Shown one piece after another: positions 1-64,000 of a stretch of DNA of 64,000 nt. The notes beneath the pieces were generated by a model that did not search any database, had not been told where the DNA came from, and worked only from the letters and a program-made list of their open reading frames with translations. The position numbers and the translations under genes are program-made. This stretch comes from Singulisphaera sp. GP187 (GTDB lineage: Bacteria > Planctomycetota > Phycisphaerae > Phycisphaerales > SM1A02), in the NCBI GenBank assembly GCA_945869475.1, contig CAMBOV010000011.1:1-64000 (forward strand), written 5' to 3'. How positions within the stretch are numbered: position 1 is the stretch's first letter; the number at the start of each line of letters is the position of its first letter.

Positions 1-362
1 TTCCACGATGGAACGCGAACGACGATCGGTCCCTTGCCGATGATTTCACACTGGCACGCGAGTCGGCTGTTGCGCTGAATACCAGGCGCTTCTTCGACAC
101 GATCATCTTCGGCCTCGGTCGGGTCAGTGAGTTGGTCCATCCCCTGCTCGACATAAATGTGGCAGGTCGAACACGCACACACTCCGCCGCATGCGTGCTC
201 GATGTTGATGCCATGATCAATCGCGACTTCGAGCAATGACTCACCCTCGCCTCCCATGAGCTCCCACTGCGCTCGGTCAGTCGCAGTCAGCCCCGCAGGA
301 TCTTCGAGTTCAAACTTCACGGCAACGATCGGTGGTCCGTGTTCATGTCCATCGCGCTTCAT
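1..362 (-). CDS. fdx: ISC-type [2Fe-2S] ferredoxin, C-terminus cut by window edge
   Basis: Reading in from position 362 gives a small acidic protein of 120 visible residues that runs off the window at base 1. Cys58, Cys64 and Cys67 (C-x5-C-x2-C) and a distal Cys103 match the cluster ligands of adrenodoxin/ISC-type ferredoxins. These proteins donate electrons in Fe-S cluster assembly and other reductive steps in the cytoplasm. Extra cysteines at 62 and 105 are also present. The start is the ATG at 360-362; an in-frame ATG two codons upstream (366-368) is possible. No isc or suf gene is visible, because the window ends here. The family call is confident, but the exact electron partner is unknown. 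Confidence 0.87.
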   Translation of the reverse strand, partial: MKRDGHEHGPPIVAVKFELEDPAGLTATDRAQWELMGGEGESLLEVAIDHGINIEHACGGVCACSTCHIYVEQGMDQLTDPTEAEDDRVEEAPGIQRNSRLACQCEIIGKGPIVVRVPSW

Positions 363-438
363 GTGCATGAAGCAAGTGTAGGGAGTGCGGCGCGCACCGC
401 AGCGTGCTCCCCGCGCAACACAAGGATCCGTCTGGTTC

Positions 439-2835
439 TTACGGCACGAGGTGAATCGCGTTGATGTTCGCGCTCGTGGGAATTCCGCGCGCAGTCGCAA
501 CAAAGTAGGACGCGAACGAACCAGCCGTCGTCGTACCCGTCGAGGTTGGAGTGAAATTGAACGCATCTTCGTCGAGCCCGCTCACCCCCGTCACGCTGAA
601 TGCGCCAACGGTTGAGAAGGTGCACACTCCCGCCGACGAGACCGCCAACGCATCGACATCTTCTGAGGAGTTCGACGAGAGTCCAACGTCCGATCCATCG
701 AAAAAGTAGGACCACGTTCCGCTGGTCACCGAGCCAAGCGCGCTCGGCGTGAAACCAATGATGTCTTCGTCCGCCAACCCCGTCAAACCAGTGACCGATG
801 GATCGCCAAGCGTCGAGATTCCAATCGCCCCACTTGGAAGAATCGCGATCGCATCGACGTCTTCATTGTTCGTCGTGAGGTCAACATCCGACCCGTCGAA
901 GTAGAACGACCACGTGCCGGCAGTCGTCGCGCCAAGCGTCGTGGGGGTGAACTTGATGATGTCGGAGTCATCGACATTCGTCCCGCTCGGCCCACCAGTC
1001 AGCCCCGCGACCGTCGAGTCGGAATCAATCGAAATCAGCAATTCGCCGGTTGGAAGCACAGCCAATGCGTCGATGGCAACCGCGGCCAAGCCAACATCAG
1101 AACCATCGAAGTAAAGACTCCACGTGCTCGTCGCGCCGTCGTATTCCGCGATGTCTTCGTCGGCGACAGCACCTGCGGCTCCGAGGGTTGGCGTCCCGAG
1201 CACCGCAACGAGAACCTTTCCTGTGATCGTCCCGCCGCCACCGCCGCCACCCACTGTGTTGGTGAGCGCACGGTGCAGGTTGACGCGTCCCTTCCCCATC
1301 AGTCCAGCGTACGTGGGATTGAGTGCGTCGATGTTCTCGGCGGTCCCGATGAGCCGCGACCATACCTGCGCCGCAGTCCATTTTGGAAAATGACTCCACA
1401 GATTCGCCGCAACGCCTGCAACGAGCGGAGTCGCCATCGAAGTACCGCTCATCGCTGCCACGTAGTCGTTGTCTGGAAGCGAATGATTGTGATAGGTCGA
1501 ATAGATCGTGACGCCAGGCGCCGAGATGTCGACCCACGAACCATAACTCGAAAACGATGCCTTCTTGTCGGACTGATCCGTCGCGGCGACGGAGTAAATG
1601 TCCGTTCGCCCGCACATGTAATCCGCCGTCATCGTGTTTGCGTTGCCGGCCGCCTTGAAGATGAGACCACCCGCCGCGATAAAATAGTTGCACGCGACGT
1701 CGATGCCGCCCGAGTTCGACGAACCCCACGAGCAAGTCGCGATACGTGCGCCGTTGTTGGCGGCGTAGGTGAGCGCGCTTGCGGCGTAATCCATTCGCAC
1801 ATAGCCAGCCTCGACCGATCCGCTGACCGCACTATGTCCGATGCGAAGGCACATCACGCGTGCGCCGTCGCCAGTTGCCGCCTGAACTCCCGTGCCGTAT
1901 CCACCTGCAGGGCTTGCAACGCCGTAGCCATTGTTGTTGAGCGCCGCCACGATGCCCGAACAGTGCGTGCCGTGGCCGTGAAAATCGCGCGGGTCGTTGT
2001 CGGCACCCGTGCAGTCCTCGCCCGTCCAGCAGGTCGCGATCGCGGCTGAGACGAAGTCGTATCCAACCCAGTCATCGACGAATCCGTTGCCATCATCGTC
2101 AAGACCTGCGAAGCCGTTCTGCTCCGCCGCGTTGATCCAAATGTTTCCGCCGATCGTCGTGGTGCTCGTGCTCGATGCCGCCGAACCGCCCAGATCTTTG
2201 TGGTAGTAGCGCACGCCCGTATCAAGAACTGCCACGATCTTTGAAGGATCGCCATTCTGAATGTCATACCCTTCTGGCGCGTCGATGTCCTTGTCGGATG
2301 TTTGGTTGAGATGCCACTGCGATGCGAAACTCGAATCGTTGGGGGTCGCGTAGATCGGATGAATGCCGATCGGCTGCACCTTTCGAACGAGCGGATCGGC
2401 GCCAAAGTCTGCCATCGCCGCTTCAAGCGTCGTGACGGTCAGGTCGATCATGACGACCGTGTATCCGCTGAGGTCTGGGAGGAGTCGCGCATCGAGCTCG
2501 TTGGGGGTCGTCGACTGAAACTGCTTGCGGATGGACATCACGCCGTGTCGCTCGCAGAGTTGATCGAGCGTCCCGATGCCGATTCGCCCATCGCCACCCA
2601 GGCGCAACGCTTCGAGCGTATCGGTCGCATCGACGCCGAATTCGACGATGAATTCGTCGGCGACGATCCACTCTGCCTGCCCGAGTTCGAAGAGTGCCGG
2701 ATTCGCCGGGACTGCACCCGACGCCGCGAGAAACGACTCGTTCGGTTTGGGATCGACTCGTTGGGCCGTCCCAGTCGCTGTCACGAGGGAGGCGGTCGCG
2801 ATTGCCACGATCGAAAGGGTTCTTGTATTGTCCAT
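439..2835 (-). CDS. Secreted subtilisin-like serine protease (S8) with C-terminal repeats
   Basis: This is an extracellular protease of the subtilase family, 798 residues from the ATG at 2833-2835. A TTG eight codons upstream would add a less likely N-terminus. A signal peptide (about residues 1-24) is followed by a propeptide-like region. The catalytic triad is Asp205 (VLDTG), His288 (HGTH) and Ser466 (SGTSMATP), all in intact motifs. After a Gly-rich linker near residue 535, the C-terminus holds about four imperfect repeats of roughly 60 residues. Each repeat contains a W-S-x-Y/F-F-D-G-S-D-V core and a D-E-D-I-type acidic motif. The repeats may bind calcium, surfaces or substrate, but that is inference. 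The gene is divergent from rlmN. Substrate unknown. Confidence 0.93.
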   Translation of the reverse strand: MDNTRTLSIVAIATASLVTATGTAQRVDPKPNESFLAASGAVPANPALFELGQAEWIVADEFIVEFGVDATDTLEALRLGGDGRIGIGTLDQLCERHGVMSIRKQFQSTTPNELDARLLPDLSGYTVVMIDLTVTTLEAAMADFGADPLVRKVQPIGIHPIYATPNDSSFASQWHLNQTSDKDIDAPEGYDIQNGDPSKIVAVLDTGVRYYHKDLGGSAASSTSTTTIGGNIWINAAEQNGFAGLDDDGNGFVDDWVGYDFVSAAIATCWTGEDCTGADNDPRDFHGHGTHCSGIVAALNNNGYGVASPAGGYGTGVQAATGDGARVMCLRIGHSAVSGSVEAGYVRMDYAASALTYAANNGARIATCSWGSSNSGGIDVACNYFIAAGGLIFKAAGNANTMTADYMCGRTDIYSVAATDQSDKKASFSSYGSWVDISAPGVTIYSTYHNHSLPDNDYVAAMSGTSMATPLVAGVAANLWSHFPKWTAAQVWSRLIGTAENIDALNPTYAGLMGKGRVNLHRALTNTVGGGGGGGTITGKVLVAVLGTPTLGAAGAVADEDIAEYDGATSTWSLYFDGSDVGLAAVAIDALAVLPTGELLISIDSDSTVAGLTGGPSGTNVDDSDIIKFTPTTLGATTAGTWSFYFDGSDVDLTTNNEDVDAIAILPSGAIGISTLGDPSVTGLTGLADEDIIGFTPSALGSVTSGTWSYFFDGSDVGLSSNSSEDVDALAVSSAGVCTFSTVGAFSVTGVSGLDEDAFNFTPTSTGTTTAGSFASYFVATARGIPTSANINAIHLVP

Positions 2836-2975
2836 CTGCGAAAAATGAGGCAAATCCAAAGTCGGAGATACAAGGAATGTGTCACTTTTTTTGGGAATCT
2901 GCCCAGAACGAACCCCCCGCCCACGCGAGAAATCGCTGCCGAGTGCGCGCGAACCGTTCCTAGAATCGGCGCCTC

Positions 2976-4067
2976 ATGACTCTCGACCCACTCTCACTCA
3001 CGAGCAGCGAATTTGTGGCCGCGGCGTTCGCGAGTGGTCGGTCGAAATTTGATGCGCTCGCGGCGTACCGGCGCTTTCACCGTGCTGGGGAGCGTGCGCA
3101 GTGGATGGCGCCTTGCGCCGCCGCGCCCGTGCAACAACTTGTCGACGACCGCACGGTGAAGTTTCTGCTGTCGGTTGGCGGCGACCTCGAAACCGAAAGT
3201 GTGATCATCCCGATGCCCCATCGCGGCGGGCGATTCAGTCGCACCCTGTGCGTGAGCAGTCAAGTTGGCTGCGCGATGGGCTGCACATTCTGTGAGACAG
3301 GACAGATGGGATTAATGCGCAGTCTCACCGTGCGCGAAATCGTGCAGCAGTTGCACGTTGCACGGTTCGGCGTGACGCATCCCTTTGCGGATGAGACGCG
3401 CGCGAGTGGCGGAGGCTTCGATATCGCCAACATTGTCTTTATGGGAATGGGTGAGCCGATGGACAATCTCGATGCGGTGTTGCAGGCGATCCGCATCTTC
3501 TGCGACATGAATGGACCCGCGATCGGTTGCTCGCGCGTCACGGTGAGTACGGTCGGTCGAACCGCGGGCATTCGCGCACTCGGCGAGTTCATTCAACAGG
3601 ATGGACTGCGCCGCGTCGGACTCGCCATCAGTCTCAACGCACCCAACGACGAGATTCGAAGCACGATCATGCCGATCAATCGTGCTGAGCCGATGGCACT
3701 CTTGCGACAGGCGATGGTTGATTTTCCAAAGCGACCGACGTCGGCGCTGTGCGCTGAATACGTGCTGATTCCTGGCGTCAACGATCGACTCGATCACGCC
3801 GACGAACTCTGCGCTTTTCTCAAGGGCATTCGATGTTCGCTCAATGTCATCCCATACAACCCGCGCCGCAACAGTCCCTGGCCCGCGCCCGATGATGCGA
3901 CCGTGGATGCGTTCGTCGACCGCGCGATCGCCAATGGTCAATTCACAAAGCGTCGACGAACCAAGGGCAGAACGGCGATGGCCGCGTGCGGTCAACTTGG
4001 CAACGAGCGTGTGAGGCAGCGAAAGTTTGTGAGCCTCGCGATTGATCCTCCAGCAACGAGAGAATGA
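2976..4067 (+). CDS. rlmN: Dual-specificity rRNA/tRNA adenine C2-methyltransferase RlmN
   Basis: This is a radical-SAM enzyme that methylates C2 of adenosine in 23S rRNA (A2503 in E. coli numbering) and in some tRNAs. The radical-SAM cysteines are Cys99, Cys103 and Cys106 (C-x3-C-x2-C, followed by ETG). The second catalytic cysteine is Cys338 in AACGQLG near the C-terminus. The G-M-G-E-P motif (SAM binding) is present near residue 156. At 363 residues it is slightly shorter than E. coli RlmN, with a reduced N-terminal accessory domain. The ATG start at 2976 is preceded by a TAGAAT that could be a -10 element. The gene stands alone, divergent from the subtilase gene. Confidence 0.93.
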   Translation: MTLDPLSLTSSEFVAAAFASGRSKFDALAAYRRFHRAGERAQWMAPCAAAPVQQLVDDRTVKFLLSVGGDLETESVIIPMPHRGGRFSRTLCVSSQVGCAMGCTFCETGQMGLMRSLTVREIVQQLHVARFGVTHPFADETRASGGGFDIANIVFMGMGEPMDNLDAVLQAIRIFCDMNGPAIGCSRVTVSTVGRTAGIRALGEFIQQDGLRRVGLAISLNAPNDEIRSTIMPINRAEPMALLRQAMVDFPKRPTSALCAEYVLIPGVNDRLDHADELCAFLKGIRCSLNVIPYNPRRNSPWPAPDDATVDAFVDRAIANGQFTKRRRTKGRTAMAACGQLGNERVRQRKFVSLAIDPPATRE

Positions 4068-4222
4068 AGGACCGACAGCCGCCAACAGCCTGCGCGACTT
4101 TGGCCGCGGACTAGATCAAGCGCGGCTTTGGCTGCGCAATAGTCCACGAGTCGTTTCTTGATTTCAAAAATTTCCACAGCCAGTGGGTGAAACAGCCCTG
4201 CAGCCCGCAGCCTTCGTAGCCA

Positions 4223-4250
4223 CCAAACCATGGCGGACGCCAAGGTTTGG
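4223..4250. repeat. Perfect hairpin in an AT-rich intergenic gap
   Basis: The 235-bp gap between rlmN and the next gene holds no convincing gene. It contains an inverted repeat, CCAAACC-A-TGGC, mirrored by GCCA-A-GGTTTGG around a 4-nt loop. One A/A mismatch interrupts an 11-bp stem. Neither strand carries a T-run directly after the stem, so it does not look like an intrinsic terminator. From about 4250 to 4300 the plus strand is a purine-rich, A-rich run, unusual for this GC-rich DNA. It could be a dispersed repeat element, but only one copy is in the window. Confidence 0.45.
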
Positions 4251-4302
4251 GGAAGTAAAAATGAAAAAGAGAAAATGGAAGATCAAAAATGGGAAAATGG
4301 AA

Positions 4303-5328
4303 TTACGGAGTCCTCACGACACGGAAGCCGTTGACGTCGCTGACGCTGCCGGGCGCGCTGTAGCTGCGCCGCGACGCGCGGCAGTAGCCGGAGGTGAAGA
4401 CCCAGTTGCCGCCGCGCAACAAACGGTAAGAACCAGTCGCCGGTCCTGTGGGGTTGGTCACGCTTCCTGATGAATAAGGCCCATACCAATCCTGGCACCA
4501 CTCAAAAACATTGCCAAGCGTGTCATAGAGACCCAAGGCGTTTGGAAGTTTGCCGGCAACTGGTTGAGTGCCGTAATAAGTCCAGTTTTGGTAGTACCAC
4601 GCAATTGCGTTTAATTCGCCATATCGCGCAGTCGTAGTCCCTGCTCGGCATGCGTATTCCCATTCGGCTTCGGTTGGCAAGCGCAAACCTGTCGCACTAT
4701 TGAAACTTTGAATCGTGTTCCAAGAGACTTGCTCCACAGGATTGTTTGGCTGCCCAGAGAAGTAACTCGGATTGTTCCCCATCTTCGCCTGCCATTGCGC
4801 CTGCGTCACTTCGGTTTTGCCTATATAAAAAGCATTTGTCAAAGTCACTTCATGCGCAGGGCTTTCATCGCCGCCACACTCCGCATCGCCAGGACTGCAT
4901 CCCATCATGAAAGTCCCGCCTGGCACCAGCAGCATCTCGATGTTCGTTCCGTTGTCGCGCACGCGCCACGGCAAACCCGATGCATTGATCGCGTTGCGCA
5001 AGGTGGCATCGGTCACAACTGCCGCATCAGGCGCCCACTCCAAAACAGTCGCCCATGTTGGAGCACAATTGCCCCAATTCCCCAGAAGGATTGCAAGGTC
5101 TGCGCCGTTGACAACATGATCGCCGTTGACATCTCCTGCGCAAGCTGGAACAACTGCCGGGCACTGACCCCAATTCCCCAGAAGGATTGCAAGGTCTGCG
5201 CCGTTGACAACATGATCGCCGTTGACATCTCCTGCGCAACTCCCCTGACCCTGTACCAAAGAAGTTGAAAGACCGAAAGTCATGGCGACTGCGGCGATGA
5301 TTGAAAGCAGAATATTTGGCGATTTCAT
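4303..5328 (-). CDS. Exported protein with two dockerin-like repeats and an FGE/SUMF1 domain
   Basis: The ATG at 5326-5328 follows an AAGGAATCC sequence and begins a clean signal peptide (about 26 residues), so it is preferred over an upstream start 50 codons earlier. Two identical dockerin-like modules follow (GDVNGDHVVNGADLAILLGNWG type), with Asp/Asn ligands typical of EF-hand-like calcium loops. The C-terminal two thirds is a formylglycine-generating-enzyme/sulfatase-modifying-factor fold, with the usual markers VPGGTFMMG, TEVTQAQW, RLPTEAEWEYA, GNVFEWCQDW and LRGGNW. Only one of the two active-site cysteine positions of true FGE is evident near RGGN, so enzymatic function is uncertain. 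Many such proteins are binding or structural. Codon use looks AT-richer than neighbouring genes. 341 residues. Confidence 0.88.
   Translation of the reverse strand: MKSPNILLSIIAAVAMTFGLSTSLVQGQGSCAGDVNGDHVVNGADLAILLGNWGQCPAVVPACAGDVNGDHVVNGADLAILLGNWGNCAPTWATVLEWAPDAAVVTDATLRNAINASGLPWRVRDNGTNIEMLLVPGGTFMMGCSPGDAECGGDESPAHEVTLTNAFYIGKTEVTQAQWQAKMGNNPSYFSGQPNNPVEQVSWNTIQSFNSATGLRLPTEAEWEYACRAGTTTARYGELNAIAWYYQNWTYYGTQPVAGKLPNALGLYDTLGNVFEWCQDWYGPYSSGSVTNPTGPATGSYRLLRGGNWVFTSGYCRASRRSYSAPGSVSDVNGFRVVRTP
5072..5239. repeat. Exact 72-bp direct repeat (tandem dockerin module)
   Basis: The segments 5072-5143 and 5168-5239 are identical over 72 bp, with a 96-bp period. They encode the two dockerin-like modules of the FGE-like protein. 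Identity at the DNA level, not just the protein level, implies a recent duplication or gene conversion. Confidence 0.9.
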
Positions 5329-5397
5329 TTTTGGATTCCTTGAAGTTGACAACCCTGAAAACTGAACTGCATTCAAGATACCCCCAAGAAGCGAATA

Positions 5398-5435
5398 GCC
5401 AAAAAAAAACGAAATTATTGCCTTTTTTTTATGGC
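5398..5435. repeat. AT-rich inverted repeat (GCC-A8 / T8-GGC)
   Basis: The 206-bp gap between pdhC and the FGE-like gene contains GCC followed by nine A (5398-5409), then 13 bp, then eight T followed by AT-GGC (5423-5435). It could fold into a weak hairpin on either strand, in the 5' region of the FGE-like gene and downstream of pdhC. Whether it terminates the pdh transcript is not clear. No other gene is seen in the gap. Confidence 0.35.
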
Positions 5436-5534
5436 GTGGAGGAGAATCTTTGTGGTGCCGAGCTTGGACCACAGGCAAGTTTCAGGAGTAACAAGCCTTC
5501 ACAACAACTGAGATGAACCTGTACCCACGAATCG

Positions 5535-6851
5535 TCACACCAACAGCGTCGCTGGGTTCTCGATGTTGTGCTTTACCGATTGCAGATACTCGCTCGCCAT
5601 CGCTCCATCGATCACGCGGTGATCGAGGCTGAGCGTCGCTTGCATCTCGTGGCCGACGACCAATTGATGGTTGCGCACAACGGGCTGTTCGACCGCTGCG
5701 CCGCAGGCAAGAATCGCACTGTTTGGTGGATTGATGATCGCGGTGAAATTGTCGACGCCGAACATCCCGAGGTTCGAAATCGTGAAGGTCGCGCCCGCCA
5801 TGTCCTCAGCGGCGAGTCCACGCACGCGCGCTTTTTCAGCAAGCGCCTTGGTCTCGGCCGAGATTTCGCGAAGCCCTTTGCGCTGCGCCTCGCGCAGAAC
5901 GGCGACGACGAGTCCTCCGCCGCGCTCTTGCGGCAGCGAAATCGCCACGCCGATATTGACATCACCGTGCATGATGATTCGATCGCCACCCCACGAGGCG
6001 TTGAAGAAGGGATGCGCCGCCATCGAAAGCGCGCAGGCGCGCACGATGAAGTCATTCACACTCAACTTGACCCCCTGCGGCGCAAGTTGCACATTCAACA
6101 TCGTGCGCAGTTCGAGCAGAGGATCCATGTTGAATCGCATCGAGACTTGATAGTGGGGAATGGTCGACTTGCTCTCGACGAGCCGCCGCGCAATGGTCTG
6201 CCGCATGCTCGAGAGCATGATTTCGCTGCTGGCACCACCCGCCGCGACTGCGGTCGCGCAGGCAACGTGCACCATCTCGGTGGCGCGAGCTCCGCCGGAT
6301 TTCATTCGCTGTGCCTCTGCGAGCACATCGTGTTTGACGACTCGTCCCCCTGGACCACTCCCGCGAAGCGACACGATTGAAACGCCAAGTTCGTCGGCAA
6401 TCTTGCGCGCAAGAGGCGAGACGCGCTGGCGATTCGAATCGGCCGATGCGCTCGCCGCGCTCGATGTCGCGTGCGCCACAGACGCGGCAGTCGGCGCAAC
6501 GGACGCAGCTGGGGTCGAAGTCTGAGTCTGCGTTGGCATCTGCGTGGTGCTCGCGATCGTCGCCGCCGGCGCACTCTTCGTCACTGGCGCGGCGCCATCC
6601 ACCGCCGCATCTCCTTCGAGGGTGATGATCGCGATGGGCGTTCCCACCGGAACTTGCTTGCCTGCTTCGACCATGATGCGAGAGATGACGCCGTCGTCGT
6701 AGACGGGCATCTCCATTGTGGCCTTGTCGGTTTCGATATCGGCCACGACATCTCCCGACGCAACGCTGTCGCCCTCTTTCACATTCCAGCGGACGATCGT
6801 CCCCGCTTCCATCGTGTCAGAGAGTCGTGGCATCGTGAGTTGAACGGGCAT
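5535..6851 (-). CDS. pdhC: Pyruvate dehydrogenase E2, dihydrolipoamide acetyltransferase
   Basis: E2 core of the pyruvate dehydrogenase complex: it transfers the acetyl group from lipoyl-lysine to CoA. One lipoyl domain (residues 1-80) has the lipoylation lysine in ETDKATME. An Ala/Pro/Thr-rich linker follows, then a peripheral-subunit-binding domain (VSPLARKIADELGV, GRVVKHDV, about 145-180). The catalytic domain ends with the active-site LSLDHRVIDGAMASEY. At 438 residues it has a normal single-lipoyl length. It is the third gene of the operon, 12 bp after pdhB. No lpd (E3) gene is in the window. Confidence 0.95.
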   Translation of the reverse strand: MPVQLTMPRLSDTMEAGTIVRWNVKEGDSVASGDVVADIETDKATMEMPVYDDGVISRIMVEAGKQVPVGTPIAIITLEGDAAVDGAAPVTKSAPAATIASTTQMPTQTQTSTPAASVAPTAASVAHATSSAASASADSNRQRVSPLARKIADELGVSIVSLRGSGPGGRVVKHDVLAEAQRMKSGGARATEMVHVACATAVAAGGASSEIMLSSMRQTIARRLVESKSTIPHYQVSMRFNMDPLLELRTMLNVQLAPQGVKLSVNDFIVRACALSMAAHPFFNASWGGDRIIMHGDVNIGVAISLPQERGGGLVVAVLREAQRKGLREISAETKALAEKARVRGLAAEDMAGATFTISNLGMFGVDNFTAIINPPNSAILACGAAVEQPVVRNHQLVVGHEMQATLSLDHRVIDGAMASEYLQSVKHNIENPATLLV

Positions 6852-6863
6852 GGTCGAGAGTCC

Positions 6864-7859
6864 TCAAGCGCGGTAGAGGCAGGAACGCACGGCCTCGCAA
6901 ATACGCCGCGCGTTGGGAAGATATTCCTGCTCGAGATCGTACGCATATGGTGCGGGGACATCGGCGGTGTGCACGCGGTGCACATAGTTATCGAGATCGT
7001 CGAAACACTCGCGATGCACAAGCGCTGCGACCTCAGATCCTGGAGATCCGAAACTCCACGATTGATCGACGACGACGCACGCGCCGGTGCGCTTCACGCT
7101 TCGCACAATCGCCCCCGCATCGAGCGGACGAATTGTGCGCATGTCGAGAATCTCGCACGAAATGCCCTCTTTTTCGAGCGATTCCGCAGCCTCGAGGCAG
7201 AGATTCACAGGACGCCCAAACGACACGAGCGTGCAGTCGGTTCCGGCGCGCGCGACGCGAGCCTGTCCAAATGGAATCAGGTACTCCTCTTCTGGAACCT
7301 CGCCTTTCATCGAGAGCAATCGTTCGCTCTCGAGAAAGAACACTGGATCTTCATCGCGAATCGCAGTCTTCAGCAACCCCTTCGCGTCGTAGGGATTCGA
7401 TGGGATCACCATCTTCATTCCCGGCACGTTTGAGAAAAGTCCTTCGACGGCCCACGAGTGGGTCGATCCCAATTGTCCGCCCGCGCCGTTGTTGCCGCGA
7501 AAGACGATGGGGCATCCAAACTGACCGCCCGACATGTACAGCATCTTGGGAGCGTTGTTCAGAATCGGATCAGCCGCGACCAAACTAAAAGACCACGACA
7601 TGAACTCGACGATTGGACGAAGTCCCATCATCGCCGATCCGATGGCCATGCCTGCGAAACCACATTCACTGATGGGGGTGTCGATCACGCGGCGCGGTCC
7701 AAACTCGTCGAGCATTCCCTTGCTGACTTTGTACGCGCCGTTGTACTGCGCAACTTCTTCGCCGAGCAAGTAGACGCGCTTGTCGCGTCGCATCTCTTCG
7801 CACATCGCTTCGCGCACGGCATCTCGAAACTCAATTTCGCGCATCGTGGTCGTCGTCAT
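6864..7859 (-). CDS. pdhB: Pyruvate dehydrogenase E1 component, beta subunit
   Basis: Beta subunit of the alpha2beta2 E1 that decarboxylates pyruvate using thiamine diphosphate and passes acetyl to E2. The 331-residue sequence has the expected features: EFRDAVREAMCEEM start, LLGEEVAQYNGAYKVSKG with the TPP-activating glutamate, SECGFAGMAIGSAM, and the GQLGSTHSWAVEGLFSNVPG segment. Its start overlaps the pdhA stop by ATGA, so the two subunits are translationally coupled. It is the second gene of pdhA-pdhB-pdhC. Confidence 0.95.
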   Translation of the reverse strand: MTTTTMREIEFRDAVREAMCEEMRRDKRVYLLGEEVAQYNGAYKVSKGMLDEFGPRRVIDTPISECGFAGMAIGSAMMGLRPIVEFMSWSFSLVAADPILNNAPKMLYMSGGQFGCPIVFRGNNGAGGQLGSTHSWAVEGLFSNVPGMKMVIPSNPYDAKGLLKTAIRDEDPVFFLESERLLSMKGEVPEEEYLIPFGQARVARAGTDCTLVSFGRPVNLCLEAAESLEKEGISCEILDMRTIRPLDAGAIVRSVKRTGACVVVDQSWSFGSPGSEVAALVHRECFDDLDNYVHRVHTADVPAPYAYDLEQEYLPNARRICEAVRSCLYRA

Positions 7860-8989
7860 AGCACATCTACCTTTGGGTCAGTCGCATCGAACCCGACTGG
7901 ATTCTCTGCGCCGCCGAGCATTTCTGGGTCGCTCGATCCGGTGTAGGGACCCCACTTCTCGCGGTAGACGTCGCGGTAGAGATCGCTCACGGGAGCGGCA
8001 GGCGACTGCTCAGCCCACTCAACCGACTCGCGGACCTGTGTGCGAACCTCACGTTGCACCACCTTGAAATCTGCTTCGCTGAGCGCACCACGCGTTTCGA
8101 GATGTGCCTTGAGCCGACCGATTGGATCGTCCGCTTCGTAGCGCTCTTCTTCTTCGCGCGTTCGATACTTCCGCGGGTCAGACATCGAGTGACCCTTGTA
8201 TCGATAGCAGCGCATGTCGACGAACGCAGGACGCGAAGTCGCGCGCACACGGTCGACTAGTTCTTTCATCGCGGTGTAGGTCTCGAGCACATCCATCCCA
8301 TTCATCACAACACCCTCCATCCCATAGGCCGCTGCCTTGGCGGAGATGTCGTGCCCCATCGTGGTGCCGCGCGAAATCGCCGTGCCCATCGAGTAGCCGT
8401 TGTTCTCGCAGATGATGATCACCGAAAGGTCGAACAAGCCCGCGAGGTTCATCGCTTCGTGCACCGAACCTTGATTGAGCGCACCATCGCCGAGGAACGC
8501 AAGTGTCACGCGCTTGCTCTTTCCACCGTTGATCACTTCATCTTCGTACTTCGTCGCGAAGGCGAGACCGACACCTAGAGGAATCTGCGCTCCAACAATG
8601 CCGTGACCACCGAACAAATTGTTCGAGCGATCGAACATGTGCATCGATCCGCCTTTGCCCTTGGCGCATCCGCCGATCCGTCCAAACATCTCAGCCATGC
8701 AATGCTTGGGATCCATTCCACGCGCCAGCGCATGCCCATGGTCGCGGTACGCGGTCACCACAGGGTCAATGCTCTCGAGCGCGGCGAGCGAACCGACGGC
8801 GACCGCTTCTTGACCGATGTAGACGTGACAGAATCCGCCAATTTTTTTATCTTGATAGGCCTGCATGCACCGCAGTTCGAACTCGCGGATGAGCATCATC
8901 TCGCGCAGCCATTTCAAGGCGGTTTCGGCGGCGATCTCGGTGCGCTGTGGGGTCTGAGTCACGAGGGTCGTTTGGGGAGATGCAGGCAT
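7856..8989 (-). CDS. pdhA: Pyruvate dehydrogenase E1 component, alpha subunit
   Basis: Alpha subunit of the TPP-dependent pyruvate dehydrogenase E1, 377 residues. The TPP/Mg motif runs from GDGALNQG to the paired asparagines of ENNGYSMGT. The phosphorylation-loop-like region YRYKGHSMSDPRKYRTREEE, typical of branched alpha subunits, is present. It is the first gene of the operon, with a sigma70-like promoter 24-52 bp upstream of its ATG. Its stop overlaps the pdhB start. Among branched 2-oxoacid dehydrogenases the E1 alpha and E2 sequences fit pyruvate best, but an acetoin or branched-chain role cannot be excluded by sequence alone. Confidence 0.94.
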   Translation of the reverse strand: MPASPQTTLVTQTPQRTEIAAETALKWLREMMLIREFELRCMQAYQDKKIGGFCHVYIGQEAVAVGSLAALESIDPVVTAYRDHGHALARGMDPKHCMAEMFGRIGGCAKGKGGSMHMFDRSNNLFGGHGIVGAQIPLGVGLAFATKYEDEVINGGKSKRVTLAFLGDGALNQGSVHEAMNLAGLFDLSVIIICENNGYSMGTAISRGTTMGHDISAKAAAYGMEGVVMNGMDVLETYTAMKELVDRVRATSRPAFVDMRCYRYKGHSMSDPRKYRTREEEERYEADDPIGRLKAHLETRGALSEADFKVVQREVRTQVRESVEWAEQSPAAPVSDLYRDVYREKWGPYTGSSDPEMLGGAENPVGFDATDPKVDVL

Positions 8990-9012
8990 CGGGCACTTGC
9001 TTGGAGCACCTA

Positions 9013-9041
9013 GTTATAGGGGTTGCGACCGTTTGGAGCAA
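9013..9041 (-). promoter_or_regulatory. Sigma70-like promoter of the pdh operon
   Basis: On the minus strand, TTGCTC (9036-9041) and TATAAC (9013-9018) are separated by 17 bp, upstream of pdhA. Four of six bases match the consensus at each box. The predicted transcript start is near 9006, about 17 nt before the pdhA ATG. No regulator site is evident. A second TATAAC (11491-11496) lies at a similar place upstream of the S41 protease gene, but without a convincing -35. Confidence 0.55.
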
Positions 9042-9069
9042 CCGCCTCACCGCGCCCTTCGCATCGCCG

Positions 9070-11433
9070 TTACTGCGGCGCGACTTTCGATGGCTCTTTC
9101 GATTGCAGTTGCACCAAGTGGCGCTTCTCAAGATCGCCCGAAAGGCGCGCTTCGAGAATCATCACTGCCATCTCAAGTTGGGGATCGATGCCCGTGCTGA
9201 GCAGATCTTCAACGCGCGGTCGAAGGTCGACGGTCATCAGGTCGCGATCTGCTTCGTCGACGAGATCAGCGGCGAGTCGTGTCTGCCCACTCTTCTCAGC
9301 TTGTGGTGGAGTGACCTTGACGACGAGATCTGGATTGACTCCCCAGTCATCACTCGTCGCGCGCCGGTGCACGAGCCGTCCCTTGGTTTGACCTTCGACG
9401 TCGAGCGGCGGAAGCACGTAGTACTGCGTCGTCACCTTGACCGCGCCTTCGTTGACGCCATCCTCAATGGGCTGCACGGTCTGCACACTGCCCTTGCCGA
9501 AACTGCGTTCACCCAAGATCACAGCGGCGCCGTGGACCTGCAAACTTCCAGAGACGATTTCGCTTGCGCTGGCGCTGCCGTTGTTCACGAGCACCACGAG
9601 CGGTAGCCCCGCAAGAGCGGATCGCGCGCGCTCAGCTGAGAAACTGCCTGTGCGATTTCCTTCGCGATCTTGGACCGAGACAACTTCGCCCTGCGGAACG
9701 AAGAGGTTCACGAATGAGACCGCGCTTTTGAGTAGTCCACCAGGATTGCCCCGCAGATCGAGGATGAGTCCGTTGAGAGTGCGCTCACGCTTCATCTGCC
9801 GAATCGCGTCCATGAAATCATCGAGCGAATCTTCATTGAACGAGGTCAATCGCACATAGCCGATGCCGACCACGGGATCGATCCACCAATCCCACGAGGG
9901 TGTGCCGCGCGTATCGAGTTGTTTCTTCCACCAGCCGTTGACCGAGCGCATCTTGATGCTCGCACGCTTGAGCGAGAACTGCATCGGTTCGGCGATGCCG
10001 TCGCGCCCGATGGTGAGCTTGACCATCTTCCCAACAGGACCGGTGATATTGCTCACGGCGCGGTTCGTCGCCCATCCCACCGTGGACTGATCATCGACGG
10101 CAAGAATGCGATCACCTGGGCGGATGCCCGCGCGCGAGGCGGGTGATCCTTCAAGTGGATTGACGATCAACAGTTCGCGCTTGTCGTTGTGACGCAGCAA
10201 GATGCCAACCCCCACGAAGTTTCCTTCGATGGACTGACGAAAGCGACGCAATTCGTCAGGCCAAATGATCTGCGAGTAGTCATCCTCGTACTCCTTCGAG
10301 AGTTGCGTAGTCCCACCCTCACCGAACTCGCGCAAGATGACTTCACTCGGAAATCCCACAGTTGATTCATTGACTGAGAGCAGCTCAGCAATCGTCGATT
10401 GGTAGTCAGAGGCGCCGAGTTTGCGGTCATTGATTTGCGCGAGTTCTCTCTTGCGCCCCTCGACCACTGCTCGCAGCGCCTGAACCTTCGCCGGATCGGC
10501 GAGTCCCGGAAACTTCTCGACGAGTTGAGGAGTGTTGAGCAGCGACTCGACCGAGGAGAGTCCTCCTTGCAGCAGTGGCTTCCAACCCGCGTTGGTGACA
10601 TGTTCACTCGCGGCTGATTTCAGTCCGAGCAAGACGAGGCGCGGAGTGATTCCAGCGACGCGCTCCTTCCAGTCGTCGGCGAAAAGTTCGTTGTACTCAG
10701 GCATCTCTGCATCCTCAGCGTCGAGTGGAGTGCCTTCAGATTTCGCAAGTACCTCGAGACGCGCGCGCGCAAGTGTGCGCAGTCGATAGAGCTCGCGCGG
10801 AGCAAACTCGGCAATCAAGAGCACGTGGCGATTCAGTTCGTCGAGCTGAACATCGAGCGCCTTGTATTCCTTCGTATCGGCGCCGTCATGCAGCGCCTTC
10901 TGCCGAAAGAGAATCTCTTGAGCTAAGAGCAGATCGCCCTGCTGCTTGGCGTTTGCAATCGCTGCAGTCGCCGCCGCCTCGACGGCTTTGCCAGTCTCAC
11001 TGTCGAGCCACACACGCCACTCGAGCGAAGGCAGGAGAAACTTCATGTTGACGGCATGCACCATCGCCCCGTTGATATCGCCTGTTGCGAGCGCGGCCGC
11101 GAGATCAGCGGTGCGCTTTGCGAGATCCTTCTGCCTCGTCGCTTCGGATTCGATCTCGTGAAGTCGTCGTCGCTCGACCGAGTTGCGCAGCGCTGCGGCG
11201 GCGTCACTCTGACCGGGCGGCACTGCGCCCAGAAGCGAATTCACACGCGCGAGATCATCGGCCTTGGCCGCATCCCAGACCTGGTGGCTCCACGCGGCGA
11301 GTGGTGTTGCATCCGCGGACGCCGTCGCTGCTTGCGGGAAGAGTGCGGCGGCCGAGGCTGCGGACGCGAGAAAGGCGTTGATCGCGCAGAGGCTCAGAAC
11401 GAACACGCCGGCGATCCGCTTTGATTCAGTCAT
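9070..11433 (-). CDS. Periplasmic C-terminal processing protease (S41 family)
   Basis: Tail-specific, PDZ-containing serine protease of the CtpA/Prc family, likely acting in the periplasm. A signal peptide (about residues 1-30) leads into a long alpha-helical N-terminal region (to about residue 390) that is not typical of short CtpA proteins. A PDZ domain covers about 400-490 (GNFVGVGI, ASRAGIRPGDRILAVD). The S41 catalytic domain follows, with serines in NNGSASASE (620-624) and the general-base Lys647 in SFGKGSVQ. The RGNPGG motif lies around 561. The ATG at 11431-11433 is preceded by AAGGAATCC. 787 residues. Natural substrates unknown. Confidence 0.92.
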   Translation of the reverse strand: MTESKRIAGVFVLSLCAINAFLASAASAAALFPQAATASADATPLAAWSHQVWDAAKADDLARVNSLLGAVPPGQSDAAAALRNSVERRRLHEIESEATRQKDLAKRTADLAAALATGDINGAMVHAVNMKFLLPSLEWRVWLDSETGKAVEAAATAAIANAKQQGDLLLAQEILFRQKALHDGADTKEYKALDVQLDELNRHVLLIAEFAPRELYRLRTLARARLEVLAKSEGTPLDAEDAEMPEYNELFADDWKERVAGITPRLVLLGLKSAASEHVTNAGWKPLLQGGLSSVESLLNTPQLVEKFPGLADPAKVQALRAVVEGRKRELAQINDRKLGASDYQSTIAELLSVNESTVGFPSEVILREFGEGGTTQLSKEYEDDYSQIIWPDELRRFRQSIEGNFVGVGILLRHNDKRELLIVNPLEGSPASRAGIRPGDRILAVDDQSTVGWATNRAVSNITGPVGKMVKLTIGRDGIAEPMQFSLKRASIKMRSVNGWWKKQLDTRGTPSWDWWIDPVVGIGYVRLTSFNEDSLDDFMDAIRQMKRERTLNGLILDLRGNPGGLLKSAVSFVNLFVPQGEVVSVQDREGNRTGSFSAERARSALAGLPLVVLVNNGSASASEIVSGSLQVHGAAVILGERSFGKGSVQTVQPIEDGVNEGAVKVTTQYYVLPPLDVEGQTKGRLVHRRATSDDWGVNPDLVVKVTPPQAEKSGQTRLAADLVDEADRDLMTVDLRPRVEDLLSTGIDPQLEMAVMILEARLSGDLEKRHLVQLQSKEPSKVAPQ

Positions 11434-11573
11434 TACTGGATTCCTTGGAGAGTGAATTCTGCGAGGGATTCTCGCACGGTCAGTGACGTAGTTATAGTCG
11501 GATCGTTGCGGCGCGGTTCACAATGATCTTTCAATGATTTTGATTACTCTCACCTGACCTAGCCACTCACGCG

Positions 11574-12503
11574 ATGCGACGCCCCCTTTCGAGTTCGACC
11601 CCACGACCCTGCCCCGAGTGCTCGTATGACCTGCGAGCGACGACGGGCGATCTCTGCCCCGAATGTGGCGCGTCACTGGGACGGGCTGGCTTTCCAGCGA
11701 TGCACTCGGCCGACCGCGACCACCTCGCTGCGATAACGGAAGGGATTGCTGCGCTGCGCACCAGCGTGCTCTGGACACTCTTGCTCTGGATCGGTTGCGT
11801 CGCGACACCAACGCTCGGCGGGGTCGCGTGGTTTCTCTTGCTGCTCGCGAGCGGATGGCGAGCGATCGGTCGTCATCGGTTGGACAAGGAGAAGTATCTC
11901 GCACAGTTCTCGTCGCAGGGGGCACTGGGCGCCTTCACCTCCCTGGTGCACGCAGAGTTGGCCGTTGGATGCTGCGTCGCCTTTCTCACCGTTGCACGAT
12001 CGTTCAGCGACCTTCCCAAGGTCGTCGTCGTCTTGCTCGTGGTGACGCAGGTCGGCTGGCTGGGGCTCATCAGCGTGAACAACCTGTTAATTCTGCAACT
12101 CGCGCGGGCTATTGGGAGACTCTGTGACGAAGAGCCGGTGACACCGTTGATTCGATTCGCGCCGCCGGTCATCTTGGGAGCTGCAGCCTGCTTCGTTCCC
12201 CTGTTTTTCATTCGCCTTCTCAATGATCTTCTTCCCACTCCGCTTCCAGCAGAGATCGCGACGGGCGCTGGATTGATCGTCGCAGTTGGATGCATTGGTG
12301 GCTTCGCAAGCGTGATCCTCATTCAGGCCGAATTGACGAGCGCGTCTGACGCACTCGTCGCGTCGCGCAGGACTCGATCACACGAGCCTCAAGTCAACTA
12401 TGCCTCCCTTCGCAAGCAGCGCGTCGTCGATGAGCCGCCAACTCCGGGCACTGGAGATGTGATTCCGTTCGCCAACGATCCGGCTGACGACGACGCGCGG
12501 TAG
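11574..12503 (+). CDS. Zinc-ribbon integral membrane protein, unknown function
   Basis: This is a 309-residue protein with an N-terminal zinc ribbon (two C-P-E-C pairs about 16 residues apart, residues 13-32). About six hydrophobic segments follow (around residues 60-245), then a polar C-terminus. Proteins with this ribbon plus membrane layout are common in planctomycetes and have no assigned role. It is divergent from the S41 protease gene, and its 3' end lies 4 bp from the convergent trpE stop. A second protein of the same general design is at 23.1-24.1 kb. Confidence 0.8.
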   Translation: MRRPLSSSTPRPCPECSYDLRATTGDLCPECGASLGRAGFPAMHSADRDHLAAITEGIAALRTSVLWTLLLWIGCVATPTLGGVAWFLLLLASGWRAIGRHRLDKEKYLAQFSSQGALGAFTSLVHAELAVGCCVAFLTVARSFSDLPKVVVVLLVVTQVGWLGLISVNNLLILQLARAIGRLCDEEPVTPLIRFAPPVILGAAACFVPLFFIRLLNDLLPTPLPAEIATGAGLIVAVGCIGGFASVILIQAELTSASDALVASRRTRSHEPQVNYASLRKQRVVDEPPTPGTGDVIPFANDPADDDAR

Positions 12504-12507
12504 CGCG

Positions 12508-14067
12508 TCACCTCGACGCGATTGAACGAGTCGCGATTGAACGAAATGCGCTCTCAGCAAGATCGATCGCTCGACCCAGCGACGCGGCCTTGTTCACAGT
12601 CTCTTGAAACTCTGCCGCAGGATCGCTGTCGAGCACGACGCCCGCACCTGATTGCAAGTGATAGATCCAGTTCTTCTCACTCGCAGAAGTCGTCGTCGTC
12701 GCTGCGAGCGGTACAACGATCGTGCGCAGCGCAATCGCCATGTCCATCTCGCCGCCCCATCCAATGGCTCCGAGTCCCCCTGCGTATGGACCCCGACGCA
12801 CAGGTTCGAGTTCATCAATGATTTGAATCGCCCGCACCTTGGGCGCGCCGCTGACGGTTCCCACTGGAAGGGTCGCGCGCAGGGCATCCCAGGCATCGGC
12901 AGTTGGCAAGAGTTTGCCTGTGATCGTCGAGGAAATATGCATGACGTGCGAGAAGCGTTCGATCTGCATGCACCGTTCGATCTTGACGGATCCCGCCTCG
13001 CAGACACGACCGAGATCGTTGCGTCCGAGGTCGACGAGCATCGTGTGCTCGGCTCGTTCCTTTTCATCTGCGAGAAGTTCGACTTCGAGCGCAGCATCCT
13101 CGGCGGGCGTGCGGCCGCGTCGTCGCGTGCCCGCAAGCGGGCGATTGATCACCTCTCCCGCGCGCGTCTTGCAGAGAATTTCTGGACTCGCCGCGATCAA
13201 GATGCAGTCGCTCGCTTGCAGATAGACCTGATAGGGACTCGGACTCACGATGCGCAGTGCGCGGTAGACATCAAATGGATCCGTGCAACTTTCGCGAGCG
13301 AACCGTTGACTCAACACAACTTGAAAGACGTCGCCGGCTGCGATGTACTCCTGCGCCGTGCGAACCGCCGCCTCGAACGACTCGCGGCTCATCGAACTCG
13401 CCGTCGGCGTCACTGGAGTCGCTGCATTGTTCAACTCAATTCGTCCCGCCGCGAGAGTTGTCGAGGGATCGGTGAGTCGCGACTCGAGGGCGTTGAGTGC
13501 GCGTTCGCCCGCCGCGTCGATTCCGTGTGGGTGAACTTCACCTGGCAGAAGCGCGACGATCAGAAAGAGTTCTTTCGTCGCGTGGTCGAAGACAACGACA
13601 TCCCGATAGAGCGCGAGGTGCATGTCGGCAATCGAACGATCATCGCGCGGCGCCTTCGAGAGCGGCAGTTTTTCAGGCTCGAACCAGCGTACGGCGTCAA
13701 ATCCGACGTAGCCAACCCATCCCCCTTGAAAGGTGTCGGGCACTGGACCGCGTGCGTCGATCCCCTGCCAGGTTTGCAATTCACGCGCAACGCTGAGTGG
13801 ATCGTCGCGTGTGAGTGAGCGCTCGCTGTGGCTGCCATCAGCGGCCCGCTCGATGATGCGCACATTCTGAGCGCGTGCGATCACCTCAAGTGCAGGCTGT
13901 GCGCCCAGCATCGAGTAGCGCCCCACCGCCCCGCCTTGCTCGACCGATTCGAAAAGAAAACTCGCGGCCGTTCGCTCGTCGGGGGCGACGAGCCGGCGGT
14001 AGGCCAAGACTGGAGTCAATTGATCGCTCAACAGTCTGCGCGAAAAAAGGATCACAGGCTGCTTCAC
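12508..14067 (-). CDS. trpE: Anthranilate synthase component I
   Basis: TrpE uses chorismate and ammonia from the TrpG amidotransferase to make anthranilate, the first step of tryptophan synthesis. The C-terminal chorismate-binding domain has the diagnostic segments SPSPYQVYL, ASPEILCKT, RPLAGTRRRG, ELLADEKERAEHTMLVDLGRNDLG, HVMHISS and GTVSGAPKVRA. The reading frame is open far upstream, but that part overlaps ruvC. The likely start is the GTG at 14065-14067 (VKQPVILFSRRL, 519 residues). A GTG at 14116-14118 is an alternative. It is the last gene of the lipoprotein-ABC-ruvC-trpE run. The only visible TrpG-type gene is 33 kb away, at 47.4 kb. PabB is a less likely alternative. Confidence 0.92.
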   Translation of the reverse strand: MKQPVILFSRRLLSDQLTPVLAYRRLVAPDERTAASFLFESVEQGGAVGRYSMLGAQPALEVIARAQNVRIIERAADGSHSERSLTRDDPLSVARELQTWQGIDARGPVPDTFQGGWVGYVGFDAVRWFEPEKLPLSKAPRDDRSIADMHLALYRDVVVFDHATKELFLIVALLPGEVHPHGIDAAGERALNALESRLTDPSTTLAAGRIELNNAATPVTPTASSMSRESFEAAVRTAQEYIAAGDVFQVVLSQRFARESCTDPFDVYRALRIVSPSPYQVYLQASDCILIAASPEILCKTRAGEVINRPLAGTRRRGRTPAEDAALEVELLADEKERAEHTMLVDLGRNDLGRVCEAGSVKIERCMQIERFSHVMHISSTITGKLLPTADAWDALRATLPVGTVSGAPKVRAIQIIDELEPVRRGPYAGGLGAIGWGGEMDMAIALRTIVVPLAATTTTSASEKNWIYHLQSGAGVVLDSDPAAEFQETVNKAASLGRAIDLAESAFRSIATRSIASR

Positions 14068-14131
14068 GCGCGCAATCGTATCGACTGGACGAGTTCGATT
14101 GGGCTGGGTCGACCGCACACGCTCGACGGAA

Positions 14132-14620
14132 CTACCGAGCCTGTGGACGCAGCGCGCGTCGGGCGTCGGTGAGAGCGATCGCAATCGCGTCGGCAACGTC
14201 TGCAGGTGATGGTGGCGCAGCAAGCCCGCACTGCGCAGCGACTGCGAGCTGCATCTGCCGTTTCGTCGCCTGTCCATTGCCTGCAACTGCGCTCTTGATT
14301 GTCGCAGGCGAAAACTCAGCAAGCGGCAACTCGGCGCGCGCCGCGGCGAGAAGCACAACGCCACGCGCGTGACCCATGATGATCGCAGTGCGAACGTGTT
14401 TGGAGTGAGCGAAAATCTGTTCGACGGCAATGCGGTCGGGCTTCAATTCTGAGATCAAGGCTGCGAGGTCTTCGTCAAGTTCGAGCAGACGGTCGGCGAC
14501 ACTTTTTCGCGCCGTCAGTTTCAAAATTCCAGCTTCGATGAGTCGCGGCGTTCCCGCGGTGAACTCGACGCAGCCGTAGCCCGTTCGAAGAAGCCCCGGA
14601 TCGATCCCCAAAAATCTCAT
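14132..14620 (-). CDS. ruvC: Crossover junction endodeoxyribonuclease RuvC
   Basis: This Holliday-junction resolvase cuts four-way junctions during recombinational repair. MRFLGIDPGLLRTGYG carries the catalytic Asp7; AVEQIF carries the glutamate and DVADAIAIAL a C-terminal aspartate of the RNase-H-like active site. 162 residues, normal for the family. The ATG at 14618-14620 is preferred over a GTG three codons upstream. No ruvA or ruvB is next to it. It sits 10 bp after an ABC transporter ATPase gene and is followed by trpE, an unusual neighbourhood. Confidence 0.93.
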   Translation of the reverse strand: MRFLGIDPGLLRTGYGCVEFTAGTPRLIEAGILKLTARKSVADRLLELDEDLAALISELKPDRIAVEQIFAHSKHVRTAIIMGHARGVVLLAAARAELPLAEFSPATIKSAVAGNGQATKRQMQLAVAAQCGLAAPPSPADVADAIAIALTDARRALRPQAR

Positions 14621-14630
14621 GACGAGCACC

Positions 14631-15356
14631 TCATGTCACGACCGCCACCTGCCCGCGCCCACCAGGCTGGTCGACAACGAGCAGCCCATCGCTCAGTCGA
14701 ATGATGCGCTGCGAGCGTTCAGCGACTCGCTCGTCATGCGTCACAAGCACCACCGTGAGACCTTGCGCGTGAAGTGCATCGATCACGTCGAGAATTGCAA
14801 CGCCCGTGGCCGAGTCAAGATTTCCCGTCGGCTCATCCGCCATCAGCACCGCGGGATTCGAGACGAGTGCCCGGGCGATCGCTGTGCGCTGCTGCTGTCC
14901 ACCCGAGAGTTCGCTTGGACGGTGGCGCATGCGATCGGTGAGTCCGACGATTTCGATCTTCTCGAGCGCGCGCTGGCGACGTTCGCGGCGAGGCACTCCT
15001 TGGTAAAGCAGCGGGACTTCAACGTTTTCGACCACACTCAGTTCAGAGATGAGATTGAATGCTTGAAAGACAAATCCGATGCGGCGGCCGCGAATATGCG
15101 AGAGCCGTTCATCATCGATCGACGCGACATCGACACCATCGAGTTTGTAACTGCCCGCCGTGGGACGGTCGAGGCATCCCAGAATGTTCATCAGCGTGCT
15201 CTTTCCAGAACCCGATGCGCCCATGATTGCGATGTACTGCCCGCTTGGAATCGCCAGATCGATTCCACGAAGGGCGTCGACCATGAACGATCCATCAGGA
15301 TGGTTGTAACGCCGACGAATTCCGACCAATTCAGCCGCGAGCGCTGGGTGCATCAT
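14631..15356 (-). CDS. ABC transporter ATP-binding protein (MacB/LolD type)
   Basis: Cytoplasmic ATPase of an exporter-type ABC system. It has Walker A GASGSGKST (about residues 46-54), the Q-loop region with FQAFNLI, signature LSGGQQQR, Walker B VLMADEPTGNLD and the H-loop VLVTHD. These are the features of the MacB/LolD/FtsE branch, which moves lipoproteins, peptides or cell-division signals at the inner membrane. The start overlaps the upstream lipoprotein stop by ATGA. No cognate permease gene is adjacent, so the partner must be elsewhere. 241 residues. Confidence 0.9.
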   Translation of the reverse strand: MMHPALAAELVGIRRRYNHPDGSFMVDALRGIDLAIPSGQYIAIMGASGSGKSTLMNILGCLDRPTAGSYKLDGVDVASIDDERLSHIRGRRIGFVFQAFNLISELSVVENVEVPLLYQGVPRRERRQRALEKIEIVGLTDRMRHRPSELSGGQQQRTAIARALVSNPAVLMADEPTGNLDSATGVAILDVIDALHAQGLTVVLVTHDERVAERSQRIIRLSDGLLVVDQPGGRGQVAVVT

Positions 15357-16084
15357 TCAATCCTAGCGAGAGGCCGGATGATCAACTCAACCTCACTGCC
15401 CTCGTGCGGAATGCGATCGGTGTCAGCCTCCCAGAGCGCTGGTGTAAACTCGACACGATCAGGGATCACCTCTTCGAAACCAATGACCTCATCGCCGAAG
15501 GTCACCAGACCGATCACTGATCCGGTGTAGTCGGCGACGTAGTGTTCGCCCGGTCCAAGCGATTTCGGATTGGGTCGAACATGCGATCCCGCAAAGACAA
15601 ACTTGTCGCGGGGAAACCCCATCGATTCGCCCGCTGGTGTCTCGCTTCGCAACCACTCGCAGATCGGCACTTCAACCTGTTCACCCGCGCGCGTAAAACG
15701 CACGAGAATGTCGAGGCGCGATCCCGTTGGGAGAATTAGGGCAAAACCGTTCGACTCACCTTCGGCGGTGAGTGACTCACGCCAACTTCCGGGTGATCCT
15801 GGCGTGCAGCCAAGTGCCAGAAGCGCGGCGTGAATGAGACGCGGCGCAACGTCGACAACGAGCAGCGACTCGTGCTCGCGGGTACCCGCCTTGCAGACAA
15901 CTTGCTCCATCCATCCAATTCGTGCGGCGACTTGCGCGCGGATAATCAGTTCGTTTCTCGTGCGATTCAATCGAATCCCGGGCGAGAGCTCGATCACTTG
16001 ATCGGGCAGGGGCGGCGTCTGCGGCACGACACATCCAGCGAGAGCCGCAACCGCAATCAGAGAGAGATACGAAAAATGCTTCAT
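15353..16084 (-). CDS. Predicted lipoprotein of unknown function
   Basis: This is a 243-residue protein with a lipoprotein signal (MKHFSYLSLIAVAALAGC) giving a lipidated Cys at position 18, followed by VVPQTPPLPDQ. The rest is soluble and lacks a family I can name. The start is the ATG at 16082-16084, which has no Shine-Dalgarno sequence and lies just after the T-tract of a strong hairpin. Its stop overlaps the ABC ATPase start by ATGA, so it is probably coexpressed with that transporter and may be an accessory lipoprotein. Confidence 0.75.
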   Translation of the reverse strand: MKHFSYLSLIAVAALAGCVVPQTPPLPDQVIELSPGIRLNRTRNELIIRAQVAARIGWMEQVVCKAGTREHESLLVVDVAPRLIHAALLALGCTPGSPGSWRESLTAEGESNGFALILPTGSRLDILVRFTRAGEQVEVPICEWLRSETPAGESMGFPRDKFVFAGSHVRPNPKSLGPGEHYVADYTGSVIGLVTFGDEVIGFEEVIPDRVEFTPALWEADTDRIPHEGSEVELIIRPLARIE

Positions 16085-16092
16085 CAAAAATT

Positions 16093-16130
16093 AAAAAAGG
16101 CCCGGCGGAGGCAAGCCTCACGCCGAGCCC
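16093..16130 (-). terminator. Intrinsic terminator/attenuator in the lipoprotein leader
   Basis: On the minus strand, a 9-bp GC-rich stem (GGCTCGGCG with CGCCGGGCC, one pair being G-U in the RNA) continues past a bulge into GAGG/CCTC. It is followed at once by TTTTTT, AA, TTTTT and then the lipoprotein ATG. The stem pairs fully only in minus-strand RNA (C/A mismatch on the other strand), which fixes its direction. A smaller competing hairpin (AGCCC with GGGCT) just 5' overlaps its left arm. This resembles an attenuator, or the end of a very short RNA. Confidence 0.7.
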
Positions 16131-16154
16131 TTCCGGGGGCTTGGTGATGGGCAA

Positions 16155-16182
16155 ATAATAGTATCAATCCGGTGAAAGTCAA
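16155..16182 (-). promoter_or_regulatory. Sigma70-like promoter upstream of the lipoprotein leader
   Basis: TTGACT (16177-16182) and TATTAT (16155-16160) are separated by 16 bp on the minus strand, five of six consensus bases at each box. The predicted start, near 16148, gives a leader of about 55-65 nt made almost entirely of the hairpin at 16093-16130. The region lies between the lipoprotein and the divergent PTPS gene. Confidence 0.65.
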
Positions 16183-16218
16183 CCTATCTATCATCCGAAA
16201 ATACTACCGATCCCTCCG

Positions 16219-17088
16219 ATGACTTTCTTCAACCCACCCAAAGCAACTCCGACCACTCTCACACGTGCCGTGCGGATTTTCGTCACGAGAGAGGTTCCCG
16301 TCGAGGGGAGTTTTCCTTGCGCGCACAATACGTATGCGGGTTTTCCATCGAGCGATACGCTCGGCGCGTGGTACGAGTGTGAGGTGAGCGTTCGGGGTGT
16401 GCCAGAGCGCAGTAGCGGATATCTCGCCGCACTCGCTGAACTCGATAGATCGGTGCGGCAAGGGGTGATACCCATTCTGCGAAGCGCCCTTTTTTGCCCT
16501 GGGTCGGAGCCTTCCCTCTCTCCGAGTGGACTGATGCCCGCAATGGCTGACGCCGTCTCTCGCCTGCTCACGCCCCGTCTCGAATCACTCTCCTTCAATC
16601 TATCCCCCTTTCATACCTACAGATGGGATCACACCATGCCACGACAGACCACCCTCGCCGCCGTGTTTGAGTTTGCTGCATCACATCGCCTCAACGATCC
16701 CACCCGCTCGGCCGCAGAGAATCACGCCTTCTTTGGGAAGTGCAACAAACTGAACGGGCACGGTCACAATTACCACCTTGAGGTCTCGGTCGCAGTCGCG
16801 AACGAGAATCGCTTCGGGATGGCACAACTCGAAAAGATCGTCGACACGACGGTGATCGAACGGTTCGACCATATGAATCTCAACATCGACTGTCCAGAGT
16901 TTCATGCGATGAATCCATCGGTCGAACACATCGCGGCAGTCTGCTTCGATGCGCTGTGCGCACCCTTCGCCGCCGCTGGAGTCGAACTACGCAAAGTGCG
17001 ACTCTGGGAGACCTCGAAGACCTCGGCAACGGTCGAAGCTGCATCGACGGCCCCGTCGACGAGCCCATCACCGACTATAGTTCTGTGA
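16219..17088 (+). CDS. queD: 6-carboxy/6-pyruvoyl-tetrahydropterin synthase with a second degenerate PTPS domain
   Basis: The C-terminal domain (about residues 140-275) is an intact QueD/PTPS fold. Zinc ligands are His156, His181 and His183 (FAASH, GHGH), the catalytic Cys175 is in FGKCNKLNG, and RFDHMNLN and a LWET ending are present. QueD makes 6-carboxy-tetrahydropterin for queuosine/7-deazaguanine synthesis; queA lies elsewhere in the window. The N-terminal half (about 17-90) looks like a second PTPS domain. It keeps FPCAH and an L-G-A-W-Y-E-C-E-V-S-V strand but lacks the HxH pair and is probably non-catalytic. 289 residues, about twice the usual size. The ATG start follows a short intergenic gap, and the stop overlaps the next gene (TGATG). 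Confidence 0.85.
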   Translation: MTFFNPPKATPTTLTRAVRIFVTREVPVEGSFPCAHNTYAGFPSSDTLGAWYECEVSVRGVPERSSGYLAALAELDRSVRQGVIPILRSALFCPGSEPSLSPSGLMPAMADAVSRLLTPRLESLSFNLSPFHTYRWDHTMPRQTTLAAVFEFAASHRLNDPTRSAAENHAFFGKCNKLNGHGHNYHLEVSVAVANENRFGMAQLEKIVDTTVIERFDHMNLNIDCPEFHAMNPSVEHIAAVCFDALCAPFAAAGVELRKVRLWETSKTSATVEAASTAPSTSPSPTIVL

Positions 17089-17303
17089 TGGCACGACTTA
17101 TCAAGTTTGAGGCTCTCAAGCCCATCAAGATTGAACCCCAAGAGAAGGCGATCTTCATCTGCGCCTGTGGACTCTCAAAAAACTTTCCCTTCTGCGATGG
17201 GCATCACAAGGGATGCGCTGTCGAGCAGCCGGGCTGCACCTATATCTACGACGCGCAGGGTGAGAATCCGCGCGAGGTCGGCGACGCATCAACTGCAGGT
17301 TGA
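17088..17303 (+). CDS. CDGSH-type iron-sulfur protein
   Basis: A 71-residue protein that fits the CDGSH/mitoNEET-type [2Fe-2S] signature C-x-C-x2-S-x3-P-x-C-D-G-x-H in CACGLSKNFPFCDGHH, giving three Cys and one His ligands. These small proteins bind labile 2Fe-2S clusters in redox or cluster-transfer roles. Its ATG (17088-17090) overlaps the stop of the PTPS gene, so the two are cotranslated. A link between this cluster protein and pterin or queuosine metabolism is only inferred from position. Confidence 0.88.
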   Translation: MARLIKFEALKPIKIEPQEKAIFICACGLSKNFPFCDGHHKGCAVEQPGCTYIYDAQGENPREVGDASTAG

Positions 17304-17316
17304 GCTCGAGCACCAC

Positions 17317-17736
17317 TCACACGAGATCGTCTTCGCCCAGAAGGGTGAAACGCTTGCGTAAGAGAATCTGTCCAGCGAGGTAGCAATCGTCGACCGCGAG
17401 CGCGACGCATGGCTCTCCCTGTGAGCGCATCAAGACCGGATAGACAAATCGAATGTTCAACTCTGCACCCAAGAGGTAGAGGCAGAGTTTTGTGAGCGAT
17501 TGATCCTGACCGATTTGCACGACGATGAGGTCAAGTTCGCTGAAGGTGTAACCCTTCTTGCGCAGCAAGTGACGCGCGGCGTCTGCGTTGCTGAAAATCA
17601 TTCGGACGACAGCGTGGTCGCTTGAGTCCATGACGCTGAGCGCGGCCACCGTGACCGTTGCGTCATCCTCGAAGTGCTTGAGCAGTTCGAGCAACTTGCC
17701 GACTTTGTTGTCGAGAAAAACAGCAAATTGCCGCAC
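17317..17736 (-). CDS. Tandem ACT-domain protein
   Basis: A 139-residue protein read from the GTG at 17734-17736; an upstream TTG (17826) is a less likely start. The sequence (VRQFAVFLDNKVGKLLELLKHF, then a second beta-alpha-beta segment starting near KLCLYLLGAELNIRFVYP) fits two ACT modules, the small-molecule-binding fold of amino-acid regulators. No catalytic domain is attached. It may be a free-standing regulator of an amino-acid enzyme. A TATACT at 17809-17814 (minus strand) could be its -10. Its 3' end faces the CDGSH gene across 13 bp. Confidence 0.75.
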   Translation of the reverse strand: MRQFAVFLDNKVGKLLELLKHFEDDATVTVAALSVMDSSDHAVVRMIFSNADAARHLLRKKGYTFSELDLIVVQIGQDQSLTKLCLYLLGAELNIRFVYPVLMRSQGEPCVALAVDDCYLAGQILLRKRFTLLGEDDLV

Positions 17737-17855
17737 CGATGGTGGCGAATAGCCTTGTTCAGTGGGCGTTGGAATCAGGCTCAAGAGTCTTCTCGCAAGG
17801 CGAGGGCGAGTATAGCCCGCGCGCAACGTGGGGTATTGTGCGGTGCAGGCGATCC

Positions 17856-19700
17856 ATGCAACCGATCACACTCACCATTGGGTCCTTCTTTCTCTCTGCC
17901 GCAAGCTGTTTCTGCACTGGTGCGAGAGAGCACGCCGACGCCCTTCAATCCGACAGTGCATTTTCATCTCTTGCCGACGACTACCAATCATGGCGCGACT
18001 TCAGTTTTCCAGAGAGTGCGATCGCTCGGGGGCGCCCCACCTCACAGGATCGGATCACCGAGCCAGGAATGCGAGGAGCGCTCAATCGACACACAGAGGT
18101 TGGAGATTTCTTGGAGCGCATCGTCGCGATCGACCACGCGACTCTGACCGTCGAGAATCGACTCGACTACGCCCTCTTGCGCCGGGATCTGCAGAACGAG
18201 TTCGATTCTTTTCAGTTCAAGCGGTGGATGATGCCCGTGGGACAGCGAGGCGGTCCGCAGCAAGATCTTCCGCAGTTCGATCAGAGTGTCCCCTTTCGCG
18301 TTGCGGCGGACTATGAGAATTACGTCAAGCGCATGACCCGGCTCGGCGGCGCTGTGCGTGACACGCAAGCGATGATGGCTGAAGGGCTCGCTGAAGGGCT
18401 CGTGCCACCGGCGCCGGTTCTCGAGGGAGTGCTCGAGCAGTTCGATGCAGTTCAGCGGGGAAATCTCGACGAAATCGAGAGCCCGCTTGCGGTCATGCCC
18501 GACTCGCTTTCGAAAGAACAACAAGTGCAATTGCGCCACCAAGCACGGGAGGCAAAGCTCGACGCACTGCTGGCGCTGAGCGAGATGCGCACTTGGCTCG
18601 CAGAGCATTACATTCCGAAAGCGTCGAAGTCGATCAGTGCCGCCGATCACTACAAGGGCGCGGCTTTCTACGCCTTCGAGCTCAAGCGCTTCACGACGAC
18701 GAGCTTGACCCCCGCCGAGATCAACGCCATTGGAAAAGACGAGGTCGCACGCATTCGTGGCGAGATGCTCGAGGTCATCGCGCGCACCGATTGGTACAGC
18801 GCTGACCCCGCGCGCGCTGCGCTGACAGGTGATGAGCGGCTCGCACAATTCATCCAGTACCTGCGCACGGACTCGCGCTTTTATCACACGTCGGCCGAGT
18901 CGCTTCTCTCTGGGTACCGCGACATCTGCAAGCGCATCGATGCGCAATGGCCCGAGTACTTCGGAGTCTTGCCGCGACTTCCATATGGAGTGCGCGAGAT
19001 TCCGCGTTTTATGGCTCCATCGCAAACGACGGCTTACTACATGCACGGCAGCATGAAGTCGGGATTGCCAGGATGGTTTTACGCCAACACCTACGCACTC
19101 GATCAGCGACCGACCTACGAGATGGTGCCACTCTCGCTTCATGAAGCGGTCCCTGGTCACCACCTGCAAATCGCCCTCGCGCTTGAGATCGAGGGCGTTC
19201 GAGAGTTTCGCCGCGATGTCGACTCGACGGCATTCGTCGAGGGATGGGCGCTCTACGCAGAACGGCTTGGAACTCCGATGGGGCTCTACAAAGATCCGTA
19301 CGACGACTTTGGACGGCTGCTCTACGAAATGTGGCGCTCGTGCCGACTCGTCGTGGACACAGGGATGCACGCCTTTGGCATGAGCCGCGCCGAGGCGATC
19401 GCATTCATGATGCACAACACTGCGCTCTCGAAGCTCAACATCGAGCGAGAAATTGACAGGTACATCGGATGGCCTGGACAAGCGTGCGCCTACAAAATCG
19501 GTGAGATTGAGATTCGCCGCATTCGTTCGCAGTGCGAGGGTCGACTCGCTGCACAATTCGACCTGCGAGACTTTCACGATCATCTGCTCGGTGCAGGTCC
19601 CCTGCCGCTCGATGTCTTGCGCACTCGAATGGATGCGTGGTGCGACGCGCTACTGTTGCAACCACGGGTTGCTGATCCGCTCGCGACCGATCGTCGTTGA
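17856..19700 (+). CDS. Exported DUF885 family protein, probable metallopeptidase-like
   Basis: The 614-residue protein begins at the ATG at 17856, which opens a signal peptide (about 25 residues, with Cys residues that could allow lipidation). The large alpha-helical body matches DUF885. Its hallmark HEAVPGHHLQ, a zinc-binding-like H-E-x-x-P-G-H-H motif, is at about residue 430, followed by FVEGWALYAE. DUF885 proteins resemble carboxypeptidase-like zinc peptidases, but the natural substrate is not established. The 3' end overlaps the convergent metallo-beta-lactamase-fold gene by about 50 bp. Confidence 0.9.
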   Translation: MQPITLTIGSFFLSAASCFCTGAREHADALQSDSAFSSLADDYQSWRDFSFPESAIARGRPTSQDRITEPGMRGALNRHTEVGDFLERIVAIDHATLTVENRLDYALLRRDLQNEFDSFQFKRWMMPVGQRGGPQQDLPQFDQSVPFRVAADYENYVKRMTRLGGAVRDTQAMMAEGLAEGLVPPAPVLEGVLEQFDAVQRGNLDEIESPLAVMPDSLSKEQQVQLRHQAREAKLDALLALSEMRTWLAEHYIPKASKSISAADHYKGAAFYAFELKRFTTTSLTPAEINAIGKDEVARIRGEMLEVIARTDWYSADPARAALTGDERLAQFIQYLRTDSRFYHTSAESLLSGYRDICKRIDAQWPEYFGVLPRLPYGVREIPRFMAPSQTTAYYMHGSMKSGLPGWFYANTYALDQRPTYEMVPLSLHEAVPGHHLQIALALEIEGVREFRRDVDSTAFVEGWALYAERLGTPMGLYKDPYDDFGRLLYEMWRSCRLVVDTGMHAFGMSRAEAIAFMMHNTALSKLNIEREIDRYIGWPGQACAYKIGEIEIRRIRSQCEGRLAAQFDLRDFHDHLLGAGPLPLDVLRTRMDAWCDALLLQPRVADPLATDRR

Positions 19701-20300
19701 TGGACCGTGACCTGGATGCACAACGAACGCATCCGGGAGTGCGAGAAGTTTGGTGCGAATCGACTCGAGGAGCAACGCTCCGTCGCCCGACGCAAAGTCA
19801 GATCGGCCGATGGATCCTGCGAAGAGTGTGTCGCCTGCGATGACAACCTTGGCGGCGTCGCAGATGAAACTCACTGAACCTGGACTATGACCGGGAGTGT
19901 GTACAACGCGCCACTGCGTTGCGCCAAGCGTCGGCGTGTCACCGTCGTTGAGCGCATGCGTTGGGGCGCGCACCGACACGGGGGCAACATCAGCGAACGC
20001 CGAGAGATTCAACTGTGGATCGCCAAACCAGGCGTGTTCTGCGGTGTGCGCGTACCTGGGAATCTCCCCCACTGCCGCGATAATTTCTTCGAGTCCCATG
20101 ATGTGATCGAGATGAGCATGCGTGAAGAGGATCGCCCCAACGGTGATGCCATGAGTCCGAATTGCGTCGAGCAGCGGCGCGGGATGATCGCCCGTGTCGA
20201 TGATCCATCCTGGGCGCGCTGCGTCGTCGTCGATCCACACCAGCCAACAATTTGTCTGCCATGCACCGAGGGGGAATCCTTTGATGCGTAGTTTCGCCAC
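19650..20300 (-). CDS. Metallo-beta-lactamase-fold hydrolase (glyoxalase II-like)
   Basis: A 216-residue cytoplasmic hydrolase with the MBL metal motif T-H-A-H-L-D-H, then HTPGHSPGS, GDTLFAGSIGRSD and HPGHGPST. These supply the ligands of a dinuclear metal site. The set and length suit the YcbL/glyoxalase-II-like branch, which cleaves thioesters. The start is taken as the GTG at 20298-20300 (VAKLRIKGFPL), since the longer upstream frame runs into the divergent cupin gene. It is convergent with the DUF885 gene. Confidence 0.88.
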   Translation of the reverse strand: MAKLRIKGFPLGAWQTNCWLVWIDDDAARPGWIIDTGDHPAPLLDAIRTHGITVGAILFTHAHLDHIMGLEEIIAAVGEIPRYAHTAEHAWFGDPQLNLSAFADVAPVSVRAPTHALNDGDTPTLGATQWRVVHTPGHSPGSVSFICDAAKVVIAGDTLFAGSIGRSDFASGDGALLLESIRTKLLALPDAFVVHPGHGPSTTIGRERISNPWLQQ

Positions 20301-20330
20301 GGTGAGAACATAGCCGCTACTCTGCCTGCC

Positions 20331-20699
20331 ATGCTCAAGCGACGTCTCGAAGAGGTCAATCCGGTCGCGGTCACGATGGCTGGTGCGAGCGGAGTCTCGA
20401 TGCGCCTCATGGTGGGACGCGCGGACGGCGCCCCAACCTTCGCGATGCGTCACTACACCGTTGCCGCCGGTGGAATGACCCCTCGACATGAGCACAACTA
20501 TGAACATGAAGTCGTCCTCACGGGCGGCACGGCACGCGTCGAGTACGACGGCGCATTTCACGAGTGCAGTGCAGGCGACATTCTGATGATCGCCCCCAAC
20601 AAGATGCACCAACTCGTCAACAGCTCGGCGAGCGAGCTCACATTCTTCTGCCTCGTTCCGGTCTCGTTTGATTGTGGCAAGCCGACTCCAGGCAGTTGA
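20331..20699 (+). CDS. Cupin-domain protein
   Basis: A 122-residue single-domain cupin. Motif 1 is GGMTPRHEHNYEHEVVLTGG (two His plus Glu/His metal ligands). Motif 2 is AGDILMIAPNKMHQLVN, with the final ligand His. Small cupins of this sort bind metals and may act as dioxygenases, isomerases or sugar-acid sensors, and the sequence does not choose between these. The gene is divergent from the MBL-fold gene (30 bp apart) and is followed 7 bp later by the HEAT-repeat protein. Confidence 0.88.
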   Translation: MLKRRLEEVNPVAVTMAGASGVSMRLMVGRADGAPTFAMRHYTVAAGGMTPRHEHNYEHEVVLTGGTARVEYDGAFHECSAGDILMIAPNKMHQLVNSSASELTFFCLVPVSFDCGKPTPGS

Positions 20700-20706
20700 C
20701 AGATTG

Positions 20707-21591
20707 ATGCACCACGCAGCGCAATTGAATTTCACTCGCACTCGCCGATTGATCTGGGTGTGCGCCGTGGCAGTGTGCGCGGCCAGTACCGCACTCAACG
20801 TTGGCTGCGACACCATCGGATCGGACTTTCGTTCGATGGGTGATGTGCTCATCCCCCCGACCCCTCAAGAAGCCGCGCAGTGGGCGGTCGACACGACCGA
20901 TGCTGAAAACATGCGCCGCGGCGTCGCGCTGCTGGCGACCTCGTCGTTCGGCGGCGTCGATGCGTATGTCAAGCTCTACCGCTTCTACGTCAAAGACATG
21001 CGCGATCCACTCGTGCAAGCCGCTGCGATTTCAGCCCTCGCGCGATTTGGTCGTCCCGAAGATGCCGTGCTCATCTCTGAGCGACTCGCAAGTTCGTTCG
21101 CGCACGTTCGACTCTCGGCGGCGATCGGATTGCAACGTCTTCATAATGCGACGGTCACCGAAGCGATGTGGCGCAAACTGCAGGATGAATCTGAAGAGCA
21201 GGCGACGCGTGTCGAACTCGCCATCGCACTTGGACAGTATCCGCAAGATGACGTCTTTCAGGCACTCGTCGCCTCGCTCGATCACTCCGAACTCTCAGTC
21301 AATCTTGCCGCGCTCGACAGTCTGCGCATGATGACTGGAAACGATCTTGGCATCAGTCGCGCGCGATGGCTCTCGTGGTATTCGTCGGCTTCGGTCGAGC
21401 GACGGTTCGTCGCAGAGAACGTCTACCTCTATCCGACCTATCAGCGGCACATGGTCTTCTGGGATTACGTCGTTTTCTGGGATATTCCAAAATGGGAGAG
21501 CCCAGGCATTCCAACGGGACTCAACGATGGCGGCGCACACGGGACGTACGAGTCGACGACTCCACCGCCCGTTCAACCACCCACGGGATGA
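20707..21591 (+). CDS. Exported HEAT-repeat protein
   Basis: From the ATG at 20707 the protein is 294 residues; a TTG start at 20668 would overlap the cupin. An N-terminal hydrophobic stretch ends in a cysteine (ALNVGC), so it may be a lipoprotein or membrane-anchored. The middle has about four HEAT-like helical repeats (PLVQAAAISALARFG, VRLSAAIGLQRL, and similar), scaffolds for protein contact. The C-terminus is rich in aromatic residues, with a Pro-rich tail. Its stop overlaps the MATE start by ATGA. Function unknown. Confidence 0.8.
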   Translation: MHHAAQLNFTRTRRLIWVCAVAVCAASTALNVGCDTIGSDFRSMGDVLIPPTPQEAAQWAVDTTDAENMRRGVALLATSSFGGVDAYVKLYRFYVKDMRDPLVQAAAISALARFGRPEDAVLISERLASSFAHVRLSAAIGLQRLHNATVTEAMWRKLQDESEEQATRVELAIALGQYPQDDVFQALVASLDHSELSVNLAALDSLRMMTGNDLGISRARWLSWYSSASVERRFVAENVYLYPTYQRHMVFWDYVVFWDIPKWESPGIPTGLNDGGAHGTYESTTPPPVQPPTG

Positions 21592-23138
21592 CGGTGAAGG
21601 CACCCTCAGATGATTCGGTCCGCGACGCCGCCGCGACTGCGGTGAGTCCTGACGATCCGATGGATGCCACCATCGCCTACTCCGAAGCGCAGACGGCGCT
21701 CGATGGAACAATTCAAAGCGGAAAACTCGCGGGGCGGTCGATGTGGTCGGCGATTTGGATGTTGGCGATCCCCGTCTTGCTGCAGCAACTCGTCGCTGCC
21801 TGTGTTGGACTCGTCGACAAGATGATCGCCGGAAGTTTGCCGGGCGACACGGTCGTCTTCGCACTCGACGGCATCGGTATCGGCTCGTACGTCGCATGGT
21901 TCATCGGCATCGCGCTCGCTGGACTCGGCGTCGGAGCACAAGCCGTCATCGCGCGGGCGATGGGTGCAGGAAAGCAAGGCGAGAGCGAGAGCGCATGCGG
22001 TCAAGCGATCACCTTCAGTCTCGTGTGGGGCGCGCTCATCGGCGTCGTGCTTTGGTACGCCGTTGTTCCTCTCGCCGAGCTCGCCGGGTTGCACGGAGCG
22101 TCCGCTGAGTTCTGCATTCAATTCGTGCGCGTGCTCGCCGTGGCGATGCCCGCAACGGGAGTGATGACAGTCGGCTCGATGTGTCTGCACGGCGCGGGAG
22201 AGACGTGGATTCCAGCGTGGATCGCCGTCGCGGTGAACATCGTCAATGTGATCGCCTCGTGGATTCTCTCGGGCGCGCAATACGACGCAGGCGGCTTTGT
22301 CATTCCAAACGTTCTTGGAATCGACGGCGCAGAGTGGGGAGTCTTTGGAATCGCCGCGGGTACAGCACTCTCGTACCTCGTCGGTGCCCTGCTCACGTTG
22401 CGCGCACTTCACCGCGGGGCGCGCGACTTTCATCCGCGTCGAGTGCACTTGCGCCCAACGGCTCAGATGATGTGGCGCATCGCGCGTATCGGCGTCCCAA
22501 ACTTTGCTGAGGGGATCGCGCTCTGGGGAGTCAACCTCTTTGTGATGTTTTTCATTGGCACGATCGCCCACGACCGCATCGCTCGAGGCGAACCTGGCGA
22601 CGGACTCATCGGCGCGCACATGATCGCGGTGCAGTGGGAATCATTCTCATTTCTTCCTGGATTCGCGATGGGAATCGCCGCGGGCGCACTCGCGGGTCAG
22701 TATGTCGGCGCAGGTAACGTCGCCAACGCGCGCAAAGCGATCAACGCCTGCACGATTGTTGGATGCATTATCATGGGCGTGCTCGGGATCGCCTTCATGA
22801 CCCTCGGCGAGCCACTCACACGCATCATCAGCCGAGAAGAGATTCATCTGCGCGAAGTGCCGCCGATTCTCTTCATCTGCGGCACGATTCAAGTCTTTTT
22901 CGCTCTCGCGATGGTGATTCGAAATGGACTGCGTGGCGTCGGCGACACAACGGCGTGCTTGCTCATCACCGTCGTGAGCAGTTACTTCATTCGACTTCCG
23001 CTTGCGTGGGCGCTTGGCGTCTGGATGGGCTATGGACTTCTTGGCATCTGGATCGCGCTCTGCGCCGAGCTCGTCGTGCGTGGCCTCCTCTTTCTCGCGC
23101 GACTTCGATCACGGCGCTGGGAGAGCTTGCGCGTCTGA
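21588..23138 (+). CDS. MATE family multidrug/cation efflux transporter
   Basis: A 516-residue inner-membrane antiporter with about 12 predicted helices. It matches the MATE/NorM superfamily by length and by segments such as WMLAIPVLLQQLVAACVGLVD near the start and the repeated Pro/Gly-rich helices. The ATG at 21588 overlaps the HEAT gene stop. A polar N-terminal extension of about 50 residues precedes the first helix. It exports organic cations or toxins using a Na+ or H+ gradient; the ligand cannot be told from the sequence. It overlaps the convergent zinc-ribbon gene by 30 bp. Confidence 0.9.
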   Translation: MTVKAPSDDSVRDAAATAVSPDDPMDATIAYSEAQTALDGTIQSGKLAGRSMWSAIWMLAIPVLLQQLVAACVGLVDKMIAGSLPGDTVVFALDGIGIGSYVAWFIGIALAGLGVGAQAVIARAMGAGKQGESESACGQAITFSLVWGALIGVVLWYAVVPLAELAGLHGASAEFCIQFVRVLAVAMPATGVMTVGSMCLHGAGETWIPAWIAVAVNIVNVIASWILSGAQYDAGGFVIPNVLGIDGAEWGVFGIAAGTALSYLVGALLTLRALHRGARDFHPRRVHLRPTAQMMWRIARIGVPNFAEGIALWGVNLFVMFFIGTIAHDRIARGEPGDGLIGAHMIAVQWESFSFLPGFAMGIAAGALAGQYVGAGNVANARKAINACTIVGCIIMGVLGIAFMTLGEPLTRIISREEIHLREVPPILFICGTIQVFFALAMVIRNGLRGVGDTTACLLITVVSSYFIRLPLAWALGVWMGYGLLGIWIALCAELVVRGLLFLARLRSRRWESLRV

Positions 23139-24143
23139 GCCTTCGGTCTCGTCAGGCGCGAGCGACTCGTCTTGCGGCGCAATCGACTCATCGACAGCGG
23201 CTGTTCCCTGCGCGGGTGAAATGGGCGGCGCTGGAACCAATGCGGCACTCGAGAGTGCGAGCGCCGTCGTCACAAGCCACGCGAGGCTCCCACCAATCAC
23301 CAACAGCAACAGAGCCGCCGGCGTCACCGCGGCGAACGCAGCGCGCCCTGCCGAGACTTTCTGCACACCGACGAGCGCAACAACCGCGCAGACAACCATC
23401 CACGGAAAAGCGACCACAACAACGTAGAAACCACAGCACGGAATTGCGCACAAGAGCACCGGTGCAGCACAAAAATGGATCGCGCTCGCCGTGGTCTTCC
23501 AATCTCTTGGAGTCTCGCCCGTCATTCGCAGCAGCAGGTGCGCACTCGCCGCCCAACCGTAGATGAGCACCTGGAGCAGAACCGCGACACCGACGAATGC
23601 CACGAGCGGAATCAAGAGTGACATGAGTGCCATGGCACCCCGGTTTGAGGTGATCACCTCCACGAGCCCGATGGCGGTGAATGGAACGAGCACGCACCCC
23701 GTGACGGCCAGTGTTGTGCAGAGGACTGAATAGCGGGACGCCGCCGCGAGTGAGTTGGTCGAAGGCAGCGCCGTTGCCAATCGAGTTGGTGACGTCAGCG
23801 CGTGCCGAGTCGTCTGCCAAAAAGCACGCCACCGCCCGATGCGAGCGCGTTCGATCCATGGATGACGATCTGCCATCGCCTCATCTCGGTTGGTTCCAGG
23901 TGCAGGAAGTGCGCGCATCTGCGCGAGCGAAATCTCATTTTGGCATTCGGTACAGACGAAGTGGCGCGGGGTGGGCAATCCTGCCACATCTGTTCCGGCG
24001 TAAGGATGTTCGCAGTGCGCACAGAGAAACTGCGCGGCGCCGATGCGAAAGCGGTACTGCTCGAATGCCCACAGTGTGCCGCACTCAGGGCAAGGGCCCG
24101 GAGCAAGGTTCCAGAGTTCGTAGTCACACGTTCGACAGCGCAT
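23109..24143 (-). CDS. Double zinc-ribbon membrane protein (Yip1-like)
   Basis: A 344-residue protein with two N-terminal zinc ribbons (CRTCDYELWNLAPGPCPECG; then CAHC and CTEC) and about five transmembrane segments (roughly residues 135-310). It ends in an acidic Asp/Glu-rich tail. The overall design recalls Yip1-type membrane proteins, but a specific role is unknown. The ATG at 24141-24143 overlaps the rpoN stop (TGATG), so it is cotranslated with sigma-54; a GTG one codon upstream is an alternative. Convergent with the MATE gene. Confidence 0.78.
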   Translation of the reverse strand: MRCRTCDYELWNLAPGPCPECGTLWAFEQYRFRIGAAQFLCAHCEHPYAGTDVAGLPTPRHFVCTECQNEISLAQMRALPAPGTNRDEAMADRHPWIERARIGRWRAFWQTTRHALTSPTRLATALPSTNSLAAASRYSVLCTTLAVTGCVLVPFTAIGLVEVITSNRGAMALMSLLIPLVAFVGVAVLLQVLIYGWAASAHLLLRMTGETPRDWKTTASAIHFCAAPVLLCAIPCCGFYVVVVAFPWMVVCAVVALVGVQKVSAGRAAFAAVTPAALLLLVIGGSLAWLVTTALALSSAALVPAPPISPAQGTAAVDESIAPQDESLAPDETEGSDAQALPAP

Positions 24144-25663
24144 CACTGAGTCGCATCGATTTTTCGCAAGCGGGCGACTGGAAGCCCGAGTTGCTCGCGA
24201 TACTTCACGACTGTTCGGCGAGCGAGCGGAATGCCCTTGGACTTCAAGACATCGACGATCGCCTGATCGGAGAGTGGATCTGCTGTGTCTTCTGCGGCAA
24301 TGATCTCACCGACCTGCGCCTTCACGGCGAGCCACGAGATGTCGCTTCCAGAATCAGTCTCGGTTCCACCCGCGAAGAGTTTGCGAAGTTCGAAACTACC
24401 GCGGGGAGTTTCGATCCACTTTCCTGCGACCGCACGACTGATCGTGCTGACATTCATCTTCATCTCGCGCGCGACGTGCGTCATCGGCAAAGGTTCGAGC
24501 GCCGTGCCACCCGTCTCGAGCCACTCGCGCTGCCTGGCGATGACGACGTTGACAACACGCAAGAGCGTCGCACCACGTTGCTCGATCGCGTCGATGAACC
24601 AGCGCGCTCGACGAATGCCATCAGTGAGCAAGAGCTTCGTCGCTGGATCGGAACGCTTCGCAGCCGCGATTTTCAAATACTCCTCGCTCACCCGCAAGTT
24701 CGGCAGCACGCCGTTGGCGAGTCGCGCGGTGTAGGCATCGCTCTCACTGTCATACTCAATGATCACATCGGCACGCACCATCGGAGAACTCTCGATCTTG
24801 AGGGCGCGACCAGGAGCCGGGTCGAGATGGCGCAGCACCTCACGCGCCTCATCGAGTCGCTCGATGCTCCATGCTTCTTTCTGTCGAATCAGCGCGAACC
24901 GTCGCTGCGCAAGATCGTGCATGTACTGCTTTACGAGCAATCGCGCATCGAGAGCGCGCTGTGGCGCTGGCTGCGATGCGTGACTCGATTCGAGTTCGGC
25001 AAGTTGCAAGAGCAACGACTCAGTCAGATCGCGCGCGGCGATCCCCGTGGGTTCGAGATGCGCTTGCAACCTCGACAAGGCTTCGGTGAGTAGCGGAAGT
25101 GTCGGCGCACTGCTCGATGATTCGGCGAGCGTCGCTGCAATCTCATCGAGAGGGCGAACGAGAAATCCATCGTCTCCGATGTATTCCAAGAGCGCGCGTC
25201 CAGCCTCCATCACCTGCGGAGTCGCTTCGCAGAGAGCCCACTGACTGAGCAGAATCTCTTCGAGACTCTCGCCGCGCGTGGGAAGACTCGCGAGTGCTGC
25301 CGCGCGAGGATCAAACTCTCCGTCTCGGCGAGCGATTTCTCGCCACACCTCTCCATTTTCATCATCGCCCATCCGATCGTGCCACTCTTGCGCGCGCTCG
25401 AACCGTTCGGCGCCGAGGGGAGCAGGTCCCACACTTTGCGTCTCGCTTGAACCATCGGCAGCGGCGGCACGCTCCTCCGCCGCAGCCGTTTCGGAGGGCT
25501 CAACTTGTTCGAGCGTCACATTTGATTCGAGTTCGACTTCGATGCGTTCCTCAAGTGCGGCGAGAGGCATCTGCAACAACTCCATCGATTGCAGCACCCT
25601 GGGCGAGAGTTTCATCTGCTGCCCGAGTCGCAGTTGCGGCTGCTGAGAGAGTTCGAAGCGCAT
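24143..25663 (-). CDS. rpoN: RNA polymerase sigma-54 factor
   Basis: Sigma-54 (506 residues) directs RNA polymerase to -24/-12 promoters and needs AAA+ activators. The N-terminal Gln/Leu-rich activator-interaction region (SQQPQLRLGQQMKLSPRVLQSMELLQMP) is classic. An acidic region II follows, and the RpoN box is conserved as ARRTVVKYREQLGLP near the C-terminus. The start is the ATG at 25661-25663; the longer open frame overlaps recR. It lies 40 bp after recR, in the ffs-dnaX-recR-rpoN run. No sigma-54 activator is seen nearby. Confidence 0.95.
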   Translation of the reverse strand: MRFELSQQPQLRLGQQMKLSPRVLQSMELLQMPLAALEERIEVELESNVTLEQVEPSETAAAEERAAAADGSSETQSVGPAPLGAERFERAQEWHDRMGDDENGEVWREIARRDGEFDPRAAALASLPTRGESLEEILLSQWALCEATPQVMEAGRALLEYIGDDGFLVRPLDEIAATLAESSSSAPTLPLLTEALSRLQAHLEPTGIAARDLTESLLLQLAELESSHASQPAPQRALDARLLVKQYMHDLAQRRFALIRQKEAWSIERLDEAREVLRHLDPAPGRALKIESSPMVRADVIIEYDSESDAYTARLANGVLPNLRVSEEYLKIAAAKRSDPATKLLLTDGIRRARWFIDAIEQRGATLLRVVNVVIARQREWLETGGTALEPLPMTHVAREMKMNVSTISRAVAGKWIETPRGSFELRKLFAGGTETDSGSDISWLAVKAQVGEIIAAEDTADPLSDQAIVDVLKSKGIPLARRTVVKYREQLGLPVARLRKIDATQ

Positions 25664-25703
25664 CACAGAATCGTACCGCGTTCGCTTACGACCACCGCGC
25701 AAC

Positions 25704-26345
25704 TCACAGCGGCTGTCGAAGCAGAATCGCATCGGCCAGTGCGGCACGATTGGCGAATTCGATCTGCGATCCACTTGGAAGCCCGCGCGCAAGTCGTGTG
25801 ACTTTGACAGGATGCCCCTTGAGAATCTCAGCGAGGTAGAGGCCCGTCGAATCTCCCTCGAGGTCCGGATTGAGCGCCAAGATGACCTCGCGCACCGGCA
25901 CTCCGCGAGCGTTGCGAGTTTCATCGGTCACGCGCGCAAGCAGATCGACTGCGGTGATGCTCTCAGGACCAACGCCATCGAGCGGGTCGAGCCGTCCCAT
26001 CAGCACGTGATAGAGACCGCGATATCGACCCGTCTGCTCGAGGTTGATGAGGTCCTTGGGCTGCTCGACGACCATGACGATCGACCCGTCGCGGCTTTCA
26101 TCGGCACAGAGGTGACAAGGCGATGTATCCGCTGGATTCCAACAGACTGGGCAGTGACGAACAGATTCTTTCACGCTCGCGATTGCCTCTGAGAGTGTGA
26201 GCGCCTCTTCACGCGACGCCTTCAAGACCCAGAAGGCAAGTCGTTGCGCGGTGCGCCCTCCGATTCCGGGTAAGACAGAAAAGGCTTGAATCAAACGATT
26301 CACGCTCTCGGGATAGCCACCAGTCTGGTTCGTGTTGCGTGCCAT
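25704..26345 (-). CDS. recR: Recombination mediator protein RecR
   Basis: RecR (213 residues) helps RecF/RecO load RecA at gaps. An N-terminal helix-hairpin-helix (LPGIGGRTAQRLAFWVL), a four-Cys zinc finger (CPVC and CHLC, residues 60-75) and a Toprim domain beginning IVMVVEQPKDL are all intact. The ATG at 26343-26345 lies 2 bp after the stop of the frameshifted dnaX tail. Unlike the Bacillus arrangement, no ebfC/yaaK gene separates dnaX and recR. Confidence 0.95.
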   Translation of the reverse strand: MARNTNQTGGYPESVNRLIQAFSVLPGIGGRTAQRLAFWVLKASREEALTLSEAIASVKESVRHCPVCWNPADTSPCHLCADESRDGSIVMVVEQPKDLINLEQTGRYRGLYHVLMGRLDPLDGVGPESITAVDLLARVTDETRNARGVPVREVILALNPDLEGDSTGLYLAEILKGHPVKVTRLARGLPSGSQIEFANRAALADAILLRQPL

Positions 26346-26347
26346 CG

Positions 26348-26623
26348 TCAGAGTTCCTGCGCTGGTGGATGTGGCGGCGACAACGGGGGCGCAGCCGATT
26401 TCGCGGTGACGCGCGCGATCGAAGCGTCAAGAATTCGTGCCGCCTCAATCACGAGGGGATGGCGCCGAATTGCCTCTGCGTCTTGTTGTGAACTCGCGCG
26501 AGGCGCTGGCGCTGGCTTTGACTCGGGTGCGCGCGGTTGGTCGACGCGCACAGGGTCACTGCGTGGCGGCTCAACACGCGGCGGCTCGAGTCGCGGCGGC
26601 TCAAGTCGCGGCGCTTGCGCTAT
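26348..26623 (-). CDS. dnaX: -1 frame extension of dnaX (tau C-terminal tail)
   Basis: If translation shifts back by one base at the A10 run, reading continues from ATA at 26621-26623 for 91 codons to a TGA two bases before recR. The tail is Pro/Arg/Glu-rich at first (three to four PPRLE-type repeats), then ends in HPLVIEAARILDASIARV, which resembles DnaX C-termini. It would give a tau-like product of about 511 residues, against 420 for the in-frame product. There is no start codon of its own in a suitable place. A pseudogene or a homopolymer sequencing error is the alternative. Confidence 0.72.
   Translation of the reverse strand: MAQAPRLEPPRLEPPRVEPPRSDPVRVDQPRAPESKPAPAPRASSQQDAEAIRRHPLVIEAARILDASIARVTAKSAAPPLSPPHPPAQEL
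26563..26613. repeat. 15-bp tandem repeat downstream of the dnaX slippery site
   Basis: About 3.4 copies of a 15-bp unit (GCGGCGGCTCRAGTC on the plus strand, first copy diverged). In the -1 frame of dnaX they encode PPRLE-type repeats of the tau linker. The unit is GC-rich and begins about 10 bp from the A10 run, and it might form structure that aids frameshifting. Confidence 0.7.
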
Positions 26624-27882
26624 TTTTTTTTTACTGCGGCGCCGTCACTCGACGATGCAAGAAGGGTTGCTGCAGTGACGAAGTGCTCGGACATGCACAG
26701 ACGAGCGATCACCGCATCGAAGAGAGCGCGAGGCACCGACGATCCGCGGATGTTGCGCACGGCTCCATCGCAGAGTGTGATGAGATGAACAAGGACCGGA
26801 GGGTCAAAGTGACTGGCGTGCACGGCGATTCGCTCGCGTGACTCAAGCGGCAGGTCGACCATGGTGCACGCGGCCCCACACGTGCGAATGAGCAGCGCGT
26901 CGCGCAATCGCGCGGCAATCGTGTCAATCGCGTGGTCAGGCGACATTCCCTGCTCGAGCAGTGTCGCGGCCGCGGAGAGTCCGCGCGCTGGGTCGCCCTG
27001 CGCGATCGCGGCGATGAGCGACTCGAGGAGTTCTTCGTCGGGCAATCCCAAGACATCGCGTGCGAGTGCGACCGAGACATGACCCGTTGCTGATGAGACA
27101 AGTCGATCGAGCAGACTCAATCCGTCGCGCATCGAACCGTTGGCAAGTCGGGCGACCTGCAAGACGACCGCTTCGTCTGCGGTGATTTTTTCTCCGTCGA
27201 GCACGCTGCGCAAGTGCGCGGCGATCAACGTCGTCGGGATCGAGCGAAAATCGAAGCGCTGGCAGCGGCTCTGGATCGTCGCAGGAACCTTGTGCGGTTC
27301 GGTCGTGCACAGAATGAACTTCACGTGCGCTGGAGGTTCTTCCATCGTCTTGAGCAGTGCATTGAATGCAGGCTGCGTGAGCATGTGCACTTCGTCGATG
27401 ATGTAGATCTTGTAGGGACTGCGAGCGGGTGCCATCCCAGCGCCTGCGATGAGATCGCGCGCATCGTCGACTCCGCGATTACTCGCCCCGTCGATTTCGA
27501 TGACATCAAGGTCTTCGCCGCGCATGATCGATTGCGCAATTGCGTCGCGATCCCCCAGTGAATCAACGGCGTTGAGCGCGCGGGCAAAGATGCGCGCCAT
27601 CGACGTTTTGCCCACTCCGCGCGTACCGCAGAAGAGGTAGGCGTGCGCGGTGCGACCGAGCGTGATGGCATTCTTGAGCGTGTTGGCGATTGAATCTTGA
27701 CCGATCAGCTCAGCAAAAGATCTCGATCGATAGCGACGCGCGAAGACTTGATAGGGCGCCGACGTGACCTCTGCGCCGAACAAATTCACGCTCGGTGCCG
27801 CCGCGGCGACGCTCGCCTCTGGCTCGGTCGATGCGCGCTTCGTCTCACCGTCGCGCGTCTTGGATGTTGCTTTCGTTGTCAT
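26620..27882 (-). CDS. dnaX: DNA polymerase III subunit gamma (zero-frame product of dnaX)
   Basis: Clamp-loader ATPase of the replisome, 420 residues in the zero frame. It has Walker A GTRGVGKTS (86-94), the sensor/Walker B region IIDEVHMLTQPAFNALLKTMEEPP, and TTEPHKVPATIQSRCQRFDF. The usual four-Cys zinc module between Walker A and DVIEIDGASNRG is missing: the segment carries no cysteines. The frame ends in VKKK-TAG directly at a run of ten A, with a plausible C-terminal tail in the -1 frame. The ATG at 27880-27882 follows the SRP RNA, about 15 nt after its 3' end. Well supported as dnaX. Confidence 0.9.
   Translation of the reverse strand: MTTKATSKTRDGETKRASTEPEASVAAAAPSVNLFGAEVTSAPYQVFARRYRSRSFAELIGQDSIANTLKNAITLGRTAHAYLFCGTRGVGKTSMARIFARALNAVDSLGDRDAIAQSIMRGEDLDVIEIDGASNRGVDDARDLIAGAGMAPARSPYKIYIIDEVHMLTQPAFNALLKTMEEPPAHVKFILCTTEPHKVPATIQSRCQRFDFRSIPTTLIAAHLRSVLDGEKITADEAVVLQVARLANGSMRDGLSLLDRLVSSATGHVSVALARDVLGLPDEELLESLIAAIAQGDPARGLSAAATLLEQGMSPDHAIDTIAARLRDALLIRTCGAACTMVDLPLESRERIAVHASHFDPPVLVHLITLCDGAVRNIRGSSVPRALFDAVIARLCMSEHFVTAATLLASSSDGAAVKKK
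26623..26632 (-). promoter_or_regulatory. A10 slippery run, predicted frameshift/slippage site of dnaX
   Basis: Ten A on the coding (minus) strand give GTA AAA AAA AAA TAG. A -1 ribosomal shift, or RNA polymerase adding one A, joins the zero frame to the tail frame (AAA then ATA GCG). Programmed slippage in an A-run of dnaX is known from Thermus, and -1 shifting on A-AAA-AAG from E. coli. Its use here is inferred. Confidence 0.7.
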
Positions 27883-27896
27883 ACAAAAAAGTCACG

Positions 27897-28006
27897 GGGA
27901 GGACGGCCAGGTAGCCAATGGCACGGGCGACGACGCTTATGGCTGCTGCCGTCAGGCCCTGACCAGGTTCACGAGCCGTCCGCCCATCGGACCCGACCGT
28001 CCTCCT
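27897..28006 (-). ncRNA. ffs: Signal recognition particle RNA (small bacterial SRP RNA)
   Basis: The minus strand carries the conserved SRP hairpin core: GGUCAGGGCC, a tetraloop-like bend, then GGCAGCAGCC and UAAGC, at about 27930-27965. The ends pair (GGAGGACGG with CCGUCCUCC, 27997-28005 and 27898-27906), which fixes a length of about 110 nt and thus the small 4.5S-type RNA. A six-T run (27885-27890) just after the 3' end may be the terminator. TAAGAT at 28022-28027 may be the -10 of its promoter. It lies just upstream of dnaX, as scr does in Bacillus. Confidence 0.93.
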
Positions 28007-28049
28007 CATGACCTTGGGCGATCTTAGCACCACTGCCTACACTCGTTTC

Positions 28050-29297
28050 GTGAGTTCCCACGCCGACCCTCCGCTAACGCAGCCGACGCTCGAGTTGGAC
28101 CGTCCCAAGTCGGCGCGAAGGGATCTGCGGCGCGGTCGGGAGAGTCCATTTCTGCTGCTCGCCGTTCGTTTGATTTTCATCGCGATGCTCGTCGTTGTCA
28201 CGACGGTGACCGTCGCGAGTTCACGCAACGTCGAAGACTTTGGGCACCCCACCGTCATCGGATTGATCATCGCAGGAGTCTCCATCGGACTGGTCGTGCT
28301 GCTGCTCGACCACCTCACTCCAAAGAAGCGGCTGACATCGGTCGCGGGGGTGTATCTGGGAATCTGCCTGGGGCTCGTCGCAGCCGTTGCCATCGGATCG
28401 CTCATCGATACGGTCGCGCGAGCGTGGGAAATCAGCAGCGGTCCCGCGCAGCTCTACCTGGGACTCTCGAAACTCATCCTTGGAATCGTGCTCTGTTACC
28501 TCTCAGTCTCGATCGTGCTGACGACCAAAGATGACTTTCGCCTCGTGATTCCCTACGTCGAGTTTAACAAGCAGCCCAGCGGGCTCTCGGCGATCCTGTT
28601 GGATAGTTCGACGATCATCGATGGACGAATTGAGGCGCTTGCAACAAGTCAGATTCTCGACGCGCCGCTTGTCGTTCCACAGTTTGTGCTCGAAGAGCTG
28701 CAGCATCTCTGCGACAGCAGTGACAAACACAAACGCGCGAAGGGCCGGCGCGGGCTCGACGTGGTCTCGCGCATGCAAGAAAACACAGCGATCGATCTAC
28801 GCGTCGAGGCGATCGCACTCGATGGACGAGGGGTCGATCGCATGCTCGTTGAACTGGCGACTCGCGAGCACATGCGCATCGCAACAAGTGATTCGGGATT
28901 GCAAAAGGTCGCGCAGATCAGCGGCATCATCACGATCAACGTGCACGCGATCTCAGCACTGCTTCAGCCGCAACTCTTTCCGGGTGAGAACGTCTCGGTC
29001 GAGATCACGCGCGTGGGAGAGCAGGATGGACAAGGTGTTGGCCACCTCCCCGATGGCACAATGGTCGTCATCGATGGCACGGCGGAGATGGTCGGCTCGC
29101 GCGCCGAGGGAACCATCAACAATATTCTCCAAACCGCTGGCGGACGGATCATCTTCGCCCGGCCCGAAGTGCATGCGGCTGGCAGCAGTGAGTCGATGGC
29201 TGCGAAAGCGGTCGGACAGCCACGCGAACCGCTGCCGACACATGAGAGTGGGCGACGATCGCCATCGCAAGGAGCGCGCAATCCTCGCCGTGGCTAA
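28050..29297 (+). CDS. Membrane PIN/TRAM-domain protein (YacL family)
   Basis: An inner-membrane protein with four N-terminal helices (about residues 30-165). A PIN nuclease-like domain follows (LLDSSTIIDGRIEAL with acidic active-site Asp residues, VPQFVLEELQ, ATSDSGLQ) and then a TRAM RNA-binding domain near EITRVGEQDGQGVGHLPDGTMVVID. The order matches YacL-type proteins, whose exact substrate is not known. A GTG at 28050 (VSSHADPPL) is taken as the start, because an ATG at 28008 lies at the SRP RNA 5' boundary. 415 residues from the GTG. Confidence 0.85.
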   Translation: MSSHADPPLTQPTLELDRPKSARRDLRRGRESPFLLLAVRLIFIAMLVVVTTVTVASSRNVEDFGHPTVIGLIIAGVSIGLVVLLLDHLTPKKRLTSVAGVYLGICLGLVAAVAIGSLIDTVARAWEISSGPAQLYLGLSKLILGIVLCYLSVSIVLTTKDDFRLVIPYVEFNKQPSGLSAILLDSSTIIDGRIEALATSQILDAPLVVPQFVLEELQHLCDSSDKHKRAKGRRGLDVVSRMQENTAIDLRVEAIALDGRGVDRMLVELATREHMRIATSDSGLQKVAQISGIITINVHAISALLQPQLFPGENVSVEITRVGEQDGQGVGHLPDGTMVVIDGTAEMVGSRAEGTINNILQTAGGRIIFARPEVHAAGSSESMAAKAVGQPREPLPTHESGRRSPSQGARNPRRG

Positions 29298-29314
29298 GAG
29301 AGTTCGCAGCGCCG

Positions 29315-31096
29315 ATGGGCCAGACCATGATCGAACCGACCCCGTCCACTCCTCCGCTGAAATCAGTGCCTCGTGATGAACATGAGTTGCTGCTTGTCGG
29401 CAGCGGATACTCGGCGACCCACGCGCTGAGCGATCTGCTCTACTCGATGGGCGGCATCGCAATCAACCATTGTTCGCGGGCAACCGACGCCGTCGATGAG
29501 GCGCTGCGCACCTGCCCCACGATCATTCTGCTCGACCTTCGCGAGCCCGCGTTCGACCCGATCGCGACGCTCGACTCACTCGCTGGAAACCATGAGGTCG
29601 CCGCGGTTCCAGTCATTGTGCTCGTCTCCCCCGCCACTGCAGCGATTCGTGAGGCTGCATTCGTGCACGGTGCAGCCGATTTCATCGTGCACCCAGTGAG
29701 CCACGCAGAGTTCGCTGCACGAGTTCGGGGGCACTCAGCGAACTATCTGAACGTCGTGCGTAGAAATCGTGCGACCGCTGCGTACGAGACTCTGCAGTGC
29801 GAACTTCGAAGTGCGAACCGCGCGATCGAGCAACTCAAATTACAAGTCGTGCAGCAGCAGGATGCGCCATCCGATCTCGAGTGGGAGTTACGAGTGCGGT
29901 CACTCGTGCAAATCGGCGTCGAGCTCAACCAAATTCAGGACTTTCACGAATTGATGGATCGCATTCTCTCGGAGGCGCAGACGCTCGTTCGCACGGAAGC
30001 GGCAACACTCTTCTTGCGCGAGGGTGACTTTCTGCGGTTTGCCTACTTCAAGAATCAACTCATCGCCCAGCGCACCGACACTGGAGCGACACCACAAGTT
30101 TCGACCTTTCGACTACCGATTACCGACCGAAGTCTCGCAGGATGGGTCTGCCTCACGGGACAACCCCTTCACATTCCCGACTGCTATCAGATTCCCAGCA
30201 GCAGTCCCTATCGATTCGACTCATCGTTCGATCAGGTCTTGGGGTATCGCACGCGCGCGATGCTTGCGGTGCCGTTGAAGAGTCAGTCGGGGCACATCTT
30301 GGGAGTGATGGAGCTGATCAATCCAATCGGTGCGCCCGGGCCACTTCGAACAGCCTTCTCTGATGCGCACATTCGACTGCTCGAACACTTCGCAAACGTT
30401 GCCACGGTTGCGATTGAGCGCGCGCGACTCACGGAGAGCAACCTGCTGCGCATGATTCGCATGGCAGAGATACGGGATCCCGCAGAGACGGGACCTCACG
30501 TGAAGCGCGTGGCTGGATTCTCATCGGTGATCTACGAAGAGTGGGCGCGACGACGGGGACTCGAAGGCACCTCGTTCGAACGGCAACGCGACCGACTGCG
30601 AAGTGCGGCCACCTTGCACGACGTTGGCAAGATCGGAATCTCAGACTCCATCTTGCGAAAGCCTGGACGGCTCGAGCCTCACGAGTTTGAAGAGATCAAG
30701 ACGCATGCGCAGATTGGCGCCGATCTCTTCAACGACGATCCAACGGACCACTACGATGCGGCGCGCGAAGTCGCGCTCTTGCACCACGAACGATGGAATG
30801 GCGAGGGATATCCGGGGATCGAAGAGAATGGCGTCCGCCGCGGTCGACGGGGAGAAGAGATTCCGCTCTTCGCGCGCATCGTCGGTCTCGCAGATGTCTT
30901 TGACGCGCTCAGCAGCCAACGTGCCTACAAGGAAGCGTGGCCGGAGCACCGCGTACTCGCACTGGTTCAAGGCGAATCTGGCGGACACTTCGACCCAGAA
31001 TTGGTTGAGATTCTCTTCGCACGTCTCGATGCGATTCGATGTGTGCGCGATGAAAATCCAGATCCGCCAGCGGCGGCACGTGATCGACCAAGATGA
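29315..31096 (+). CDS. REC-GAF-HD-GYP protein, probable c-di-GMP phosphodiesterase
   Basis: Domains in order: receiver-like (about 22-145), coiled linker (about 150-190), GAF (about 200-365) and HD-GYP (about 375-580). The HD-GYP part has intact HDVGKIGISDSIL, HHERWNGEGYP and the downstream DVFDAL motif, consistent with c-di-GMP hydrolysis. The receiver keeps the phosphoacceptor-like Asp74 but lacks the acidic pair at its start (VGSG instead). The conserved Lys of the K-P motif is His126 (VHP). It is therefore probably not a normal phosphorylated receiver. 593 residues. The stop overlaps the apbE start (ATGA). Confidence 0.9.
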   Translation: MGQTMIEPTPSTPPLKSVPRDEHELLLVGSGYSATHALSDLLYSMGGIAINHCSRATDAVDEALRTCPTIILLDLREPAFDPIATLDSLAGNHEVAAVPVIVLVSPATAAIREAAFVHGAADFIVHPVSHAEFAARVRGHSANYLNVVRRNRATAAYETLQCELRSANRAIEQLKLQVVQQQDAPSDLEWELRVRSLVQIGVELNQIQDFHELMDRILSEAQTLVRTEAATLFLREGDFLRFAYFKNQLIAQRTDTGATPQVSTFRLPITDRSLAGWVCLTGQPLHIPDCYQIPSSSPYRFDSSFDQVLGYRTRAMLAVPLKSQSGHILGVMELINPIGAPGPLRTAFSDAHIRLLEHFANVATVAIERARLTESNLLRMIRMAEIRDPAETGPHVKRVAGFSSVIYEEWARRRGLEGTSFERQRDRLRSAATLHDVGKIGISDSILRKPGRLEPHEFEEIKTHAQIGADLFNDDPTDHYDAAREVALLHHERWNGEGYPGIEENGVRRGRRGEEIPLFARIVGLADVFDALSSQRAYKEAWPEHRVLALVQGESGGHFDPELVEILFARLDAIRCVRDENPDPPAAARDRPR

Positions 31097-32068
31097 TTGG
31101 CGCGCTGCTGCTGGTCGCTGTGCAGATGACCGTGCAAGGCACAGAACCGCTCACGAGGTATTCGTTTCGAGAGATCGCGATGGGATGCGAGGTCCGCATC
31201 GAACTCTTCGCGCACTCGCACCTCGAGGCCGCGCGCAATGCGCGGGTGGCGTTCGACCGAGTGAAGGAACTCGACGAGCGTCTCAGTGACTATCGAGCCG
31301 CATCCGAGGTGAGTCGGCTGTGCAACGATGCAGGATGCGCGACGCTCATCACAGCCGATCTCGCTGCGGTGATTTCAGAGTCGCTTCGAGTCTCGAGGGC
31401 GACTGAGGGTGCCTTCGACGCCTCCGCTGGAGCGTTGAGCAGAGTCTGGCGCGAGGCGCGCGTGCGAGGCGCTCGACCAACCGACCAAGAGATTGCACTG
31501 GCGCGCGGCCAGTGTGGGTTCGAGTCGCTCGTGCTGTCCGCAGATCCGCGGCGCGTGACATTCAAACTGAGCGGAATTCGGCTGGATTTCGGCGCAATTG
31601 GCAAGGGATTTGCGGCACAGGCAGCGATCGAACGGATGGCTGCGAGCGGGGCGAGTCGAGCGCTGTGCGCCATCGCGGGCGATATCGCGTGTGGCGATGC
31701 ACCACCAGACGCTGCAGGATGGACCATCGACGTCGCGAGCGAACTCGCCGATGTGGCGGTGCGACGAGTGGTACTTCGCAACCAGTCGATCTCAACAAGT
31801 GGAGATGCATCGCAGCACCTCGACGTCGAAGGCGAGCGCTTCTCGCACATCTTCGACCCCCGCACTGGGCGGGCAGTCACGCGAAGAATCGCGGCAACGG
31901 TCGTCAGCCGAAGTGGCGCGGTCGCCGACGCACTTGCGACGGCGCTCTGCATTGATGGCGAGGCACTGGTCGCACGCGCCGCCCAGATCGCGCAGCAATG
32001 CGGCGAATTCGAAGCGCGGGTTGTCGAGTTGAAAGCCGCATACGAGGGCGCCCTCGCGAGCGTCAAGA

Positions 32069-33390
<1,322 letters not shown>

Positions 33391-33394
<4 letters not shown>

Positions 33395-34698
33395 GAGGTC
33401 GTCGCTCCGACATGGGTCGTGCCAGGATGAGGAACTTTTCCAACAGGCATTGGATCGACCAGCGAAGCTGGTGTGAGATTCTCCAATCCGGTTGCTGCTT
33501 CTTCCCACGTGATCTGTCGGCCGGTGTACGCAGACATCCGTCCCATGATTGCCATCAGGCATGAGTCGGCCATGAACTCGCCTTCATTCATCGAACGTCC
33601 ATCTCGAATCGACTTGAAAAGCGTGTCATGTTCGACCTGATACATGTTTGGCGTCGGTCCATCCTTTGGATAGGCCCACATCGTCTTGCCTGTGTAGTCC
33701 TTGATCCAGTGGGTTGGAGCCCAACCGTTGATCCATGCATATCCCTTGGTGCCGGTGATCCAGTCGGTGTTGTCGTTGTAACAACTCGCTTGCTGGCGAG
33801 CGATCATCGTCGCGCGCGGACCATGCTCGTACTCGTAAACCACCGTGAAATTGTCGTAGATATCGCCGAATTCCGGCTTGTCCTCACGACAGAAGCGACT
33901 GCCCATCGCCGTGCATTTGACTGGATGGCGCCCACCCATGACCCAGTTGATCTTGTCAATCGAATGCACCGCTTGCTCGACGAGGTGGTCGCCAGAAAGC
34001 CAATTGAAATGCTGCCAGTTGCGCAATTGAAACTCGAAGTCGCTCCATCCGGGTTGACGTGGACGCGTTCCCAGAGGTGATGTGAGATAGGTCGCAGTGA
34101 TTCCAACAACATCACCGAGGCGACCGCCGTGAATCTCTGCGACCAAAGCCCGCTCAGGGCTCGAACTTCTCCAACAGAATCCACTTACGAGCGAAAGGTT
34201 TTTCTCGCGCGCGAACTTGACGCTCTCTTGCACCGATCGATAGCCCACCGAGTCGACGCAGACGGGCTTCTCGCAGAAAATATGCTTGCCTGCGGCGACG
34301 GCCTTGGCGAGTTGCGCAGGACGAAACGATGGCGTTGAGCAGAGCAACACGACATCGACGAGCGGCAAGACCTTGTCGATCGCGTCGACGCCAATGAACT
34401 GGCGTTCAACAGGAACTTGCACGCGTTCTTTCGATTCGCTCTGCGCAAGATTGGCGAGGCTGCTGTCGAGTCGATCTTGAAATGCATCGGCCATCGCCCA
34501 GATCACGACGCCCTTGTCCGCGGCAAGTGCTTGCGCCGCTGCGCCACTCCCGCGACCACCGCACCCGATGAGTCCAACCTTGATTCGATCGTCGCGCGAG
34601 GTGATCGCCGAAGCGAGGTTGGTGCTCAGCATTGTTGCGCCGCCCGCGAGTACTGCTGTTTGTACGAATGTTCTGCGCGAAGTGTGTGTGTTGTTCAT
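33391..34698 (-). CDS. Tat-exported Gfo/Idh/MocA oxidoreductase (second copy)
   Basis: A 435-residue paralogue of the following gene, with a twin-arginine signal (SRRTFVQTAVLAGGATM), Rossmann motif VGLIGCGGRGSGAAAQ, EKPVCVDSVG and DHLVEQAVHSIDKINWVMGG. Middle gene of the run FGE-like protein, Gfo-A, Gfo-B; its ATG overlaps the FGE-like gene stop and its own stop overlaps the next start. Such pairs with FGE/sulfatase-maturation-like neighbours are common in planctomycetes, probably in carbohydrate breakdown. Substrate not deducible. Confidence 0.92.
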
Positions 34699-35573
34699 GG
34701 ACTTGCTTTGGGTGGAATTGGTGGACTTGGTGGCGTTGGTGAAGTTGGTGGCGTTGGTGAAGTTGGTGGAGTCGCGCCCTCACAGACGACGCGAAATCCG
34801 ATCCATCCCGCGTCAGCAAGCCACCAGATGCTGCGCGGAAGTTGTGGGTCAGTGAGATTCCAATTGGGCGTGTCGTGTTCGAGCCTGGCGCATGTGATCT
34901 CATCTCGCGCCTCTCGGTACGAGCCTCCCACGACGGCTCCTGCGCCATCAGGCATCGTGCACCACTCGGCGAGGTTTCCAAAGAGGTCGTGCACCCCCTG
35001 CGCGTCTGCCCTTTTCGACCCGACCTTATGCGTTGTCCCATCGCTGTTCTCGTCAAACCACGCGAAGCGCTCGAGTGCCCCCGCATCGACCTTCGACTTT
35101 TCGCAGGCGAGCATCCACTCGGCGTGCGTCGGCAGGCGGTACATCTTTCCAGTCTTTGCAGAGAGCCAGTTGCAAAACGACTTCGCATTTTGAAAACTCA
35201 CGGAGTTCGCAGGCCATCCTGCGTGGCCGAATCCGCGGTCGGTTGCGATGTAGGGCTTCGTTGGACGGGTGACCGCGTCAGCTGCTGCGGGATCGCCTTT
35301 GCCATCCTGTTTGTCGAAGCCGTAGATGCAGACATCGAGCACCTCCCACGGAATCTCGGTGCGACTCATCCAGATCGGCGCTGTTTCTGTCGCGGACGCG
35401 ATCGGCACAAGGTCGATCGAGAGCGCCGTCCCCTTGATTGGCTCATTGAACGGTGCGCGAGGCAAATGTGGCGGGCTTTGCGCTGCACCTGGCTGGATTT
35501 GTGCCGCGAGTGACCCCGCTGCGCCAAGTGCGATCGCCAAGAGCCAGACTTTTTTCTCGAGGATTCTCACCAT
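34695..35573 (-). CDS. Exported FGE/SUMF1-domain protein with Pro-rich tail
   Basis: A 292-residue protein from an ATG at 35571-35573 that opens a signal peptide; an ATG 14 codons upstream is possible. Markers of the sulfatase-modifying-factor fold are present: SRTEIPWEV, ANSVSFQNAKSFCNWLS, RLPTHAEWMLACE, DLFGNLAEWCTMPDG, GGSYREAR and GFRVVCEG. It ends in a Pro/Thr/Ser tail coded by short tandem repeats. Whether it is catalytic is uncertain. It leads the operon with the two Tat Gfo/Idh/MocA proteins. Confidence 0.85.
   Translation of the reverse strand: MVRILEKKVWLLAIALGAAGSLAAQIQPGAAQSPPHLPRAPFNEPIKGTALSIDLVPIASATETAPIWMSRTEIPWEVLDVCIYGFDKQDGKGDPAAADAVTRPTKPYIATDRGFGHAGWPANSVSFQNAKSFCNWLSAKTGKMYRLPTHAEWMLACEKSKVDAGALERFAWFDENSDGTTHKVGSKRADAQGVHDLFGNLAEWCTMPDGAGAVVGGSYREARDEITCARLEHDTPNWNLTDPQLPRSIWWLADAGWIGFRVVCEGATPPTSPTPPTSPTPPSPPIPPKASP
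34711..34773. repeat. Seven 9-bp tandem units
   Basis: Units of the form GGTGNNNTT, seven in a row (plus strand), encode the P-T/S-P repeats at the C-terminus of the FGE-like protein on the minus strand. Copies GGTGGCGTT and GGTGAAGTT alternate, which suggests slippage within a low-complexity tail. Confidence 0.85.
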
Positions 35574-35629
35574 CTCGATTTGGAAGTCTAGCGATTGGGC
35601 GCATCTTGCCTTCATACGATGAGCACAGA

Positions 35630-38167
35630 ATGTTGATCATCCCCCTCTCACTTGTCGCTGCACCGTTCATCACCCTCGACGCGCCGGGAGAGCTACCACT
35701 TTCGCTTCACCTCGAGCGTATCTCGCTGATCGCGCCTGACGCAATCATTGTTCACCACGCGCAGGGCAAAGAATCGTCGGCGCCGCTCGCTCGCGACCGC
35801 GTCGAGCTGTATCGCGCCAATACGATTGACGGCGTTTGGAGTGGATTCTTGGCCTTCAGCCCCAGCGGCGCTCTGGGCTGGGTCGAGTCTGGCGGCGCGC
35901 GACTCGTACTCACAGGATCAACCACTGCGCAGGTCGGCATGCAACCGGGGCCTTGGCACTTCGAAGCTGAGGGGCGACCCTCGGCGCCGCCACTGGAAAA
36001 TGTCTGCGGCGTTCTCGAAAATCCGCAGAGCGATGGCTCGCTCGCGGGAGGGTCTCTGCCCGGGGTCGAACTCGCAACATTGCCGCGCATCGTTGAACTC
36101 GCCGTCGACGCGGACTTCGAATTCGTCTCGATGTTTGCGTCGCCGACCGCCGCGAACGACTACATCATCGCACTCTATGGAGCAAACTCGTTCATCCTCG
36201 AGCGCGACTGCAATGTGCGACTGCAACTCACCTACATCCGCCTCTTCGAGAGTGCTGATGATCTCTACAACGAACCCGATCCCCTCTCTCCTTTTCGCGC
36301 AGAGTGGAATACCAACCAGACGGACGTGCCGCGCGACCTCGCGCAGTTACTCACTGGACGGCGAAACCTGCCATATGGCGGGGTTGCGTGGCTGAACGCT
36401 GCCTGCCAAGATCACGGCTACTCAGTCGCTGGATACATGATTGGCTCGTTCGCCAATGCGACGCAGACGAATCCTGGCAACTGGGACATCATCGTTTCGA
36501 CCCATGAACTTGGGCACAATCTCGGCACCTATCACACGCATGACTACGGCATCGACACCTGCGCTTCGGGAGGGGTGCAGCGCGGCACGATCATGAGTTA
36601 CTGCCACGTCGTCTCGGGTGCGACATCGAATGTTGACCTGCGGATGCATCGAGGCACGGCCGAAGCGGTTGTTGGATGGATCGTGCCCAACGCCCCCTGC
36701 CTCGCGAGCGATTGCAACGGCAACGGCATCGACGATGCGCAAGACATTCTCGCGGGCAGCGCCGACGCCAACGGTGATGCGATCCCCGATGCGTGTCAAG
36801 ATTGCGACAACGATGGGATGCTCGATCCAAACGAGATCCTGCTGGGCGCGAGTGATCTCGATCTCAATGGAAGGCCCGACAGTTGCGACGTCGATTGCGA
36901 TGGCAATTCGATTCCCGATCTCGCCGACATCGCGAGTGATGAACTCGTTGATCGCGATGGAAATTTCATTCTCGATTCGTGCGAGGCTGACTGCGATGGC
37001 AACGGCGTGGCCGATGGAGTCGACCTGATCGTGAACGTCGGGCGTGATCTCGACCGCGATGGTCAGATCGATTCTTGCGAAGATTGCGACGGCAATGGCA
37101 TCGCTGATCCGATCGACCTCGCAGGCGCACTTGGTCTCTGGACCGTGCAGTTTTCGCCGCCAAAGTTGATCGAACTCGATGGACGCTCTGGCGTGCAACG
37201 ACGGGTGCTCGACGGTGTGACCGCAGGCGCGCAGCTCTTTACCGCGATCGAAACTGCATCCGACGGCATGCTCTTGCTCGCAGCGGAGACCGAAACTGGA
37301 TCCGCACTCTTTCGCTTCAACCGTTCGAGTGGGCAGTTCACACGTCTCACTGGTGCGGGAAGCACCTTTCCCCTCGCACAGAAATTGCGCGTGGCTGCAG
37401 GCACGAGCGGCGCGACCGCCGCGTGCGATGTGCTGAACACAACGAGTGCGCGCATCACCCGCTGGAGAGTCTCCGATGGAACTTCGATGGGAACCGTGGT
37501 GCAACTCGCCGCAGGTTCAGCACCTCGCTCATTCACCCGGCAGGGCTTAGCGTATCTGGTGGTCAACAGCGACGGCACAATCGTGCGCGCCAACGAGGGA
37601 GGTTTGCCAACGCCGTTCGCCGCGCTCGCTGCGGGCAGTGATCCCACGGACATTCTCGTTGCGAGCGATGGACGCATCCTCGTGACCGACCGCGCGACCG
37701 ATTCGATCCTCGCATTTTCTGCGAGCGGCATCTCACTGGGACGCTTCGACCGTGGACCCAACGCAGGTGGAAGTGTTGCGCTCACCGATCCACAATCGCT
37801 CGTGACATCGCATCAGAATCCCGGAGTGATCTTCGCGCTCGCATCGGGATCGAACGCGGCAGTGCACGGCCATCGGCTCAGCGACGGCTACTACTTGCGC
37901 ACGTATCGGATCTATCGGGTCGATGCGGTTGGCACGGATGGCTTCACGCAAGTCGCATCGAGTGCGCTCGACACGAACACCAACTTCGAACTTGATGCTT
38001 GCGAGCCGGCTCGCTCGCCTGATCTCAACGGCGACGGACACGTTGATGGACTCGATCTCACGACACTGCTCGCGGCGTGGGGTTCCTCGGATGCCACTGC
38101 CGATCTCGATCGAAACGGCTCAGTCGGCGGATCGGATCTCGCGCTGCTGTTGGCAGCGTGGGGTTAA
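35630..38167 (+). CDS. Secreted metzincin protease with calcium-binding repeats and dockerin-like tail
   Basis: From the ATG at 35630 the protein is 845 residues with a signal peptide. A reprolysin-like zinc protease domain shows HELGHNLGTYH (H-E-x2-H-x2-G-x2-H, three His ligands) and a Met-turn in TIMSY. Next come several thrombospondin-type-3-like D-x-D-G-N-G repeats of acidic Ca-binding residues (about 355-500). A WD/beta-propeller-like region follows. The end carries two dockerin-like modules (DLNGDGHVDGLDLTTLLAAWG, then DLDRNGSVGGSDLALLLAAWG). It should act outside the cell. Convergent with the next gene. Confidence 0.9.
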   Translation: MLIIPLSLVAAPFITLDAPGELPLSLHLERISLIAPDAIIVHHAQGKESSAPLARDRVELYRANTIDGVWSGFLAFSPSGALGWVESGGARLVLTGSTTAQVGMQPGPWHFEAEGRPSAPPLENVCGVLENPQSDGSLAGGSLPGVELATLPRIVELAVDADFEFVSMFASPTAANDYIIALYGANSFILERDCNVRLQLTYIRLFESADDLYNEPDPLSPFRAEWNTNQTDVPRDLAQLLTGRRNLPYGGVAWLNAACQDHGYSVAGYMIGSFANATQTNPGNWDIIVSTHELGHNLGTYHTHDYGIDTCASGGVQRGTIMSYCHVVSGATSNVDLRMHRGTAEAVVGWIVPNAPCLASDCNGNGIDDAQDILAGSADANGDAIPDACQDCDNDGMLDPNEILLGASDLDLNGRPDSCDVDCDGNSIPDLADIASDELVDRDGNFILDSCEADCDGNGVADGVDLIVNVGRDLDRDGQIDSCEDCDGNGIADPIDLAGALGLWTVQFSPPKLIELDGRSGVQRRVLDGVTAGAQLFTAIETASDGMLLLAAETETGSALFRFNRSSGQFTRLTGAGSTFPLAQKLRVAAGTSGATAACDVLNTTSARITRWRVSDGTSMGTVVQLAAGSAPRSFTRQGLAYLVVNSDGTIVRANEGGLPTPFAALAAGSDPTDILVASDGRILVTDRATDSILAFSASGISLGRFDRGPNAGGSVALTDPQSLVTSHQNPGVIFALASGSNAAVHGHRLSDGYYLRTYRIYRVDAVGTDGFTQVASSALDTNTNFELDACEPARSPDLNGDGHVDGLDLTTLLAAWGSSDATADLDRNGSVGGSDLALLLAAWG

Positions 38168-38184
38168 ACCCGGGGTTAACCCCA
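38159..38184. repeat. Palindrome at the tail-to-tail junction of two dockerin genes
   Basis: TGGGGTTAA and its reverse complement TTAACCCCA lie 8 bp apart and span both stop codons. Both convergent genes end in Trp-Gly-stop, coded TGG-GGT-TAA. The palindrome therefore follows partly from coding, though it could still serve as a bidirectional terminator stem. No T-run follows. Confidence 0.6.
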
Positions 38185-40425
38185 GTCTGAAAGAAGCGCT
38201 GCAAGATCTGCGCCACCAACGGTGCCATCACCCGTGATGTCAGCTGAACCTGAGGTGCCCCACTGCGAGAGCATCACGGCCAAGTCGGATCCATTCACGA
38301 TGCCATCCCCATTGAGATCAGCTGGACGATTCGGGGTGCAATCGATGCCGATGAGTCGCACATCATCGACTCCCGCTTCGACGAGACTGCCGGTATCGAG
38401 ATCGCGCGCTTGAAATCGCAAACGCATTGTCGCAGACGGCGTCAGGAAGTCTGCGATGCGGATGCGTTTTTCAGTCCACACTGCTGGGCTCGCAGTGACG
38501 AGGTCGACCTGCGTCCACGTCGTTCCGTTGTTGTTCGACATCAAGATCGGCATCGAATCGAGCCCCGGCGCTCCGCCGAGGTTGTTCGAATACCAGACAT
38601 AAAACGAGAAAAGCGGATCGGCGATCGTCGTTGCGTTGATGGTCGGCGAAGTCAGGGTTGTCGTTCCATTGTCAACGTCAGCAGCACCCGCCGCGCCACC
38701 AACGACGCCGAGCCCAGTGATCCATGCCGAGACTCCTGCGACCGTGTTGTCATTTTCAGGTTGCGCCGTCGTCCCCACTGGATCGCCGCGCTCCCAAATT
38801 CCAAGCGTCGCGTTGTCGCCTGTTGCGCCGACCGTCCACAGACTCGGAGTCACTTCCATTGAGTCGCTGTAGCTGGTGCTCTCACCATTCGAGACGTTGG
38901 CGGTGCGCAATCCTGCAGCTGGATCGCGGACAATGGTTCCACTTGCGAGGGTGAACTGCACTGCGAAACCAACAGTGCTCGGGCACGTGAGCGTTGGAAA
39001 GATCGCCTTCCACTGACCCGCACCTGTCGCAGCGAGCGGCACCGTGTTGTTGGTCGCCCCGCCGGTATTGAAAATCAATTGCGCTCCACCCGTTGCGATC
39101 GATTGACCCGCAGCGAGTGTCGTCGTCACGTTGAATGTGCCGCCCGTTGGCGCGATGTTCGCAGGGACGCCCTGCGGGTAGGCGATGGTGAGCGGCGCCT
39201 CGCCGATGGTCCAGACAAAGAGCCCGCGTTGGATGTCGCTGCCGATCACGGTTCCACTTGGAAAGTACGGATAATTGCTCCAAAGTCCCGCATATCCAGT
39301 CGCATTCTCTGCTGGATAGGTATCGAACCACGCGCGCTCTGAGGGAGCGGTGCGATTGGTGATGTCGTAAATGCGAAGTCCACTCTTGTAGTTGCTCGCG
39401 TAGAGATCGTTGCCCTTGATGTAGAGATTGTGATCGACCGAGACTTGACCATTCGAGTAGGTCCCCGCAAGAAACGGCGCGGCGAGATTCTGGATGTCGA
39501 TGATCTTGGTCTGGCAGTAGACGCCGAAATTTGCTTCGTCGATCTCGTCGTTGATGTAAAAATACTTGTAATCGGGAGAGATCCATCCCTGATGGCAGTA
39601 GGCGGCGTTGGGATAGGTCGCTCGACCGATCACAACGATGTTCGCCTTGTCCGTGACATCGAGAATATCGAGACCGGTGTCGGTTTGTCCGCCACTGAGT
39701 CCACCGCATGCAAGAAAAATCTCGCGCCCGGCGTACGGACCCGTCGGCCAATTGAAAACTGCGCCATCATGCGTGTACTTCGCGCTCCACGCGCCCACAT
39801 ACGCGGGAAGCGCCGGATTCGCCAAGCTGTACGCGCGAACGCCGCTCGATCCGCCGCCCATGCGATAGAGGAATCCCGTGGCCTCGTTGATGATCATTGT
39901 GTGCGACGACGCGACGCCGCCCGTGGTCACGGTGCCAAGATCGGTCACGATTCCAGCGTCAATCTGCGCGAGATTGAAGATTTGAATGCCGCCGCCACCC
40001 TCGCTCACTGAATAACAATAGTTTTGATAGGTCTTCATGTTGCGCCACAAGCTGTCGCTCGCACTCGCAGGTCGAGGCATGAACTTCACAAGTTGCGAGG
40101 CTGATGGCGTTGTGACTTCGACGAAGGCGGTGCCGTTGCTCATTCCAAGGATCGCGTACTCGCGACCGCTCGGGCTGACGTATCCCCACGCGTCACTCGC
40201 GCTCGTCGCAGCAGCGCTGATTGCGGTGAATGGAAACCACGCTTGCAAATTGACACCCGACGATTGAAACGTTCCACCCGCGACTCCTCCCTCACTCGCC
40301 CGCCAGATGGGACCGAAAAATGCCGGCTCTTGGTTCTGCTCCTTTGGATCGTCCTCGTGGGCAATCACCATCGCTGTCAACGAACACACCACGCAGAGCG
40401 AGCCGATAACTGGAAAGAGCTTCAC
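38176..40425 (-). CDS. Exported choice-of-anchor-B-like protein with dockerin-like tail
   Basis: A 749-residue protein from a GTG at 40423-40425, with a signal peptide. The N-terminal part (about 25-430) has LVIVD-like beta-propeller blades, including [30 protein letters not shown] and [12 protein letters not shown], typical of choice-of-anchor-B proteins. A beta-sandwich region follows, then two dockerin-like modules ending in [10 protein letters not shown] and [10 protein letters not shown]. Probably a cell-surface or extracellular protein. Function unknown. Convergent with the metzincin gene. Confidence 0.85.
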
Positions 40426-40462
40426 TGACGCATTCTACACCCGTGGCGGACCAATTCAACTT

Positions 40463-41719
40463 CTAGTTGGAGGTCTTGGGCGACACTTTCGACCCAATCC
40501 ACGGGTCGACGGTCCACTGAGTGGGAGGCGGTGCACCGTCGAGACTCCTCAGGAATGCGAGAAGTGCGGTGATTTCTTCGGTCGTGAGATTTGTCTTTCG
40601 CAGCACCGATTCGCGGTGGTGATCCATCGTGACTGCGCCCTCGAGAGTGCTATAAAAATGCAGCACTTCCTCAAGAGTTGCAAATTGCCCTTGATGAAAA
40701 TAAGGGGCGGTTTTCGTGACATTTCGAAGGGATGGCGTTCGAAAAGCTCCCCACTGATCGGGTCGAGCGACCAATGCCTCGACAATCTTCGCCTGTTCAC
40801 TCTCTGGCGCATCCGAATACAAGCCACTCGAGCGAAAAGCGCTCGACTGTAGTTTCGCAACCGCGCCAAACCGGGCTGAGTCGGCGATGAGATCGTTGCG
40901 AGGTGCCGCGCCAAGTGCGTGAAACTCTCCATCGCTCAACAGCGGACCGATGTGGCACTGCCAGCACTCGGCGCGACTCGTGAAGGTGTCAAGTCCTCGC
41001 TGCGCTTCAATCGAGAACTCTTCTGGTGCGACGAGCGCAAGCGCCCGCGGAGTTCCTGCGGCTCGCCACCTTTCGACCCATCGATCGAAGAGGCTCGGCC
41101 CCGTGACGAGTCGGCGCTCATACGCAGCGATCGCCTTGCCAATATTCGCAACGACCGTTTCACTCTGCGCGGTCGAGAGAGGTGACGAAGGCATGAGACC
41201 AAACACCTGCTCGTACTGAGTTCGCAGGATCGATTCGCCTCGAACCCGCTCGATGACGTGTTCGAATGAACTCCCCATCTCGCGTGGATGCAACATCGGT
41301 CCATGCGGTTGACTCCACAGCGAATCGAACTGACCATCCCAGTTGAACCACTGCTGATGTGCGCTGTCGAGAATCGAGAGGGTGTTGCGAACGCCTTGTG
41401 AAATGCCACGATTCAGTGGCAATCCATCGGTGAATGCGCGAGCTGGGTCGTGGCAGGTTGCGCACGAAATCTCGCCACCCTTGGAGAGTTTGGGATCGAA
41501 GAAGAGAAACTGCCCAAGCTGCGCGGCGGCCAGATTGTCGGCGGAGCGATTCGTTGGATCGGCTGGCACGACCCCTGGAAACCCCATCTCTTTGACGAGT
41601 TCGACCTGCGCATTCGTGAGGTGCACGGGAGAAGGGTTTGCCGGCGTGCGTTGCACGGGCGAGTCGCACCCAGCGACGAGCAACAGCAGCGACGCGACTA
41701 CGGAAGTGTGATGTTCCAC
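40463..41719 (-). CDS. Di-haem cytochrome c peroxidase/MauG-type lipoprotein
   Basis: A 418-residue exported protein starting at a GTG (41717-41719), with a lipobox LVAGC at about residue 18. Two c-type haem sites are visible: CATCH (about 83) and CWQCH (about 254). The fold markers QLGQFLFFDPKLS, FRTPSLRNVTKTAPYFHQG and LLAFLRSLDG fit the cytochrome c peroxidase/MauG family, which reduces peroxide or oxidises partner proteins in the periplasm. It overlaps the preceding YtkA-like gene by 22 bp, making a three-gene unit. Confidence 0.9.
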   Translation of the reverse strand: MEHHTSVVASLLLLVAGCDSPVQRTPANPSPVHLTNAQVELVKEMGFPGVVPADPTNRSADNLAAAQLGQFLFFDPKLSKGGEISCATCHDPARAFTDGLPLNRGISQGVRNTLSILDSAHQQWFNWDGQFDSLWSQPHGPMLHPREMGSSFEHVIERVRGESILRTQYEQVFGLMPSSPLSTAQSETVVANIGKAIAAYERRLVTGPSLFDRWVERWRAAGTPRALALVAPEEFSIEAQRGLDTFTSRAECWQCHIGPLLSDGEFHALGAAPRNDLIADSARFGAVAKLQSSAFRSSGLYSDAPESEQAKIVEALVARPDQWGAFRTPSLRNVTKTAPYFHQGQFATLEEVLHFYSTLEGAVTMDHHRESVLRKTNLTTEEITALLAFLRSLDGAPPPTQWTVDPWIGSKVSPKTSN

Positions 41720-42135
41720 TGCGCGCGCTCCACCGTTGTTCCATCGTCGATGTCGACATCGACTTCCCAGCGACCCGACATATGAAAAAGCATCCCCTCT
41801 GCAGTGGCGAGTGCCGATCCCACCGCACCAGTAGTGAGCGCGATGATCGGCGCGACATTCATCCCGTGCAAGTGCTCTGGCATCTGCGCATCAACTAGCA
41901 CCGCGGTGGGAGTTTCCTGTGGATCGCCCGTCGATTCGATCTGAAGTTCGATCGTGAATCGCTTGCGCGCGAGCGGAAGTTCGGCGGGTTTTCCTTCGAC
42001 GAGCAACCTCCAACGAACAATCCACGAACCGTCGTTGCTGGCGACCTCGTTCCAACGCGGCTCATCGCGAGGCGACGCGGCATCGTGCGACGCGTGCGCG
42101 ACGAGCAAGACGATCACGCACAGGATGAGCTTCAC
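41698..42135 (-). CDS. Small exported YtkA/FixH-like protein
   Basis: A 145-residue protein read from the GTG at 42133-42135, which overlaps the stop of the NHL gene (GTGA). A signal peptide (about 17 residues) precedes a beta-sandwich-like domain ending near MPEHLHGMNV and HMSGRWEVDVDIDDG. This resembles the YtkA/FixH type linked to copper or cytochrome c maturation. The match is by pattern only. It lies between an NHL protein and a di-haem peroxidase. Confidence 0.68.
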   Translation of the reverse strand: MKLILCVIVLLVAHASHDAASPRDEPRWNEVASNDGSWIVRWRLLVEGKPAELPLARKRFTIELQIESTGDPQETPTAVLVDAQMPEHLHGMNVAPIIALTTGAVGSALATAEGMLFHMSGRWEVDVDIDDGTTVERAQWNITLP

Positions 42136-44186
42136 TGGGTCGCTCCTTTCACCGCTGGGGCGTCTGGTTTCTTTCGAATCTTCAGCACTTCGTCTGCCGT
42201 TCGCGGTCGTGTGTAGGTGCGTCCGAGACTGAAGGTGAGTTTCCACTCGCCGCTCGCAGTGAACTCTTGACCTCGGTGATTTCCAGTGTCGACAACGTAC
42301 ATCTCACCGCCCTCACCTCGCGCGCATGCACCGGGCAACCAGAACATCCCATCGGCAACGCCAGATGATCCCAGTGTGTTGGTGGTGCCGTCTGCACGAC
42401 AGACGACGATCGAATCGTTCATCGCATCGACCACCCACCATTGACCAGCGGGGCCGGCGGCGAGGTTGCGCGCGTTGACAGTTGCTGGCAACGCGATGAT
42501 TCCTGCAGGTTTCCACTCGTTGTCTGCGAAGCGATAGAGGCAGATGACGGCAGGCTTGTCGAAGAGCACGCCGACGAGTGCGTCATCGGCGCAGGCAATG
42601 GCGACGGCGCTCGCCGTGGTGTCGGGCGCCGTGATCGGCAGCGTCGTTGCAATTCGAAGCGATCGATCGAGCGTGACGATGCGCGGACCCTCACAGCACA
42701 GCGCGACGATTCCGAGCGCATCACTCTGGGCGATCGAGACAATCGTCGCGTCACGTGGAAGGTCAAGTCGCGCGTACGAACGAGTCTTGACGAGTTTTCC
42801 CATGAACGGTTCGAAGATCACCTCGGCGGGAGGCGCAGTCAGCTCGAAGAGCGCAAGGCGTTGATTCGCGCCGTCGGCGATGAGCAACCGTCGTCCCTCG
42901 TTCAGTGCAACCATCGCGTCGATGCGTCCCGTTTCGTGAGGCTTGACTCCTGCGCCTGAAAGCGTCGAAACGTGGATCGGTTGTCCGCGCGAGAGATCGA
43001 AGACAACGATCGTCGCCGACTCGGGATCGTGAAGAAACAGGCGCTTTCCTGCGCGCGCTGCACTCCCGCCGAAGTGGCTCTGCACTCCTTCGAGCTTGGG
43101 CAGAACGAGTCGCAGATCGGCAGGCTCTTCAGTGGCACGCGGCTCAAACGCCTGCACTCGTCGCTCGAATGGCTCGCAGACAACCGCGAGCGCGCCGCGC
43201 TGCGCTCCTCGCGCAACGTCTCGCGCCACTGCGATCGAAACTGGATAGTGCACCGCTCCCTCGCCCGCGCGAGGAAAGACCGCGTGTTGTCCGTAGGCAA
43301 GTTTTCCCTCACCCTTGGTCGCGGCGGCGTGCGACTGACGCGCGATCCGGTGATTGAATTGATCGGCGATCCAGAGCCATTCACCGTCGCCCGCGAGCCC
43401 CATTGGATGGTTGAACAATCCAGGAAATGGACCGCGGCCGCCCCATGAGAGAGATGACACAGCGGATGCAGTCACCGTGGGCGCCCCTGTCGCGACCGCG
43501 GCAGCATCACCGAGGTCGAGAATGAAAATCTCGTGCTGCTCACTCGCGCTCACGGCGAGCAGGCCGCTGCCGACAAACGCGACCTGCGAAGGCAGCGCGC
43601 GCGATCCATCTTTCATCGGAAACGATTCGCGCGAGATCCGGCGAAGTTCTTCGCCTGCGGCAGAGATGAGAATGATTTCGTGGCACCCCTCGTCGACGAG
43701 TGCAACGCACTGCGTCGCTGCGCCACTCACTGCGCGCCCGAGACTTCCTACGGCGATCGACGTCGGCTGCCCAAAGGCGACGGCCGGCGCGAACCGACTG
43801 ACCCACTCTCCCCTGCTCGAGAAGTGGTCGACGCAACGCCGCCGCGCGTCGGCAACGAGCAGCGATCCATCTGCAAGTGCCGCAATTCCAGCAGGTTTCA
43901 CGAGTGTTTCGGTGCCTGCGGTCGACGTCTTCCAGAGGCGCGATCCATCTGTCGCGCAGAGACCAACAATCTCACCACATCCATCGGCGACCGCGACGAG
44001 ACCCTCCTGTGTGATGGCGACTGCGACGGGCTCGTGCAATCCTGCACTCTGCCAGAGAAAGGGGCCCGCGAGTTCGCTCGACGATGGAACCGCAACGGGC
44101 ACCTGTTGTGCGAGCGGTGTCGACGAGAGTGCGCAGAGAAGAGCGACAACCATCACGCGTGCGAGTCTAGTGCGATACTCTCGCAT
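42132..44186 (-). CDS. Exported NHL-repeat protein
   Basis: A protein of about 684 residues from the ATG at 44184-44186. An alternative ATG at 44151-44153 also gives a signal peptide. The body has repeated NHL-like beta-propeller blades (EPVAVAITQEGLVAVADG, KPAGIAALADGSLLVADA, NHPMGLAGDGEWLWIADQFNHRI, NHRGQEF). These scaffolds bind proteins or ligands. First gene of the NHL, YtkA-like, di-haem peroxidase unit, and only 2 bp from the divergent NhaD-like start. Function unknown. Confidence 0.82.
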   Translation of the reverse strand: MREYRTRLARVMVVALLCALSSTPLAQQVPVAVPSSSELAGPFLWQSAGLHEPVAVAITQEGLVAVADGCGEIVGLCATDGSRLWKTSTAGTETLVKPAGIAALADGSLLVADARRRCVDHFSSRGEWVSRFAPAVAFGQPTSIAVGSLGRAVSGAATQCVALVDEGCHEIILISAAGEELRRISRESFPMKDGSRALPSQVAFVGSGLLAVSASEQHEIFILDLGDAAAVATGAPTVTASAVSSLSWGGRGPFPGLFNHPMGLAGDGEWLWIADQFNHRIARQSHAAATKGEGKLAYGQHAVFPRAGEGAVHYPVSIAVARDVARGAQRGALAVVCEPFERRVQAFEPRATEEPADLRLVLPKLEGVQSHFGGSAARAGKRLFLHDPESATIVVFDLSRGQPIHVSTLSGAGVKPHETGRIDAMVALNEGRRLLIADGANQRLALFELTAPPAEVIFEPFMGKLVKTRSYARLDLPRDATIVSIAQSDALGIVALCCEGPRIVTLDRSLRIATTLPITAPDTTASAVAIACADDALVGVLFDKPAVICLYRFADNEWKPAGIIALPATVNARNLAAGPAGQWWVVDAMNDSIVVCRADGTTNTLGSSGVADGMFWLPGACARGEGGEMYVVDTGNHRGQEFTASGEWKLTFSLGRTYTRPRTADEVLKIRKKPDAPAVKGATQ

Positions 44187-44188
44187 GC

Positions 44189-45520
44189 ATGGTCGAACTC
44201 CAACCATTCTGGCCGCTCGGAACAGTTCCGTTTCTTGTCCTCTTGCTCTGCATCGCGGTGCTTCCGCTGCTGCCCGCGACGGGTCACTGGTGGCATGCCA
44301 ACAAAAACAAGGCGATCGTCGCGTGTGGTTGCGGACTCATCACGTTGCTCTTTCTTGCCGTGACCCGAACGGTCGGCGACGCTGGGCATGTCTTGGCTCA
44401 CACTCTGCTCGAGGAGTACATCCCGTTCATGGTGCTGCTTGGTTCGCTCTATGTCGTTGCGGGCGGCATCGTGCTGCGCGGCCAACTCGCGGCGACTCCA
44501 AAGATAAACACGATGATCCTTGCCAGCGGAGCCCTGCTTGCGAGCCTCCTTGGAACCACCGGCGCGAGCATGTTGCTCATTCGATTGCTGCTCGACACCA
44601 ACCGCAGTCGCACGCGCGTCGCACACACCGTTGTCTTCTTCATCTTTCTCGCCGCCAACGTCGGCGGCACACTCTTGCCTATCGGCGATCCCCCGCTCTT
44701 TCTGGGATATCTCAGGGGAGTTCCATTTCTTTGGACGCTGCAACTCTGGCAACCCTGGCTCTTCACGGTCGCCGTGCTGCTCGCGATCTACTACGCGATC
44801 GACTCATGGATGTTGCGACATGAAGCCGCGCGCCCCGAAGCAGCGCTCGTTCATTCCCCCCCTTCACTGCAGTGCACTGGACGGATCAACTTTCTCTGGC
44901 TCGGCGGAATTCTCGCGAGCGTGCTTTTGCTCGTGCCCGGATCCTCACTCTTTGGAAGCGAACTGCTCGTGCCAAACTTTGCCCGCGAAGGGGCGCTCGC
45001 GGCCTTCACACTGCTGAGCCTCGTCACGACCTCAAAGAAACTCCGCGCGGAGAACTCGTTTTCCTGGGGACCGATCGTCGAGGTTGCCGTGCTCTTCATC
45101 GGCATTTTCGTTTCGATGCAAGTGCCCCTTGAAGTGCTCAACCACCGCGGCGCGGAGCTCGGCATGACGACTCCGACGCAGTTCTTCTGGATCACTGGAC
45201 TCCTCTCGAGCGTGCTCGACAATGCACCGACCTACCTCGTCTTCCTGACGACTGCAACGGCGCTGCCACCCGGAACGACCAGCGCGATGGTCGAGCTTTC
45301 GCAAGGGGTTTCAGTGAGCTCAGACTTACTCGAGGCGATCTCGCTCGGTGCTGTGTTCATGGGCGCGCTGACCTACATCGGCAACGGACCCAACTTCATG
45401 GTGAAGGCGATCGCTGAAGAGCGCGGGGTCAAAATGCCGAGTTTCTTCGGCTATTGTGGATGGTCTCTCGCCGTGCTCGTCCCCGTGTTGGGGATCACAG
45501 GGCTGCTGTTCGTCGGCTGA
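44189..45520 (+). CDS. NhaD-type Na+/H+ antiporter
   Basis: A 443-residue integral membrane protein with about 12 helices. It matches the NhaD/arsenite-citrate (ion transporter) superfamily by length, by the helix pattern after LVLLLCIAVLPLLPATGHWW, and by conserved polar segments (GDPPLFLGYLRGVPFLW, SSVLDNAPTYLVFL, IGNGPNFMVKAIAEERGVKMPSFFGY). It probably exchanges Na+ or Li+ for H+. The start at 44189 abuts the divergent NHL gene, leaving little room for a promoter. Na+ specificity is inferred from the family. Confidence 0.85.
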   Translation: MVELQPFWPLGTVPFLVLLLCIAVLPLLPATGHWWHANKNKAIVACGCGLITLLFLAVTRTVGDAGHVLAHTLLEEYIPFMVLLGSLYVVAGGIVLRGQLAATPKINTMILASGALLASLLGTTGASMLLIRLLLDTNRSRTRVAHTVVFFIFLAANVGGTLLPIGDPPLFLGYLRGVPFLWTLQLWQPWLFTVAVLLAIYYAIDSWMLRHEAARPEAALVHSPPSLQCTGRINFLWLGGILASVLLLVPGSSLFGSELLVPNFAREGALAAFTLLSLVTTSKKLRAENSFSWGPIVEVAVLFIGIFVSMQVPLEVLNHRGAELGMTTPTQFFWITGLLSSVLDNAPTYLVFLTTATALPPGTTSAMVELSQGVSVSSDLLEAISLGAVFMGALTYIGNGPNFMVKAIAEERGVKMPSFFGYCGWSLAVLVPVLGITGLLFVG

Positions 45521-45530
45521 ACGCGCGCAT

Positions 45531-46331
45531 TCACTTGGGGGCTGGCGCGTCGTCTTTTCGTTTCATCATTGCGTAGATGACGCTCTGCACAACAACCGAT
45601 TCTCCAACGAGCCGTCCGACGCGCTCGCCCGCTTCACGCACCGAGCGAATCTTTCCCTCGTCGAATTCTGCCTCAAAGTCGCAGAGCGAATTCTCGACGC
45701 CGAGCATCATTGACGCGATCACCGCCCACTCGTGGCGGGTGTCGGGCCAATACTGATTCGTGCGGAGTGTCTCAACAGGCACACTGACTCGCCATCCATC
45801 GCTCGTTTCAACCATTGTCAAGAGTCCGCCGTACGCGGGCTCATCGTCGATCAGAATTGCCGCGGTGCCGTCGCCAAGATCTTCGACCGTCATGCGCGCG
45901 CGCTGCTGCGTCAAAAATCCAAAGGGATCACCCAGCACACGCTTTGCAATCTCGCGGTAGTCGATCCCACCACGTGGAAGTGCCTCGACGCCTGTCTCTG
46001 CCTCTTTGAGAAGCTCATTTGGGAAGCGATCCTTGATCTTCTTCGAGACGCGCCACAACTGCGCGATCATCTGCGACATCTTGTCTTTGACATTCTGGAT
46101 CGCGCTCGCTTCAGTCACTCCATCATCGAACGTGACGTCGCGCGCTTGAACCTCGATCATCTGTGCAAGCCCCTCGGGATGCCCCTGCTCGATCATCTTC
46201 GTGATCGCATCGAGTGCCTTCTGTGGGGTGCTTGTATCGGGGGCATCGCTGCCGCATCCAGGCAGTGCGAGCAGCAGCGCGGTCGTCCAGGCCACGAATG
46301 CGAAGAGAGTGTGTGTCGCTTGATTGTTCAC
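45531..46331 (-). CDS. Predicted lipoprotein of unknown function
   Basis: Read from the GTG at 46329-46331, this is 266 residues with a lipoprotein signal ending LLLALPGC, then an Asp/Thr-rich linker. The body is soluble, mixed alpha/beta, and has no family I can name. A longer upstream frame would run over thiS and is rejected. The start is divergent from thiS, 21 bp apart. It is convergent with the NhaD gene (11 bp). Confidence 0.72.
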   Translation of the reverse strand: MNNQATHTLFAFVAWTTALLLALPGCGSDAPDTSTPQKALDAITKMIEQGHPEGLAQMIEVQARDVTFDDGVTEASAIQNVKDKMSQMIAQLWRVSKKIKDRFPNELLKEAETGVEALPRGGIDYREIAKRVLGDPFGFLTQQRARMTVEDLGDGTAAILIDDEPAYGGLLTMVETSDGWRVSVPVETLRTNQYWPDTRHEWAVIASMMLGVENSLCDFEAEFDEGKIRSVREAGERVGRLVGESVVVQSVIYAMMKRKDDAPAPK

Positions 46332-46352
46332 TTCGCTAATCTTACGACTCTC

Positions 46353-46553
46353 ATGCAGATCACCGTGAATGGAAAACCAGAAACTCTTGCGAGCCCCTCG
46401 ACGGTTGAAGCGGTCGTTGTTCGATTCCGCACCAGCGAGATTCCCTGCGCTGTTGAGGTGAATGGGCGACTCGTTGCGCACAACAAGCGCGCGCAGGTTG
46501 AAGTGCGAGATGGCGACCGGATCGAGATTGTCACACTTGTCGGAGGCGGTTGA
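46353..46553 (+). CDS. thiS: Sulfur carrier protein ThiS
   Basis: ThiS is a 66-residue ubiquitin-fold protein with a C-terminal Gly-Gly that becomes a thiocarboxylate and hands sulfur to ThiG in thiazole synthesis. The sequence starts [12 protein letters not shown] and ends IVTLVGGG. It precedes thiG by 5 bp, the usual thiSG arrangement. It is short and easily missed by gene finders, but the length and terminus are diagnostic. Confidence 0.9.
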
Positions 46554-46558
46554 TTCAC

Positions 46559-47425
46559 ATGACCAGAGCACTTGACACACAACAGACGCAGGCGATTCCA
46601 CCACTGAAGGTCGGATCGTTCACTCTTACGAGTCGACTCATCGTCGGCACTGGCAAGTACAGCGACTCGCAGGTGATGAACCGGGCTCTCACCGCCTGCG
46701 GCGCGGACGTCGTGACGGTCGCCGTTCGGCGTGAACGACTCATCGACGCCAACGGCAAGTCGCTCCTCGATGCGATCGACACGTCGAAGTTGACGATCTT
46801 GCCCAACACGGCTGGTTGTTTCACCGCTGAAGATGCCGTGCGCGTCGCTCGTCTTGGACGCGACGTTCTCGAACAGTTCAAGAACCCTGGAGCGCGCTGG
46901 GTGAAACTCGAAGTGCTCGGAGACAAGCGCACGCTCTTGCCAGATCCCGTTGGCACACTCGAAGCCTGTCGCGAACTTGTCGCAGATGGATTCGAAGTGC
47001 TCTGTTATTCGAGTGATGATCCGATCATGGCTGTGCGACTGCGCGATGCTGGCGCGACGAGTGTGATGCCTGCAGGAAGTCCCATTGGATCGGGACGCGG
47101 CATCTCGAATCCAAGCGCGATTTCAATCATCTTAGAACTGCTCAAAGACAAAGCGGCCGGAGGCGATCCAGCATTTCCCGTCATCGTCGACGCTGGCGTT
47201 GGCACACCGAGCGACGTCACGCGCGCGATGGAACTCGGCGCAGATGGCGTGCTCCTCAACACCGCGATCGCGCATGCGAGCGATCCCGTGATGATGGCGC
47301 GTGCGATGCGCATGGCATGCGATTCTGGTTGGATGGGGGCGCACGCAGGTCGAATGCCGATGCGTCGATACGCAAGCGCGTCAAGTCCGTGGGAGGGTGT
47401 CATCACCCACATCCCGGGCGAGTGA
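46559..47425 (+). CDS. thiG: Thiazole synthase ThiG
   Basis: ThiG makes the thiazole ring of thiamine from deoxyxylulose phosphate, dehydroglycine and the ThiS thiocarboxylate. The 288-residue protein shows LIVGTGKY, the conserved WVKLEVLGD lysine, [16 protein letters not shown], and [33 protein letters not shown]. The ATG at 46559-46561 is chosen over an upstream TTG. The gene overlaps the convergent amidotransferase gene by 45 bp. The pyruvate dehydrogenase in the window is a thiamine-dependent consumer. Confidence 0.95.
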
Positions 47426-48001
47426 GCGAAGAAAGTTGCCGAGCAACTGTGGTCCCTCGGTCGAAAGAAAACTCTCGGGGTGAAACTGCACGCCATCCAT
47501 GGATGCCCTGCCAGCTGGTGATTTCCAGCGAAGGCCCATGACTTCGTCTTGTGCGGTCCATGCAGAAATTTCGAAGTCATTGGTGACCGTCGCGCGCTCG
47601 ACGATCAGCGAGTGGTACCTCGTGGCCGTGGTCGGACTCGAGAGCCCCTCAAAGATGCCCTTGCCATCGTGAAAGATCGGCGAGGTCTTGCCGTGCACCG
47701 GGCGATCCGTGCGTTTGACCGTCATTCCATGCACATCGCCGATCGTTTGGTGCCCGAGACAGACTCCAAGAATCGGAATTTCACCGCGAAATGTGCGAAT
47801 AAGTTCTCCGCAGACTCCGCTTTCTTTGGGGGTGCACGGGCCAGGCGAGATCACCAGCCACTGTGGATGCAGTTCGCGCGCTTGCTCGCAGGTGATCGCA
47901 TCATTGCGCACAACCTGAATTGCCATCGATCGATCGAGCACGCCGAAGGCCTGCACGAGATTCCACGTGAACGAGTCATAGTTGTCGATCAAGAGGAGCA
48001 T
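47381..48001 (-). CDS. trpG: Anthranilate/aminodeoxychorismate synthase glutamine amidotransferase
   Basis: A 206-residue class-I glutaminase that supplies ammonia to TrpE (or PabB). The catalytic Cys81 lies in GVCLGHQ, and the His-Glu pair in GVQFHPESF; the oxyanion and substrate region YHSLIVER is present. The ATG at 47999-48001 gives [17 protein letters not shown], the standard N-terminus. It is not beside trpE (12.5-14.1 kb), so it may serve both tryptophan and folate pathways. Its 3' end overlaps thiG. Confidence 0.92.
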
Positions 48002-48073
48002 GGATCGAAGTCGGTGAGCGGAGTCGGTGAGCGCCAGAAGCGACTCGCGAAGGATAGTCACCTCTGCCGCACG

Positions 48074-48098
48074 AAAAACCCCGCCTCAAGGACGGGGT
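48074..48098 (-). terminator. Intrinsic terminator after tRNA-Ala
   Basis: On the minus strand, ACCCCG and CGGGGT pair across a short loop (48078-48098), followed by a five-T run (48074-48078). It lies 19 bp downstream of the tRNA gene. Confidence 0.8.
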
Positions 48099-48116
48099 CT
48101 TTCACAAACGTTTCAG

Positions 48117-48189
48117 TGGAGTGGATGAGGATCGAACTCACAACCTCATGAATGCGATTCAAGCGCTCTCCCAATTGAGCTACCACCCC
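48117..48189 (-). tRNA. tRNA-Ala, anticodon CGC
   Basis: A 73-nt cloverleaf on the minus strand. The acceptor stem pairs GGGGUGG with CCACUCC and keeps the G3-U70 wobble that marks alanine tRNAs. The D-arm GCUC...GAGC and T-arm with UUCGAUC loop are normal. The anticodon loop AUCGCAU reads CGC at 34-36, for the GCG codon. One U28-U42 mismatch is seen in the anticodon stem. CCA is not encoded. TATACT at 48212-48217 is a possible -10 just upstream; a -35 is unclear. It lies between trpG and mutS. Confidence 0.93.
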
Positions 48190-48264
48190 TGAGAAGACTC
48201 AGAGCGAAAAAAGTATAGCGGCTCGTGTTGGAAGCGCACGGGTGAGGCGCGTAGCCTCCTTCAT

Positions 48265-50931
48265 GTGACTTCTGAAACCGCGAACAACGAGAGAGAGACG
48301 AAAGAGACACTGCCCGTCACTCGCGAGACTCCCGCGATGCGCCAGTATCAGCGTTTCAAAGCTGAGCATCCAGGATGCATGCTCTTCTTTCGAATGGGCG
48401 ACTTCTACGAGATGTTTCACGAGGACGCCGTACGCGCCCACCGCATTCTCGGCATCACACTGACGCAGCGAAGTGCGGGAGTTCCGATGGCGGGAGTTCC
48501 ATTTCATTGCGCTGAGGGGTATCTGCGCCGACTCGTCGAGCACGGCGAGCGTGTCGCTGTCTGCGAGCAGATTCAGGATCCAAAGGATGCCAAGGGCGTG
48601 GTCGATCGCGCGGTGGTGCGCGTCGTTACTCCCGGCACCCGCGTCGACGAAGCGTTGCTCGAGTCGGGTGCGCACAATGTGATTGCTGCGGTCGCACGCG
48701 CGAGTGATCGCGCGGCGATCGCGCTGGTCGAACTCTCCACTGGATCGTTCACCGTCGTGCCGTGCGATGCCTCGAGTCTCGCAGATGAACTCGCGCGCGC
48801 AGCGCCATCGGAGATCGTCTGTGCAGAGGAGGCGACGTTGGCGAGCGGAGTGCTCGTGCGTGATCTCGCTGCGTCGATGCGCGTGCCTCTGACGACGAGA
48901 GCCCCGTGGTCGATGGGAGGCGAAGAATCTGCGAGTGTTCTGCGCCGACACTACGGAGTCGCATCCGCAACTGCATGGACTCTCGACGACCCTTCGATCT
49001 GTGCTGCAGGCGGGCTGCTCGCATACCTGCTCGAAACCCAGTCGGGGCTGGCCGTCGACGGAGCCGCTGGAACCTCTGCCGGAGTGCGCAGTTTGTCGCA
49101 TCTTGAGGCGCCGCGCCTCGTCGATCGATCGAAGTGTGTGATCCTCGACGCATTCACTCTGCGCGCACTCGAAATCGAACGAACATCGCTCGCGGGGACG
49201 ACCGACGCGTCGCTGGTGGCAACCCTGAGCACCGCACGCACTCCAATGGGACGACGCATGTTGCGCGACTGGCTGTGCTTTCCGCTGCGCGATCGACACG
49301 CCATCGAGAGCCGACTCGACGCAGTCGCCGCACTTGTCCAAGATGCGTCGCTTCGAGAGTCTCTCTCGTCTGTGCTCGCCCGCATTCAAGATGTCGCGCG
49401 CATTCACGGGCGCGTTGCGATGCGTCGAGCGACTCCACGCGACATCGTCGCGCTCGGCAGATCGCTCGCGGCACTTGCGACGACCCTCGAGATTCTCGAA
49501 GGAGTTGGCGCTTTCGCAGAGTCGTACGCACGACTGGGCGCACTGGGCCGTGAGTTGACCGAGCTTGGACTCCGCATCGTTCGCTCGTGTGTCGACGATC
49601 CTCCAGCACACCTGCGAGAGGGCGGGCTTCTGCGCGAAGGCGTCGACCCTGAACTCGACGATGCGAAGATGCTTCAGCGGAATGCAGGCGAGTGGATCGC
49701 CAACTATCAGGCACAGTTGATTGGCGAGAGCGGCATCGAAAGTCTGCGCACGGGGTTCAACCGAGTCTTTGGCTACTACATCGAAGTCACTCACACACAC
49801 TCCGCGCGCGTGCCGATCACGTTCACGCGCACGCAGACGCTGCGCAATGCCGAGCGGTACATCACGCCTGAACTCAAGGCCTTCGAGGATCGCGTTCTGC
49901 ATGCAGAATCCCGCGCGTTCGAGCGGGAGCGGCAGCTGTTCGATCAACTCATCGATGCCATCGCGGCTCGCGCGAGCGAGATCGCTTCGTTCGCGAGCGA
50001 GATTGCACAGTTGGATTGCCTCACCTCGTTCGCCGAGACCGCTGTTCGCCACCGATATGTGCGCCCTGAAATCACACAGAGTCCATCCCTCGAGATCGAA
50101 GAGGGACGCCACCCAGTGCTCGACCGAACACTCGGCGCAAAGTTCGTCCCCAACGATTGCTCGCTCGGCACGGACGGCACACCGTCGACGCTCGCGCTCG
50201 TCACCGGTCCAAACATGGCTGGCAAGTCGACGTTCATTCGACAGAATGCGCTGATTGCGCTGATGGCGCTCGCAGGAAGTTTCGTGCCAGCGAAGCGCGC
50301 AGTGGTGGGACTCTGCGACCGCATCTTCGCGCGCATTGGAGCAGGCGACGAACTGCACACGGGACGCTCCACCTTTATGGTCGAGATGACTGAGACGGCC
50401 AACATTTTGCACCACGCAACGCAGCGAACGATCGTTGTGCTCGATGAGATTGGCCGCGGCACGAGCACCTACGACGGACTCAGCCTCGCCTGGGCGATCA
50501 CCGAATGGCTCGCGGCCCGCAAGACGCGCACACTTTTCGCAACGCACTACCACGAGCTCACCTCGCTCGCCGATGGCGACTCGACCATTGCGAACTTGCA
50601 CGTCTGCGTGCGTGAATGGAAAGACGAGGTCATCTTTCTGCACCGCATCGAACCGGGACGCGCCGACCGCTCGTACGGCATTCACGTGGCGAAACTTGCT
50701 GGCATCCCCCCCGCGGTCGTCGACCGCGCGCGTCGCGTGCTCGAATCACTGACGACTGAGGGTGTGCCAGTGCGAAAGTCACAGCGTGACGAGGCGCAGG
50801 GATTGTTGTTCTCTCAACCCACGGAGCATCCACTCGTCGCCGAACTGCGCGACCTCTCCCTTGATGGGCTCACGCCGCTCGATGCGTTCGACTTGATTCG
50901 CACGTGGAAATCGCGCGAAAATCAGCAGTGA
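48265..50931 (+). CDS. mutS: DNA mismatch repair protein MutS
   Basis: MutS recognises base mismatches and small loops and starts repair with MutL. Starting at the GTG at 48265, it is 888 residues. The mismatch-binding F-x-E is at F47-Y48-E49 in MGDFYEMF. The ATPase has Walker A GPNMAGKST (about residue 648) and DEIGRGTSTYDG. Length and order are normal for MutS1. An ATG at 48263 is followed at once by TGA and cannot be the start. A 12-bp tandem repeat begins 6 bp after its stop. Confidence 0.95.
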   Translation: MTSETANNERETKETLPVTRETPAMRQYQRFKAEHPGCMLFFRMGDFYEMFHEDAVRAHRILGITLTQRSAGVPMAGVPFHCAEGYLRRLVEHGERVAVCEQIQDPKDAKGVVDRAVVRVVTPGTRVDEALLESGAHNVIAAVARASDRAAIALVELSTGSFTVVPCDASSLADELARAAPSEIVCAEEATLASGVLVRDLAASMRVPLTTRAPWSMGGEESASVLRRHYGVASATAWTLDDPSICAAGGLLAYLLETQSGLAVDGAAGTSAGVRSLSHLEAPRLVDRSKCVILDAFTLRALEIERTSLAGTTDASLVATLSTARTPMGRRMLRDWLCFPLRDRHAIESRLDAVAALVQDASLRESLSSVLARIQDVARIHGRVAMRRATPRDIVALGRSLAALATTLEILEGVGAFAESYARLGALGRELTELGLRIVRSCVDDPPAHLREGGLLREGVDPELDDAKMLQRNAGEWIANYQAQLIGESGIESLRTGFNRVFGYYIEVTHTHSARVPITFTRTQTLRNAERYITPELKAFEDRVLHAESRAFERERQLFDQLIDAIAARASEIASFASEIAQLDCLTSFAETAVRHRYVRPEITQSPSLEIEEGRHPVLDRTLGAKFVPNDCSLGTDGTPSTLALVTGPNMAGKSTFIRQNALIALMALAGSFVPAKRAVVGLCDRIFARIGAGDELHTGRSTFMVEMTETANILHHATQRTIVVLDEIGRGTSTYDGLSLAWAITEWLAARKTRTLFATHYHELTSLADGDSTIANLHVCVREWKDEVIFLHRIEPGRADRSYGIHVAKLAGIPPAVVDRARRVLESLTTEGVPVRKSQRDEAQGLLFSQPTEHPLVAELRDLSLDGLTPLDAFDLIRTWKSRENQQ

Positions 50932-50936
50932 CTCTT

Positions 50937-50982
50937 GCTGCGCTTGGGGCTGCGCTTGGGGCTGCGTTTGGGGCTGCGCTTA
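50937..50982. repeat. 12-bp tandem repeat, 3.8 copies
   Basis: Units of GCTGCGCTTGGG, two exact, one with a single change and one partial, starting 6 bp after the mutS stop. The 273-bp gap to the next gene otherwise holds a transposase remnant and an inverted repeat. No intact gene is seen there. Confidence 0.85.
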
Positions 50983-51103
50983 GCAGGACGCTGAAGAACC
51001 CTTGACAGAGACACTTTTCGTCGAACATGCGATCAAGCGAGATGGCGTTGAAAAGTTCCTCCCGGTCAGCGACGGAGTCGCTCCGACACCGTGCGACGCC
51101 TCT

Positions 51104-51184
51104 TCACGCTGCGAGCAGTTTGCACATTCGCGCTAGGTTGTAAACCGCGGCGGTCAGCCGGACCTCCAGACACTTGGTGTCCAC
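51104..51184 (-). pseudogene. Remnant of a transposase C-terminus
   Basis: On the minus strand, 26 codons read VDTKCLEVRLTAAVYNLARM and end CKLLAA before a stop at 51104-51106. The AAVYNLARM-type ending resembles the C-terminal end of DDE transposases such as IS1182/IS5-like elements. Nothing upstream in frame looks like the rest of the enzyme, so this is a truncated relic. Family assignment is by pattern and weak. Confidence 0.45.
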
Positions 51185-51201
51185 CAAATCTGGGGAGGTC
51201 C
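51160..51201. repeat. Inverted repeat resembling an IS end
   Basis: GGACCTCC (51160-51167) and GGAGGTCC (51194-51201) are perfect arms, with AGA and TCT able to extend the match. The right arm, read outward, ends in an IS3-like T-G-G-A-C-C-T-C-C pattern. It overlaps the transposase remnant and abuts the efflux gene. It could be the terminal repeat of a lost element. Confidence 0.4.
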
Positions 51202-51203
51202 AC

Positions 51204-52379
51204 TTAGGGCTGCGTCCCAGGCTGAGGCACTGCCGGCGTCGCAGGCACCGTCAGCGTGTCAAGCCAACTCTCGACTGCATCAGGAAGCAGCGGCTTGAGA
51301 ATGTCAGGCACCTCGCGTCGTTTCTTCGTGTCAACAATCGCAGTCGCCGTCGCCCCCATTCGATAGGGCGTCTTCGCATCGGTCGAGCCCATCACGATTC
51401 GCACCGGAAATCGTTGCGCGAGCCGAACCCAATCGAGCGTCGGCGACACCGTTGGCAAGACTCCGTTCGCTCCTTGATCGGCGTCATAAAGCGCCCACCC
51501 GATCCCTTGCACTGTTCCGTGAAATTTCGCCCGCGGATAGGCCATCAGATAGACCTCAACATCCATCCCAGCTTCGATCGCTCGAATATCCGTCTCCTGA
51601 AAGTTCGCGAGCAAGAACCAGTTTGACGTATCGACGAGCGCAAAAATCTGCGCGCCGCGCTGCGCATACTGCCCTGCTGAGACGTTGAAATTCGTGACGT
51701 ATCCACCGACGGGCGAACGCACTTCGCAATACCCAACGTTCAACTGCTTCTCAACCACCATTGCCTGTGCCTTCGCACGGCGAACATTCACATCGCCGAT
51801 CTGTCCGAGATTTGCGCGAGCCTGCGAGATTGCAGCGGTCGCCTGCGCAACGCCCGCGCGCGCCGTGCGCACACTTCGCTGCGCTGCATCGATTTGGTCG
51901 GGAGTGACGAACTGCTTTGGCAGAAGTGGCTCGATGCGCGCGAGATATTGTTCGTTGTACAGAGCGACGGCCTCAGCGCTGACGAGGTCTGCCTCGCGCT
52001 GAATGATCGTGTCGGTCAGCGCGCGAATCTCAAGTTCGACGTACGCCAAGTTCGCCACGGCCACGTCGAGTTCTGCCTGGTAGGGGCGCACATCGATGCG
52101 AAAGAGCAGATCTCCAACGCGCACTTCTTGGTTGTCGACGACGGCGAGTTCGGTGACGTATCCCGCGACGTTTGCGGAGATTCCAACGATGTTTGCGCGC
52201 AGATAGGCGTCATCCGTACGGGGGCGAATGTCGAGTTCCCACCAGGTGAGGAATGACAGAATCACAGCGCAGAAGACGGCCGCGATTCCAAAGATGCGTC
52301 CAATGAGTGGACGAAGGCTCACCGGAACGAATCCACGCGGCGCCGCCATCGTCGGTAGTGTCGGGTTCGCGTCGCTCAT
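51204..52379 (-). CDS. HlyD/EmrA-type efflux periplasmic adaptor (MdtN-like)
   Basis: A 391-residue membrane-fusion protein from the ATG at 52377-52379. One N-terminal transmembrane helix (about residues 25-48) is followed by beta-barrel and lipoyl half-motifs (ISANVAGYVTELAV, VRSPVGGYVTNFNVSAGQ) around a long helical hairpin (about 90-205). A C-terminal beta domain follows. It bridges an inner-membrane exporter to a TolC-type channel. It overlaps the ytcA-like gene by ATGA, an order seen in mdtNOP-linked loci of enterobacteria. No inner-membrane permease gene is adjacent. Confidence 0.88.
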   Translation of the reverse strand: MSDANPTLPTMAAPRGFVPVSLRPLIGRIFGIAAVFCAVILSFLTWWELDIRPRTDDAYLRANIVGISANVAGYVTELAVVDNQEVRVGDLLFRIDVRPYQAELDVAVANLAYVELEIRALTDTIIQREADLVSAEAVALYNEQYLARIEPLLPKQFVTPDQIDAAQRSVRTARAGVAQATAAISQARANLGQIGDVNVRRAKAQAMVVEKQLNVGYCEVRSPVGGYVTNFNVSAGQYAQRGAQIFALVDTSNWFLLANFQETDIRAIEAGMDVEVYLMAYPRAKFHGTVQGIGWALYDADQGANGVLPTVSPTLDWVRLAQRFPVRIVMGSTDAKTPYRMGATATAIVDTKKRREVPDILKPLLPDAVESWLDTLTVPATPAVPQPGTQP

Positions 52380-52636
52380 GTGCGAAAGAATCCCAACCAG
52401 AGCGCGAGTGTCCACGCGAGATAGACAAGGAAATACACCGTGATCTTTGGACCGATGAACGGCTCGATCCCCGCCCGTCGCACGATCAATCGAGTGATCG
52501 TGAGCAGCGCAGCCGCAACAACGAGACACATCAGCCACGCAGGAAAGAATGCGCCGTCGATGCTGAGAATTGGATCGCACCCCATCAGCGCGCCCGTGCT
52601 GAGTATCGCCAACCATCGAGCACGGTGCACTTGCAT
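52376..52636 (-). CDS. YtcA family small membrane lipoprotein
   Basis: An 86-residue protein from the ATG at 52634-52636, with a lipobox ending ALMGC at about position 19. DGAFFPAWL and two hydrophobic helices (about residues 33-52 and 64-84) follow. The pattern of a lipid-anchored N-terminus, A-F/Y-F/Y-P-x-W motif and two helices matches YtcA, which sits with mdtNOP in E. coli. Its function is not established. It is cotranslated with the MdtN-like adaptor and divergent from the TolC-like gene. Confidence 0.8.
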   Translation of the reverse strand: MQVHRARWLAILSTGALMGCDPILSIDGAFFPAWLMCLVVAAALLTITRLIVRRAGIEPFIGPKITVYFLVYLAWTLALWLGFFRT

Positions 52637-52646
52637 CTCGCCAAGG

Positions 52647-52669
52647 GTAACGCAGGTGTTACTCTGCGT
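52647..52669. promoter_or_regulatory. Overlapping palindromes, candidate operator
   Basis: GTAAC-N6-GTTAC (52647-52662) overlaps ACGCAG-N8-CTGCGT (52650-52669) in the 35-bp space between the divergent ytcA-like and TolC-like genes. Such symmetry suits a dimeric repressor acting on both promoters. No regulator gene is adjacent. Confidence 0.5.
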
Positions 52670-52671
52670 GT

Positions 52672-54174
52672 ATGCATCCACGCACTCTTTGCCTCACTGC
52701 TTGCGCCGCACTCGTGGCGAGTGCAGCACTGAGTGGCTGCGTGATGGACGGCCCATTCGTCTCGGCCGACATCGACAAACTCGTCTCGAAAGATTCGGCC
52801 GTGGCGTGGTCGCGCCATGGCGCCGAACCTCCCGTGACACCACTCGCAGTACCGGTAAGTTTGGCGGCGGCGCCGGTTGATCGAGCCGACACCCACCGAG
52901 CGCAGAATGTGCGTGATTCTGATGCTGACCGCATCGAGCCACCGATGTCGTTGCCACTCTGCGTCGACATGGCTCTCTCGAAAAGTCCCGTCACTCGCGC
53001 CGCGTGGGAATCGGCGCGCGCGACGGCTGCTACCGTCGGAATTGCCGATGCCGCCTACATGCCCGACATTTTCTTCACTGGAGAAGTCGGACCTGAACAA
53101 GATCTCGTGGGGCCAATTCGAAACCAGCAGAATCTTGGTCTCGCGGCGATCGGATTGAATTGGGTGTTGATGGATTTCGGGCGCCGCGACGCTGACAGCG
53201 CACGCGCACGCGCGCAAATGATCGGCGCGAACTATTCGTTCAATCGTGCGATGCAGAAGCTGGTGTACGAGGTGCAGGCCGCCTATTTCAACCTCGATGC
53301 GAAGCACTCACTGCGCGAGGCGGCGCGCGAAAATGTCGCGACGGCGCGCAAGCAACTCGATGCCACCGAAGATCGCATGACCGTCGGACTCGCCACCCGT
53401 CCCGAAGTCTTGCAGGCGCGCCAACAATTCTTGCAGGCGAACTACGACCTCGAGGATGCCAAAGCCGCAGTCTTTGGAGCGCAAGCGCGGCTCTCGGTTG
53501 CAATGGGTGTGCCTGCAGACCGTCCATGCGACATCGTGCGACTCAGCGCCCTCCCCCTGCCAGAGAACCTCACGACGGCGATTGACCGTTCGATTGCCAC
53601 GGCGCTCGAGCAACGGCCCGACATCGCCGCGGCACTCTCACAGGTTCGTGCGCGTGAAGAGCAAGTCAAGCGAGCGGAGGCGAACTTTCTTCCAATCATT
53701 TCGTTTGAAGGATTCGGGGGGGTTTCAAGCCAGAATTACAACGTGCAGATTGCACCGCAAAACACTCCAAATGATGGATCGAGCACTTTCGGAAACTATT
53801 CAGCCAAGCTCACCGGGACGTGGCTGATCTTTGATGGATATGAGCGGGCGCATGCGCTTCAGCAGGCGCGAAGCGAAGTGCGCGCCGCGCACGCGTCGCT
53901 CGAGAATCTCAGACTCCAAACAACTGGAGAGGTCTGGACGGGTTACTTCGAATTCTTCGCAGCGCAAAAGCGCTACGAGGCGGGCGTCGCTTTGCTGACT
54001 GCATCGCAAGATTCCTACGAGAGCGTCTACCAGAGTTACCTCAACGGACTCGTCACGATCAACGATCTCTTGCAAGCTGAGTCGGATCTCTTCGATTCAC
54101 GCTTCGAACTTATCAAGTCGCGCGCACAACTTCTGACCGCAAGCGCGACGTTTGTGCTCGCACTGGGCAGTTAG
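52672..54174 (+). CDS. TolC/NodT-type outer-membrane efflux lipoprotein (MdtP-like)
   Basis: A 500-residue outer-membrane channel with a lipobox ending ALSGC at about residue 23. It has the two repeated outer-membrane efflux domains: residues about 95-290 and 310-495, each with long helices and a Q-A-x-x-x-x-E-N/D-A pattern. NodT-type proteins form trimeric channels that work with HlyD-type adaptors. It is divergent from the MdtN/YtcA-like pair and shares the candidate operator. Convergent with mraY (22 bp). Confidence 0.9.
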   Translation: MHPRTLCLTACAALVASAALSGCVMDGPFVSADIDKLVSKDSAVAWSRHGAEPPVTPLAVPVSLAAAPVDRADTHRAQNVRDSDADRIEPPMSLPLCVDMALSKSPVTRAAWESARATAATVGIADAAYMPDIFFTGEVGPEQDLVGPIRNQQNLGLAAIGLNWVLMDFGRRDADSARARAQMIGANYSFNRAMQKLVYEVQAAYFNLDAKHSLREAARENVATARKQLDATEDRMTVGLATRPEVLQARQQFLQANYDLEDAKAAVFGAQARLSVAMGVPADRPCDIVRLSALPLPENLTTAIDRSIATALEQRPDIAAALSQVRAREEQVKRAEANFLPIISFEGFGGVSSQNYNVQIAPQNTPNDGSSTFGNYSAKLTGTWLIFDGYERAHALQQARSEVRAAHASLENLRLQTTGEVWTGYFEFFAAQKRYEAGVALLTASQDSYESVYQSYLNGLVTINDLLQAESDLFDSRFELIKSRAQLLTASATFVLALGS

Positions 54175-54196
54175 TCGCCGCTTCCGTGCGGCTCTC

Positions 54197-55399
54197 TCAC
54201 CGCAACTTCAAGCTGACCAGCGCGACCATCGTCAACACAACCGTGATCAGCCAGAAGCGCACAACGACTTGCTGCTCCTTCCATCCTCCGAGATGAAAGT
54301 GATGGTGAATCGGTGTGCAGCGAAAGAGGCGCCGTCCCTCTCCATATTTTCGGCGGCTCCACTTGAACCACGAGACTTGCGCCATCACGCTTCCAGCCTC
54401 GAGAAAAAAGATGCCGCCGATCAAGACCAAGAGCAGTTCTTGGCGCACCGCGAGGGCCATATACGCAAGCAATCCTCCAAGCGCGAGACTCCCAGTATCC
54501 CCCATGAAAATGCGCGCTGGACTGCAGTTGAACCAGAGAAATCCAAGACACGCCCCCGCCATCGCGCCGGCCATCACCATGAGTTCGCCGGTGCCCGCGA
54601 CGCTCGGCACCATTAAGAAATAGGCGGCGCGCGGACTTCCCCCGATCCACACGAGTGCCATCATCGCAAGACTCGCAATGATCAGCGTGCCTGTCGCGAG
54701 ACCATCCATCCCATCGGTGAGGTTGACGGCGTTGGACATGCCGGCAATCCACAGCATCGTGAGGATCGTGAAGAACCCAATGCCCAGCACGATCACTCCG
54801 CTCGAAAGCGCAGGCGGCTGAATGATTGTCTCGATCGACGGCGTCGGCAGATATGTACGCTGAAATGGAAGATTCAAGACGTGAGCATCATCAAGTCCGC
54901 TCGCGCGAAAGAGAAAGAATCCAACGACGAGTCCGAGCCCGACTTGAAAGAGCAGTTTCTCCCACGTGACCAGACCATCGCGCGTGCCGGGCGACCTGCG
55001 GCTCTGCGTCAGCTTCAACCAATCATCAAATCCGCCGACCATTCCCAGCCAGAGCACAACGATGATGCCAAGGTGGATGTATCGATTGTGCATGACATCA
55101 CTGAGCAGCACCGTGCTCACGAGCAGTGCCCCCAAGATGATCACTCCACCCATCGTCGGAGTGCCCGCGCGACTCTGCATCAGCTGATTCACACTGTCAT
55201 TACCGAACTCAGCCGTGTCGCCGATCTTGCGCTGCGCGAGCCATGCGATGATGCGCGGCGCGAAGCAGAGCACCAACACGAAGGCGAGTAATGACGCAAA
55301 AAGCGCGCGAAACTCGAGCTGGTACATCACCATCACCAACCACGACAACCCTCGGTCATCCAACCAACCCTGCAGGGCAACGGTGAGATTGTAAAGCAT
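54197..55399 (-). CDS. mraY: Phospho-N-acetylmuramoyl-pentapeptide transferase
   Basis: MraY makes lipid I from UDP-MurNAc-pentapeptide and undecaprenyl phosphate in the inner membrane. The 400-residue protein has about ten helices, the DDxxK-like DDWLKLTQ, NAVNLTDGMDGLATG (Mg-binding) and the C-terminal PIHHHFHLGGWKEQQVVVRFW motif. The ATG overlaps the murF stop by one base (TAATG). The longer upstream frame within murF is rejected. Last gene of the def-fmt-queA-murE-murF-mraY run. Confidence 0.95.
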   Translation of the reverse strand: MLYNLTVALQGWLDDRGLSWLVMVMYQLEFRALFASLLAFVLVLCFAPRIIAWLAQRKIGDTAEFGNDSVNQLMQSRAGTPTMGGVIILGALLVSTVLLSDVMHNRYIHLGIIVVLWLGMVGGFDDWLKLTQSRRSPGTRDGLVTWEKLLFQVGLGLVVGFFLFRASGLDDAHVLNLPFQRTYLPTPSIETIIQPPALSSGVIVLGIGFFTILTMLWIAGMSNAVNLTDGMDGLATGTLIIASLAMMALVWIGGSPRAAYFLMVPSVAGTGELMVMAGAMAGACLGFLWFNCSPARIFMGDTGSLALGGLLAYMALAVRQELLLVLIGGIFFLEAGSVMAQVSWFKWSRRKYGEGRRLFRCTPIHHHFHLGGWKEQQVVVRFWLITVVLTMVALVSLKLR

Positions 55400-56856
55400 T
55401 AGGCAGCCAGTCGCTCGTGCAGCGAGGCGAGAAGACGTTCGAGCGCTGCGCCGCGCGATCCCTTCAAGAGGATCGCATCCCCCGTCATGAATTCGCTGAC
55501 CACTCGACTTACACCGATGGGATTGAGCTCTGCGACTTGCACGACCTTGCACCCTCCGACACTCTGACAAGCGCGTGCTGCGTGGGCGGCGAGCGGTCCA
55601 ACGAAGATCGCAACATCGGGTGGCGTTCCACCGACGCCGCGCGCGACCGCGCGACCGATCTCGTCGTGCAATTGCGCTGCCTGCTCGCCGAGTTCGAGCA
55701 TGTCTCCGAGCACCACAACTCGACGCTGCCCTCTGGGGACGAGTTCGGTAAAGGTCGAAAGCGCCGCCAGCACCGCGTCTGGATTTGCGTTGTACGCATC
55801 GTTGTAAATCGTGAGGTCTCCGTACTGCTGTTTCACGAATCGCATCTCACTCGCGGTGACGCTCGCGAGTCCGCGTGACATTTGCTCATCGGTGAGACCA
55901 CTCTCGATACCGATGGCGATCGCTGCGAGCGCATTGAGTGCGTTGTGCTCACCTTCAAGCGAGAGTTCGACCTGCATCGAGCGACCGCACGCTTCGATCG
56001 CGAGTAGTTGACCTCCACCAGCGCGGGCCGAGCGCCGTCGCAGCCGCACGTGATTCATCGGACCCTCTCCAAAGCGAATCACCCGCACACCCACCGGCAG
56101 TGCTCGCGCGAGTGCCTCATCCAAGAGCGAGTTGTCGCCCCGAACCACGGCCAATCCGCCTGCACTGAGCGTCGAGATCAATGCGCATTTCTCTCGCATA
56201 ATCGCGTCGACCGATCCAAGTCCTTCGAGATGGGCGCGACCGACCATCGTGATTACGGCGATGTTTGGTTTCGCGAGCGATCCGAGCATTTCAATCTCAC
56301 CCGGCGCGTTCATTCCGATCTCGGCCAAGAGATAGTCGTCGCCCCGTCGTCCGCCGCAGAGCGTGATCGGAACGCCGATGTCATTGTTGAAACTCTTTGG
56401 ACTCGCACTTCCTTGAAACTGTGTTGCGAGCACTCCCTCGATCAGCCGCCGAGTCGTTGTCTTTCCGGCACTTCCTGTGATCGCAACAACGCGAGTCCCT
56501 GTGAGCATCTGCCGCCATGCGGCCGCTGCGGCTTGCAGCGCACTGCGCGTCTCGCGCACGACGAGCACTGCGCACGCCTGAGGCGTCGCCAATCGAATGC
56601 GCCGCCACTTCGCCTCTTCAACAACCAGAATTCGCGCACCCGCCCGCACCGCTTCGAGCAAGTGATCATGCGCATCGTGACGGTCACCATGCAATGCGAA
56701 AAAGACTCGGTCTGAGAGATCACACCGCGTATCGGTACCGACTCCGCGAGTTGGTCGGGGCGAGGTTGGCGCAATCGCCCACGTTCCAGCGACCGCCCCA
56801 CGCAATTCTTCTGGCGTCATAAAAAAACGAGTGGCGCAGAGAGATTCGAACGTCAT
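55399..56856 (-). CDS. murF: UDP-N-acetylmuramoyl-tripeptide--D-Ala-D-Ala ligase MurF
   Basis: MurF adds D-Ala-D-Ala to the muramyl tripeptide. The 485-residue protein shows the Mur ligase P-loop ITGSAGKTTT (about 115), LAEIGMNAPGEI and IYNDAYNANPDAVLAAL, plus a C-terminal domain. The ATG at 56854-56856 overlaps the murE stop (ATGA). An ATG 12 codons further in (56820) is another option. The stop overlaps mraY. Cytoplasmic peptidoglycan precursor step. Confidence 0.95.
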   Translation of the reverse strand: MTFESLCATRFFMTPEELRGAVAGTWAIAPTSPRPTRGVGTDTRCDLSDRVFFALHGDRHDAHDHLLEAVRAGARILVVEEAKWRRIRLATPQACAVLVVRETRSALQAAAAAWRQMLTGTRVVAITGSAGKTTTRRLIEGVLATQFQGSASPKSFNNDIGVPITLCGGRRGDDYLLAEIGMNAPGEIEMLGSLAKPNIAVITMVGRAHLEGLGSVDAIMREKCALISTLSAGGLAVVRGDNSLLDEALARALPVGVRVIRFGEGPMNHVRLRRRSARAGGGQLLAIEACGRSMQVELSLEGEHNALNALAAIAIGIESGLTDEQMSRGLASVTASEMRFVKQQYGDLTIYNDAYNANPDAVLAALSTFTELVPRGQRRVVVLGDMLELGEQAAQLHDEIGRAVARGVGGTPPDVAIFVGPLAAHAARACQSVGGCKVVQVAELNPIGVSRVVSEFMTGDAILLKGSRGAALERLLASLHERLAA

Positions 56857-58379
56857 AGTGAAACTCCTTGAATGGTTCGCGTCGCGCACGAAGCGAGCGC
56901 CGCGCGCGCTTCGATGCGATCGTCAAATGGAAACTTTTCCTTCCCGATGATCTGGTAGTCCTCGTGACCCTTGCCCGCGATCAAGACCAAATCGCCAGGG
57001 CGTGCCATCCCAATGGCTGAGCGAATCGCCGTCGCGCGATCGCACTGCTGCTCGACCGTTGCAGCGCAGTTTGCTTGAATTCCACTGCAAATCTCGTCGA
57101 TGATCGCCTGCGGCGACTCCGTTCGCGGATTGTCGCTCGTCACGATCACGTGATCGGCGTGCGTGACCGCCGTCTGCGCCATGCGAGGGCGCTTCGATCG
57201 ATCGCGATCCCCGCCACATCCAAAGACCAGGATCAGCCGTCCATCGGTCACGACTGGACGCACCGCAGCAAGCACGTTGAAGAGTGCATCGTCGGTGTGC
57301 GCGTAGTCAACGAGCACTGCAAAGTCACTCGTCGCAGAAGTCACAAACTCAAGTCGTCCTGGCGGCGCGACTGCTCCCGCGAATCCACGTGCGAGCGCGC
57401 TCACATCGACTCCGACCGACCACGCCGCTGCGGCAGCTTGCAGCGCGTTCATCGCGTTGTGCCGTCCAATCGATTGGAACTCGACGTCAAGATCTCCCCA
57501 CGGACCGCGCATCCGAAGTGCCATTCCACCAAGGGTGACCCGCACGACTTCGACGAAACATTCCGCGCGACTCTCGCGCGCACTGCATCGAAGGATTCGC
57601 GCGCTGCACCCTCGCACCATCTGTTCGTGCGCTGCGTCATCGCAGTTGACGACGGCGCAACTTCCAGAAGCGAGTGTGCGAAAGAGTTTCGCCTTCGCAG
57701 CCCCGTACGCCTCCATTGTCAGGTGGTAATCGAGATGATCCCCAGTGAGATTCGTGAAGACCCCAACTGCGAAATCGATCCCGTCGACGCGCCCTTGATC
57801 AAGCGCGTGGCTTGAGACTTCCATGACGGCGCAGGCACACCTGTTGTGCACCATGCGCGCGAAAATCGATGCGAGTTCAGTCGCGCCTGGCGTCGTCAAT
57901 TCTGCAGGTTCGCGGGTGTTTCCATCGTCGGTGAGCACGGTGCCGAGCAGTCCGCATCGCGTTCCCGCGTGGTTGATGAGGTGCTGCGTGAGAAAGGCGG
58001 TCGTCGTCTTGCCGTTGGTTCCGGTGATGCCGACCATGCGCATCGCGCGAGTTGGAAATCCGTGAAACGTCTGTGCGAGCGCCGATGTCGCGCGGGTGGC
58101 GTCCGTGGCTACAAGAATCGCAACCGGTTCTGTGGCGCGGGCGCACTGCACGGTCGCCCCGGAGAGATCAACCGACGCATCGACGCAGATCGCCACCGCT
58201 CCGCGCGCCACGGCATCAGCGATGAAGTGTGTGCCGTCGCCGCGACTTCCACAACGGGCGATGAACAGCGTGCAAGGCCCGACCAAGCGCGAGTCATCCG
58301 TGACAGCGAGGACTGTCGGATCACTCGAACGCACGACCGAGACGCCGTCCACATTGGCGATGAGATGAGACAACTTCAT
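56853..58379 (-). CDS. murE: UDP-N-acetylmuramoyl-tripeptide synthetase MurE
   Basis: MurE adds the third amino acid, usually meso-diaminopimelate in Gram-negatives, to UDP-MurNAc-L-Ala-D-Glu. The 508-residue protein has P-loop ITGTNGKTTT (about 121), MEVSSHALDQGRV and NPRTESPQAI. The last, D/N-N-P-R, is the motif of Dap-adding enzymes, so mDAP peptidoglycan is likely. It follows queA by 44 bp and overlaps murF. Confidence 0.95.
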   Translation of the reverse strand: MKLSHLIANVDGVSVVRSSDPTVLAVTDDSRLVGPCTLFIARCGSRGDGTHFIADAVARGAVAICVDASVDLSGATVQCARATEPVAILVATDATRATSALAQTFHGFPTRAMRMVGITGTNGKTTTAFLTQHLINHAGTRCGLLGTVLTDDGNTREPAELTTPGATELASIFARMVHNRCACAVMEVSSHALDQGRVDGIDFAVGVFTNLTGDHLDYHLTMEAYGAAKAKLFRTLASGSCAVVNCDDAAHEQMVRGCSARILRCSARESRAECFVEVVRVTLGGMALRMRGPWGDLDVEFQSIGRHNAMNALQAAAAAWSVGVDVSALARGFAGAVAPPGRLEFVTSATSDFAVLVDYAHTDDALFNVLAAVRPVVTDGRLILVFGCGGDRDRSKRPRMAQTAVTHADHVIVTSDNPRTESPQAIIDEICSGIQANCAATVEQQCDRATAIRSAIGMARPGDLVLIAGKGHEDYQIIGKEKFPFDDRIEARAALASCATRTIQGVSL

Positions 58380-58423
58380 GCACGATTCCGCCTCCCATCA
58401 TCGGCATTTCTTCTCGCGCCGCT

Positions 58424-59581
58424 TCAAGGTTGAATGAGCATTGCATCACCAAATGAGTAGAAGCGGTAACGCTCCCGCTGCGCGAGTGCGTAGAGCTCTT
58501 TCAGTTGGTCCAAACCGACCAGTGCGCCGACCAAAGCGAGCAGCGTCGAGCGTGGCAAGTGAAAGTTCGTGAGGAGTCGTGTGGTCCATTGAAACTCGAA
58601 TCCAGGGGTGATGAGAATGTTGGTCACGAAGTCCATCACCGTCGCATCGGGAGAGCCCGCCGCGATCATCGCCCGAGCTGCGCTGAAGATCTCGGGTGAG
58701 AGACGCGCGCCAAGACTCTCTAGGAGCCGAACAGAAGTCGTTCCTATAACAAGAGATACGTCTCGGTTGAGCCCCGCCAGAGCGACGGCATTTCGCGCGC
58801 TGATTCGGCAGCGTTCGTGGTGCATCGGATGCGCACTGAGTTTCTCGGCGTCAACCGGGCGAAAGGTTCCAGTGCCAACCTGCAGTTCGATTGCGATGCG
58901 CTCGACCCCGAGCGCGTCGATGCGCGACAAGAGTTCTGGTGTGAAATGCAACCCCGCGGTGGGAGCGGCGCAACTTGGCAACTCCGACTCACGAGAGAAG
59001 ACAGTCTGGTACTCCGCTCGATCGACCGCATCAGATTCCACGTCGCTTCCCGCCGCCCGTCGCGCGTGCAGGATGTACGGCGGCAGCGGAGTGCGACCCG
59101 ACCGCTCCCAGATTCGCGCGGCGTCGCTCCCCGCAGCGAGCGCCACTTCCCAGTGCATCTCGCGACGCGAGTGAAGCGTGATTCGATCTCGCTGCGCACC
59201 GTCGTTCGCGCCCGCAGCAATGAGTTCGAACTCATCTCCAGGATGGAACTTCTTCGACCCCTTGATGAGCGCGATCCAACGATCGTCGGCAGCTCGTCCC
59301 AAGAAGAGCCCTTCTGTTTCGCGCCCATCGCTCACTCGCCGCGCCACAAATCGCAGCGGGGCGACGCGCGTTTCATTGACGATCATCGCACTGCCCGAGG
59401 GCAAATACTCAGGTAAATCAGCCACTTTTCGATGCTCGACCCGACCTGAACTCTGGTGAAAGACGAGCATCCGCGCCTGATCTCGAGGATGGGCTGGACT
59501 CGTCGCGATCAGCGAGCCATCCAGCGGATACTCGAGTTCACTCGCGAGAAGATCGCCCATCGAAGGTGGCACCTGCGTCAT
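58424..59581 (-). CDS. queA: S-adenosylmethionine:tRNA ribosyltransferase-isomerase QueA
   Basis: QueA transfers the ribosyl group of SAM to preQ1 in tRNA to make epoxyqueuosine. The 385-residue protein has the expected conserved pieces: NETRVAPLRF, ALIKGSKKFHPGDE, CAAPTAGLHFTPELLSRI, LQVGTGTFRPV, HHERCRIS and TTSVRLLES. Its start overlaps the fmt stop (ATGA). With the QueD protein at 16.2 kb this shows a queuosine pathway. It sits between fmt and murE. Confidence 0.95.
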   Translation of the reverse strand: MTQVPPSMGDLLASELEYPLDGSLIATSPAHPRDQARMLVFHQSSGRVEHRKVADLPEYLPSGSAMIVNETRVAPLRFVARRVSDGRETEGLFLGRAADDRWIALIKGSKKFHPGDEFELIAAGANDGAQRDRITLHSRREMHWEVALAAGSDAARIWERSGRTPLPPYILHARRAAGSDVESDAVDRAEYQTVFSRESELPSCAAPTAGLHFTPELLSRIDALGVERIAIELQVGTGTFRPVDAEKLSAHPMHHERCRISARNAVALAGLNRDVSLVIGTTSVRLLESLGARLSPEIFSAARAMIAAGSPDATVMDFVTNILITPGFEFQWTTRLLTNFHLPRSTLLALVGALVGLDQLKELYALAQRERYRFYSFGDAMLIQP

Positions 59582-60630
59582 CGCGTGGCGCCATCATCGC
59601 GAGAGTCTGACGCAGGCTTCGGCGACGACTCGATTCGAGCGCCCGCACCGAGGCGCCGTCCATTCAGAAACGCCGCGAGTGCGACCGCGCGACTGCCAGG
59701 AGCTTGCACTTCAAGAAGTTCGACTGACCCTGTGCCACATGCGACCGTGCCATCGATCAAGATCTCACCGGCAGCGTGCACTTCACCAGCGAGTGCTGCG
59801 TTCGCCGCGCCATGGTTCGCACCGCCAGCCTGCCCGCCGACTCGCGCACGAAGAATCGCGACGGCGTGCCCCGCGATCGTCGCGTCGACCCCAGGCCACG
59901 GACTCAACCCATTGATCCGCGAGCTCACCTCATCGGCAGTGCGTGTGAAGTCGACCCATGCATCTGCCCGCGAGAGCTTTCGCGCGCGCGTGGCGAGCGA
60001 TTCATCTTGTGCCCGCGCGCGCGCCGTTCCTGCCAGACATTGCGCGACGACTTTCATCAGCGCGTCAACACCCAGCACCGCGAGCCGATCATGCAGTTCC
60101 CCCGCTGTTTCTCCGTCGATTCGCGGCGTTTCCGCCATTGCGAAGACCCCCCCAGCGTCCATCCGCTCGCCCACTTCGATCACGCTCACCCCCACCCGTG
60201 CATCACCCGCCATGAGTGAACGCTGGATCGGCGCCGCCCCCCGCCACGCGGGCAGAAGCGAACCGTGAAGGTTGATCGCAACGACGCCGCGCAATAACTC
60301 AAGAGAGAGCTTTTGCCCGAACGCAACAACCACAAAGAGCGCGGACTTCGTCTCCTGAATCGTCTCGAGCGGCTCAGTGCCGTTCACATTGGCAGGGCGA
60401 ATCAGCGGCAAACTGTGGGAGAGCGCCCATTCGCTGACAGGCGTTGGCTGCTCGAGTCGACCTCGACCAGCGGGACGATCGGGCTGCGAGACCACCATAC
60501 GAATCTCGACGCGCAACGCATCGGCTCGCGCGCGAATCGCCTCAAACGATGGAACTGAAAAAGCCCCGCTGCCCAGCAGCACCACTCCCACGCGAGGTGA
60601 ATCGCCGTGCGAATCACCAGAGTGACTCAC
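59578..60630 (-). CDS. fmt: Methionyl-tRNA formyltransferase
   Basis: Fmt formylates initiator Met-tRNA. The 350-residue protein starts at a GTG (60628-60630) that overlaps the def stop (GTGA). It has GSGAFSVPSFEAI near the N-terminus and the catalytic loop INLHGSLLPAWRGAAPIQRS. A C-terminal OB-like tRNA-binding domain follows, with the low-complexity end expected of this genome. Next gene queA overlaps by ATGA. Confidence 0.94.
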   Translation of the reverse strand: MSHSGDSHGDSPRVGVVLLGSGAFSVPSFEAIRARADALRVEIRMVVSQPDRPAGRGRLEQPTPVSEWALSHSLPLIRPANVNGTEPLETIQETKSALFVVVAFGQKLSLELLRGVVAINLHGSLLPAWRGAAPIQRSLMAGDARVGVSVIEVGERMDAGGVFAMAETPRIDGETAGELHDRLAVLGVDALMKVVAQCLAGTARARAQDESLATRARKLSRADAWVDFTRTADEVSSRINGLSPWPGVDATIAGHAVAILRARVGGQAGGANHGAANAALAGEVHAAGEILIDGTVACGTGSVELLEVQAPGSRAVALAAFLNGRRLGAGARIESSPKPASDSRDDGATR

Positions 60631-61136
60631 TCGCGCTCCTGCGCTGACTCAAGGATTCGAAGTCGCTTGCGGTTGACCAAGCGATCGATCGGCGACATCC
60701 GATCGATGATCAGAATTCCGTCGAGGTGGTCGACCTCATGCTGCCAACAACGCGCCATCAATTCAGCGCTTTCCATTGTGAACAGTTCGCCATTCAATCC
60801 CGTCGCCTCGATCACCGCATGGGGTTGGCGCCGCACCGATCCGCGAATCTCTGGCAGGCTCAAACACCCCTCTTCTTGAGCTCCAAGCACTCCATCGATC
60901 AGCAAGAACTTCGGATTCACGAAGACCTTCTCATCGCCGCCATCTTCAGACTGCCCCACCGTCACGAAGATGCGCTTCGAGACTCCAATCTGTGGCGCGG
61001 CGAGTCCGATGCCCCCCTCGGCATGCATCACCTCGATCATTTGCGCGACCAGTGACTCGATCGACGCATCGATCTTTGCAACGGGTTGGGCGCACTGGCG
61101 TAAAACAGAGTGAGGATGGATCACAATCGTTCGCAT
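60627..61136 (-). CDS. def: Peptide deformylase
   Basis: Def removes the N-formyl group from nascent proteins. The 169-residue protein has all three metal motifs: GIGLAAPQIG, EGCLSLP and QHEVDH (Cys plus two His bind the metal, Glu is catalytic). It leads the operon def-fmt-queA-murE-murF-mraY. The def-fmt pairing is standard, but the mur genes downstream are unusual. Confidence 0.96.
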   Translation of the reverse strand: MRTIVIHPHSVLRQCAQPVAKIDASIESLVAQMIEVMHAEGGIGLAAPQIGVSKRIFVTVGQSEDGGDEKVFVNPKFLLIDGVLGAQEEGCLSLPEIRGSVRRQPHAVIEATGLNGELFTMESAELMARCWQHEVDHLDGILIIDRMSPIDRLVNRKRLRILESAQERE

Positions 61137-61203
61137 GGGTGGTTGCTTCGAAGGCTAATCTAGAATCAGTCACAAGAGGTTCCGCGGCGTCACTCTTCGA
61201 CCG

Positions 61204-62712
61204 ATGCGGTACGCTCCGAAGGCTCACGACCACCCGAGACAAAACACAGTGATTCTCCCTTGGAAAAAGAAAGATGGTGCCGGCGAGGTGAAATTCGTTG
61301 CCTTGCCCGAGAAGGCTCGCCCCTTCCTCGACCGCGCGACCAAAGCGCGTGACCAGTCGGCGTTTGACGTTGCGCTCTTCTACTACGCCAATTCACTCAA
61401 GTGGGACCCCACCAACCTCGCGGTCCATGAAGAGATGTACGCCTGCGCGCGACAGTTTCACACCGCCGGCGGCAAGCCGGCAACGACGACCGAGGCTCGC
61501 CCACTCGAGGGACCCCTCCCAACCGATCGGCTCGCAGTCGCCGAACTTCTCTGGATGCGCGACCTCAATAACCTCGAACGCGCACTCGACATGATGACTG
61601 CCGCTTCGAAGGCTGAACAGACTGCGTTCGGCGCGTGGGTCGGTCCCAAAGTATTCAATCTGCTCTCGGTCACCCTGCGCGACAAGCCCAACAAGAAGTT
61701 GCTCTTGCGGGCGAAAGATCTCTTCATCGGCGTCGGATCGTGGGAAGAAGCGAAGTTGTGCGTCGAACAGGCGATCAAGGCCGACCCAACCGATATTCAA
61801 CTCGACCGTGAATTCAAGCAGATTCTCGCGCAGCGAGCGATCGACGCAGGCGGCTACGACCGCGAGGGCGGTCCTGGGAACTTCCGCGGAAATGTGAAAG
61901 ACCTCGAGAAACAGCAGGCTCTTGCTGAGAAGGATGCGATCACCGGAAGCGCCGGAACCGAAGAGCGCAACCTCGAGCGCACCAAAGCTGACTTCGATGC
62001 AAACCCGACGAGCCCAGACCTCGTGCAAAAGTATTGCGTTGCACTGCGGCGCATGGGAACCCCCGAGCATGAATCGCTCGCCTACCGCGTCTACCTCACC
62101 GCGTACGAGCAGTCGAAGGAATACCGCTTCAAGATGGCGGCGGGCGACATCAAACTGATGCGTGCAGGACGGCAACTCTCGGCCGCCGAAGAGGCGCTCA
62201 AGAACGCGCCTGCAGATGAAGCAGCGCGGGCAACCGTCGCGCGCGTGCGCAAGGCTGTGCTCGAATTGCAGGCCGGTGAGTACCGCGAGCGGATGGCGAT
62301 CTACCCCACCGACCGAGCGATCAAGTCCGCGCTCGGAACAGTGCTCTTTGAGCTCGGCGAATTCGAAGAGGCGATGGGCTGTCTGCAAATCGCCAAAGAA
62401 GAACCCAAGGGACGCGTCGCAGCCGCCCACATGCTCGGCCGATGCTTTGCAGTTTCAGGATGGCACACCGAGGCCATCGGCGAGTACAAAGATGCAATCG
62501 CATCGATGGATGTCACGCAAGCAGACCGAGAGCAAGACATTCGATATGACCTCATGCTCTCGTTGATCGAACTCGCACGCAGCGAGAAGAGCGCACAACA
62601 TGCGCGCGACGCAGCTGAGATTTGCTCTGGAATCCTGCGAAAAGACATTAGCTTTCGCGACATTCGGCAACGCCGAAAGGATCTCGACGCACTCGTCAAG
62701 GAACTCTCGTGA
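61204..62712 (+). CDS. Predicted TPR-like repeat protein
   Basis: A 502-residue protein with no signal peptide. Helical hairpin segments of TPR type recur (DVALFYYANSLKWDPTNLAVHEEMY, AKLCVEQAIKADPTDIQLDREF, AMGCLQIAKEEPKGRVAAAHMLGRCF), with a coiled, charged middle part. It likely acts as a scaffold or co-chaperone. A GTG at 61249 is an alternative start. The stop overlaps kdsB (GTGA). It is divergent from def. Partner unknown. Confidence 0.75.
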   Translation: MRYAPKAHDHPRQNTVILPWKKKDGAGEVKFVALPEKARPFLDRATKARDQSAFDVALFYYANSLKWDPTNLAVHEEMYACARQFHTAGGKPATTTEARPLEGPLPTDRLAVAELLWMRDLNNLERALDMMTAASKAEQTAFGAWVGPKVFNLLSVTLRDKPNKKLLLRAKDLFIGVGSWEEAKLCVEQAIKADPTDIQLDREFKQILAQRAIDAGGYDREGGPGNFRGNVKDLEKQQALAEKDAITGSAGTEERNLERTKADFDANPTSPDLVQKYCVALRRMGTPEHESLAYRVYLTAYEQSKEYRFKMAAGDIKLMRAGRQLSAAEEALKNAPADEAARATVARVRKAVLELQAGEYRERMAIYPTDRAIKSALGTVLFELGEFEEAMGCLQIAKEEPKGRVAAAHMLGRCFAVSGWHTEAIGEYKDAIASMDVTQADREQDIRYDLMLSLIELARSEKSAQHARDAAEICSGILRKDISFRDIRQRRKDLDALVKELS

Positions 62713-63452
62713 GTGCACTTCGGGTGGTCGCGGTGATCCCCGCGCGTATGAATTCATCGCGTTTTCCAGGCAAGATGCTCGCCTGCGAAACTGGCAAGCC
62801 ACTCATCCAACACGTTTTCGAGCGTGCGACGCAGTGCTCGCGCATCTCATGCGTCTTGATCGCAACCGACGACCCATCCATTCGCGACGCGGCACACTCA
62901 TTCGGTGCAGCCTGCGTTCTGACCCGCAGCGACCATCCCAACGGCACGAGTCGAATTGCGCAAGCGGTCGAGACTCTCGACGCTGACATCATCGTCAATG
63001 TGCAAGGCGATGAGCCTGAGGTCGAACCGCAGCTCATCGACGCTGCAATCGGCGCGCTCGAAACGGATGCGGGTGCGTCGATGTCGACGGTTGTCTCACC
63101 CTTCCTCGCAGACGAAGACCCGTCCAACCCACACGTCGTGAAGTGCGTCGTCTCGCGCAACAATCGCGCCCTCTACTTCTCGCGCTCGTTGATTCCGTGC
63201 AATCGTGACCTCGTTGCGACACCGCTCGCACAACCACTCAAGCACGTTGGCATCTATGTCTATCGCAAGTCATTTCTCGCGACGTTTGTCGCACTTCCGG
63301 CGACGCCCCTCGAGCAGACTGAACAGCTCGAACAACTGCGCGTGCTTGAACACGGATACGCCATCGCGGTCGCGCATGGCATCGCTCGTTCGCAGGGCAT
63401 CGATACCCCTGCGCAGTACGCGGCATTCGTCGCACGTTGTCGCGGTCAGTGA
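62709..63452 (+). CDS. kdsB: 3-deoxy-manno-octulosonate cytidylyltransferase
   Basis: KdsB activates Kdo with CTP for lipid A-core assembly. The 247-residue protein starts at a GTG (62709-62711) that overlaps the preceding stop. It has IPARMNSSRFPGKMLA (nucleotide loop), HPNGTSRIAQAVE, VNVQGDEPEVEP and KHVGIYVYRKSFL. Its presence indicates LPS with Kdo, and thus a diderm envelope. Confidence 0.94.
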   Translation: MSALRVVAVIPARMNSSRFPGKMLACETGKPLIQHVFERATQCSRISCVLIATDDPSIRDAAHSFGAACVLTRSDHPNGTSRIAQAVETLDADIIVNVQGDEPEVEPQLIDAAIGALETDAGASMSTVVSPFLADEDPSNPHVVKCVVSRNNRALYFSRSLIPCNRDLVATPLAQPLKHVGIYVYRKSFLATFVALPATPLEQTEQLEQLRVLEHGYAIAVAHGIARSQGIDTPAQYAAFVARCRGQ

Positions 63453-63503
63453 AGGAACCGCGGTGGCGGTCGGCATTGCGACGTCACGGTTCCGACGCCG
63501 GCC

Positions 63504-64000
63504 TCACGACGTCGGCGCGACACTTCCTTCACCTCGAATCTGCTTCGCCCAGACGACCGCCTTCTCGCGCATGCGCAGATCTTTGTCACCCGCCGCCATC
63601 GAGTCGAGACGCGCGAGCGCTTCGGCGGCGCGCAACGAGGCGAGTCCATCCCCTGCAGCATCCTGCGCACGAGGCTCACTGTCATCGAGCAATCCAACGA
63701 GCAGCGCAATCACCTTCGCGCGCTCGACGGCATCTGTTTTCGCTGGGATGAGCTTCACAAGGGTCGCGATCGCCGTCGGGCGGAGTCGCTCGACATGACC
63801 GAGTGCCGCGAGCGGGGCGACGCGGTCTTTCGATTGCACGAATCCCAGTGAGCCAATCGCCTCGAGCGCGGCCGTGCGAACACGCTCGTTGGGTGTCGTG
63901 ATCGAAAGCATCGACTCCAGACCGACGCGCACCGCTTCGTTTGATGTGATCGTCGCTCGATCTGCGGCGAAATCCACCGCGCCCATCCGTGCAAGTCCGC
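63504..64000 (-). CDS. HEAT-repeat protein, N-terminus outside the window
   Basis: The frame continues past the window edge (GLARMGAVDF before the first internal Met at 63984-63986). About four HEAT-like helical repeats are visible (VRTAALEAIGSLG, LRPTAIATLVKLI, AKVIALLVGLL, PRAQDAAGDGLASL). Such proteins are scaffolds with many possible roles. Convergent with kdsB. Function unknown. Confidence 0.75.
   Translation of the reverse strand, partial: GLARMGAVDFAADRATITSNEAVRVGLESMLSITTPNERVRTAALEAIGSLGFVQSKDRVAPLAALGHVERLRPTAIATLVKLIPAKTDAVERAKVIALLVGLLDDSEPRAQDAAGDGLASLRAAEALARLDSMAAGDKDLRMREKAVVWAKQIRGEGSVAPTS

Follow-up and report, generated by a model that had tools for sequence, protein, structure and literature searches.

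The minus strand between positions 16148 and 16092 of the window (the whole stretch of DNA that was analysed, 64 kb in length) most probably carries a free-standing gene for a non-coding RNA of ~57 nt, which would belong to a family found in one planctomycete order and would act in trans. The probability of this reading is put at about 0.72, and a free-standing regulator is considered more likely than a switch set before one gene. The promoter signal, the terminator, the covariation of the stem, the fixed seed and the independence from the downstream gene were all computed directly. According to the proposed mechanism, a sigma70-type promoter would start the RNA and an intrinsic terminator would end it, while the working part would be the fixed unpaired 5' segment, of consensus YWACYTTGCCCCCGGAAG, situated just 5' of a stable stem and used in trans. 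Its likeliest use would be a short imperfect antisense pairing with a G-rich RNA, the runner-up being that a protein or a companion RNA reads the fixed decamer. In the genome of the window some read-through into the YdjY gene, which lies 14 nt downstream, may be a side output. The features of the locus are as follows.

16177..16182, minus strand: -35 hexamer TTGACT (consensus promoter scan)
16155..16160, minus strand: -10 hexamer TATTAT, with a 16-nt spacer to the -35 hexamer (consensus promoter scan)
16092..16148, minus strand: predicted small RNA of ~57 nt, its start placed from the -10 hexamer and its end from the T run
16148-16135, minus strand: unpaired 5' segment AUCACCAAGCCCCC (predicted fold)
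16131..16139, minus strand: ultraconserved CCCCCGGAA, with five C unpaired and GGAA able to pair with the U tract
16099..16130, minus strand: terminator stem-loop GGGCUCGGCG-U-GAGG-CUUG-CCUC-CGCCGGGCC, which covaries in relatives
16086..16098, minus strand: U tract TTTTTTAATTTTT
15353..16084, minus strand: YdjY-domain lipoprotein-like gene (NF040466, 119 bits), downstream of the RNA
16219..17088, plus strand: 6-pyruvoyl tetrahydropterin synthase-type (PTPS) gene, the divergent neighbour

Promoter, terminator and predicted fold

A consensus scan of positions 15900-16400 finds a single sigma70-type site (16182-16155, minus strand), compared with a mean of 0.3 in shuffled sequences, and no second promoter in this interval, which bears out the sigma70-like promoter proposed in the preliminary description. 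A weight-matrix scan gives only two other candidates near the YdjY gene, composed of other hexamers and scoring 6.2 against 12.2. The position of the -10 hexamer predicts A16148 as the first base, and the predicted 57 nt then consist of a short unpaired 5' segment and the terminator hairpin, in agreement with the leader of about 60 nt, mostly hairpin, that had been described. The T runs at 16098-16093 and 16090-16086 lead, as was also stated there, into the ATG of the lipoprotein-like gene at 16084, 14 nt beyond the stem, and inspection of the sequence between the hairpin and this ATG reveals no Shine-Dalgarno motif.

The hairpin at 16130-16099 can be lengthened by GGAA (16134-16131) via the U tract. 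A fold of 97 nt has an energy of -35 kcal/mol (z -2.5), with 5 of 200 shuffles equally good; the hairpin fold by itself is only modestly unusual, and it is the conservation and covariation, rather than the fold energy, that exclude chance. The stem contains a U-G pair that is kept in all 30 close sequences and would give an A-C mismatch on the opposite strand, and thus it fits an RNA of the minus strand only, just as the preliminary description had claimed for full pairing of the stem.

Conservation and distribution of the family

A search for the downstream protein was positive in 56 of 61 genomes, and 30 loci were retrieved, comprising the genome of the window, 18 loci from its genus and 11 from its family. 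In all 30 loci CCCCCGGAAGGGC is present exactly once, upstream of the YdjY gene, within flanks that differ. Among these 30 sequences (18 distinct), eight stem pairs are invariant, six change on both sides, and one on one side only. In an alignment of 105 sequences (105 of the 127 listed references, hand-thinned, with L223 set aside beforehand), both-sided changes are found in 13 of the 14 pairs of the stem. Such changes are seen in 280 cells, where shuffling gives 83 on average, and the covariation score reaches 0.525 vs 0.164. The stem occurs in versions such as GGGCUCGG, GGGCGGCG, GCGCCCG, and GGCCUCGACC, each with a matching 3' arm, and the 5' decamer GCCCCCGGAAG is kept next to them. The seed positions have a predicted median unpaired probability of at least 0.98 over 157 copies. 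Since the loci of the pattern scan were selected for CCCCCGGAAGGGC and GCCTTTTT, and CCCCGGAA is a requirement of the copy finder, the fixed columns in those loci are partly an artefact of selection; less biased with respect to seed conservation are the 30 of 30 protein-fetched loci and the 40 model-found copies, 38 of which keep CCCCGGAA (the exceptions are L112 and L126).

A covariance model built from the 30 loci (R1) has matches in at least 143 of the 251 genomes by which the order was sampled (88 of the misses are not individually named), including 86 of the 92 genomes of family f1 named in its table, and in at least nine of 294 genomes of a phylum sample, all of them within the same order. 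A broader model (R2), built from the 105 sequences, has matches in at least 58 genomes of a class sample of 347 (55 of these belong to the order) and in at least 25 of a phylum sample of 392, 24 of them from the order and the other, a weak match, from outside it. The matches of R2 in the class but outside the order comprise two weak partial ones and one convincing copy, in G587 (L355 around position 2000; 43.9 bits), where the seed and the terminator are seen in the sequence. All these genome counts are lower bounds, because the filters are tightened in searches of more than 40 genomes and weak matches are then lost. At the locus of the window R1 matches 16092-16142 and R2 16093-16147. When 84,980 species genomes were scanned for the exact pattern, at least 118 stretches matched; among the 80 matches listed, with taxa taken from the record titles, 71 are planctomycete (mostly Phycisphaerales or related), three come from other bacteria, and six from bacteria without a closer taxon label. 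The scan also shows a copy, L167, in the complete genome titled Planctomycetales bacterium ZRK34, and in G056 there are four model matches. Family f1 has mostly one copy per genome and other families up to 12. In G044 the similar copies L131 and L132 each follow paralogous glycosyltransferase-like genes (a name guessed from the sequence). A look-alike, ACCCCCGGAAGGGC with a terminator, lies between two tail-region-like genes of an IMG/VR phage contig (L412:2598-2650), possibly by chance.

Rfam at its curated thresholds has no match on the element, its two matches in the window being a tRNA and an SRP RNA at other positions, and below the thresholds the matches are at chance level, the best over the element having 19.1 bits against a gathering value of 33. 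The bacterial small SRP RNA (RF00169, 55 bits) occupies positions 27902-27998 of the minus strand. No publication was found for the exact sequence string, a literature search combining Phycisphaera with sRNA found no paper, and among the titles listed by broader searches, whose coverage leaves subscription papers largely outside, there is no description of the RNA.

The promoter signal recurs in the relatives. The 177 non-redundant copies include 173 with enough flank, 138 of which passed a flank-identity filter, L179, L208, and L212 (with non-planctomycete titles) having been set aside before the filtering. The promoter score is above the 95% level of the copy's own shuffles in 71 of these 138, compared with one of 138 windows further upstream; the latter were taken regardless of coding content, the shuffles being the fairer control. 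The ends of the -10 hexamers peak 16-17 nt before CCCC, as in the genome of the window, and a second group lies at about 40-45 nt. In the 31 copies with a distant promoter (including three pairs that represent the same copy seen twice), the extra 5' stretch has a median folding energy of -10.8 kcal/mol, compared with -4.5 in shuffles, and it beats 95% of the shuffles in 25 copies (e.g. L326, L331, and L122). Such copies are predicted to fold into two hairpins that flank the fixed seed. In its predicted fold the copy of the window begins with a short 5' end and lacks a 5' stem-loop.

Possible partners of the fixed decamer

From the sequence we infer that the RNA is transcribed and acts in trans through a partner. 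The 9-mer complement of the seed, TTCCGGGGG, occurs twice in the genome of the window, as the RNA's own antisense and antisense to atpA; both sites are on the wrong strand, and hence there is no perfect 9-mer mRNA target in this genome. In G016 TCCGGGGGC is present only in the RNA itself. No recurring start-codon site was seen around the seed-complement matches in 50 loci taken from a longer list and inspected by eye. Upstream of start codons GGGGGC shows no enrichment, occurring once in 325 called genes (1.25-fold), the genes being those of the window and of ~400 kb of the same genome in 20 stretches, two of which overlap by 2 kb. An apparent enrichment of GGGGGC before ATG in this genome (150 vs 28 in a backward control) was rejected, as it was gone once called genes were used; the backward control also turns ATG into GTA, which makes that enrichment unreliable. 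An intergenic-looking repeat with TCCGGGGGC, the complement of a part of the seed, was observed in G002, G009, and G011 (L281, L282, L302, and L310-L313). A fixed decamer without a perfect transcript complement could mean that the RNA has several imperfect targets, or else that its partner is a protein or a companion RNA.

In the latter case the decamer would be a protein-binding site, by which the RNA titrates or delivers a CsrA-like or another regulator, with pairing playing a secondary role. Such a function is a variant of the free-standing RNA, and the odds of the two overlap; taken by itself it is thought rather unlikely. It would account for ten adjacent bases being fixed though the genome has hardly any perfect complement to them, and CsrA, found in 30 of 31 relatives, might be the regulator. 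Hfq was found in none of 21 relatives (5 of 14 control genomes were positive), and the decamer holds one GGA. CsrA sites are GGA motifs usually preceded by A-N, and sponges of the CsrB type have many GGA motifs in loops. The GGA of the decamer is, however, preceded by C, it is the only one in the 57 nt, in place of the several loop-located ones expected of a CsrB/RsmZ-type sponge, and in the predicted fold its GGAA pairs with the U tract. A CsrA sponge was therefore rejected, CsrA being present but the site poor in comparison with this consensus, and Hfq dependence was rejected on account of the 21 genomes in which Hfq was not found. As for CsrA itself, the genus of the window has only a low-scoring one (about 52-56 bits), and in 12 genomes of other families its score is about 86-92 bits, nine of the 12 having a low-scoring second one as well.

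Neighbouring genes, mobility and known RNAs

The preliminary description had suggested either transcription attenuation or a short stable RNA. In the first case the element would be an attenuator or a leaky terminator, whose hairpin sets how often the polymerase reads on into the YdjY gene, and this is regarded as improbable. A relative of the YdjY gene is found nearby in 99 of the 177 non-redundant copies, with the orientation taken from protein searches, since the greedy ORF contexts are too coarse for that. In 92 of the 99 it follows the RNA on the same strand, an order that a leader would show as well and that in this respect speaks against a free-standing RNA; the gap of 14 nt in the genome of the window and the weakness of the other promoter candidates there point in the same direction. 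Against an attenuator, the gap between RNA and gene in these 92 copies can be anything between -29 and 492 nt (with gene starts extrapolated from the match), and in the remaining seven copies the gene is inverted and points towards the RNA, its near end being 51-191 nt away. The upstream flanks of these seven are at most 38% identical, and they are counted as copies, not as inversion events. Moreover, neither the YdjY nor the PTPS gene is present in the examined stretch of 72 of the 177 copies, of which six have less than 900 nt of downstream sequence and two, L208 (with a non-planctomycete title) and L223, are doubtful. The RNA is also present in G031 and G036, which have no match to the YdjY protein (L331 of G031 has the PTPS gene and the RNA, and no YdjY gene), and six genomes of family f4, G039, G043, G047, G051, G055, and G059, have the protein and no match to the RNA. 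The RNA without the gene, the gene without the RNA, the inversions, and the variable gap together indicate that the two are separable. Their adjacency is likely to be ancestral, as it is found in f1 and in a part of family f6.

The structures needed for attenuation find little support either. The small competing hairpin at the 5' end that had been noted (GCCC/GGGC) can indeed be drawn, but it is outcompeted in the predicted ensemble, and none of its pairs changes on both sides in the 105 sequences, its 5' arm ignoring the changes of the 3' arm; attenuation by this hairpin, the one candidate competing helix, was rejected for want of covariation. The 57 nt contain no leader ORF starting with ATG, and Rfam searches recognise no sensor in them, nor is the ultraconserved part one that would be expected to switch. 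A sigma70 promoter signal before the YdjY gene is absent in the 53 loci with a gap of at least 100 nt, but 158 ordinary genes of the window's genome equally have none, and for this reason the absence is uninformative and was not used. Transcription attenuation is thus largely unsupported, and what survives of it is read-through, which is possible in the genome of the window, where the YdjY gene may live on it, since the other promoter candidates near this gene are weak. The short stable RNA, by comparison, agrees with the promoter signal, the terminator, the deep conservation, and the many copies without the gene.

In one genome the RNA gene seems to be linked with a mobile element. G067, a single contig, has six copies (element loci L360, L361, L105-L109, and L103) with ~85% identical upstream DNA, which ends at the T run of the RNA. 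According to the greedy ORF contexts, five of the six are preceded, at a distance of 57-65 nt, by the end of a gene of 467-469 codons. The one compared with Pfam belongs to the tyrosine recombinases (phage integrase family), and its DNA aligns with that of the others. As the shared DNA stops at the T run, the RNA gene forms the end of the integrated element in G067, where it might be taken for an attachment site or for a passenger. These six copies, five of them with a recombinase-type gene, and the look-alike between phage tail-region genes might suggest that the RNA gene in general is only a conserved kind of intrinsic terminator, or a site of DNA attachment that has no role as an RNA. This is highly improbable, because a terminator could do without an invariant CCCCC beyond its stem and without a promoter of its own at a favoured spacing, and across f1 the element is mostly single-copy and lies beside ordinary chromosomal genes.

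Several known systems resemble the free-standing RNA in part. With transcription attenuators and terminator leaders it shares the order of promoter, short leader, terminator, and gene; it differs from them in having no supported switching structure and in that the gene behind it is sometimes absent or turned round. RoxS/RsaE of Firmicutes have a short unpaired C-rich segment that pairs with G-rich RNA near ribosome sites. The likeness to them lies in the C-rich unpaired segment, and only by description, GGGGGC not being enriched at starts here. The closest likeness is to Yfr1 of cyanobacteria, an RNA of 54-69 nt occurring throughout the group, with an ultraconserved undecamer left unpaired between two stem-loops (PMC2190773). 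In the related Yfr10 family the Yfr1 motif is shared, and structure and synteny are looser (PMC6778093). The predicted two-hairpin planctomycete copies have the same plan as Yfr1, supported in 25 of the 31 distant-promoter copies, whereas the window's own copy differs in its predicted lack of the 5' stem-loop. The Yfr1 undecamer, ACUCCUCACAC in the same source, is unrelated to the decamer found here and absent from the element, and Yfr1 belongs to a different phylum. Thus, by its sequence and predicted structure the planctomycete RNA is built most like Yfr1, yet it is not a member of the Yfr1 family, because the motif differs. The Rhodopirellula-1 motif, a published planctomycete candidate RNA for which the table entry shows no Rfam accession, enters the comparison by its description alone (PMC2864571).

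The element is best regarded as a candidate for a new small-RNA family of a known kind, for which the anatomical case, as read from the sequences, is sound. It may be speculated, with considerable doubt, that planctomycetes without Hfq use it as a global regulator RNA, in which the decamer would be read by a dedicated protein or by a G-rich companion RNA, the hairpins would be free to change, and integrases would have spread some copies into families of paralogous small RNAs. The case illustrates that a sequence looking like a leader with a terminator can be a separate gene, and a ten-base core that is fixed, mostly single-copy in one family, and multiplied elsewhere offers a handle on post-transcriptional control in planctomycetes.
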